Source: an uncultured Lachnospiraceae bacterium
GTDB taxonomy: Bacteria > Bacillota > Clostridia > Lachnospirales > Lachnospiraceae
DNA: 36,428 nt
Direction of reading: 5' to 3'
Assembly (NCBI GenBank): GCA_902785635.1
Contig: CACZZH010000004.1
Coordinates: 1-36,428 of the forward strand
Shown: in pieces, positions 1 through 36,428 of the stretch
How positions within the stretch are numbered: position 1 is the first letter of the stretch
Layout of the letters: every line of letters starts with the position of its first letter
Translations under genes and position numbers: made by a program
Notes under the pieces: generated by a model
The model's database searches: none
The model's input: the letters and a program-made list of their open reading frames with translations, nothing else
What the model was told of the DNA's origin: nothing

Positions 1-32
1 GCGATGAAGAATAAAGCCTCCGGCGGATCGCA

Positions 33-97
33 GACGCGCACAGTGGAAGGTGCTTACGCACCGTGCGCGTCGCGGCAAGAACGCCGAGGCGTTCTTG
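33..97. repeat. Compound double-hairpin (REP-like or structured leader) before the PP2C gene
   Basis: Two adjacent GC-rich palindromes are visible. The first has outer arms GACGCGCAC (33-41) and GTGCGCGTC (63-71), enclosing an inner GGTGC-TTAC-GCACC stem (49-62). The second is CAAGAACGCC-GA-GGCGTTCTTG (76-97). There is no T-tract, so it is not an ordinary intrinsic terminator. It could be a bacterial interspersed palindromic element, a structured 5' leader, or the 3' end of an upstream unit outside the window. The pairing is certain from the sequence. The role is unknown. Confidence 0.6.
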
Positions 98-140
98 AAT
101 GCGCAATACCCGGGAGCAGGCCCTGATTGTAAAAGAAAGT

Positions 141-2036
141 ATGGTGCCATATATGGGACGTATTAAAAAGCGCGGATTGATTGCCCAGACGTTTATAATG
201 ATCATCGCGGCAGCTATCGTAATCGGTATATTTACTTATGTGACACAATTTCAGATCGCGAAAGGAACAGTACGTTCCCAGAACACGGCAAAAGCAGCTG
301 AAGCGATCGGGGAAGTGATCCTGTCGGTGAAGGAGTATCCGGCATACAGCTGGCTGCTCTCCTATTGGGCTGAACATGCAAAGGAGCTGGAAATCGAATA
401 CGACGCGGATTATGCTGATAATACTGTGACAAAGGGAAAATGCGAACTTCTGGCAGTGCGGCATCCGGAACTGCAGCTTCGGTATTGCACCCCGGAAGAG
501 GTTGAGGCTCTGGAAGAGGAGGATCAGAAGCTGTACGCAGAGATCGTTTATTCCTGGCTGATCACACGCATCGATGCGATCAAGCATAATTTCGGATGCA
601 GTTATCTGTTCTGCGTAATGACGGATACTGACGAAGGAGAAGACCCTTACGGGATGCAGCTCTTCCTTATGAGCGGAGCAGATCCTGATTCTGTGCGGGG
701 TACCGAATACGAGCAGGTATATACGCTGGGCGTGACAGTGCCCACAGATCATAGGGGAACCCAGGAGGCGATGCGGGCGGCTGTTGAGTCAGCCTCCGCA
801 TCAGGTAATTCGGGCGCCGTGCAGGTCGTCGGTGAGAAGATGAAGGATGCCGGCAAGTATCTGGATTTTTATTCTGTTCTGGAGCTGATGGATGGAAAAG
901 CGGTCCTGGTCGGCGTGACCTACTATCAGGGTGAGATGATAAATGAAATCCGGTGGTCTACCCTGTGGCATTCCATGATCGCCATGTTTTACCAGATCCT
1001 TCTGATCGGTCTTGTGATACGCCGTGTTTTTTTGTATATGCTCCGCCCGCTGCAGAAGGTCCTGCTTGCGATTCGTTCCTATACGGCGTCAAAGGACAGC
1101 AGGGCAATAGAGGCAGATATGGAGGAACTTCTTTCGGGCAAGGATGCGCTTGTGATCAGACAGAATGAGATCGGGCAGCTGACAGAAGATATAGTGGAGC
1201 TGGCAAAAGAGATCGATGATTATACAGAACAGATCGAGAGGGAGACTGCAGTCAGGGAGCGGATCGGGTATGAGCTGGAAACAGCTGCACGGATCCAGGC
1301 TCACATGCTTCCTGAGGCACATCCGGAGTTTCCGGATCATCCGGAGTTTTCGCTGAGTGCAAGCATGACTCCTGCCAGAGACGTCGGCGGTGACTTCTAT
1401 GATTATTTCCTTATCGATGATCATCACCTGGTCCTGGTCATGGCGGATGTATCGGATAAAGGAATTCCTGCTGCGCTGTTCATGGCCCAGGCAAAGGCGC
1501 TGATCAAGAGCAGAGCGGTAACGGGAGAAGAACCGGCACAGATCTTCTCACATGTGAATGATCAGCTGTGCAAAGACAATGACGCCGGTTTTTTTGTGAC
1601 GGTATGGATGGCGGTCATCGATCTGCATACCGGTGAGGGTATTGCGGCAAACGCAGGGCATGAACATCCCGCGCTGTGCCGAAGGGGAGAGACATTTGAA
1701 CTGATCGAATATAAACATGATCTGGTGCTCGGGATGGTAGAGAGTATTTCCTATCGGCAGCATACGTTTACCCTTTATCCCGGGGACAGGCTGTTCGTTT
1801 ACACTGACGGAGTTCCGGAAGCCAGTAATAATGCAGAAGAACAATTCGGGACAGCCAGAATGCTGGAAGCGCTGAATTCTCATCCGGGTGCCCTGCCTCG
1901 GGAGCTGCTGGAAGATGTCAGCACTGCTGTGGATACGTTTATGGGTGATGCCCACAGATTTGATGATACGACGATGATGTGCCTGTATTACGCCGGGACC
2001 GGAGACGTATCTGAAACAGAACAGGAAGAACGTTAA
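141..2036 (+). CDS. Membrane-anchored PP2C/SpoIIE-type serine phosphatase with extracytoplasmic sensor
   Basis: The 631-aa protein has a transmembrane helix near residues 14-36, an extracytoplasmic domain to about 275, a second helix (about 277-300), a HAMP-like/coiled-coil linker (about 300-395) and a C-terminal PP2C SpoIIE (RsbU-like) domain. PP2C metal motifs are present: VGGDFYDYF (~413), ADVSDKG (~434), NAGHEHP (~503), YTDG (~553) and DDTT (~608). In this family such proteins dephosphorylate anti-sigma antagonists in response to external signals. No anti-sigma factor or antagonist lies nearby, so partner and signal are unknown. The start is uncertain: ATG at 99 abuts a hairpin, ATG at 141 follows a weak purine-rich stretch, and ATG at 153 is also possible. 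I chose 141. A terminator follows directly. Confidence 0.85.
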   Translation: MVPYMGRIKKRGLIAQTFIMIIAAAIVIGIFTYVTQFQIAKGTVRSQNTAKAAEAIGEVILSVKEYPAYSWLLSYWAEHAKELEIEYDADYADNTVTKGKCELLAVRHPELQLRYCTPEEVEALEEEDQKLYAEIVYSWLITRIDAIKHNFGCSYLFCVMTDTDEGEDPYGMQLFLMSGADPDSVRGTEYEQVYTLGVTVPTDHRGTQEAMRAAVESASASGNSGAVQVVGEKMKDAGKYLDFYSVLELMDGKAVLVGVTYYQGEMINEIRWSTLWHSMIAMFYQILLIGLVIRRVFLYMLRPLQKVLLAIRSYTASKDSRAIEADMEELLSGKDALVIRQNEIGQLTEDIVELAKEIDDYTEQIERETAVRERIGYELETAARIQAHMLPEAHPEFPDHPEFSLSASMTPARDVGGDFYDYFLIDDHHLVLVMADVSDKGIPAALFMAQAKALIKSRAVTGEEPAQIFSHVNDQLCKDNDAGFFVTVWMAVIDLHTGEGIAANAGHEHPALCRRGETFELIEYKHDLVLGMVESISYRQHTFTLYPGDRLFVYTDGVPEASNNAEEQFGTARMLEALNSHPGALPRELLEDVSTAVDTFMGDAHRFDDTTMMCLYYAGTGDVSETEQEER

Positions 2037-2048
2037 AAAAGTATCAAA

Positions 2049-2075
2049 AACAGAGGAGCATTCCTCTGTTTTTTT
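2049..2075 (+). terminator. Rho-independent terminator after the PP2C gene
   Basis: A 9-bp perfect stem AACAGAGGA / TCCTCTGTT with a four-base loop is followed by an unbroken T-run. It lies 12 bp after the stop codon and separates this gene from adhE. Confidence 0.9.
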
Positions 2076-2089
2076 AGAATAATTATGCA

Positions 2090-2118
2090 TTGACGAAAAC
2101 AGGGAGCAGGAATAAGAT
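2090..2118 (+). promoter_or_regulatory. adhE promoter
   Basis: TTGACG (2090-2095), a 17-bp spacer and TAAGAT (2113-2118) form a good sigma-A-type promoter about 60 bp before the adhE start. No Rex-type operator (TTGTGA-N6-TCACAA) is visible, although Rex often controls adhE in this group. Confidence 0.7.
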
Positions 2119-2176
2119 AGTATCGTAAAAATGATAAATAATTAACAATCCCTTGAGGCGAGGCAAAGGAGATCAG

Positions 2177-4789
2177 ATGCAGAAAATTACGAATGTTGAA
2201 GAACTGGAAAATGCTCTTGCATTGATGCGAAAAGCGCAGGAGCGGTTTGCAACCTATTCGCAGGAACAGGTGGACGCAATATTTAAAGCGGCAGCAATGG
2301 CAGCCAATAAAGCGCGTATCCCCCTGGCGAAAATGGCTGTGGAAGAGACCGGCATGGGCGTGGCAGAAGATAAAGTTATCAAAAATCATTATGCGGCAGA
2401 GTATATCTACAACAAGTATCGTAGCACGAAGACCTGCGGTGTGCTGGAAGAGGATGAAGCTTTTGGCGTGAAAAAGATCGCGTCCCCCATCGGACTGATC
2501 GCGGCAGTTATTCCCACAACGAATCCGACCTCCACGGCGATCTTTAAGACGCTTCTCTGCCTGAAAACAAGGAACGCGATCATCATCAGCCCCCATCCCA
2601 GGGCAAAGAAGTGCACGATCGAGGCAGCACGGATCGTCTACGAGGCAGCTGTCGCTGCAGGTGCACCGGAAAATATCATCGGATGGATCGACGAGCCTTC
2701 ACTGGAGATGACCAACCTGGTCATGAAAGAGAGCGATACCATACTCGCAACAGGCGGTCCCGGCATGGTCCGCGCTGCTTACTCTTCCGGAAAGCCTGCT
2801 CTGGGCGTTGGTGCCGGTAATACTCCGGTAATCATTGACAGTACAGCGGATATCCGGATGGCGGTCAGCTCCATCATTCACTCCAAGACATTTGACAACG
2901 GCATGATCTGTGCTTCTGAGCAGTCTGTCACTGTACTGGCGGATATCTACGATGAGGTAAAGGCGGAATTTGCAAGACGCGGCTGCTATTTCCTGCAGGG
3001 CGAAGAGATCACAAAAGTGGGACAGACCGTGATCATCAACGGCGGCGTCAACGCGAAGATCGTAGGACAGAAAGCACATACCATCGCACAGATGGCTGGT
3101 GTGGATGTTCCTGAAAAGACGAAGATCCTGATCGGTGAAGTGGAAAGCACGGATATCTCCGAGCCTTTCGCGCATGAAAAGCTCTCTCCGGTCCTGGCTA
3201 TGTATAAGGCGGAGACCTTTGAGGAGGCCCTCACCAAAGCGGAAAAACTGGTCATGGACGGCGGCCCCGGACACACCGCTTCTCTGTTCATCAATACGGA
3301 CGAGAAGGAGAAAATGGCGGAGCATGCAAAGCGCATGCACACCTGCCGCATCGTGATCAATATGCCTTCATCACAGGGCGGCATCGGCGATATCTATAAC
3401 TTCTCGCTTACTCCGTCCCTTACTCTGGGATGCGGTTCCTGGGGCGGAAACTCCATCTCCCATAACGTGGGCGTGATGGATCTGCTGAACGTGAAGACGG
3501 TTGCCGAGAGGAGAGAAAATATGCTGTGGCTTCGCATGCCTGAAAAGATTTACTTTAAGAGAGGCTGCATGCCGGTGGCTCTGGATGAACTGGGAACCGT
3601 CATGCACAAAAAGAGATGCTTCATTGTAACCGATACATTCCTTTACAAGAACGGATATGTGAAGCCGATCGAGGACAAGCTTGATGAGATGGGCATCGTA
3701 CATGCCTGCTTCTATGATGTAGCGCCCGATCCCACCCTGCAGTGCGCCCAGGAAGGAACAAAGCAGATGAGCGCTTTCGAACCGGACTGCATTATCGCTC
3801 TGGGCGGTGGATCCGCTATGGATGCTGCCAAGATCATGTGGGTGATGTATGAGCATCCGGATGTAAACTTTGATGATATGGCCATGGATTTCATGGATAT
3901 CCGCAAACGTATCTATACCTTCCCGAAGATGGGTAAGAAGGCTTATTTCGTGGCCATCCCCACTTCGTCCGGTACAGGCTCCGAAGTGACTCCGTTCGCG
4001 ATCATCACTGATGCTTCGACCGGTACAAAGTGGCCGCTGGCAGACTATGAGCTGCTTCCGAATATGGCCATTGTAGATGTAAACAACATGATGAACCAGC
4101 CGAAGGGACTGACCAGCGCGTCCGGTATTGATGTTATGACGCACGCACTGGAGGCGTATGTCTCTGTGATGGCTTCCGACATGACCGATGGAATTGCGCT
4201 GAAGGCTACGAAGCTTGTGTTTGACAACCTTCCTTCTGCTTATATCAACGGCGCGAAAGATCCGAAGGCGAGAGAGCATATGGCCATGGCTTCCACACTG
4301 GCAGGCGAAGCATTTGCCAATGCGTTCCTCGGCATCAACCACAGTATGGCGCATAAGCTTGGTGCTTACCACCATATTCCGCATGGTGTGGCAAATGCCC
4401 TGATCCTGACTTATGTGATGCGCTACAATGCAAATCCGGTTCCCACCAAGATGGGCACCTTCCCGCAGTATGAATATCCGCACACGCTGGAGCGCTACTG
4501 TGATGTAGCCCGTTATAACGGCATCGTGGGCAAGGATGACCAGGAGACCTTTGATCTGCTGATCGAAAAACTGGAAGAACTGAAGAAGACCATCGGAATC
4601 CCGGCTTCCATCAAAGAATGGGGCATCAAGGAGGAAGACTTCCTTGCAACACTGGATGAGATGACGGAGAATGCCTTTAATGACCAGTGTACCGGTGCAA
4701 ACCCGCGCTATCCGCTGATGAGCGAGATCAAAGAACTGTACCTGATGGCTTACTACGGGAAAGATACAAGAAAAGCGGCAATGCTTTAA
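2177..4789 (+). CDS. adhE: Bifunctional acetaldehyde-CoA/alcohol dehydrogenase AdhE
   Basis: This enzyme reduces acetyl-CoA to acetaldehyde and then ethanol, oxidising two NADH, a main redox sink in fermenting anaerobes. It is 870 aa, the full family length. The N-terminal half is an aldehyde dehydrogenase with catalytic Cys245 in the FDNGMICASEQ context. The C-terminal half is an iron-dependent alcohol dehydrogenase with the GGGSAMDAAK nucleotide loop and the metal-binding segments HALEAY and HSMAHKLGAYHHIPHG. The start is the ATG at 2177, preceded by AAAGGAGAT. An in-frame TTG at 2153 has no good ribosome binding site. A phosphotransferase gene starts 11 bp after the stop codon and is probably cotranscribed. 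Confidence 0.97.
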   Translation: MQKITNVEELENALALMRKAQERFATYSQEQVDAIFKAAAMAANKARIPLAKMAVEETGMGVAEDKVIKNHYAAEYIYNKYRSTKTCGVLEEDEAFGVKKIASPIGLIAAVIPTTNPTSTAIFKTLLCLKTRNAIIISPHPRAKKCTIEAARIVYEAAVAAGAPENIIGWIDEPSLEMTNLVMKESDTILATGGPGMVRAAYSSGKPALGVGAGNTPVIIDSTADIRMAVSSIIHSKTFDNGMICASEQSVTVLADIYDEVKAEFARRGCYFLQGEEITKVGQTVIINGGVNAKIVGQKAHTIAQMAGVDVPEKTKILIGEVESTDISEPFAHEKLSPVLAMYKAETFEEALTKAEKLVMDGGPGHTASLFINTDEKEKMAEHAKRMHTCRIVINMPSSQGGIGDIYNFSLTPSLTLGCGSWGGNSISHNVGVMDLLNVKTVAERRENMLWLRMPEKIYFKRGCMPVALDELGTVMHKKRCFIVTDTFLYKNGYVKPIEDKLDEMGIVHACFYDVAPDPTLQCAQEGTKQMSAFEPDCIIALGGGSAMDAAKIMWVMYEHPDVNFDDMAMDFMDIRKRIYTFPKMGKKAYFVAIPTSSGTGSEVTPFAIITDASTGTKWPLADYELLPNMAIVDVNNMMNQPKGLTSASGIDVMTHALEAYVSVMASDMTDGIALKATKLVFDNLPSAYINGAKDPKAREHMAMASTLAGEAFANAFLGINHSMAHKLGAYHHIPHGVANALILTYVMRYNANPVPTKMGTFPQYEYPHTLERYCDVARYNGIVGKDDQETFDLLIEKLEELKKTIGIPASIKEWGIKEEDFLATLDEMTENAFNDQCTGANPRYPLMSEIKELYLMAYYGKDTRKAAML

Positions 4790-4800
4790 GGAGAAGATCT

Positions 4801-5550
4801 ATGGCAAACAGAGAGATTATCGAGGAGAAATCCTATAAAACCGTATACCGGGAAGGAAATGTGATCGTTAAAGAATTTACTCCGTCCCATCCGAAGGCAA
4901 ATGTATTTAATGAAGCCTATATTCATACCTGCGTTGAAGAAGCAGGCGTACAGGTCCCCAGAATCATTTCCGTAACTCCGGCAAACGGAGGCTGGGCTCT
5001 TTCCATGGAATATGTTTCCGGCAAGACCCTTGAGCAGATGATACAGGAAGAACCGGAAAAGACGGCAGAATATATTGAACGTCTGGTGGATATCCAGATC
5101 GAAGTATGCCAGCACAGAGTTCCAAAGCTTCGCAACACCCGGTACAAACTGGAAGAGATCATCAACGGCATGACCGAGATCGATGCAAGTACCCGGTATG
5201 AACTGCTTCAGCGCATCCACGGCATGAAGCGTCACACCAGACTGTGCCATGGCGACTTCGTACCCTCCAATGTACTGATCCGTGAAGACGGTTCCTACTG
5301 CATTCTGGACTGGGCACATGCCAGCTCCGGCAACGCCGGCGCAGATGCCGCCATCACCTATATGCGCTTTTCGCTGGAGGATCCCGAAAAGGCGGAGCTG
5401 TATCTGAAGACCTTCTGCAGAAAAGCAGATATGGCTATTCAGTATGTGCAGACCTGGATGCCCATCGTGGCGGCAGCCCAGCTGGCAAAGCACAAAGAAT
5501 CCGAACGCGCGCTTCTTGAGAAATGGATCAGCGTAGCAGAATATCAATAA
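4801..5550 (+). CDS. Aminoglycoside/choline-kinase-like phosphotransferase (APH family)
   Basis: The 249-aa protein has the protein-kinase-like fold of the APH/choline kinase superfamily. The ATP lysine is probably K24 (VIVKEF), the catalytic loop is HGDFVPSN (150-157), and a metal-binding Asp lies in ILDW (D170). The substrate cannot be told from sequence. Members phosphorylate small hydroxylated molecules such as sugars, choline or drugs, and nothing here specifically suggests resistance. The ATG at 4801 follows GGAG with good spacing and sits 11 bp after adhE, so it is probably translated from the adhE mRNA. The pairing with adhE is noteworthy. It ends 34 bp from the convergent nhaC-type gene with no visible terminator between them. 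Confidence 0.85.
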   Translation: MANREIIEEKSYKTVYREGNVIVKEFTPSHPKANVFNEAYIHTCVEEAGVQVPRIISVTPANGGWALSMEYVSGKTLEQMIQEEPEKTAEYIERLVDIQIEVCQHRVPKLRNTRYKLEEIINGMTEIDASTRYELLQRIHGMKRHTRLCHGDFVPSNVLIREDGSYCILDWAHASSGNAGADAAITYMRFSLEDPEKAELYLKTFCRKADMAIQYVQTWMPIVAAAQLAKHKESERALLEKWISVAEYQ

Positions 5551-5584
5551 AGAGAAGGGTGATCAGTGCTTCCGGCGGTGGTGA

Positions 5585-6886
5585 TCATGAACGCTCCAGC
5601 AAAATGGAGATCATGACAAACAGCGACAGCAAAAACTGATAAAACAAAAAGGGTATGATCGTAATACTCGAGATACCGGCCAGGGATGCAGCGATCAGAA
5701 GCTGCGCACCGTAAGGTATAATGCCCTGGAAAATGCATGAGACCGTGTCCAGAAGGGATGCGGTCTTTTTCGGGTCTATCCCGTACTCTGTGCTGATCTC
5801 TCTGGCAAGGGGCGCAGCAATGACGATCGCGACGGTATTGTTCGCAGTAGCAATATCCATCATGGCGGTCAGGAGACAGATACCGGCCATGCCGCCTTTT
5901 CGGGACCGGGTATGTTTCCGGATAAAAGCAAGAACAGCTTCGAAGCCGCCGTATTCTTTCATCAGTGCGCTGATCGATGCCACAAGGATCGTGACGATCA
6001 TTGTCTCAAACATGCCGTTGGTACCGGTTCCCATAGCGGAAAAACCGGTGGAGACAGTGATGGTTCCGGAGGCGCCTCCGATCATAAAGAACAGGATAAT
6101 GCCGATCCCCAGGACAATGAATACATTGACTCCGAGAAGTGCCAGAACCAATACGATGAAATAGGGCAGTGTCAACCACAGATTGAACGAATAGCTGCCC
6201 AAAGGAGCGGCGGGATACCGAATGGAATAGATCACCAAAATCAGAAGAGTCAGAAGTGCAGCCGGAAGGGCGATCTTGAAATTGACCCGGAATTTATCCT
6301 TCATTTCAACGCCCTGAGTCCTTGTTGCCGCGATCGTCGTATCGGAGATCACCGAAAGGTTATCTCCGAACATGGAACCGCCAACAACAGATGCAACGAC
6401 GAAAGGCATGGATACTCCGGCATTTCGTGCCACTTCAGCAGCTATGGGGACCAGTACGGTAATGGTACCGACGCTCGTGCCCATGGACATGGAGATCAGG
6501 CATGCAATAATAAAAAGGCCGGGAATGGCAAAATTGTTGGGAAGAATATCAAGCATCAGGTTTGCCGTGCTCTGGGCACCTCCTGCGGCATTTGCGATCC
6601 CGCCAAAGGCTCCTGCCATCAAAAAGATGAACAGCATGATCATGATATTATCATCTCCGACACCCTGTGCGCAGATGTGGATCTTTTCGTTGAAATCAAG
6701 GGATCTGTTCTGGATAAATGCAACGATCAGCGCAAGTCCGAATGCGACAACGACGGAAATGACATAGAACCCCATCTGGCCCTCTTCCGGACGGATGTAT
6801 TCAAAGTAAAGGCCGCTGCCCAGATAAATGATAAGAAAGACCAGAATAGGAAGCAGAGCCGGGGCATTTGGTTTACGATCATTCAT
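5585..6886 (-). CDS. NhaC-family Na+/H+ antiporter
   Basis: This 433-aa protein is almost entirely hydrophobic, with about 10-12 membrane segments. It matches the NhaC/ion transporter superfamily, including the internal SMGTSVGTITVLVP and MFGDNLSVISDTTIA motifs of that group and a second-half motif MMDIATANNTVAIVIAAP. Such carriers exchange Na+ for H+, or an organic acid with Na+/H+. The exact ion cannot be read from sequence. The start is supported by AGGAGA eight bases upstream. It is monocistronic, convergent with the phosphotransferase gene and divergent from the rsmJ-like gene. Confidence 0.85.
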   Translation of the reverse strand: MNDRKPNAPALLPILVFLIIYLGSGLYFEYIRPEEGQMGFYVISVVVAFGLALIVAFIQNRSLDFNEKIHICAQGVGDDNIMIMLFIFLMAGAFGGIANAAGGAQSTANLMLDILPNNFAIPGLFIIACLISMSMGTSVGTITVLVPIAAEVARNAGVSMPFVVASVVGGSMFGDNLSVISDTTIAATRTQGVEMKDKFRVNFKIALPAALLTLLILVIYSIRYPAAPLGSYSFNLWLTLPYFIVLVLALLGVNVFIVLGIGIILFFMIGGASGTITVSTGFSAMGTGTNGMFETMIVTILVASISALMKEYGGFEAVLAFIRKHTRSRKGGMAGICLLTAMMDIATANNTVAIVIAAPLAREISTEYGIDPKKTASLLDTVSCIFQGIIPYGAQLLIAASLAGISSITIIPFLFYQFLLSLFVMISILLERS

Positions 6887-6949
6887 GTTGTTTTTCTCCT
6901 GTTCTTCGAAAATGGAATGTTCTTAATTCGGTCACAGAACCTTTTCCTG

Positions 6950-6955
6950 ATTATA
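6950..6955 (-). promoter_or_regulatory. Candidate -10 box for the nhaC-type gene
   Basis: A perfect TATAAT is read on the minus strand, 64 bases before the start codon. The -35 region at 16-18 bp spacing (around TTCCAT) is poor, so the assignment is tentative. The rest of 6956-7051 shows no convincing gene. Confidence 0.4.
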
Positions 6956-7051
6956 CTCTGATTGCAGATGGGATGGAACCCCATGATTACGATCCTGACC
7001 GCCTTGCCAGCAAACTGCAAAGATGATATGCTCTATCTGGCCGCATCGTTG

Positions 7052-7167
7052 GGGAGTCACAGGTGGGGAGTCACAGGGACGTTGTTTCTGACTCATGAGT
7101 CACAGGGACGTTGTTTCTGACTCATTGGTGCTTTACCAATGAGTCAGAAACAACGTCCCTGCGACTC
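7052..7167. repeat. REP-like cluster: two tandem 29-bp units plus an inverted unit forming a 71-bp hairpin
   Basis: A partial unit (about 7052-7063) precedes two identical 29-bp units at 7068-7096 and 7097-7125, each beginning GAGTCACAGGGACG and ending TGACTCAT. An inverted unit at 7139-7167 differs at one base. The second and inverted units form 33-bp arms (7097-7129 and 7135-7167) around the five-base loop GCTTT. Each unit also has short internal arms, GAGTCA/TGACTC. Further copies lie at 7939-7968 and 8852-8880, flanking the RAYT gene. This is the REP/REPIN arrangement known for RAYT-associated repeats. Confidence 0.88.
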
Positions 7168-7184
7168 ACGGTTCTGCTTTTTGG

Positions 7185-7940
7185 ATGAAACAGAGTATGA
7201 TTATTTATACACAGCAAGATAAATATGAAGAAAAGGCGTGCTCCCTGGCCAGGGAGCTGGGAGCGCAGGTAGTGCATGAGCGCGCCGCAGCGGAAGAACA
7301 AGATGTATTTCTCCGGATCGATGAAGAAGGAATTGCGCTTGCGGGCGGAGGGCTCACTCTGCGCGCGGACCTGACAAAAATGCTTCCGCGGATTCGCGAA
7401 GTAAACCTGCGCTCAGAACTTCTTGTGCGTGCGGCCAGGATACGGGGAGAGACAGGACCTCTGACGGCAGTGGATGCCACGGCCGGTTTCGGGGAGGATT
7501 CATTACTGCTGGCTGCTGCGGGTTTCTCCGTACGCATGTATGAGTACAATCCGGTCACAGCCATACTGCTGCGGGATGCTCTTGCCCGAATTGCGATGGT
7601 CCCGGAGTTTTCCGATATCGCTGCGCGTATGGAACTTGTACAGGAGGACAGCGTACAGGCGCTCCCTCTTCTGTCATATAAGCCGGACGTGATCCTTCTG
7701 GATCCCATGTTTCCGGCCCGGCAGAAGAGTGGTCTGATCCGGAAAAAACTGCAGCTTATCCAGAAGCTGGAGCAGCCCTGTGCGGATGAGCAGGCGCTTG
7801 TGGAGGCTGCCCTTGCGGCACATCCGAGGAAGATCGTGATCAAGCGCCCGCGCAAAGGACCGTATCTCGCAGGGATCCGTCCCGGATATTCCATAGAGGG
7901 AAAGGTGATCCGTTACGACTGTATCGTGCCTCCGGCATGA
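7185..7940 (+). CDS. rsmJ: Class I SAM-dependent methyltransferase, RsmJ-like (16S rRNA guanine methyltransferase family)
   Basis: The 251-aa protein carries the SAM-binding motif DATAGFGEDSLLLAAAG (near residue 98), then YEYNP, and the catalytic LLDPMFPARQKS motif followed by KRPRKGP. That order matches RsmJ/YhiQ, which methylates G1516 of 16S rRNA in Escherichia coli. The 16S rRNA target is inferred from the family. No clear ribosome binding site precedes ATG 7185, and ATG 7197 is an alternative. The gene sits tightly between REP units: it starts 17 bp after the left hairpin, and its TGA stop is the first part of the right REP unit (7939-7968), so the element defines the 3' end. Confidence 0.75.
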   Translation: MKQSMIIYTQQDKYEEKACSLARELGAQVVHERAAAEEQDVFLRIDEEGIALAGGGLTLRADLTKMLPRIREVNLRSELLVRAARIRGETGPLTAVDATAGFGEDSLLLAAAGFSVRMYEYNPVTAILLRDALARIAMVPEFSDIAARMELVQEDSVQALPLLSYKPDVILLDPMFPARQKSGLIRKKLQLIQKLEQPCADEQALVEAALAAHPRKIVIKRPRKGPYLAGIRPGYSIEGKVIRYDCIVPPA

Positions 7941-8001
7941 GTCACAGGGACGTTGTTTCCTGACTCATTTGTGACTCTAAAGCAACATCCCTGCAAATCA
8001 T
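7939..8001. repeat. REP-like pair at the 3' end of the RAYT gene
   Basis: A direct unit (7939-7968, one extra C compared with the 29-bp unit) is followed by a degenerate inverted unit (about 7971-8001, containing AAAGCAACATCCCTGC). The pair can fold back on itself. It overlaps the stop codon of the rsmJ-like gene on its left and the RAYT stop codon (7998-8000, minus strand) on its right. Confidence 0.75.
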
Positions 8002-8732
8002 GCACGTTGTATGATATTTCGCCCAACTCCGGTCAAACGCTCGATCTGCCGGATGGATAAGCCTTGCTGCTTTAGTTTCCGCAAAGCTTCGTTTCTGTCG
8101 GACCTGCACATCTGCTGCAGGTCCGTTCCGTTTTTATGAAGAGTTTGAGCTATCGTTATTTTTGCCCATTCATCGCTGCGGTCTGTCCGCTCGATATTCT
8201 GACAGGCTTCATCATTGGCCGGTGTATTCATGAAAGCAGCAAAAGCAGAGCGATCGCCGATCAGCGCTTCCAGCTGCGAAGTGTCTGGAAAAGATGCAGA
8301 ATCTCCGTAGAAACGATAACTGTTCCATTCATAACGATCCGCAGGGCAGATGCCGGCTTTCACAGGATTATTCAGGATATAACGGAAGACAGTGAGTAAT
8401 TGGGTGTCATTATAAATATTCTCATTGAGATACCGGTTCTGAAAAAGATGACCGACTCTGTTGTACTTTTTGTTAAAATATTTTGCATAAACCGTTCCCA
8501 GGCGATTCATCATCCTCGATATATTTCCGGACGAATTAAATACAAGAAGATGAACATGGTTTTCCATAAGACAATAACAAAGCAGTGAGATGTTTTCTTC
8601 ACTGCTGATTCGGCGAAGCTGTCTTAAATAAAACAAATAGTCTTCCTTCTCTTCAAAAAGTGCCTGTCTGCTTATACCTCTGACAATCAGATGCATATAT
8701 CCGCTGCTTCCAAAATCACGAGCTTTTCTCAT
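7998..8732 (-). CDS. REP-associated tyrosine transposase (RAYT, Y1/HUH family)
   Basis: The 244-aa protein is a Y1_Tnp-type HUH endonuclease. It has the HVH metal motif (H59, H61, in CLMENHVHLL), the GHLFQNRY block, and the conserved RYILNNPVKAG block with likely catalytic Tyr118. The C-terminus (GLSIRQIERLTGVGRNIIQ) resembles a helix-turn-helix. In characterised RAYTs, this enzyme cleaves single-stranded REP hairpins and is thought to spread them within its own genome. It is intact, with GAAAGGA about ten bases before ATG 8732. It is flanked by inverted REP units at 7939-7968 and 8852-8880, as expected of a RAYT locus. It is not a conventional insertion sequence with target duplications. Confidence 0.92.
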   Translation of the reverse strand: MRKARDFGSSGYMHLIVRGISRQALFEEKEDYLFYLRQLRRISSEENISLLCYCLMENHVHLLVFNSSGNISRMMNRLGTVYAKYFNKKYNRVGHLFQNRYLNENIYNDTQLLTVFRYILNNPVKAGICPADRYEWNSYRFYGDSASFPDTSQLEALIGDRSAFAAFMNTPANDEACQNIERTDRSDEWAKITIAQTLHKNGTDLQQMCRSDRNEALRKLKQQGLSIRQIERLTGVGRNIIQRA

Positions 8733-8851
8733 CCAGAATTATCCTTTCAATTATTTTTTTCACCAGCTGGTGCAAAAGACACAATTACAAGGTAGCACAA
8801 ACTATATAAAAATTCTACAGATAAAATGTAATATTTAAAAACAAAGAAAAA

Positions 8852-8880
8852 ATGAGTCAGAAACAACGTCCCTGTGACTC
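8852..8880. repeat. REP-like unit upstream of the RAYT gene
   Basis: This is an exact reverse complement of the 29-bp units at 7068-7125, and it is inverted relative to the unit at 7939-7968. Like the unit at 7139-7167 it is followed by ACGGT, so the conserved element is slightly longer than 29 bp. In the rest of 8733-9066 I see an A/T-rich stretch, a 12-bp palindrome CACCAGCTGGTG (8761-8772) and the promoter of the next operon, but no gene. Confidence 0.85.
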
Positions 8881-8979
8881 ACGGTATCCGGGGATAGGGG
8901 ATACGGATGCTTGAAAAATCTTTATTCTTCTGACTTTTTAAGGACTGAAAAATGTGGAGAAACTGACCCGGGGGGAGGC

Positions 8980-9008
8980 TTGTGCACTCCTTCTGAACCG
9001 TGTATAGT
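8980..9008 (+). promoter_or_regulatory. Promoter of the nickel/peptide-class ABC operon
   Basis: TTGTGC (8980-8985), a 17-bp spacer and TATAGT (9003-9008) precede the operon by about 58 bp. No NikR-type GTATGA-N16-TCATAC operator is visible. Confidence 0.55.
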
Positions 9009-9066
9009 CCCATCAGAAAACAGCACACGTTGTTTTTGAACTTTATGAATGAGGGAGGAAGAACAT

Positions 9067-10671
9067 ATGAGAAAGAGAACAATGACCGTACTGTTGCTGA
9101 CAGCGCTGCTGACTGCGTGCTGTGCATCAGGGGTGAACGCACAGGAAGCTGTGCCTGAAGCAAGGGCAGCACGAATGGAGAATGCGCAGCTGGTTGCTGC
9201 GATCGGAGAAGAACCGGAGGAAGGTTTTGATTCCACCACAGGCGGCCATGGTTCCCTGACGAGACTGATCTTCTCGACGCTGTTCCGCAGGGACAAGGGA
9301 CTTGGCTGGGAAGGTGATCTGGCGACCGGATATGAGGTATCCGAAGACAAGCTGACCTGGACGGTGACGCTTCGTGATGATGCGTTCTTTTCGGATGGAG
9401 AACCTGTAACGGCGCAGGATGTGGCTTTTACTTATCAGTCTGCAAAGGAATCGGGTGGTGATATCGATCTGACCATGATCGATCATATCGATGTGATCGA
9501 TGATAAGACGGTAGCTTTTACGTTGACAAGAGTTTATTCCCCGTTTATGGAGCGCATGTCCTATCTCGGCATAGTTCCGGAACATGCATATAATGAGACA
9601 TTTAAAGACTATCCCATCGGTTCCGGGCCGTATGTACTGGCACAGTGGGATAAGGGGCAGCAGATCATCTGCACAGCCAATGAGCAGTATTATGGCGAGC
9701 AGCCGAATATCCGGCAGCTGACAGTTGTATTCATGGATACGGATACGGCATTTGCTGCTGTGGAGAGCGGCGCAGCGGATGTGGCGCAGATCAATGGCAC
9801 ACTGGCAGCAAAAAAAGTGGACGGCGCACAGATCATTGACATCCCCAGCATTGAGTGCTATGGCGTTTGCTTCCCGATGATTCCTGCTGAGGGAAAACGT
9901 GCGGAAGACGGAGAACTGATGGGCAATGATGTCACCAGTGATATCGCCATTCGCAAGGCAATGAATGCGGCAGTGGACCGCCAGAGGATCGTGGACGGCG
10001 TGCTTGGCGGATATGGAAGCGTATCGACGACCGGTCTTGAAAAAATGCCCTGGCTCAATGAGGATACGGTCCTTTCGGAAGATGAATATGCCAACACGGA
10101 GCTGGCAAAATCCATTCTGGAGGAAGGCGGATGGGCGGATACTGATGGTGACGGCGTTCTGGATAAGGACGGTGTGAAAGCAGAGTTTGATCTGCTCTAC
10201 ACAGATGGCAGATATCGCCAGGAGATGGCATTGGAGTTCGTCAATGTCGCGAAGGAGCTTGGTATCATTGTCAATCTTGAAAAGGTGACATGGGACACGA
10301 TCCTTCCGGTGATCCATACCAGCGCTGTTTTCTATGGATTTGGATCCGGCGATCCTTCGGAACTGTTTAACCTCTATTACGGCGGAAACGCCGGAGGTCC
10401 GGTGCCGTGGGATAACGGCGGCGTTTACGCGAATCCTCTGTGTGATGAGCAGATCGATAAGGCGTTGGAATCCATGGATGAGAAAGAAGCGCTTCAATAC
10501 TGGAAAGGCTGTCAGGAGTATGCTTCCGCAAAGGGCGATGCGCCATATTGCTGGCTTGTCAATGCCAATCATGTTTTCCTGGCGGCAGACGGCTTCTCCT
10601 TCGGAAATCCGGTGATTCAGCCTCACGGCGGACGGATCTTTGACAATGTCACAGAGTGGAGTTGGGAATAA
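9067..10671 (+). CDS. Family 5 substrate-binding lipoprotein (NikA/OppA class)
   Basis: The 534-aa protein starts at ATG 9067 after GGGAGGAAG. It has a lipoprotein signal peptide with lipobox LTAC and acylation at Cys18. The mature part is a family 5 (SBP_bac_5) binding protein with the hallmark stretches DLATGYEVSEDKLTWTVTLRDD, FSDGEPVTAQDV and GSGPYVLAQWDKGQQ. The early EEPEEGFDSTTGG stretch resembles nickel-type members of this family, so nickel or a metal-chelate is a reasonable guess, with oligopeptide as the alternative. It is the first gene of a five-gene operon with the classic binding protein-permease-permease-ATPase-ATPase order. The gap to the permease start is 3 bp. Confidence 0.87.
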   Translation: MRKRTMTVLLLTALLTACCASGVNAQEAVPEARAARMENAQLVAAIGEEPEEGFDSTTGGHGSLTRLIFSTLFRRDKGLGWEGDLATGYEVSEDKLTWTVTLRDDAFFSDGEPVTAQDVAFTYQSAKESGGDIDLTMIDHIDVIDDKTVAFTLTRVYSPFMERMSYLGIVPEHAYNETFKDYPIGSGPYVLAQWDKGQQIICTANEQYYGEQPNIRQLTVVFMDTDTAFAAVESGAADVAQINGTLAAKKVDGAQIIDIPSIECYGVCFPMIPAEGKRAEDGELMGNDVTSDIAIRKAMNAAVDRQRIVDGVLGGYGSVSTTGLEKMPWLNEDTVLSEDEYANTELAKSILEEGGWADTDGDGVLDKDGVKAEFDLLYTDGRYRQEMALEFVNVAKELGIIVNLEKVTWDTILPVIHTSAVFYGFGSGDPSELFNLYYGGNAGGPVPWDNGGVYANPLCDEQIDKALESMDEKEALQYWKGCQEYASAKGDAPYCWLVNANHVFLAADGFSFGNPVIQPHGGRIFDNVTEWSWE

Positions 10672-10674
10672 GTT

Positions 10675-11658
10675 ATGAAAAGAATATCGGTGTTTATCGG
10701 GAAAAAGCTGTGTAAGCTGCTGCTTCTGATGCTCGTGGTGGAAGTGATCACTTTTGCGCTTATGGAAGCATCTCCGATCGACCCGGTCACCGCTTATGTT
10801 GGAGCCAGTACCGCGATCGGTGCTGAGCAAAGAGAATTGATTGCAGAGAAATGGGGGCTGAATCAGCCCCCTGCCTCTCGTTTTATGTCTTGGTTATCCA
10901 ACATACTTAAGGGTGACTGGGGTGATTCCATGATCTATCGCCGGCCGGTGATGGATGTGATCCGGCAGAAATTTCTTTCTTCGCTGGCTTTGATGGCGGC
11001 GGCATGGCTGTTGTCCGGGATTCTTGGATTTTTCCTGGGAGTGCTTTCGGGATATAAGGAACATTCAATAATTGACAGACTGATCAGCGGCTACTGCCAT
11101 GTACTGATATCAACACCTGCCTTCTGGCTCGGGATCCTGTTTATCATCGTTTTTTCTGTAAAACTGCATTGGCTGCCGGTGGGCCTGAGTGTGCCCATAG
11201 GAGTGCTTCAGAGTGAAGTCAGCTTTGCGGACAAAGTAAGGCATCTGATTCTTCCGGCACTGACGCTGACCTTTACGGGAATAGCAAGTATCTGTCTGCA
11301 CACGAGAGAAAAGACCATTGAAGTCCTCCGCTCCGATTATGTGATCTATGCGCGGGCAAGAGGAGAGAGCGGCAGGAGTATTCTCCATAATCACGTTTAC
11401 AGAAATGTACTGCCTCCCGCAGTGACACTGCAATTCCTTTCTTTCAGTGAGCTTTTCGGCGGAGCTGTTTTTGTGGAACAGGTTTTTTCGTATCCCGGAT
11501 TGGGTTATACGACTGTACAGGCCGGGCTTCGCTCTGATATGCCTCTGCTGATGGGAATCACCGTGATAAGCCTGATCTTTGTTTTTTCCGGGAACCTGAT
11601 CGCTGACCTGCTTTACCTTGTGATCGACCCGCGGATCAGGGAAAGGAGGACGGAATGA
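10675..11658 (+). CDS. ABC transporter permease, NikB/DppB class
   Basis: The 327-aa inner-membrane permease has about six transmembrane helices and a BPD_transp_1 domain. The N-terminus has the family pattern ending in SPIDPVTAYVG, and the cytoplasmic EAA-like loop is DYVIYARARGESGRSI, followed by HNHVYRNVLPP. It partners the next permease to form the channel for the family 5 transporter. The start lies 3 bp after the binding-protein stop, and the stop overlaps the next start by 4 bp (ATGA), which indicates translational coupling. Confidence 0.88.
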   Translation: MKRISVFIGKKLCKLLLLMLVVEVITFALMEASPIDPVTAYVGASTAIGAEQRELIAEKWGLNQPPASRFMSWLSNILKGDWGDSMIYRRPVMDVIRQKFLSSLALMAAAWLLSGILGFFLGVLSGYKEHSIIDRLISGYCHVLISTPAFWLGILFIIVFSVKLHWLPVGLSVPIGVLQSEVSFADKVRHLILPALTLTFTGIASICLHTREKTIEVLRSDYVIYARARGESGRSILHNHVYRNVLPPAVTLQFLSFSELFGGAVFVEQVFSYPGLGYTTVQAGLRSDMPLLMGITVISLIFVFSGNLIADLLYLVIDPRIRERRTE

Positions 11659-12494
11659 AGCTTTTTCGGCTGCAGAAGGGTACGAGAGAGCGGGCAATTG
11701 CCCGGATCGTCCTGTTCTTAGTGATTCTGACAGCAGTGATGATCGCAGGCAGCCATATTCCGCTGGATTCGATCTATGTTGATCTGGAGAATATTAATCA
11801 TCCTCCCGGTCTGACACACCTTTTCGGAACAGACTGGGTAGGCCGCGATATGCTTACGAGGACAGTGAAAGGACTGAGTCTGAGTATCTGGGTCGGTATC
11901 ATCTGCTCATTGTCCAGTACTGTGATTGCTGCTGTCTTTGGTATTCTGGGACCGACTCTCGGAGGAAAAGCGGATGCAGTCATTTCCTGGCTGGTGGATC
12001 TGACGCTTTCGGTTCCGCATACGATCCTGATCATTCTTGTTTCCATTGCCTGCGGCGGCGGATTTAAGGGAATCGTTGTCGGTGTGGCGGCGACTCACTG
12101 GACTTCCCTGACAAGAATCATCCGCGCCGAGGTGATACGCATTCATACGTCGGAGTATGTAATGATATCCAAAAGGTTCGGAAAGAGCAGACGGTTTATT
12201 GCATTGCATCATATGGTGCCGCATGTTGTTCCGCAGATGGTGGTTGGAACAATACTCGTTTTTCCGCATGCGATTCTGCATGAAGCATCCATTACCTTTC
12301 TGGGCTTTGGCCTGCCTCCGCATGAACCGGCGATCGGCGTTATTCTGTCGGAGTCCATGAAATATCTGACCAGCGGACAATGGTGGCTGGCCTTCTTTCC
12401 GGGTGTCTGTCTGATCTGCGTATCGATCATGGTCTCTGCGCTGGGAAAGAGTCTGGAGCAGATCATGGATCCGGTGACTGCTTATAAAAAATAG
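11655..12494 (+). CDS. ABC transporter permease, NikC/DppC class
   Basis: The 279-aa permease has about six helices. It contains the DppC-type hallmark HLFGTDWVGRDMLTRTVKG near residue 53 and an EAA loop (SEYVMISKRFGKSRRFIALHH) before the VPQMVVGTIL segment. It pairs with the preceding permease. The start overlaps the upstream stop by 4 bp and follows AAGGAGG. The next gene starts 26 bp downstream. Confidence 0.88.
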   Translation: MKLFRLQKGTRERAIARIVLFLVILTAVMIAGSHIPLDSIYVDLENINHPPGLTHLFGTDWVGRDMLTRTVKGLSLSIWVGIICSLSSTVIAAVFGILGPTLGGKADAVISWLVDLTLSVPHTILIILVSIACGGGFKGIVVGVAATHWTSLTRIIRAEVIRIHTSEYVMISKRFGKSRRFIALHHMVPHVVPQMVVGTILVFPHAILHEASITFLGFGLPPHEPAIGVILSESMKYLTSGQWWLAFFPGVCLICVSIMVSALGKSLEQIMDPVTAYKK

Positions 12495-12520
12495 CCTGTG
12501 CGAGAGAAAAAAGGAGAGAC

Positions 12521-13507
12521 ATGTATACAGCGGATATGGAAACCAGACAGAAGAAAAGCAGCCCGGAAGACGGGATGCCGGTCTTTCAGGTGATGAATTT
12601 CGGCGTGTCATTTTCACAGTATGAGAATGGGATCAACCGAAAAGAACTGCATGTGATCACGGATCTGGATATTGAGTTATACGAAGGGAAAATACTGGCA
12701 GTCGTCGGATCCAGCGGATCCGGGAAAAGCCTGCTGGCACATGCCATCATGGGAATACTGCCCGGGAATGCTACGATCTACGGGAAAATGTTCTATCGTC
12801 ACGAAGAACTCACACGGGCATCGATCGCCAGAATCAGAGGCAAAAAAATATGCTTGATTCCGCAGTCGGTGAATTATCTGGATCCACTGGAGAAGGTGGG
12901 CAGCCAGATATCCAGAGCCATTAACGGGGTACCGAAGGCGGAAAAAAAGAGAAGGGCTATCGAGATGATGGCCAGGTACTCGCTGGACCCGCAGGTCTAC
13001 GACTATTATCCGCATCAGCTTTCCGGGGGAATGGCAAGAAAGGTACTGCTGAGCATTGCGCTGCTGTCCGACTGTGAGATTCTGATTGCGGATGAGCCGA
13101 CCCCCGGTCTGGATGAACCGTCGCTGGCTGAAGTACTGCAGGACTTTCGCCTTGCAGCAGATGAGGGAAAGGCAGTTCTGATGATCACACATGATATCCA
13201 GGCGGCGGTCCGGATCGCGGACAGAATTGCCGTTTTCTATGCAGGAAGTACCCTTGAGGTGGCGGATGCAAAGGCGTTTTCAGGAGATGGAAGCCAGCTG
13301 TGTCATCCTTACTCCAAAGCGCTTTTACAGGCGATGCCGCAGCAGGATTTTCTGCCGCTTGACGGCGTGCAGCCGATGCCGGGAGATCTGCCGGAAGGCT
13401 GTCTGTTTTATGAAAGATGTCCGATACGCTGTGAAGACTGCAGATGTTCACGTCCGCAGTCTCGACCGGTACGTGGAGGAAAGGTCAGGTGTTTTTATGC
13501 GGCTTGA
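12521..13507 (+). CDS. ABC transporter ATP-binding protein, NikD/DppD class
   Basis: The 328-aa ATPase has Walker A GSSGSGKS (63-70), signature LSGGM, Walker B with downstream ILIADEPTPGLD, and the switch His in MITHD. A C-terminal oligopeptide/dipeptide-type extension with Cys-rich CLFYERCPIRCEDCRC is present, as in DppD/OppD. In that family the extension can bind an Fe-S cluster. The start is ATG 12521 after AAAGGAGAG. It energises transport together with the next ATPase, whose start overlaps this gene by 11 bp. Confidence 0.88.
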   Translation: MYTADMETRQKKSSPEDGMPVFQVMNFGVSFSQYENGINRKELHVITDLDIELYEGKILAVVGSSGSGKSLLAHAIMGILPGNATIYGKMFYRHEELTRASIARIRGKKICLIPQSVNYLDPLEKVGSQISRAINGVPKAEKKRRAIEMMARYSLDPQVYDYYPHQLSGGMARKVLLSIALLSDCEILIADEPTPGLDEPSLAEVLQDFRLAADEGKAVLMITHDIQAAVRIADRIAVFYAGSTLEVADAKAFSGDGSQLCHPYSKALLQAMPQQDFLPLDGVQPMPGDLPEGCLFYERCPIRCEDCRCSRPQSRPVRGGKVRCFYAA

Positions 13508-14096
13508 GGCCAGAAATATTTCATTTTCGTACCAAGATGAAAAACCTGTTCTGTCAGACATTGATTTTACAGTGGAGACCGGAGAGATCGTAGGGCTTAC
13601 AGCACCGAGCGGTTATGGAAAATCCACGCTGGGGAAAATTCTGGCCGGATATCTGAAACCCGATAAAGGAACTGTGCTTGTGGATGGGAAAAGCGCGGAT
13701 GTAAAAGCGTTTCATCCGGTACAGCTGGTGTTCCAGCATCCGGAAAAGGCTGTGAATCCGAGATGGAAGATGAAAAAGATACTGACGGAGGCCTGGGTAC
13801 CCCCGGAAGAAATGATCCGGAAAATGGGGATAGAACAGGGGTGGATGAATCGCTGGCCTGCAGAACTCTCAGGAGGTGAACTGCAGCGATTCTGCGTGCT
13901 GCGGGCATTGTCACCTCAGACAAAATTTCTGATCGCAGATGAGATGACGACCATGCTGGATATGATCACACAGGCACAGATCTGGCGTGTTGTGACAGAG
14001 TACGCAGCCCGGAAAGAGATGGGGATCGTTGTCATCAGCCATGATACATATTTACTTAAGAGACTGTGCAGTCGGATCGTAAGACTAAATGAGTAA
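13497..14096 (+). CDS. ABC transporter ATP-binding protein, NikE/DppF class (short)
   Basis: The 199-aa ATPase has Walker A APSGYGKST (36-44), signature LSGGELQRFCVLRAL, Walker B FLIADEMTTMLD and switch His in VISHD. It is shorter than DppF because the C-terminal oligopeptide extension is absent, which is common for NikE-like partners. The reading frame is open further upstream, but that part overlaps the preceding gene and has no family similarity. ATG 13497 is preferred, and GTG 13491, six bases after GGAGGAAAGG, is possible. It is the last gene of the operon. Confidence 0.85.
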   Translation: MRLEARNISFSYQDEKPVLSDIDFTVETGEIVGLTAPSGYGKSTLGKILAGYLKPDKGTVLVDGKSADVKAFHPVQLVFQHPEKAVNPRWKMKKILTEAWVPPEEMIRKMGIEQGWMNRWPAELSGGELQRFCVLRALSPQTKFLIADEMTTMLDMITQAQIWRVVTEYAARKEMGIVVISHDTYLLKRLCSRIVRLNE

Positions 14097-14138
14097 ATGA
14101 GCCACAGGGACTTACGAAACAAAGTCCCTGTGGCTCAT
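14097..14138 (+). repeat. 17-bp perfect hairpin with REP-related sequence after the ABC operon
   Basis: Arms 14097-14113 and 14122-14138 pair without mismatch around an eight-base loop. The left arm contains GAGCCACAGGGAC, one base different from the GAGTCACAGGGAC start of the REP units at 7068-8880, so it is probably a diverged family member. It sits immediately after the stop codon. Lacking a T-tract, it may work as an mRNA 3' stabiliser rather than a strong terminator. Confidence 0.8.
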
Positions 14139-14169
14139 CCCTGTAACGCACGATTCGACCGGATTCACA

Positions 14170-15039
14170 TTACTGCTGGCAGATACCTTCTGCCGCTCCT
14201 GCTTCTCCCATTTCTTTCATTTTTTCATTGGATTCATCAAATGCATAGTACTTCGGGATCGTTCCGAATTCCATACCGCCGGATACGTTGAGTGTCACGC
14301 CGGTGATATAGCTTGCCCAGGAGCTTGCAAGGAAGAGTGCAGCGGTGCCGACTTCTTCAGGCTGTCCGCCGCGGCCGAGCCATGAGTAGTGATTGCACCG
14401 GTCAAGATATGCCTGGGGATCCGCATTGCGTTCCATTTCCTTATAAACGATCTCCGTCATGATATGGCCGGGGCAGATCGCGTTGACGCGGACGCCGTGA
14501 CGTGCTTCCTCGATCGCGATGGTCTGCGTCATGGAATTGATGCCGCCCTTTGTGGATGAATATCCTGCGGTCTGCTCCTGGCCGACCTTGGACAGGATGC
14601 TGGACATATTGATGATGGAGCCTTTCGTTTTGCGCAGATGCGGGATCGCGTACTTACAGCCGTAGAATTCACCCATCAGGTTAGTCGCAAGCACCTGCTG
14701 GTAACTTTCAATACTCATATCACAGGCATCGAAATGCAGCGGATTGTAACCGGCGTTATTCACCATGGTATCAAGGCGGCCGTATTTTTCAACGGTAAAG
14801 TCGACCAAGGCCTTGACCTGTTCATGGTCGGAGACATCGCATTTGAAAAAGGTGCATTCCCCGCCGCCGAGTTTGTTCAGTTCCGCAGCTGCCTGCTGTC
14901 CCTTTTCTTCTCTTCTGGCAGCGATCACAACATTCATGCCTGCTTCGAGGAAAACCTTTGCGCAGCCATATCCGATGCCTGTATTTCCGCCTGTCACAAT
15001 GGCAACCTTGCCCTTCATTTCTTCTTCGATCGAACGCAT
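14170..15039 (-). CDS. Short-chain dehydrogenase/reductase (classical SDR)
   Basis: The 289-aa NAD(P)-dependent oxidoreductase has cofactor motif TGGNTGIG (16-23), the NNAG motif, and catalytic residues N120, S146/S147, Y160 and K164 (YSSTKGG). The C-terminal GVTLNVSGGMEFG pattern is typical of glucose/3-oxoacyl-type classical SDRs. Substrate is unknown. The ATG at 15039 follows AAAGGAG. ATG 15018 would give a tighter N-terminus but lacks such a site. It is a single gene, divergent from the nucleoside hydrolase gene. Confidence 0.88.
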   Translation of the reverse strand: MRSIEEEMKGKVAIVTGGNTGIGYGCAKVFLEAGMNVVIAARREEKGQQAAAELNKLGGGECTFFKCDVSDHEQVKALVDFTVEKYGRLDTMVNNAGYNPLHFDACDMSIESYQQVLATNLMGEFYGCKYAIPHLRKTKGSIINMSSILSKVGQEQTAGYSSTKGGINSMTQTIAIEEARHGVRVNAICPGHIMTEIVYKEMERNADPQAYLDRCNHYSWLGRGGQPEEVGTAALFLASSWASYITGVTLNVSGGMEFGTIPKYYAFDESNEKMKEMGEAGAAEGICQQ

Positions 15040-15202
15040 ATTATAATCTCCTTTCAGCGGGTGCTACCCGGTACATAAATAATCATATCACGGATGCTGT
15101 CTTTCCTCACGTATCAATTTGACATCTTATCGGGAATAAGCTGACCAGGGAATAGTGCGGGTTCTTCCTGCTGCGTGGCTTGCTTCTGCCCGAATATGGG
15201 AA

Positions 15203-15231
15203 TTGCTGTGTATCCGGGTTCCGTGTATACT
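15203..15231 (+). promoter_or_regulatory. Nucleoside hydrolase gene promoter with long leader
   Basis: TTGCTG (15203-15208), a 17-bp spacer and TATACT (15226-15231) lie about 130 bp before the start codon. The intergenic stretch 15040-15360 also holds a CTTAT-CGGGA-ATAAG inverted repeat (15126-15140), a CCGC-GTCA-GCGG hairpin, and CTTATCGG-like words at about 15126, 15236 and 15304. These could be operator half-sites. No gene is seen there. Confidence 0.5.
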
Positions 15232-15360
15232 AAATCTTATCGGAGGTTCCGGAGGAACTGTCCGCGTCAGCGGCCGGAGAAGCGGCAGTTTCGCGGAATA
15301 TATCTTATCTCGGAAGCGGTAATTTCGAATGAACTATAATACATTGGGAGGAAAACACAG

Positions 15361-16344
15361 ATGAGAAAAATTATCATTGATACCGATACCGGATCGGACG
15401 ACGCGGTTGCGATCATGATGTGTCTTCGTGAACCGTCTGTGGATGTAGTGGCGCTGACAACGGTAAGCGGGAATGTACCGGTGGAGCAGGCCACTTGGAA
15501 CTGTCTGATGTCTGCGCAGATCGCTGTGGGAGCGGAAAATGTGCCTCCGGTCTACGTGGGAGCTGACCGTCCGCTGATGAGAGACCGGGTCCACGCGCGG
15601 AATGTCCATGGGAATGACGGGATGTCCGACTGTGGTCTTATTCATCCGGATATTTCTCCGGTAGAGGGCATTCATGCCTGCGACGCGATCATAGACTTCG
15701 TAAGGAAATATCCGGACGAGATCGAGCTGGCAGTGATCGGGCCGGTGACAAATGTGGCTCTGGCCATGATGAAGGAACCGGATGTGATGAAGCATGTAAA
15801 GTGCATCTGGACCATGGGGACCACAGGTCTTCACGGCAGGGGGAATACCACTCCGGTCAGCGAATTCAACGTTTTTGCAGATCCGGAAGCATATCGGATC
15901 ATGATGGATTTCGGGGTACATGTGTATGTGGGCGGCTATGACCTGTGCACATCTGAAGCAGCCTGGTTTGACTCGGATACGGAGAGACTGCTCGCTTCCG
16001 GCAAGGAAGCGGCTGTTTATGCTGTCCGGTGCAATGAAAAGCTTGCGCAGTTCTGCCTGGGAATCGGAGGAGAGAGGAGAATTGACCTCCCGGATGCGGT
16101 CTCCCTTGCCCCCATGCTCTGGGAGGATGTGATCATAGACTCCTCACCCTGTGTTTCTCATGTGTGCACGGAGCACAATGAGACCTATGGTCAGGTGATC
16201 TTTTATGACGGAGGAATTCTGGCGGGAATGGGTCCCGGGTTTGAAGGTTGTTATTATGGAAAAAGAGAACCGAACTGTACGGTGATCACAAAGGTTGACA
16301 ACTGGCTGTATAAGGAGAGGCTTGAAAAGCTGCTGACGCTGTGA
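15361..16344 (+). CDS. Inosine-uridine preferring nucleoside hydrolase family protein
   Basis: The 327-aa protein carries the N-terminal calcium/active-site signature DTDTGSDDA of the IUNH family, the HGNDG and GPVTNVALA motifs, and a conserved FNVFADPEA segment. Such enzymes hydrolyse the N-glycosidic bond of ribonucleosides to free base and ribose for salvage. Exact base preference cannot be read from sequence. The start ATG follows GGGAGGA. A terminator at 16389-16425 shows it is a one-gene unit, separate from the glycan locus downstream. Confidence 0.92.
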   Translation: MRKIIIDTDTGSDDAVAIMMCLREPSVDVVALTTVSGNVPVEQATWNCLMSAQIAVGAENVPPVYVGADRPLMRDRVHARNVHGNDGMSDCGLIHPDISPVEGIHACDAIIDFVRKYPDEIELAVIGPVTNVALAMMKEPDVMKHVKCIWTMGTTGLHGRGNTTPVSEFNVFADPEAYRIMMDFGVHVYVGGYDLCTSEAAWFDSDTERLLASGKEAAVYAVRCNEKLAQFCLGIGGERRIDLPDAVSLAPMLWEDVIIDSSPCVSHVCTEHNETYGQVIFYDGGILAGMGPGFEGCYYGKREPNCTVITKVDNWLYKERLEKLLTL

Positions 16345-16388
16345 TGCAGACGGAGGCGACTAAATCTGATCCATAAAATATACAATAT

Positions 16389-16425
16389 CAGAGGGGCATC
16401 GTACAGAAGATCCCCTCTGTTTTTT
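16389..16425 (+). terminator. Rho-independent terminator after the nucleoside hydrolase gene
   Basis: Stem CAGAGGGG (16389-16396) / CCCCTCTG (16412-16419) is followed by six Ts. Confidence 0.85.
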
Positions 16426-16480
16426 ATCGTTCTTGACATTAAACAAGAGAAGATTATTGGCAGTTTTTCCCGATAAAACC

Positions 16481-16509
16481 TTTACAAACCGCGAAAAATT
16501 CGTTATATT
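16481..16509 (+). promoter_or_regulatory. Promoter of the GH4/ABC glycan-use operon
   Basis: TTTACA (16481-16486), a 17-bp spacer and TATATT (16504-16509) form a good promoter. TTCCCGATAA at 16467-16476, just upstream of the -35, is the reverse complement of the 10-mer TTATCGGGAA found in the nucleoside hydrolase upstream region (15127-15136). It may be a shared regulator site. Confidence 0.7.
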
Positions 16510-16578
16510 GGACAAAAAGGGAATGCGTTTCCTGCTTTTTGTGAATACCTGATCAGGAACAAAGGAGGGATGGCGGTA

Positions 16579-17904
16579 TTGAAAAAATTTACATTTATCG
16601 GAGCCGGATCGCTGGATTTCACCAGGGATCTGGTGAGAGATCTGATGACGTTTCCTGCGTTTGATGAGTGTGAGCTGATGCTGATGGATATCAATGAAAA
16701 ACGTCTGCAGTATTCGAAGATGGGTGTGGAGAGAATCGTCAGAGCCGGAGGCCACCATGCGATCGTAAAGACCACGACCGACCGGCGCGAAGCTCTGAAG
16801 GATGCGGACGGTGTACTGATCACCATCCTGCAGGGCGGAGTCGATGTGTGGCGGTATGATATTGAGATCCCCATGAAGTACGGGGTCGATTATTGTGTCG
16901 GCGACACGAGAGGTCCCGCGGGAATCTTCCGTTTTCTCCGCACGGCACCTGTGATGCTGGATATCATCCGGGACATCGAAGAGCTGTGTCCGAATGCGGT
17001 GGTGCTCAATTACACCAATCCCATGGCGATGCTGGTAAGTTATCTTCAGCGTCAGACGGATATTCAGATCACCGGCCTGTGCCACAGTGTACAGGGGAGT
17101 GCGCAGATGCTTGAAAGGTGGCTTGGCTTGGAAGAAGGCGGACTCGACTATACCTGCGTCGGCATCAATCATCAGGCGTTCTACCTGAAGCTGCAGCATG
17201 ACGGGAAGGACATGTATCCGGCGCTGAGAGAGGCGGTCAAAAGGCCGGAGGTGGCGGCCGAGGAACCGGTCCGCATCGAGGTGTTCCGGCACTTGAAGTA
17301 TTTTATCACGGAGTCGTCGGGACATAATTCAGAGTATATGGCGTGGTTCAGGAAAAGGCCTGATCTGATCGAGAAATACTGCACGCACGGTACAGGCTGG
17401 AATCCAGGGGCACATGCCTATATCCTCGATGAATATCTGGGAAGAGAAGATACCTGGGAGAAGGAATATACCGACTGGCTGGAGAATGGAGAGGTCGAAC
17501 TGGAGAGAGGCGAGGAGTATGCGTCCAATATCTTCAATGCGATCTTCGGAGATCATACCCCGTATCCGTTCAATGCCAATCTCCGCAATAAGGGTTATGT
17601 GACGAACATCGACAGGGATGCCTGTGTGGAAGTGCCTGTGATCGCTGACAGGACCGGCATCCATACGATCGACATCCATACGCTTCCGCAGCATCTCTCC
17701 GTTCTGGTGAACAACTCCGCGAAAATCGAGGAGCTGGCCGTTCAGGGAGCGATCGAGGGGAATCCGGATCTGATCTTTTCCGCCTGCCTGTTTGATCCGC
17801 TGACATCAGCCGTGTGCAGTATGGAGGAGATCCACAGTATGGTACAGGAGATGCTGGACAAAAACGCACAGTATCTTACATATTTCAAGACACTGAAGAT
17901 CTGA
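16579..17904 (+). CDS. Glycoside hydrolase family 4 enzyme, alpha-galactosidase (MelA)-like
   Basis: The 441-aa protein begins with the NAD-binding motif FTFIGAGSLDFTRDL of GH4. It has the GDTRGPAGIFRFLRT block and the metal ligands expected in C168 (GLCHSVQ) and H198 (GINHQAFYL). CHSVQ and the GINH block point to MelA-type alpha-galactosidases, with alpha-galacturonidase as an alternative. GH4 enzymes use NAD+ and Mn2+ in an oxidation-elimination mechanism and act in the cytoplasm. The start is probably TTG 16579: GGAGG at 16564-16568 lies too close to ATG 16570 but is well spaced from this TTG, which gives the family-typical MKKFTFIGAGS. It is first in an operon with a CUT1 transporter. Confidence 0.88.
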   Translation: MKKFTFIGAGSLDFTRDLVRDLMTFPAFDECELMLMDINEKRLQYSKMGVERIVRAGGHHAIVKTTTDRREALKDADGVLITILQGGVDVWRYDIEIPMKYGVDYCVGDTRGPAGIFRFLRTAPVMLDIIRDIEELCPNAVVLNYTNPMAMLVSYLQRQTDIQITGLCHSVQGSAQMLERWLGLEEGGLDYTCVGINHQAFYLKLQHDGKDMYPALREAVKRPEVAAEEPVRIEVFRHLKYFITESSGHNSEYMAWFRKRPDLIEKYCTHGTGWNPGAHAYILDEYLGREDTWEKEYTDWLENGEVELERGEEYASNIFNAIFGDHTPYPFNANLRNKGYVTNIDRDACVEVPVIADRTGIHTIDIHTLPQHLSVLVNNSAKIEELAVQGAIEGNPDLIFSACLFDPLTSAVCSMEEIHSMVQEMLDKNAQYLTYFKTLKI

Positions 17905-17951
17905 AGAAAGAAGCAGGCTGTAACCTGGCAAAAACAAAGGAGGGTATCAAG

Positions 17952-19253
17952 ATGAAGAAAAAAGTTTCCCGTATACTTGCCATGATCCTGAGTGCGGCGC
18001 TGATCAGCGCGGTTCCTGCCTCAGCGGCAGGGGTGGATCCCGAAGCAGTCGAAAAGACGGCTTCTTCCGATACCACAAAACTTGTGATCTGGGGTCACCA
18101 GGAAGAAGTGTGGAATAATAACTACAAGAAGATCGCTGATGATTTCATGGCGGAGAATCCGGATATTGAGATCAGCTTTGAATTCTTCCCCTACGATGAT
18201 TTTGAGGCTAAGGTCCAGACCTCTCTGATCTCAAAAAACAGCGACTGCGATATCTATGAGATGTGGGGCGGCTGGGGCATCGACTATGCGCCGACGGGCT
18301 GCCTTGATCCGATCGCTGATGAGGTGGCGGAGGAGATCCGGGCGGAAGCGTATCCGTCGACCTATGGCGCAATGGAGTATGACGGAAAGATCTACGCGCT
18401 CCCGCTGGAGTTCAACATTGAGTGCGGCGGACTGGTAGTGAATCTTCATCTGCTCGGAGACAACAAGATTCCGACGACCTGGGATGAACTGGTAGAGACA
18501 GCAAAAAAAGGAACTGTCCGCAATGGAAACCAGTTCGATGTGAGAGGATTCGACTTCATCGGATGGGATGGCGTTGCCTATACCTTTGCCGAGATGGTCA
18601 TGTCACAGGGAGTAAGCTATCTGAATGAGGACGGCACTTTCAACGTGACCTCCCCCGAAGCGAAGAAGGCGTTCGAAGCCCTGGCGGATCTGGTTATCGG
18701 AGATGAGCCGGTAACGGATCTTGAGGGATTGACTACTGCGGGCGTACTGGAGAATTTCCAGAAGCTGTATGCGGACCAGGCTCTGTTCGTTCCGCACGGA
18801 CCATGGGTCATCGCAGACGGTCTTACCACATTTGGTCTGGAGTACGGAACAGACTTCGATTATGTTGCACTTCCGTGGTTTGGTGATGAGGTGGCGTTCC
18901 CGGCAGAGACCGGATGGTGCTTCTCCATCAATGCGGCCAGCGAGCATAAAGAAGCGGCGAACCGCTTCCTGGATTATCTGTTCTCTGATGAGGTCCTGAT
19001 GGAGAACAATGTGGCCTGTGGACAGATTCCGTCCAAGAAGAGCGTCGCGACGAGCGAAGAGTATCTTGAAAAATTCCCGTATGCAAAGCCGTTGGTGGAT
19101 ATCCTTGAGAAAGCTTCTTTCATCGGATTCTTCAACACAGACCGGTTCAAGGAAGTGATCGACAATACATTCGTGGATTACTGCACAGGTATGTATGAAT
19201 CTTCCGATGCCGCTCTCGCGGACATGGAGGAGAAACTGAACGGGATCATGTAA
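17952..19253 (+). CDS. Family 1 sugar-binding protein of a CUT1 ABC transporter (no lipobox)
   Basis: The 433-aa protein is an SBP_bac_1-type extracytoplasmic binding protein, as shown by LVIWGHQEEVWNNNYKKIADDF, NPDIEISFEFFPYDDFEAKV and GGWGIDYAPTG. It is followed by two CUT1 permeases. The start is ATG 17952 after AAAGGAGGG. Its signal peptide has a signal peptidase I-type site (VPASA-AG, about residue 25) and no Cys, so there is no lipid anchor. That is unusual for a binding protein of a monoderm bacterium, where these are usually lipoproteins. Its ligand is probably the oligosaccharide processed by the GH4 enzyme upstream, an inference from context. Confidence 0.88.
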   Translation: MKKKVSRILAMILSAALISAVPASAAGVDPEAVEKTASSDTTKLVIWGHQEEVWNNNYKKIADDFMAENPDIEISFEFFPYDDFEAKVQTSLISKNSDCDIYEMWGGWGIDYAPTGCLDPIADEVAEEIRAEAYPSTYGAMEYDGKIYALPLEFNIECGGLVVNLHLLGDNKIPTTWDELVETAKKGTVRNGNQFDVRGFDFIGWDGVAYTFAEMVMSQGVSYLNEDGTFNVTSPEAKKAFEALADLVIGDEPVTDLEGLTTAGVLENFQKLYADQALFVPHGPWVIADGLTTFGLEYGTDFDYVALPWFGDEVAFPAETGWCFSINAASEHKEAANRFLDYLFSDEVLMENNVACGQIPSKKSVATSEEYLEKFPYAKPLVDILEKASFIGFFNTDRFKEVIDNTFVDYCTGMYESSDAALADMEEKLNGIM

Positions 19254-19280
19254 ACAGACACAGACCGGAAGCGTGGTTTT

Positions 19281-20162
19281 ATGAAGAAGGGTAATCGCAG
19301 ATTTCTGCTGTTGGTTCTGGTTCCGTGCTTTGCAGAGGTGTTTGTATTCCTGGTGCTCCCGATCATCGGGACGTGCCTGATCTCCTTTATGGAGTACAAT
19401 CCTCTGCACAGTGAAAACTCTTTTGTCGGAATCAATAATTATGTCCGGCTGCTGCATGACCAGTCGTTCTTTAAAGCGATGGGCAATACGCTTGTATTTA
19501 CATTTTCCGCAGTCGCGATCAATATCGTGCTCGCGCTGGCGATGGCGGTCGCCATCAGCCAGTTCGAGTCGAACCGCACGAGGAGCTTCTTCCGTATGAT
19601 GGTGTTCCTCCCGTGCATTGCGCCGATGGTCGCCTCGGCAGTGGTATGGTTAAGATCCCTGTACGAGCCGCGCGGCGGTATGTTCAACGCGCTTCTGAGA
19701 GCATTCGGGTTAGACGGGATCTCCTGGGTGGGGGATGCCCGCTATCTGATGATCTCGGTCATTATCTTTACGCTGTGGGCAGATATCGGATACAACGTGA
19801 TTCTGTTTTCCGCCGGGATCGACGGCATCCCGGGGAATCTGTACGAGTCGGCAAGGCTGGACGGTGCCGGAAGATGGCAGCTGTTCCGGATGATCACGCT
19901 TCCGCTGCTGGGAAGAACGACCACATTTATTCTGCTGATGACGCTGATATCCTATTTCCAGATGTTTGCGCAGTTCCAGATCTTCGCTCCGAAGGAAGGA
20001 CCGCAGCAGTCCGGGCTGGTCATGACCGGATATATCTACAAACAGGCCTTTGTCAATAAGGAAATGGGGTATGCGGCAGCGATCTCCATGGCGCTGTTTG
20101 CCGTGATTCTCGTTGTCTCCGCGCTGCAGCAGAGGATAAACAGAGTGGACTGGGAGTATTGA
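19281..20162 (+). CDS. CUT1 sugar ABC permease, MsmF/MalF class
   Basis: The 293-aa membrane protein has about six helices. It has a short N-terminus (MKKGNRRFLLLVLVPCFAEVF) and the EAA motif NLYESARLDGAGRWQLFRMITLP. It pairs with the next permease, 1 bp away, to import the sugar bound by the preceding binding protein. No ATPase gene is present in the operon, so a shared MsmK/UgpC-type ATPase elsewhere probably energises it. Confidence 0.9.
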   Translation: MKKGNRRFLLLVLVPCFAEVFVFLVLPIIGTCLISFMEYNPLHSENSFVGINNYVRLLHDQSFFKAMGNTLVFTFSAVAINIVLALAMAVAISQFESNRTRSFFRMMVFLPCIAPMVASAVVWLRSLYEPRGGMFNALLRAFGLDGISWVGDARYLMISVIIFTLWADIGYNVILFSAGIDGIPGNLYESARLDGAGRWQLFRMITLPLLGRTTTFILLMTLISYFQMFAQFQIFAPKEGPQQSGLVMTGYIYKQAFVNKEMGYAAAISMALFAVILVVSALQQRINRVDWEY

Positions 20163-20163
20163 T

Positions 20164-21018
20164 ATGACATCAAATAAAAAGAAAAAATTCTATCAGAAAG
20201 AGGGCTTCCGGATAAGGCTGATCCTGTTTCTTGTGATGATCGCGGTCTCGCTGATCATTGTGACCCCGTATGTCTGGATGCTTTCCAATTCATTCAAATC
20301 CACAAAAGAGACTTTGGTGGATGCCTCGCACCTGCTGCCGAAGGATCCTACCCTTGACGGATATCGCAAAGTGCTGTTTGACTCCCCGTTCTTCTACTGG
20401 CTGCGCAATTCACTGATCATCACGGTGTCAGATACGGTGATCATTCTCTTTACGAGCACGATCCTGGGGTTCCTTTTCTCCAGATTTGAGTTCCGCGGAA
20501 AACGGTTCCTGTTCATGATGCTGCTGTTCACGATGATGGTGCCGGCTCAGGTAACGATGATCACAAAGTTCATACTGATCGACCGGATCGGTCTGTATGA
20601 TAATCTGCTGGCACTGATCATTCCCGCGATCGTCAGCGCGTTTGGCGTGTATCTTTGCAGACAGTACTGTGATGAGATTCCGAGGGAACTTCTGGAGAGC
20701 GCCAGGATAGACGGTGCAGGTCATTTTCAGGTCTACATCCATATTGTGCTTCCACAGATTCGTCCGGCGATCGGATCTCTGGCTATATTTACCTTCCTGG
20801 AGATCTGGAATGACTACCTCAATCCGCTGCTCTACCTGTCATCCACGAATAAGCAGACGCTTCCTCTGGCACTGTCCTTCTTTTCTTCACAGCACCAGAC
20901 GGATCTGTCGGCGACCATGGCTGCCTCTGCGCTGATCATGATACCGACATCCATTGTATTTATCGTGTTCCAGAAGCAATTCATCAAGGGAATTGCGATG
21001 ACAGGAATGAAAGGCTGA
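20164..21018 (+). CDS. CUT1 sugar ABC permease, MsmG/MalG class
   Basis: The 284-aa membrane protein has the MalG-type pattern: VTPYVWMLSNSFKSTKE near the N-terminus and an EAA motif (ELLESARIDGAGHFQVYIHIVLPQIRPA). It begins 1 bp after the MsmF-class stop, with GGGAG just inside the upstream gene serving as a likely ribosome binding site. It completes the permease pair. Confidence 0.9.
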   Translation: MTSNKKKKFYQKEGFRIRLILFLVMIAVSLIIVTPYVWMLSNSFKSTKETLVDASHLLPKDPTLDGYRKVLFDSPFFYWLRNSLIITVSDTVIILFTSTILGFLFSRFEFRGKRFLFMMLLFTMMVPAQVTMITKFILIDRIGLYDNLLALIIPAIVSAFGVYLCRQYCDEIPRELLESARIDGAGHFQVYIHIVLPQIRPAIGSLAIFTFLEIWNDYLNPLLYLSSTNKQTLPLALSFFSSQHQTDLSATMAASALIMIPTSIVFIVFQKQFIKGIAMTGMKG

Positions 21019-21025
21019 CCGATCA

Positions 21026-21066
21026 GGGACAGGGGACGAAAAAAGTTCTCTGCCCCAATTTTTTCA
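21026..21066 (+). repeat. REP-type hairpin/terminator between permease and DUF4832 gene
   Basis: Left arm CAGGGGAC (21030-21037) pairs with GTTCTCTG (21045-21052) through two G-U wobbles. GGG (21026-21028) and CCC (21054-21056) extend the stem past one mismatch. A run of Ts follows. The word CAGGGGAC...GTTCTCTG resembles the REP units of the RAYT island. It could attenuate transcription into the next gene. Confidence 0.55.
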
Positions 21067-21084
21067 GGAGAACAGGAGAGAACT

Positions 21085-22905
21085 ATGAAGAAAATGATCA
21101 GGATGAGTGCTTTGCTGATCTCCTCGGTGCTGGCGTCAGCGTCCGGCAGGGCTGCGCCGGTTCCTGAGGGATTGATATTACAGGAACTGGATTACAACGA
21201 GGATCCTGTCGATATTCCAAATCCGGACCGGGGTTTCTACCGTGCCAATGACGGTATGGTCGTTCCTGTTTCGGGGACCGGAGAGAAAGAGACACAGATG
21301 GAGGTCGGAAGAGAGCCGGTCACGGTCGGAGGCGCACAGGTAGTCACACGCGTAAGTCATGTATATTTTGACCTGCGGAATTTTTCAGACCATGCCATTA
21401 CCGGAAGCGGCATTCCATACGACGAAGATTACTTTGCGCCGGAGGATGTGTCCATCCGTTCCAGGGAAGGGGATGAGCCGCCGTATGACTATGATACCCA
21501 CCTGGACTACTGGCTGGAAAATGAATTCGCAAAATGGCCCCGCGGTACATCCCAGCCTCTGACAGAGGATGCCCTTGCGTTCATCAGGGATAAACTGGAG
21601 CAGGTAAGGGCAGGCGAGGGCGTCACCATGGTGCGGTTCAATTATGACGGCCCGGGCTTTTCCTGGGTGAGTGCCGAGCATCCCGACGATGGTGAGATCG
21701 ACCGGAAGGTCACAGATGTGGAACCTGATAAGGAAATGATTCTCACGCACATCTCCCAGATCGCACCGATCCTGGAAGAGTATGAGGATGTGCTGATGGG
21801 AGTGGACGGCGGCTTCTTCGGCCCCTGGGGTGAGATGCATTCCAGCATGTATGGAACGAGCCCGGAGGCCTATGCATGGCTGCTGGATGCGCTGCTTGCG
21901 GCGGTGCCGGAATCCAGGTCCATCACGGTGCATGCAGGCGCGTTTCTGTCCTGGTATAACGCGACATACGGAACGGACTATACTTTCGAAACGATCGATC
22001 AGATTCCCGCACCGGAGGAGGGAACGCCGGAGTCCAGATTCGGCATGTTTGACGACAGTTATGCATACGGTGAAGATGAGGGGGAAGACTATCCCGATGA
22101 CTGGGGGTCTCTGTCTGAAGGAATCTGGTGGCCCGGAGAGACACTGGGTGATCCGGAAGCCTTTGACCGGGGGAAGCTGATGACCTGGATCCGGTCGCAG
22201 AACAGTCTGTTTGGCGGGGAAGCACAGGGAGATGAGACACTGTGGAACACATTTCCTTTTGTGGCCTGGGAAGCCTCCTATGCACAGACGGTTTATCTGA
22301 ATGCGGACTATGAAGACCAGGTCCATGACCGGTGGGGGGATTTCCTCTATACTCAGGAAAACATGTCAGAAGAGATGACGAATGCCTATGCTGCTCCATA
22401 TACTGTAAAGCAGGCGGTATTCGATCCGGTGTACGATCAGAAGACAGGTGCGGAATATATCCGAGACCGGCTTGGATACCGGCTGGTGCTCAGAGAAGCA
22501 TACGCAAGCGAACAGGTTGGAGATGGGGATGTCTTTTCCTTCCGGGGAAAGATACAGAATGTCGGGTTCGGGAATATTGTAAACCGTAAAGCCGTGACGG
22601 TGATCCTGAAGGGAGAGGACGGAACGGTATATACAGCTCCTGCGGATGTGGATGCCAGATCCTGGAAGCCGGATCCCGACAGTCGTGCAGGGAACACCTC
22701 CGCATGGAGGGATCTGTCATTCGACATACCATGTAAGGAGTTTGGAAACGTGACACCCGGTAATTATCAGGTGTATCTGAAGATCTGTGATCCGAAAGAG
22801 AAGAGTACAAATAAACGGTGTATCCGTTTTGCAAATAAAGGGACCGGCATCTGGGACGCTGATCTCGGGGCAAACTTGATCGCAACAACGGTCTGGGGGA
22901 TCTAA
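21085..22905 (+). CDS. Secreted DUF4874/DUF4832 protein (putative glycan-processing)
   Basis: The 606-aa protein has a short N-terminal hydrophobic segment (MSALLISSVLASASG) consistent with export. The family-typical NPDRGFY motif (46-52) and an FNYDGPG segment fall in a DUF4874-like part, followed by a DUF4832-like part with the central FGMFDDSY motif. These domains are uncharacterised. They are often seen in glycan-utilisation loci, and the N-terminal part is predicted to have a TIM-barrel-like fold. ATG 21085 follows AACAGGAGAG. It is the last gene of the GH4/CUT1 locus and may act outside the cell on the same glycan. That role is inferred. Confidence 0.8.
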   Translation: MKKMIRMSALLISSVLASASGRAAPVPEGLILQELDYNEDPVDIPNPDRGFYRANDGMVVPVSGTGEKETQMEVGREPVTVGGAQVVTRVSHVYFDLRNFSDHAITGSGIPYDEDYFAPEDVSIRSREGDEPPYDYDTHLDYWLENEFAKWPRGTSQPLTEDALAFIRDKLEQVRAGEGVTMVRFNYDGPGFSWVSAEHPDDGEIDRKVTDVEPDKEMILTHISQIAPILEEYEDVLMGVDGGFFGPWGEMHSSMYGTSPEAYAWLLDALLAAVPESRSITVHAGAFLSWYNATYGTDYTFETIDQIPAPEEGTPESRFGMFDDSYAYGEDEGEDYPDDWGSLSEGIWWPGETLGDPEAFDRGKLMTWIRSQNSLFGGEAQGDETLWNTFPFVAWEASYAQTVYLNADYEDQVHDRWGDFLYTQENMSEEMTNAYAAPYTVKQAVFDPVYDQKTGAEYIRDRLGYRLVLREAYASEQVGDGDVFSFRGKIQNVGFGNIVNRKAVTVILKGEDGTVYTAPADVDARSWKPDPDSRAGNTSAWRDLSFDIPCKEFGNVTPGNYQVYLKICDPKEKSTNKRCIRFANKGTGIWDADLGANLIATTVWGI

Positions 22906-23438
22906 AGTGCGGTCCCCTTTTTGGGAACCGTAAACCGGTTCGTATCAATGCCTTCAAGTTCAAGAAGGGCTTTTTTCCTCATGATTCCACCGCCGTATCC
23001 GGTCAGGCTTCCGTTTGCGCCGACCACCCGGTGGCAGGGTACGATAATACAGATCGGATTATGACCGACCGCGCCGCCCACAGCCTGTGCAGACATCTTT
23101 TCAACCCCGCGTTCCTTTGCAATCTGATCGGCAATCCATCCATAGGTGACGGTTTCTCCAAAAGGGATCCCGCACATGATCTCCCCGACACGATTGCGGA
23201 AAGCGGAGCCGGTCAGGTGTATTTTCGGAATGAACCCCGGGTCATGACCTGTAAAATACAGATCCAGCCATTGTTTCGTCTGGTCAAAATAACCGGTTTC
23301 GCGGGGAACGGCACCTTTTTTCAGCCCAAGACCGCAATATCTGCTGCCTTCCGTAAACCACAGCCCGGTCAAACCTTCTTCATCACCGGCAAGCAGAATT
23401 CTTCCCAGGGGTGAATCATAATTGTTTGTATAGATCAT
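22902..23438 (-). CDS. ogt: O6-alkylguanine-DNA alkyltransferase (Ogt/MGMT)
   Basis: The 178-aa suicide enzyme transfers an alkyl group from O6-alkylguanine to Cys135 in the signature IIVPCHRVVG. The DNA-binding helix-turn-helix lies just upstream (GETVTYGWIADQIAKERG). An N-terminal alpha/beta domain (SPLGRILLAGDEEGLTGLWF) is also present. The correct start is ATG 23438, seven bases after AGGAGG. The upstream in-frame ATG at 23456 encompasses that ribosome binding site. The stop codon overlaps the convergent DUF4832 stop by 2 bp, so the two genes end on the same bases. It diverges from the alkD-like gene. Confidence 0.95.
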   Translation of the reverse strand: MIYTNNYDSPLGRILLAGDEEGLTGLWFTEGSRYCGLGLKKGAVPRETGYFDQTKQWLDLYFTGHDPGFIPKIHLTGSAFRNRVGEIMCGIPFGETVTYGWIADQIAKERGVEKMSAQAVGGAVGHNPICIIVPCHRVVGANGSLTGYGGGIMRKKALLELEGIDTNRFTVPKKGTAL

Positions 23439-23486
23439 TGTGATCCTCCTGATCATTCCTTTATGATGGAAAGCCCCGATGCCATC

Positions 23487-23515
23487 ATAATAGCATTTCC
23501 GTCATTTTGAAGCAA
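23487..23515 (-). promoter_or_regulatory. ogt promoter
   Basis: On the minus strand TTGCTT (23515-23510), a 17-bp spacer and TATTAT (23492-23487) form a reasonable promoter 49 bp before the ogt start. No equally clear promoter is seen for the divergent alkD-like gene. Confidence 0.55.
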
Positions 23516-23569
23516 TTCGCAACCGTAATAAAATATCAAACCGTACTGTGTTAAGCAGGAGGATGAGAG

Positions 23570-24280
23570 ATGATAAGAGATGAGATCACAGAAAAACTGT
23601 TTTCGCTGCAGGACAGGGAATATGGCGCGATGCAGAAGAAAATCATTCCTACAGTAGAGAAAGACAGAATAATTGGCGTCAGGACACCGGCACTCAGAAG
23701 CTATGCAAAGGAACTGGTCAGAAATTCGGATCCGGAGGCTTTTTTGACCGCTCTCCCGCATCAGTACTTCGACGAGGACCAGCTGCATGCTTTTGTGATC
23801 TCATTGGAAAAGGATTTTGACAGATGTATAACGCTTGTGGAGAATTTTCTTCCATACATTGACAACTGGGCAACCTGTGATCAGCTTTCTCCGGCAGTTT
23901 TCAAAAAGGAACCGGAGAAGCTTCTGCCATACATTCATTCATGGATCAGATCAGACAGAACATATACGGTCCGCTTTGCCATCGGAATGCTTATGCAGCA
24001 CTTTCTGGGTGATAAGTTTGATATTGAATATCTGAATATGGTTTCGGCAGTGAGATCAGAAGAATACTATATAAATATGATGATCGCCTGGTACTTTGCA
24101 ACTGCGCTTGCAAAACAGTACGGGAGCGTCCTGCCATATTTAGAAAAAAAGGTATTGGATGACTGGACTCACAATAAGGCAATTCAAAAAGCCATAGAAA
24201 GTAACCGGATAACACCTGACCAGAAGGCATATTTGAAAACGCTGAAAAGTCATAACAAGAGAGAGAGGCGGTATTTCTGA
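23570..24280 (+). CDS. DNA alkylation repair protein (AlkD-like HEAT-repeat glycosylase)
   Basis: The 236-aa all-helical protein matches the DNA alkylation repair family (PF08713, AlkD/AlkC superfamily). Its DNWATCDQLSP segment contains the Trp and Asp that align with catalytic residues of Bacillus cereus AlkD, which excises bulky N3/N7-alkyl purines. The start is ATG 23570 after AGGAGG. It is divergent from ogt, so two complementary alkyl-repair activities sit side by side. A true glycosylase function is likely, though some paralogues act otherwise. Confidence 0.85.
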   Translation: MIRDEITEKLFSLQDREYGAMQKKIIPTVEKDRIIGVRTPALRSYAKELVRNSDPEAFLTALPHQYFDEDQLHAFVISLEKDFDRCITLVENFLPYIDNWATCDQLSPAVFKKEPEKLLPYIHSWIRSDRTYTVRFAIGMLMQHFLGDKFDIEYLNMVSAVRSEEYYINMMIAWYFATALAKQYGSVLPYLEKKVLDDWTHNKAIQKAIESNRITPDQKAYLKTLKSHNKRERRYF

Positions 24281-24283
24281 AAC

Positions 24284-24344
24284 TGACATATTGTCAATGG
24301 GATAAAAACACCATGTTGACGCTGCGTCATTGCTTTGATATAAT
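24284..24344 (+). promoter_or_regulatory. tetR promoter with two TetR-type operators
   Basis: TTGACG (24316-24321), a 17-bp spacer and TATAAT (24339-24344) form a near-consensus promoter. Operator candidates are TGACA-TAT-TGTCA (24284-24296) and TGACG-CTG-CGTCA (24317-24329). The second overlaps the -35. Their centres are 33 bp apart. An ACCGCC-GGCA-GGCGGT hairpin (24361-24376) lies in the leader. Confidence 0.75.
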
Positions 24345-24391
24345 GCCGGTAAATCAAAGGACCGCCGGCAGGCGGTGAAGGGAGTGCTGAC

Positions 24392-25030
24392 ATGCCCAAG
24401 GGTTCTGCTGAATTGACAAATGCGCGAAGAGAGGAGATCTTATCTGCCTGTGATAAGCTCTATCAGACGATGAGCTTCAAGGAGATCACACTAAAGGACA
24501 TTGCCGGAGCAACCAGCTTTACGAGAACCTCTATCTATAATTATTTCCAGACCAAGGAGGAGATCTTTCTTGCCCTTATGCAGAAAGAATATGAATGCTG
24601 GGTAAAGGAACTGGATTCCATAACCGAATCTTATACGACCATGAGTGCCGAAGCGTTTTCGGGCGTTTTGGCGCATACGCTTGAAAAGCACGGGCTGCTG
24701 CTTAAACTGCTGAGCATGAATCATTTTGATCTGGAGGCCAACAGCCGTCCGGAATGCCTGCTGGCTTTCAAAACAGCTTATGGTGCGTCTATCGAGGCAG
24801 TGCGCCGCTGCCTTGTAAAATTCTTCCCTGACATGGATGCAAGAGCGCAGCAGGATTTCCTTTACGCTTTCCTGCCGTTCCTGTACGGGATCTATCCATA
24901 TACCACCGTATCAGAAAAGCAGCGCAAGGCGATGGCGGATGCAGGGCTGAATTTCGTGTACATGAGCGTTTATGACATCGCATGTAACTGCATCCTGTCA
25001 CTTCTGAAGGCTGCCGGATATCATAAGTAA
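24392..25030 (+). CDS. TetR-family transcriptional regulator
   Basis: The 212-aa protein has an N-terminal helix-turn-helix (FKEITLKDIAGATSFTRTSIYNYFQTKEEIF, residues about 30-60) typical of TetR repressors and a helical ligand-binding C-terminus. Four TGACA-N3-TGTCA-like palindromes lie before this gene and before the following oxidoreductase operon. It therefore probably represses both itself and that operon. Ligand unknown; an electrophile or redox signal is possible from the regulon content. ATG 24392 follows GAAGGGAG. Confidence 0.88.
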   Translation: MPKGSAELTNARREEILSACDKLYQTMSFKEITLKDIAGATSFTRTSIYNYFQTKEEIFLALMQKEYECWVKELDSITESYTTMSAEAFSGVLAHTLEKHGLLLKLLSMNHFDLEANSRPECLLAFKTAYGASIEAVRRCLVKFFPDMDARAQQDFLYAFLPFLYGIYPYTTVSEKQRKAMADAGLNFVYMSVYDIACNCILSLLKAAGYHK

Positions 25031-25051
25031 GACTGGTACTTCAAAAACGTG

Positions 25052-25099
25052 TTGACATCATGTCAGAAATAGTGCATACTATGTTCTGACACGATGTCA
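25052..25099 (+). promoter_or_regulatory. Promoter and two operators of the AKR/flavodoxin operon
   Basis: TTGACA (25052-25057), a 17-bp spacer and CATACT (25075-25080) make the promoter. Operators TGACA-TCA-TGTCA (25053-25065) and TGACA-CGA-TGTCA (25087-25099) cover the -35 and the start region, with centres 34 bp apart. This matches the arrangement upstream of tetR. Confidence 0.75.
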
Positions 25100-25186
25100 T
25101 TTTTATTCTCGCCACTAAAGACCGCGAGCGAGTCCTGATCTTCAATGTGGATAGATCTGACAATTGTACAGGAGGCTGAGGAAATC

Positions 25187-26224
25187 ATGAAATATATAAA
25201 GCTTGGCAACAGCGACTTGAATGTCTCCCGTATCTGTATGGGCTGCATGGGATTTGGAGATGCCCGGCAGGGCCAGCATGCATGGACGCTGGACGAGGAA
25301 CATTCCCGTGAGATCATCAGGCGGGGGCTGGAACTGGGTGTCAACTTCTATGACACCGCTATCGCCTACCAGTCAGGCACAAGCGAGCAGTATGTAGGAC
25401 GGGCTTTGCGGGATTTCGCCAGGCGGGACGAGGTGGTAGTGGCCACCAAGTTCCTGCCCAGGACGCAGGATGAGATAGAGGCGGGCATCACCGGACAGCA
25501 GCACATTGAGAGGATGCTGGACAAGAGCCTTGAAAACCTGGGTATGGATCATGTCGATCTGTACATCTATCATATGTGGGACTGGCAGACGCCGGTCTGG
25601 GATATCATGGACGGTTTAAATCGTCAGATCCGGGCAGGCAAGGTAAGGTATATCGGTATCTCCAACTGCTTTGCATGGCAGCTGGCGAAGGCCAACGCCA
25701 TTGCGGAAAAAGAGGGATGGTCGAAATTCGTCTCCATTCAGGGCCATTACAACCTGATCTTCCGTGAGGAAGAGCGGGAAATGGTGCCATACTGTGACGA
25801 GGAGAACATCGCCCTCACACCTTACAGCGCACTGGCATCGGGAAGGCTGGCACGTAAGCCGGGAGAGACAAGCGAGCGTCTGGAGAAGGATGCCTACGCA
25901 AAGTTCAAGTACGACGCAACGAAGGATCAGGACGAGGTCATCATCAACCGTGTGGCGCAGATCGCCCGGGAGCGCGATGTGACCATGACGGAGGTTTCGC
26001 TGGCGTGGCTTTTGACGAAAGTCACATCGCCGGTGGTTGGCGCAACAAAGTTTCATCATATTGAAGGTGCAGCGAAGGCTGTGGATCTGATGCTGACCGA
26101 AGAGGAGATCCGATATCTCGAAGAACCCTATGTACCTCATCCGCTGGCAGGGGTCATGGCACAGAACAAACCAGCGAATGCGAAAGATAAACATGTATGG
26201 ACGACCGGAAATCAGAAGATCTGA
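25187..26224 (+). CDS. Aldo-keto reductase
   Basis: The 345-aa (beta/alpha)8 NAD(P)H-dependent reductase has the AKR catalytic tetrad D56, Y61, K88 and H129 (FYDTAIAY, ATKF, YIYHMWDW). The C-terminal part has the cofactor-binding pattern SPVVGATKFHHIEGA. AKRs of this group reduce aldehydes and ketones. Substrate is unknown, although TetR control and a flavodoxin partner suggest detoxification. The start is ATG 25187 after AGGAGG (spacing 11). The flavodoxin gene follows after 16 bp. Confidence 0.9.
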   Translation: MKYIKLGNSDLNVSRICMGCMGFGDARQGQHAWTLDEEHSREIIRRGLELGVNFYDTAIAYQSGTSEQYVGRALRDFARRDEVVVATKFLPRTQDEIEAGITGQQHIERMLDKSLENLGMDHVDLYIYHMWDWQTPVWDIMDGLNRQIRAGKVRYIGISNCFAWQLAKANAIAEKEGWSKFVSIQGHYNLIFREEEREMVPYCDEENIALTPYSALASGRLARKPGETSERLEKDAYAKFKYDATKDQDEVIINRVAQIARERDVTMTEVSLAWLLTKVTSPVVGATKFHHIEGAAKAVDLMLTEEEIRYLEEPYVPHPLAGVMAQNKPANAKDKHVWTTGNQKI

Positions 26225-26240
26225 ACAAGGAGGAACGAAG

Positions 26241-26840
26241 ATGAAGAAGTTAATAACACTGATGATGGTATTCTGCCTGCTGCTGGCAGGGGTTGTACAG
26301 GCTGAGAGCGAACAGGCTGAGAGTGAAATGACCGAGAGCGAACAGGCTGAGAGTGAAATGACCGGAAGTGACACGCTGGTAATCTACTTCTCCTGCACCG
26401 GAACAACAAAGGGTGTGGCGGAGAAGCTGGCCAATGTGACCGGCGCGGATCTGTATGAGATCATTCCGGCTGTGCCCTACACCGAGGAAGATCTGAATTA
26501 CAACGACCGGAGTACCCGCGCCAGCTCCGAACAGGATCATCCGGATACCCGGCCAGAGATCGGCGGTGAAGACGTGGATCTGACCGGTTATAAAACCGTC
26601 TACCTCGGATATCCCATCTGGTGGGGGAAGGAACCGCGTATCCTGTGCACCTTCGTGGAGAGTCATGATTTTACCGGCATGACAGTGATCCCCTTCTGCA
26701 CATCAGGCAGCAGCGGAATCGGCGGGAGCGGCAGCGACCTGGAGAAGCTGGCGGGAACCGGTACATGGCTGGACGGTGAGCGCCACAGCGGTGACATTTC
26801 CGAGGATGAACTGAAGGATTGGGTGGAAGGACTGCAATAA
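26241..26840 (+). CDS. Secreted flavodoxin
   Basis: The 199-aa protein has a signal peptide (MKKLITLMMVFCLLLAGVVQA, likely cleaved after QA), a short acidic repeat linker and a flavodoxin domain. The FMN phosphate loop is SCTGTTKGVAEKLA, and YLGYPIWWGKEPR is a further flavodoxin motif. Flavodoxins are usually cytoplasmic, so an exported one is unusual. It may shuttle electrons outside the membrane. The linker is made by two identical 30-bp repeats. ATG 26241 follows AAGGAGG. It is in an operon with the AKR gene. Confidence 0.87.
   Translation: MKKLITLMMVFCLLLAGVVQAESEQAESEMTESEQAESEMTGSDTLVIYFSCTGTTKGVAEKLANVTGADLYEIIPAVPYTEEDLNYNDRSTRASSEQDHPDTRPEIGGEDVDLTGYKTVYLGYPIWWGKEPRILCTFVESHDFTGMTVIPFCTSGSSGIGGSGSDLEKLAGTGTWLDGERHSGDISEDELKDWVEGLQ
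26304..26363 (+). repeat. Two perfect 30-bp tandem repeats in the flavodoxin linker
   Basis: Copies at 26304-26333 and 26334-26363 are identical, each encoding ESEQAESEMT. Being in frame, copy-number change would lengthen or shorten the linker without a frameshift. Confidence 0.95.
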
Positions 26841-26872
26841 AAAACAATCTCTTTTTGGCTGTTTACAAATAA

Positions 26873-26901
26873 TTGCAAATGATCCTCTGCGTGTGTATTA
26901 T
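26873..26901 (+). promoter_or_regulatory. Promoter of the GH120-like gene
   Basis: TTGCAA (26873-26878), a 17-bp spacer and TATTAT (26896-26901) lie about 50 bp before the start codon. Confidence 0.6.
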
Positions 26902-26952
26902 TAGTTTTGAAACGATATCCTTGCATTAGTAGAACGAAGGAGAGGATCAATT

Positions 26953-28944
26953 ATGGATTGGTATGTAGATCAGAGCGCTGCTTTTCAGGGAGACGGCTCT
27001 AAAGAAAGGCCATTCACCCGTATTTCAGATGCAGCATCCCTTGCACAGCCCGGAGATAAAGTACTGGTTGCGCCGGGTGTATACAGGGAATATGTCGATC
27101 CGGTGAACGCCGGAAGAGAAGATGCAAGAATCGTCTATCAGAGCACCCGGAAGAACGGCGCGGTCATCACAGGTGCCGAACTTCTTGACAACTGGGAAAA
27201 GGAAGGAGCCTTGTGGAAGACCAGCGTGGATAACAGTATCTTCGGCGCATACAATCCTTATACCACGTATGTGTACGGAGACTGGTATTTTGCGGGCAAG
27301 TCCAGGCATACAGGTGCAGTTTTCCTGAATGACAGGATGCTTTATGAGGCTGCATCATATGAAGAGTGCGAAGCCGGTGAGAAGAGCGTCTATTCATGGG
27401 TTCCGGAGGAATCCGTTTACAAATGGTATGCCAGACAGTCGGAAGATGGGAGGAAAACGATCTTCTGGTGTAATTTCCGGGATAAAGACCCCAATGAAGA
27501 GAAGGTAGAATTTACCGTGAGGAGAGAGTGTTTCATGCCCTCGAAGACCGGAGTCGGCTTCATCACGGTATCCGGGTTTAAGGTCGACAAGGCAGCGACG
27601 ACATGGGCTCCGCCCGCGGCGTTTCAGGACTGCATGATCGGTCCGCACTGGTCGAAGGGCTGGATCATAGAAGACTGTGAGATCAGCAATTCCAAGTGTT
27701 CGGGAATCGGCCTCGGCAAATATTATGATCCGGACAATGACCATTATTTTACCACGAAGCATGTCAAAAGTCCGACCCAGATGGAAAGGGATACGGTCTG
27801 CAGAGGGCAGTATCATGGCTGGCTGAAGGAGAAGATCGGAGGACATATTGTCCGCCGCTGTGATATCCATCACTGTGAGCAGGGCGGTATTATCGGACGT
27901 ATGGGAGGCGTATTCAGCCTGATCGAGGACAATCATATTCATCATATCAATAACATGATGGAACTGGGCGGTGCGGAGATCGCCGGAATCAAGATGCATG
28001 CGGCTATCGATGTCGTCATGCGCCGGAATCATATCCATCACTGTACGATGGGTATCTGGTGTGACTGGGAAGCGCAGGGCACACGCATTACGGGCAATCT
28101 GCTGCATGACAACCAGAAGCCCGGTTTCGCGAAACCCCTGCCCGGCGGCATGACCAGTCAGGATATTTTCGTTGAAGTCAGTCATGGTCCGACCCTGATC
28201 GATCACAATCTTCTTTTGTCCGATGTTTCACTGCGTATAGCGACAGAGGGTGTCGCCATGGTACATAACCTGATCTGCGGCGCATTTTCCTTTGTCGGTG
28301 CGGGCACATCATGGAGATATACGCCGTATCATATTCCGCACCGCACGGAGGTCATGGGCTTTATGACGATCCTTCACGGTGATGACAGGTTTTATAACAA
28401 CATCTTTATTCAGAAATGGCCTTCCGAAGACTTTGTCGCGCGCAGTGACAGCCGGGATGAACCGCAGATCGAGAACAGAAAAGCCGGGACAAATGTCTGG
28501 GATGAATATCCGACTTATGAGGAGTGGATCGCTCAGTTTGATATGGATACCAACACTCCGGATATGGCGAAACTGGAGCCGGCACATGAAGGGCACCTTC
28601 CGGTATGGTCAGAGGGAAATGTCTATTTCAACGGAGCTCTTGCGTACCGGGCAGAGGTGAATGGCAAGGTAGATACAGAGCATACAGTAAGCGCAGATGT
28701 TGAACAGACAGACAGCGGATGGGTATTCCGGACAGATCTGTATGATCACATCGGGAAAATGTCCTGCCGGATGATCGACTCGGACATTCTGGGGAAGGCT
28801 TTCGAGCCGGAGCAGCGCTTCGAGAACCCGGATGGAACAGCCATTGTATTTGACACGGATTACTTCGGAAAACACCGTGGGATCCAGGTGATCCCGGGCC
28901 CATTTGTGACACCGGTGAAAGAGGCAGCGGTATTCAGTATTTAA
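26953..28944 (+). CDS. Glycoside hydrolase family 120 beta-xylosidase-like protein
   Basis: The 663-aa protein has a right-handed parallel beta-helix pattern. Its N-terminus and order of motifs match GH120 beta-xylosidases such as XylC of Thermoanaerobacterium saccharolyticum: DGSKERPFTRISDAASLA, then a RHTGAVFLNDR segment, WAPPAAF, PHWSKGWIIEDCEISNSKCSGIGLGK and GGAEIAGIKMHAA. GH120 enzymes use Asp and Glu in a retaining mechanism; GGAEIAG probably holds the Glu. There is no signal peptide, so it should act in the cytoplasm on imported xylo-oligosaccharides. The start is ATG 26953 after GAAGGAGAGG. No xylan transporter is adjacent. Confidence 0.85.
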   Translation: MDWYVDQSAAFQGDGSKERPFTRISDAASLAQPGDKVLVAPGVYREYVDPVNAGREDARIVYQSTRKNGAVITGAELLDNWEKEGALWKTSVDNSIFGAYNPYTTYVYGDWYFAGKSRHTGAVFLNDRMLYEAASYEECEAGEKSVYSWVPEESVYKWYARQSEDGRKTIFWCNFRDKDPNEEKVEFTVRRECFMPSKTGVGFITVSGFKVDKAATTWAPPAAFQDCMIGPHWSKGWIIEDCEISNSKCSGIGLGKYYDPDNDHYFTTKHVKSPTQMERDTVCRGQYHGWLKEKIGGHIVRRCDIHHCEQGGIIGRMGGVFSLIEDNHIHHINNMMELGGAEIAGIKMHAAIDVVMRRNHIHHCTMGIWCDWEAQGTRITGNLLHDNQKPGFAKPLPGGMTSQDIFVEVSHGPTLIDHNLLLSDVSLRIATEGVAMVHNLICGAFSFVGAGTSWRYTPYHIPHRTEVMGFMTILHGDDRFYNNIFIQKWPSEDFVARSDSRDEPQIENRKAGTNVWDEYPTYEEWIAQFDMDTNTPDMAKLEPAHEGHLPVWSEGNVYFNGALAYRAEVNGKVDTEHTVSADVEQTDSGWVFRTDLYDHIGKMSCRMIDSDILGKAFEPEQRFENPDGTAIVFDTDYFGKHRGIQVIPGPFVTPVKEAAVFSI

Positions 28945-29032
28945 TTCATCATTCAAAAAAACATTCCGGGCAAGGCATACACCCCCAACGCGTAAACTCA
29001 CCTGAAAATATATTCATTGTCAAAAGCAGTAT

Positions 29033-29072
29033 AAACCTGTTTGCTATTTTATTATAGCCGACAGGTTTTTTT
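29033..29072 (+). terminator. Rho-independent terminator after the GH120-like gene
   Basis: Stem AAACCTGT / ACAGGTTT encloses an inner GCTAT/ATAGC stem and is followed by a T-run. The remaining intergenic DNA to 29271 is A/T-rich and shows no gene. GATAAT-like -10 words are present before the next gene, without a convincing -35. Confidence 0.7.
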
Positions 29073-29271
29073 ATCTCATAAGAAATTCCGTCGATCATGA
29101 TATCACAGTTTATTCACATCTGATCAAGTGGATAAAAATACATGAAACCGTATATGGCTAATGTAAGGAAAAAACAGGAATCTTCCCAAGGGAATAAACA
29201 AAACAATAATAACAGGAAGAAAACATGATCGAAAGATAATATACATAAAACAGATAATCAGGAGATGAATT

Positions 29272-29514
29272 ATGAATAGAGAATTTGATTTTTTAAACGA
29301 TGAGAAACTGGCAAAGGTTACGGGTGGTGCATTAGGTCCCCACAGAAGAATGGGGGAAAGCATTGCTGATTACATTACAAAGAAAAGAGAAGAAGCAGAA
29401 GCACGTATCCGTAAAGAAGAGGAGGAGCGTATCCGTAAAGAACAGGAAAGGCAGATCGCTATGGCAGAAGTCGAATTAGATGAAGGATTGATGCCGGCAC
29501 TTTTATTTAAGTAA
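29272..29514 (+). CDS. Double-glycine-leader peptide with charged helical core (putative secreted peptide)
   Basis: The 80-aa peptide has a bacteriocin-type leader, FDFLNDEKLAKVTGG, ending in Gly18-Gly19. Hydrophobic residues F5, L8, L13 and V16 occupy the positions (-15, -12, -7, -4) read by PCAT-type ABC exporters. The predicted 61-aa core is a highly charged, mostly helical stretch with an eight-residue repeat (RIRKEEEE / RIRKEQER), encoded by a 15-bp repeat spaced 24 bp apart, and ends LMPALLFK. It has no Cys, so it is not a typical disulfide or lanthipeptide bacteriocin. ATG 29272 follows CAGGAG. No exporter, immunity or modification gene is adjacent. Function unknown. Confidence 0.75.
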   Translation: MNREFDFLNDEKLAKVTGGALGPHRRMGESIADYITKKREEAEARIRKEEEERIRKEQERQIAMAEVELDEGLMPALLFK

Positions 29515-29620
29515 TAACAGGAGACTTGTCCTGAACTGATCTGTCGCCTCGACGTACAAGTCCCGCAAGCGGAACTGATATCCGCCACTTCGTCTGTTGA
29601 TTTTTCGCCGTCCCGGCCGG

Positions 29621-29664
29621 AAAGAAGGATCCAGGGTTTTGATGACGACCCTGGATCCTTCTTT
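29621..29664. terminator. 17-bp perfect-stem bidirectional terminator
   Basis: Arms 29621-29637 and 29648-29664 pair perfectly around a ten-base loop. It lies between two convergent genes and can stop the peptide gene transcript and the reductase transcript. A GACTTGT/ACAAGTC stem lies just upstream (29524-29567). Confidence 0.75.
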
Positions 29665-29691
29665 GCTTTTCAGGCTATGCTTTTTTGTGGT

Positions 29692-31728
29692 TTATGCGAG
29701 AGCCTGTGATAGTGCAGCATTGACTGCCTCTTTGTAACCATCCAGAGTAACGGTGGCTCCGGTGATGACTTCGATATCCAGACCGTTCGTTTCTATGGTC
29801 TGTTTCACGTATTCGGGAAGTGCCACTCCGCCGATGCCTTCGGTTTCGCTCTGATTGATGATCTCGACGTCCGCGATCGCTCCGTCTTTGATGGTAACTT
29901 TGACATCGATCTTGCCGCCGATTCCGGTTCCGGAACCTTCGTATTCACCATCCTTAAAGGTGCCTGTGACATTTTCAGCTGCTGCGCCTGCTTCCTCTGC
30001 CGGTCTGGTGGTTCCTGCAGCGTAGATATCGCCGACAAATGTAGTTACCGGGGTATCTTCGCTCTGGAATTCACCTTTCGCGCGCTTTGCGGCATTTGTG
30101 CCGGATATGCGTCCGTAGACCATGGTCTCGCCCAGGTTTCCGGATCCGTTGTACATGTCACAGAAGATGGAACCCATCTCGCCTGCCTCGAAAAGGCCTT
30201 CGATCGGCATGCCTTCGGTGTTGATGACCTGACCGTATTTGTTCTTTCTGGGACCGCCCTGCGTATTGAAATATGTCGGGCCGATCTTGGTAGCGTAGAA
30301 CGGGCCGGTACGTACAGGAACCATAGTGGCGAAGGGACGGCCGTAGTCGGCGTCTTCACCTGCATCGTAGCGCTTATTATAGGCTTCTACTGCTGCTACA
30401 AAGCGCTCTGTACTGAAATCAGGCGCGTCTTTTCCGCCTTCCGACTGGCGGATGGCTTCAGCCAGATCTTCCAGTGTTTCACCCATCAGGACTTCTCCTG
30501 TCGCCAGCTCTTCCTCATATCCATCGGAGAATGCGCTGACAAGTTTGTTTCCGGCTGCCAGCTGATCCGCATCCTGAACGATATAGGCAGGCAGAGGCAT
30601 CGGGGTGGAGATCCAGCGGCCGCCGATGTAGATACGACCATGACGGGTAGCAGCGGACTCATCCATGAAGCGGTCACCGCCAAGTCCGACATAGATGCCG
30701 CTCGAAGAATTCGGGCCGCCGAACAGACTGACCGTATCAAGATGCGGACGTTTGTGCGTCCAGGTGAAACCTGCGGAGTTAGACATATGCCACAGATCTG
30801 CTCCTGCGCCGAGCGCCATCTTGATACCATCACCGTCATTGTACAGTCCGCCCTGCTGATGGACATACGGCATCTGCAGATAGCTGCAGATCATTTCCTG
30901 ATTGTGCTCAAAACCGCCGCAGGCAAGGACAACGCCGCCGTTTGCCTTGATGCGCATATCGGTTCCTTCTTTATTGATGATAACGCCGATAACCGCGCCG
31001 TCAGCATCTGTGATCAGCTTTTTACCCGGGGAAGCAAACCATACATCGATATCACGGGCTTTGACAGCTTCCTGGCACAGATTGTAGTAGCCACGGTCAA
31101 AACGGGTACCGGTAGCGGTCAGGCACAGGCAGTGTTTGCTGGACGGAATTTCAGGAAACTCTGCCCAGTTATAATACCAGTAATCCTTTCTTCCGATCTT
31201 GTAGGGATCCTCCAGGCTGCCATCGCTGCCATCTGCCAGCTTCCAGTCGGGATTGGTTGCCTCAAAACCGGCTGCCGGATGCTCGGTCGGGGAAATGATC
31301 GCAGGATCGCCGCCCATAGGACCTGTCATCCAGTTATAATTTTCCGCGCAGCCCTCACAATATGCACGAACTGCTTCCGGATCCCAGTTCTGGAATTTGC
31401 CCATAAGGGTCGTCAGATAGTCATACAGCCCCTCGGGATCATCTGTTGCCATGACGAACTGTCCGGAAACAGAGGTATTGCCGCCTTCTGCCCCTTCCGG
31501 CGCTTTTTCGGCCAGAAGAACACTGGCGCCCTGCTCATACGCAGCGACGGCCGCATTGGCACCGGCACCGCCGTATCCCAGGACAACAACATCATATTCC
31601 GCGTCCCACTGCAGTTCATCCGGCGTTTCCTCCGCGCGGGTCTTCATGCCGGGAAGTGTTGCCAGGGCCAGTGTTCCGAGACCGGCCGCTGTTCCTTTGA
31701 GAAAATCTCTTCTTGAAACGTTCTTCAT
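29692..31728 (-). CDS. Tat-exported flavinylated fumarate-reductase-like flavoprotein
   Basis: The 678-aa protein has a Tat signal (SRRDFLKG, residues 5-12), an FAD-dependent succinate dehydrogenase/fumarate reductase-type domain (DVVVLGYGGAGANAAVAA from about residue 46) and a C-terminal FMN_bind domain. Its ITGATVT motif (T659) is the expected threonine for covalent FMN attachment by ApbE. In this family such proteins work outside the membrane as terminal reductases for fumarate or other alkenoate or quinone-like substrates. Substrate is unknown here. It has its own promoter with a MerR operator and is transcribed away from the MerR gene at 31907. Confidence 0.9.
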   Translation of the reverse strand: MKNVSRRDFLKGTAAGLGTLALATLPGMKTRAEETPDELQWDAEYDVVVLGYGGAGANAAVAAYEQGASVLLAEKAPEGAEGGNTSVSGQFVMATDDPEGLYDYLTTLMGKFQNWDPEAVRAYCEGCAENYNWMTGPMGGDPAIISPTEHPAAGFEATNPDWKLADGSDGSLEDPYKIGRKDYWYYNWAEFPEIPSSKHCLCLTATGTRFDRGYYNLCQEAVKARDIDVWFASPGKKLITDADGAVIGVIINKEGTDMRIKANGGVVLACGGFEHNQEMICSYLQMPYVHQQGGLYNDGDGIKMALGAGADLWHMSNSAGFTWTHKRPHLDTVSLFGGPNSSSGIYVGLGGDRFMDESAATRHGRIYIGGRWISTPMPLPAYIVQDADQLAAGNKLVSAFSDGYEEELATGEVLMGETLEDLAEAIRQSEGGKDAPDFSTERFVAAVEAYNKRYDAGEDADYGRPFATMVPVRTGPFYATKIGPTYFNTQGGPRKNKYGQVINTEGMPIEGLFEAGEMGSIFCDMYNGSGNLGETMVYGRISGTNAAKRAKGEFQSEDTPVTTFVGDIYAAGTTRPAEEAGAAAENVTGTFKDGEYEGSGTGIGGKIDVKVTIKDGAIADVEIINQSETEGIGGVALPEYVKQTIETNGLDIEVITGATVTLDGYKEAVNAALSQALA

Positions 31729-31815
31729 GTTCCAGCTTGCTCCTTTCTTTACGAAACAGGCAGACCATTCCGGTTGCTGTTCCGCTGTTGATATAGTACA
31801 TTATATGGTAGATAA

Positions 31816-31846
31816 AATATAAACCCTGTATAAGATACAGGGTCAA
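31816..31846 (-). promoter_or_regulatory. MerR-type promoter of the reductase gene (19-bp spacer) with palindromic operator
   Basis: On the minus strand TTGACC (31846-31841), a 19-bp spacer and TATATT (31821-31816). The spacer holds most of a perfect palindrome, ACCCTGTAT-N3-ATACAGGGT (31823-31843). A 19-bp spacer with an internal palindrome is the hallmark of MerR-activated promoters. A plus-strand promoter for the MerR gene (TTGATA 31788-31793, 17 bp, GATAAA 31811-31816) overlaps it. Confidence 0.85.
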
Positions 31847-31906
31847 TCCATTTCCGGAAGCAAAGATCAAATTGAGCAAAATTGTAAGAAAAGAGAGGGT
31901 GAAATT

Positions 31907-32701
31907 GTGACAATTCACGAATTGGAAAAGCTGACACATGTCAAGGCAGAAACGATCCGCAGTTATCGCAAACAGGGACTCCTTCATCCGCAGATCAATC
32001 CGAAAAACGGGTATTATAATTACTCACCGTCACAGATCCAGGAACTGTTGTTCATCAGAAAACTCAGGGGAATCGGGCTCTCGCTGGATACGATCGCCTA
32101 TACATTTACACACAATGATCTGTCCGGGATCATTGAAAAAGATAAAAATGAACTGGCAAGACTCGATGAACAGATCGAGCAGATGAAACAGCAGCGCCGT
32201 ACACTGGCCATGGCCATTCCCATGCTGGAATCCTTCCAGAACAACAGCCAGGGTCCGTCGATCGAAGAATTCTCACAGGGACGGATCGATGGTTATGATT
32301 TTGTTTCCTGGGAGGACCCTGTGCTGACGTCGTGGATGGAGCATATTGAACTTTTTACCCAGACCCTCTGGATATCCGGAGACTCATTTACCAGCCGGCA
32401 GATGCCCGCTCAGATTCCGGTGAAGGTGGGCTTCGGTACATTCACCCCGATTTTCGAGGAATATCAGCTGACTGTCCCTGAGCACGCGGTCCATTGTCCT
32501 GCGGGCAGGTATGTGACCGGCGAGGTGGTGCTGCATGACCTGGAATACATTGACAGGGAACAGCTGGAGCCTATGCGTGATCTGATCAGAAAGAATTCGA
32601 TCCGAAGCGTATCGGATACGACAGGCTTCCTGTTCCGTATCGAGCAGAAGGGAAATGAACAGAAGTTCACATTCCGGATCCGGGCGAGGGTGGAAGAGTG
32701 A
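31907..32701 (+). CDS. MerR-family regulator with GyrI-like effector domain
   Basis: The 264-aa protein has an N-terminal MerR winged helix-turn-helix (TIHELEKLTHVKAETIRSYRKQGLL), a coiled-coil dimerisation helix (about 85-110) and a C-terminal GyrI-like effector domain. It is read from GTG 31907 after AGAGAGGG. An AATTGT-G-ACAATT palindrome (31903-31915) sits over the start codon and may serve autoregulation. The effector domain suggests a small-molecule ligand rather than a metal, since there is no Cys motif. It probably activates the divergent reductase gene. Confidence 0.88.
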   Translation: MTIHELEKLTHVKAETIRSYRKQGLLHPQINPKNGYYNYSPSQIQELLFIRKLRGIGLSLDTIAYTFTHNDLSGIIEKDKNELARLDEQIEQMKQQRRTLAMAIPMLESFQNNSQGPSIEEFSQGRIDGYDFVSWEDPVLTSWMEHIELFTQTLWISGDSFTSRQMPAQIPVKVGFGTFTPIFEEYQLTVPEHAVHCPAGRYVTGEVVLHDLEYIDREQLEPMRDLIRKNSIRSVSDTTGFLFRIEQKGNEQKFTFRIRARVEE

Positions 32702-32745
32702 ACAGGATTTTTTCAGCTGCCATAGTAAAAACGCGGGAGTCATTA

Positions 32746-32793
32746 TTGACATAAGTCAGGAACATGCAGTATAATAATTTTTGACAAATGTCA
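32746..32793 (+). promoter_or_regulatory. Promoter and two similar operator-like palindromes before the DUF134-NifX gene
   Basis: TTGACA (32746-32751), an 18-bp spacer and TATAAT (32770-32775) form a strong promoter. TGACATAAGTCA (32747-32758) overlaps the -35, and TGACAAATGTCA (32782-32793) lies just before the ribosome binding site. They are 35 bp apart and similar, as expected for an autoregulator. Confidence 0.65.
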
Positions 32794-32807
32794 GAAAGGA
32801 GAGAGCT

Positions 32808-33536
32808 ATGCCAAGACCAGTAAGATGCAGGAGAATCGAGCATATGCCGGTTTACCGCAGTTTCTCCCCTGATGATGTAACGGCACCCGAGAGTATCAGG
32901 ATGACGGTGGATGAGTATGAAGCATTGCGGCTTCTGGATGCTGAGGGATTGACGCAGGAAGGCTGCGCGGACAGAATGAATGTCTCCCGGACAACCGTCA
33001 CAGCGATTTATGACAGCGCGAGGAAGAAGATCGCAGATGTGCTTGTCCACGGAAAGCGCCTGTTGATCTCGGGGGGCTGCTGTGAGTTTGAACCGATAGT
33101 ACTTGATCAGATCATCATGGAGAAAGGGAGCGGTATAATGAGAATCGCAGTTACCTATGAAAACGGAGAGGTTTTTCAGCATTTCGGACATTCCGAACAG
33201 TTCAAGCTGTACGACGTGGAGAACGGAAAAATCGTTGGTGAGCAGGTCGTCGACACCAACGGCAGCGGGCATGGTGCTTTGGCCGGGTTTCTTCAGGCAG
33301 CGAAGGTTGATGCTTTGATTTGCGGCGGTATCGGTATGGGCGCACAAATGGCATTATCGGATGCAGGGATCAGGCTGTATGCCGGGGTGCAGGGATCTGC
33401 GGATGAGGCGGCAAAGGCACTCACGGAAGGAAGGCTGGATTATGACCCGGACGCCCGGTGTGATCATCATGGACATCATAATGACGGTGACTGCAGTCAC
33501 GACCACTGTGCAGAGCATCACTGCCACGGGAATTGA
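32808..33536 (+). CDS. DUF134 (UPF0251) helix-turn-helix / NifX-type cluster-binding fusion with His/Cys tail
   Basis: The 242-aa protein starts at ATG 32808 after AAAGGAGAG. Residues 1-100 form a DUF134/UPF0251 domain (MPRPVRCRRIE start; HTH in LTQEGCADRMNVSRTTVTAIYDSARKK). Residues 111-212 form a NifX/NifB-type dinitrogenase iron-molybdenum cofactor-binding domain (MRIAVTYENGEVFQHFGHSEQFKLYDVENG). Residues 218-242 are a metal-binding tail with nine His and four Cys among 25 residues. It may sense a metal or Fe-S cluster and regulate its own promoter. Nitrogen fixation is not implied, as such proteins occur in many anaerobes without nitrogenase. Confidence 0.87.
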   Translation: MPRPVRCRRIEHMPVYRSFSPDDVTAPESIRMTVDEYEALRLLDAEGLTQEGCADRMNVSRTTVTAIYDSARKKIADVLVHGKRLLISGGCCEFEPIVLDQIIMEKGSGIMRIAVTYENGEVFQHFGHSEQFKLYDVENGKIVGEQVVDTNGSGHGALAGFLQAAKVDALICGGIGMGAQMALSDAGIRLYAGVQGSADEAAKALTEGRLDYDPDARCDHHGHHNDGDCSHDHCAEHHCHGN

Positions 33537-33703
33537 GCTATGGCAAAAATAACACTTATTCAATTATGGTGCATTGGAAGAATTCGGTCTCCGGGATGAT
33601 CATTTTGAAGAGGAGGGGCGAATTCGAGCACTCGACTGCGGCTTTTTCAGAAAAGTATCCGGAAGTAGAGAGAATTTAAAGAGTAAAGGAAGAAATAACG
33701 AAT
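33537..33703 (+). other. Intergenic stretch with a possible decayed coding remnant
   Basis: No clear gene. One frame stays open from about 33561 to 33713 (GALEEFGLRDDHFEEEGRIRALD and on) but has no start with a ribosome binding site. Short ATG frames of 19 and 27 codons occur. The composition is gene-like, so it may be a degraded gene or chance. I do not recognise it. Confidence 0.25.
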
Positions 33704-35068
33704 ATGTGGGCTGAAGAAAGCATAATGTATCAGATCTATACACTGGGATTCTGCGGAGCACCGTTTGATAATCCGTTGGAGCCGTCAGCTGCTTTGAACC
33801 AGGAAAACATGGCCGCTGCCGGAAGAGGTGAAGAAGACCTGCACCGTATCCTCAAGGTGCTCGATTGGATTCCGCATCTTAAGAGGCTTGGTGTCACTGC
33901 TGTATACTTTAATCCTCTGTTTGAGTCGGATTCCCATGGCTACAATACCCGGGATTACCGGAGAGTAGACAACCGTCTCGGAACAAACGAGGACTTCCGC
34001 GTGGTATGTGACAAACTGCATGATGCAGGGATCCGGGTGGTGCTGGATGCTGTCTTTAACCATGTCGGCAGAGGTTTTACGCAGTTCCGGGATGTCCTGC
34101 AGCGCAAGTGGGAGAGTCCCTTCAAGGACTGGTTCCATATCAGCTTTGACGGAAACTCCAATTATAATGACGGCCTCTGGTATGAAGGCTGGGAAGGTCA
34201 TTACGATCTGGTCAAGCTGAACCTGCGCAACGAAGCAGTGATCAATTACCTTTTGGATACGGTGGGATTCTGGACGAAGGAATTTGGCATAGACGGGCTC
34301 CGGCTTGACGTTGCCTACCTTCTGGATCGCGATTTCATTCGCCGGCTTCGTGCGTATACGGATGACCTGAAGCCGGAGTTCTATCTGATCGGAGAGATCC
34401 TGGGGGGCGATTATAAGACGATCTGCGGGGAGGGAATGCTCCATTCCGCAACGAACTACGAGTGTTATAAGGGACTCTTCTCCAGTTTCAACAGCATGAA
34501 CATGTTTGAGATCAATCATTCTCTGATGCGCCAGTTCGGCAAAGATCCCTGGTGCCTGTACCGCGGCATGCATCTGATGAGTTTTGTGGATAACCATGAC
34601 GTCACAAGGGTGGCCAGTATCCTGCAGAATCCAAATCATCTGCCACTGATCTATGCGCTTGCTTTCGGCATGCCCGGATACCCCTGCATTTATTATGGAA
34701 GCGAGTGGGGGGCCAGGGGAGAGAAAAAAGACGGTGATCCGGCACTTCGCCTCAGCTATGACGAGCCGCAGTGGAACGAACTGACTGAGTGGATCGCAGC
34801 GCTCGCAAAGGCGAAGAGCGGTTCGCAGGCCCTCTGCTACGGAGATTTTACCAGCATCGTACTCACCAATAAGCAATGCATTTTTGAGAGAAAGAGCGAG
34901 CATGAACGTGTTCTGGTGGCAATTAATGCGGATGAGAACGAATACGTCGCACATTTTGATGCCGGGTGCGGCACCGCGATCGACCTGATCAGCGGGAAGA
35001 TGCATGATTTCGGCGGCGGCTCGCACCTCGCACCGTACAGTGCCGCATTCTGGAAGATGGAGCGCTGA
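33704..35068 (+). CDS. GH13 alpha-amylase-family enzyme
   Basis: The 454-aa protein has all four GH13 signatures. Region I is DAVFNHV (D115), region II GLRLDVA (nucleophile D202), region III IGEILG (acid/base E231) and region IV FVDNHD (D299). It has no signal peptide or starch-binding domain, so it is likely a cytoplasmic alpha-glucosidase or cyclomaltodextrinase-like enzyme. Exact substrate is not certain. ATG 33704 is preceded by GGAAG at about 12 bases; ATG 33725 is an alternative. No sugar transporter is adjacent. Confidence 0.85.
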   Translation: MWAEESIMYQIYTLGFCGAPFDNPLEPSAALNQENMAAAGRGEEDLHRILKVLDWIPHLKRLGVTAVYFNPLFESDSHGYNTRDYRRVDNRLGTNEDFRVVCDKLHDAGIRVVLDAVFNHVGRGFTQFRDVLQRKWESPFKDWFHISFDGNSNYNDGLWYEGWEGHYDLVKLNLRNEAVINYLLDTVGFWTKEFGIDGLRLDVAYLLDRDFIRRLRAYTDDLKPEFYLIGEILGGDYKTICGEGMLHSATNYECYKGLFSSFNSMNMFEINHSLMRQFGKDPWCLYRGMHLMSFVDNHDVTRVASILQNPNHLPLIYALAFGMPGYPCIYYGSEWGARGEKKDGDPALRLSYDEPQWNELTEWIAALAKAKSGSQALCYGDFTSIVLTNKQCIFERKSEHERVLVAINADENEYVAHFDAGCGTAIDLISGKMHDFGGGSHLAPYSAAFWKMER

Positions 35069-35146
35069 GAATCCTATCTGTTTTTGTTCAAAAAAGGCTT
35101 GCGTTGAAGAGGCACTTCGGCGCGACGCAAACATCTGATCAAAAAG

Positions 35147-35175
35147 CACGAGACGTCTTTTGTGGACGTCTCGTG
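35147..35175 (-). terminator. Rho-independent terminator after the L,D-transpeptidase gene
   Basis: A perfect 11-bp stem (CACGAGACGTC / GACGTCTCGTG) with a seven-base loop. Read on the minus strand it is followed by CTTTTTGATC, which fits a terminator for the gene ending at 35207. In the rest of 35069-35206 I see only a TTGCGT/ACGCAA imperfect stem. Confidence 0.8.
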
Positions 35176-35206
35176 GCAGTTTGTCTGTTTAATTCAGGGG
35201 TTATAA

Positions 35207-36331
35207 TCAGTAGCCCCAGGAGAGCAGCTTCCAGCTGCCGCCGTCGGTTCGCGCAAGCCACCACTGATAATCGTTATAATCAGCATCCAGCTCCCAGGCC
35301 GTTCCGCCGAGGGCTTCCTCATCCGTGGGAGAGTGGAAATCCATGATGAACTCGATGCACTGTGTAAAGTCCTCGTTGTCACCCAGATCGTTCATCCATT
35401 TCAGGTTTTCCTCGGTGACGCACTCGTCACCGGCATACCGGATGTCGATCAGCTCACAGCCCCAGGTGTTGAACTCCTTGAGGATCTCTGCCACAGCGCT
35501 TTCCATATCCTCCGCCGAATACAGATCGGATTCGCCGGCAAAGGTGTCCGCGCTGTCCTCGGTCGGGGCCAGGCCCCACTCTTCCCAGAGGGAGGGAATC
35601 AAGGTCTCTATCGGGCCGATCACGACAACGCAGTCCTCCCGGACGTTCTGCATCACGAGTTTCATGATATTCTCCGGGATCGCCACGCAGCCACCGGTGT
35701 AGGGCTTGACCGGTCCCAGGCAGTGCAGGAAGATCGCGGAGCCGCGGCCGGGGATGCCGTCCTCGTTGAAGCTGATGTTCAGGCAATACTGATACTGATA
35801 CTCATAATCCACGATGTGCTCACTGTCGTCCATGGCCAGATCGGGATAATCCTTGATGTCGACCATCTCGTTATAACGCTGTTCGGGATCACCGGACCAG
35901 TAGGTATCGTCGTCCACCTGGATATAGTCCAAGGCGCAGCCGGGATCGGGAGCGATGCCGAAGGCCTTATTGAAGTGGTAAACGCCGACGGGAGTCTGGC
36001 CGCAGCCCTCCACATGGTCCTCGTCCAGACACAGGCCGTTCTTGCCCACATAGCCGGGGGTGGAGAGGATCTGCTTCCAGTTGCCGTCATTGTCCTTCTG
36101 GTGCATCGACACCGTCGCGGTGGTTTTATCCATGCCCATGCCGGCCACAACGAAGAGCTGTTCGGCGTCCTGTGCCTCGGGCAACTCCGCAACCCAGTCG
36201 GGTGAATCGACCACCGGATGGATCGAGGCGTGAAGCCCGTCGGCGGGTTCCTGTACTTCCTCCGATGCGTAGGCCGCCATGCCGCACAGCAGTATGGCAA
36301 GAGTCAGAAGGATGGATAACAGTTTCTTCAT
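35207..36331 (-). CDS. Exported L,D-transpeptidase (YkuD) domain protein
   Basis: The 374-aa protein has an N-terminal signal peptide (cleavage after AAYA likely) and an L,D-transpeptidase catalytic core with H203 and catalytic C215 (HCLGPVKPYTGGCVAIPEN). The GGC context replaces the common SHGC. These enzymes cross-link or modify peptidoglycan stem peptides outside the membrane. A C-terminal region after about residue 265 (residues ~275-374) resembles small alpha/beta domains found in secreted proteins, and its role is unknown. ATG 36331 follows AAAGGAGAAAACC. It is 13 bp after the partial gene at the window edge and probably in the same operon. Confidence 0.85.
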   Translation of the reverse strand: MKKLLSILLTLAILLCGMAAYASEEVQEPADGLHASIHPVVDSPDWVAELPEAQDAEQLFVVAGMGMDKTTATVSMHQKDNDGNWKQILSTPGYVGKNGLCLDEDHVEGCGQTPVGVYHFNKAFGIAPDPGCALDYIQVDDDTYWSGDPEQRYNEMVDIKDYPDLAMDDSEHIVDYEYQYQYCLNISFNEDGIPGRGSAIFLHCLGPVKPYTGGCVAIPENIMKLVMQNVREDCVVVIGPIETLIPSLWEEWGLAPTEDSADTFAGESDLYSAEDMESAVAEILKEFNTWGCELIDIRYAGDECVTEENLKWMNDLGDNEDFTQCIEFIMDFHSPTDEEALGGTAWELDADYNDYQWWLARTDGGSWKLLSWGY

Positions 36332-36344
36332 GGTTTTCTCCTTT

Positions 36345-36428
36345 TCATTTTGATTTTGCAGAATTACCGAAAATAAACCGGCTGATCTCTTTGAACACGG
36401 GGAAGGCCATCAGTACGCCGAGGATCCT
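36345..36428 (-). CDS. 3' end of a membrane protein gene (partial)
   Basis: The last 27 codons plus TGA stop are visible, ending ...LGVLMAFPVFKEISRFIFGNSAKSK. This hydrophobic then basic end looks like the C-terminal helix of an integral membrane protein. The rest lies outside the window, so family cannot be assigned. The L,D-transpeptidase gene follows 13 bp later. Confidence 0.6.
   Translation of the reverse strand, partial: RILGVLMAFPVFKEISRFIFGNSAKSK

Follow-up and report, generated by a model that had tools for sequence, protein, structure and literature searches.

Background

By what route, under which control and to what end would a small protein with a double-glycine (Gly-Gly) leader leave the cell, when no exporter gene lies beside its own? 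The question is raised by a gene (the window gene) in a stretch of 36,428 nucleotides from an uncultured Lachnospiraceae bacterium, the whole of which is called the window here. Gly-Gly-leader genes without an adjacent exporter are easily left unexplained or labelled bacteriocins. As far as the excerpts of PMC6959990 and PMC6363468 go, PCAT substrates require a Gly-Gly (or Gly-Ala/Ser) motif with hydrophobic residues at positions -4, -7 and -12; PMC6959990, again in part, gives the consensus L(-12)xxxE(-8)L(-7) and reports PCAT1 to be dependent on L(-7) and L(-12) as well. LahT, the AMS/PCAT exporter of Lachnospiraceae bacterium C6A11 (PDB 6MPZ), is described in the same excerpt of PMC6363468.

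The promoter boxes, the leader geometry, the ribosome-binding site (RBS), the downstream hairpin and a LahT-type exporter encoded in the genome, taken together, make it likely that the window peptide is one cargo of a dispersed, sigma-controlled PCAT secretion regulon, a reading to which we assign a probability of about 0.65. The kind of system is probably a known one, that of PCAT-exported Gly-Gly small proteins, here with cargos that are dispersed and under putative sigma control.

The window gene and its product

Both the frame and the leader described in an earlier sequence-only reading of the window are confirmed (Table 1): Phe(-15), Leu(-12), Leu(-7) and Val(-4) precede the Gly-Gly pair, and the general pattern of PCAT substrates is present. 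Position -8 is Lys, against Glu in the consensus; we treat Glu(-8) as a consensus position and not as a strict requirement for PCAT substrates. In the comparison with Gly-Gly-leader profiles that the sequence-only reading had proposed, the leader resembles the class II bacteriocin models PF10439 and TIGR01847, with 16.2 and 13.7 bits where the curated cut-offs are 27.1 and 15.7. When the whole genome is searched with TIGR01847, the window leader is third among the eight matches listed, behind two siblings on contig C152, and an NCBIfam scan of the window peptide (E<=10) returned TIGR01847 only, with no nitrile-hydratase or Nif11 leader model.

Table 1. Features of the window gene and its flanks, in window coordinates
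Feature	Position	Strand	Basis or remark
80-aa ORF	29272-29514	+	sequence; frame as in the sequence-only reading
RBS AGGAG, 7 nt 5' of the ATG	29260-29264	+	sequence
Double-glycine leader, 19 residues, MNREFDFLNDEKLAKVTGG	29272-29328	+	sequence; PF10439 and TIGR01847 both under cut-off
Charged helical core, 61 residues and stop codon; predicted mature start ALGPHRRM	29329-29514	+	sequence, AlphaFold2 single-sequence model
Candidate ECF-sigma promoter: GTGGAT (29128-29133), 15-nt spacer, CGTATA (29149-29154)	29128-29154	+	exact motif match
Terminator-like hairpin: 18-pair stem (29621-29664), T-containing tail	29621-29671	+	between the window gene and the convergent flavoprotein gene

The core had been called atypical (highly charged, free of Cys, poor in Gly, with an internal octad repeat and a hydrophobic end), and this description holds in every part: there are no Cys and three Gly, 28 of the 61 residues are charged (13 E, 8 R, 5 K, 2 D; net -2), the octads RIRKEEEE and RIRKEQER occupy residues 45-60 of the protein, and the tail reads LMPALLF. 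AlphaFold2, run on the single sequence, predicts one long helix over residues 31-70, with a mean pLDDT of 90-95 at residues 31-60 and a low pTM (0.36) for the whole model; residues 20-37 are amphipathic (moment 0.51). The Gly-Gly leader, the weak leader-only similarity to PF10439 and TIGR01847 and the amphipathic stretch would fit a species-specific class II bacteriocin, or another antimicrobial helix, that leaves through the same PCAT and whose immunity is unrecognised or unlinked. The same profile scores, both under cut-off, and the composition of the core (its high charge, its negative net charge, the lack of Cys and the few Gly) speak against it. So do the surroundings, as no small partner or immunity ORF is apparent by eye at 29000-29690; the window holds no C39 exporter, which bears out the statement that no exporter is adjacent. 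No modification enzyme or RiPP maturase was seen by eye beside the gene.

A candidate promoter motif shared by dispersed Gly-Gly genes

The candidate promoter stands 144 nt upstream of the window-gene ATG, on the same strand. In 400 simulated Markov windows an exact GTGGAT-N14/15-CGTATA turns up at an expected rate of 0.0075 per window, and the site here is the sole match in the real window even with up to two mismatches, a looseness at which 2.19 matches would be expected by chance. Across this genome (G000) the motif occurs at 12 sites, against none for a reversed-pattern control, which gave a single site (in G001) over the 13 genomes of the genus. Looser boxes (GTGGA-N14-18-CGTATA) match 25 sites, their control 9, and such looser sites are therefore often due to chance.

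Seven of the 12 exact sites lie upstream of ORFs with Gly-Gly leaders: the window gene (contig C4) and those at C152:3282, C79, C58, C1:13235, C24 and C210. Behind the remaining five are encoded two peptides, one hydrophobic and of 71 aa, the other of 40 aa, and three proteins: one with a thioredoxin fold and one of 220 aa, both with signal-like starts, and one of 145 aa. The search for siblings had started from the other Gly-Gly leaders of the genome, on C152 (two copies), C79, C58, C1 and C233. Thirteen Gly-Gly genes are counted in G000, namely 11 that match the leader profile at E<=0.01, a LysM gene on C176 (E 0.27) and the window gene; the motif is present within about 260 nt of nine of them, including, by eye, the variants at C152:7938 (GTGGAC) and C1:6964 (TTGGAT), and was not found within that distance of the other four (C160, C1:21370, C233, C176). 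Motif and start are 110-169 nt apart in the siblings, a range that takes in the 144 nt of the window gene. The C152, C79 and C58 genes have in common an upstream arrangement of GTGGAT ... CGTATATA ... ATGTAAACAAA (one C152 copy with GTGGAC); the window gene, from 29128, reads GTGGAT-N15-CGTATATG-GCTA-ATGTAA. A full-length promoter matrix built from eight sibling sites does not rank the window site within its top six for the window, a failure that stands even though the matrix leans on the spacer and downstream sequence of near-duplicate genes.

The weak point of the case is that the window leader fits the general Gly-Gly pattern and not the profile of its siblings. Profile A1, built from eight sibling leaders (seven of this genome, one of G002), did not find the window gene at E<=1, and when scored directly the window leader obtains 2.4 bits; of 2,000 shuffled versions of the protein, about 110 score better.

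Is the window gene real, and does it have relatives?

Searches with the window peptide returned no homologue in its own genome (itself and two weak matches, E 0.03 and 0.3), in the 12 other genomes of the genus (one weak match, E 0.08) or in 298 other genomes of the family (three weak matches, E 0.003-0.004). Pattern-based searches of a genome contig collection and a viral contig collection gave 218 and 45 pattern matches, none of them confirmed, and no homologue was found among plasmids and phages. Six weak matches were set aside: L004, L007 and L009 are charged or alanine-rich stretches inside larger frames, and L005, L006 and L008 are fragments of a single other frame and cross stop codons; none has a Gly-Gly leader. 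The sequence-only reading had looked to homologues that keep the leader for a decision, a question that loses its object when homologues are found nowhere in the genomes, contigs, plasmids and phages searched. From the window alone it could not be seen that the gene is no lone system and has its promoter motif in common with other, dispersed Gly-Gly-leader genes: the window gene is an orphan by sequence and not by regulation. The absence of homologues would also fit the fast evolution of a bacteriocin.

It is conceivable that the frame is a chance or decaying ORF whose product is not exported, with leader and motif brought together by coincidence. The lack of homologues is in keeping with this explanation, as is the mismatch between the leader and the sibling profile. 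Against it, simulation with 150 first-order Markov windows gives an average of only 0.02 starts per window that have an RBS, Gly-Gly spacing and hydrophobic residues at -15, -12, -7 and -4, the exact motif is rarer still, and the two lie on one strand at a distance within the sibling range. The terminator-like hairpin downstream also argues against it: positions 29612-29680 fold with -36.8 kcal/mol (z -6.23), and none of 200 shuffles folds as well. A simple terminator scan does not list the hairpin at 29621-29671, and an Rfam scan of 28900-29750 gave no match. Were the frame not transcribed, the sequence-only reading would fall; the gene does have a promoter motif of the regulon type and this terminator-like hairpin. 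On balance, with a strong RBS, a Gly-Gly leader, a charged helical core and the hairpin in line, the window ORF looks real, and we regard a coincidental frame as improbable. The window has one further start of this kind, at 3767 (MSAFEPDCIIALGGG, 150 aa), which appears to be part of another coding region.

Exporter and ECF sigma factor on contig C46

The genome-wide search for C39 peptidases gave one match (C46:2557-2946), inside a 741-aa exporter (ABC1), in an assembly that is 79% complete and from which a second C39 exporter could be missing. The sequence-only reading would have been undone by a genome lacking any PCAT exporter; this genome has one, with 89 of the 132 residues of its peptidase domain identical to the characterised LahT protease (PDB 6MPZ), and an exporter for the window peptide thus probably exists. 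The operon runs HlyD-like, ABC1 (the PCAT), ABC2, ECF sigma. ABC1 scores 906.4 bits against TIGR03796 (cut-off 853.3), the TIGR03797-type ABC2 falls just short of its cut-off (689.1 against 709.4 bits), and the short HlyD-like protein stays far below (29.9 against 156.2 bits). Gene kinds and the ABC1 score recall the NHLM/NHLP export cassette (TIGR03794/03796/03797), as outlined in the excerpt of PMC2887384. The differences are that ABC2 and the HlyD-like protein lie under their cut-offs, that the window peptide has no nitrile-hydratase or Nif11 leader, and that no RiPP maturase is present among the ten C46 proteins scanned.

The frame, the leader, the motif and the presence and co-occurrence of the parts can be read directly from the DNA, and the following route would connect them. 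The ECF sigma factor, co-operonic with the LahT-type exporter, would recognise the dispersed GTGGAT-N14/15-CGTATA promoters (the pairing of factor and motif being our proposal) and would drive transcription of the window gene from the site upstream of it. Leu(-12), Leu(-7) and Val(-4) of the leader would dock into the C39 peptidase, the leader would be cut after Gly-Gly, and the charged helix would be exported, probably unmodified.

The motif is absent in front of the PCAT operon itself; a near match there (one mismatch) faces a divergent 70-aa gene, whose counterpart in G002 has the exact motif. This gene (L002:1522-1734, minus strand; its G002 counterpart is in L058 and L079, one contig) encodes a stretch that resembles a leader but lacks Gly-Gly (LSDNEIELVNAAQG / LSDDDAEMVSAARG), and it has no Pfam or NCBIfam match; that its product acts as a pseudo-substrate binding the C39 domain is speculation.

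Distribution within the genus

Among the 13 genomes of the genus that were analysed, at least three copies of the motif are found only in G000 (12), G002 (11), G012 (5) and G007 (3), the three-copy threshold having been picked after the counts were known; in G007, a single site of the three is promoter-like to the eye. The other nine genomes lack the motif, apart from G008 and G009 with a single site each, the same coding site in both. The ECF sigma factor (E<=1e-30) and the TIGR03796 exporter (E<=1e-150) occur in exactly the same four genomes, the G007 exporter being under the curated cut-off. Leader-profile matches at E<=0.01 number 11 in G000, two in G002, two in G007 and one in G012, with none in the remaining nine; since the profile was built from G000 and G002 sequences, only G007 and G012 count as independent for the leaders. 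At E 0.01-1, five other genomes have one match each, and G010, which has no TIGR03796 match, encodes a 115-aa ORF (L091, G010:C416; E 0.34) with a Gly-Gly leader that looks good by eye (ELSEDELEAVSGG). Fisher's exact test on the co-occurrence gives p 0.0014, a value that assumes independent genomes, whereas these are related and several are incomplete. The co-occurrence of motif, sigma factor, exporter and leaders is support for a regulon, not proof of one.

The order HlyD-like, ABC1, ABC2, ECF sigma is found in G000, in G002 (= L079) and in the metagenome-assembled loci L074, L075 and L076, where it was recognised, as in all cases outside G000, by eye from the N-termini; no motif occurs in L074, L075 or L076 within 14-20 kb of locus sequence. 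In G012, exporter and sigma factor lie on two 3.2-kb contigs, with the sigma gene directly 3' of an ABC2 gene (L073), and an assembly break may account for the split. L077 has both on one contig with other genes between them. In G007 they are on different contigs, and no exporter stands beside the sigma gene in L078 (= G007). These seven named loci come from Lachnospiraceae, Clostridiales or Blautia, six of them from MAGs, and L073, L078 and L079 are the same contigs as G012:C201, G007:C119 and G002:C4, hence not independent of the genus set. Because three of the loci repeat genus genomes and because sigma factor and exporter are unlinked in G007, we hold both the cargo reading and the wider pathway set out below with slightly less confidence.

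Function and comparison with known systems

What the exported helix would do is best approached through the siblings. A C152 sibling matches SH3_3 (E 1e-5), with 26 bits against a cut-off of 27, and a second sibling family, with members in G000, G002 and G007, has a predicted small beta fold with weak SH3 resemblance. A structure search with the SH3-like sibling model (A2, seven rows, mean pLDDT 77.9) found no PDB match at E<=0.001: its first row is a Tudor-domain entry (E 0.09), SH3 entries reach E 0.26 at best, and lower rows include the SlpA teichoic-acid-binding domain and NlpC entries, which we take to carry bacterial SH3 domains. We therefore term these siblings SH3-like only, mainly from the C152 match to SH3_3. 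The C176 sibling (L110) combines a Gly-Gly leader (leader-profile E 0.27) with a clear LysM domain (E 1.4e-14), and is without a motif in the 260 nt searched. In the C1:21370 sibling, 48 of 56 core residues are identical to those of its counterpart L099 in G012.

Such domains in some siblings, rather than any property of the window peptide, suggest that the cargos are wall-directed small proteins and not classical bacteriocins. We prefer a wall-related role because some siblings have SH3-like or LysM (wall-binding) domains and other motif genes have signal-like starts; the exported helix would act at or beyond the cell wall, associated with the envelope and unlike a classical bacteriocin. This function, a wall-associated or extracellular helix, is held less firmly than the cargo reading, with a bacteriocin or a signal as less likely alternatives. 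For the bacteriocin, the SH3-like and LysM siblings and the core conserved between two species are further counter-evidence, and we consider it unlikely, if the foremost of the rivals. The other candidate, a ComC-like secreted signalling peptide cleaved and exported by the PCAT, has against it that some siblings are wall-domain proteins, that no histidine kinase or response-regulator gene is seen by eye beside the window gene among the ORFs of 24000-34500, and that a core of 61 residues is long for a pheromone. Its small size would suit such a role, and streptococcal Gly-Gly peptides include signals (PMC7595303 and PMC7018657, each in excerpt); we give it an even slimmer chance than a coincidental frame.

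Returning to a cargo of the sigma-controlled PCAT regulon, LahT is among the closest known systems. The contacts that LahT makes with its leaders (Val-4, Leu-7, Leu-12) have their equivalents in the window leader, the C39 peptidase is of the same type, and LahT tolerates diverse cores; its nine precursors, LahA1-9, cluster with the transporter in a lanthipeptide operon (contacts, tolerance and clustering from the excerpt of PMC6363468), whereas here the cargos are dispersed, the window core is free of Cys and beside its gene no modification enzyme is seen. In function, the abstract of PMC4997328 offers a likeness in EbfG1-4 and PteB of Synechococcus elongatus, where several small Gly-Gly-motif proteins are secreted with the aid of a C39 transporter and have a role in biofilms rather than in killing; the likeness is one of description only, the phylum is unrelated and that abstract names no ECF sigma control. 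With class II bacteriocins (PF10439, TIGR01847) the window gene shares the leader pattern, and differs in scoring under cut-off, in its anionic charged helix, and in having no clustered exporter and no apparent immunity gene. The window system would work like EbfG/PteB secretion with a LahT-like exporter and, by the tests made, is a member of neither.

More broadly, and falling somewhat short of an even chance in our estimate, an ECF sigma factor that co-occurs with a LahT-type PCAT may turn on dispersed, species-variable, unmodified small proteins (SH3-like, LysM, charged single helices) for delivery to the wall or the cell's surroundings; the window gene would be a recent, lineage-specific cargo. 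If this is true, the system would be a separate branch of export alongside Sec, dedicated to small proteins bound for the wall, rather than a bacteriocin system. The sequence-only reading had proposed the gene as a candidate for an undescribed system, and we think that it was right; no description of the proposed regulon was recognised in titles and abstract beginnings of the open-access literature, and the excerpt of the rumen bacteriocin survey PMC13289728 does not mention one. The shared motif links several Gly-Gly genes of the kind that lack a neighbouring exporter to a single exporter and a single sigma factor, and offers a route to further cargos in a genome. It also opens to test the idea that PCATs of these Clostridia work for an envelope programme, and it yields a prediction of the uncharacterised small ORFs whose products are secreted.

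Neighbouring genes and other motif sites

On either side of the window gene lie larger frames. Upstream, 26953-28944 (plus strand) encodes a 663-aa protein with, by eye, the look of a right-handed beta-helix, and with weak NosD-like and surface-protein matches only. Downstream, 29692-31728 (minus strand) encodes an FAD-binding flavoprotein of the flavocytochrome c/fumarate-reductase kind with a twin-arginine-like start (by eye); the best 25 of its 58 NCBIfam matches are all under cut-off.

Elsewhere, the motif or a variant of it precedes sequences of other kinds. In L038 (G000:C154; GTGGAA variant) and L067 (G012:C147) a short stretch without an obvious ORF comes after it, alike in both species and repeated in L038. 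A GTGGAC variant lies 5' of a class-V aminotransferase (L039, G000:C181; E 1.2e-84) with a signal-like N-terminus. Finally, a peptide of 40-42 aa, alike in two species, is encoded 3' of the motif in L035 (G000:C59) and L063 (G012:C90), where it ends WGGWYGFYPINCY / WGGWYGLSPLGCCY.
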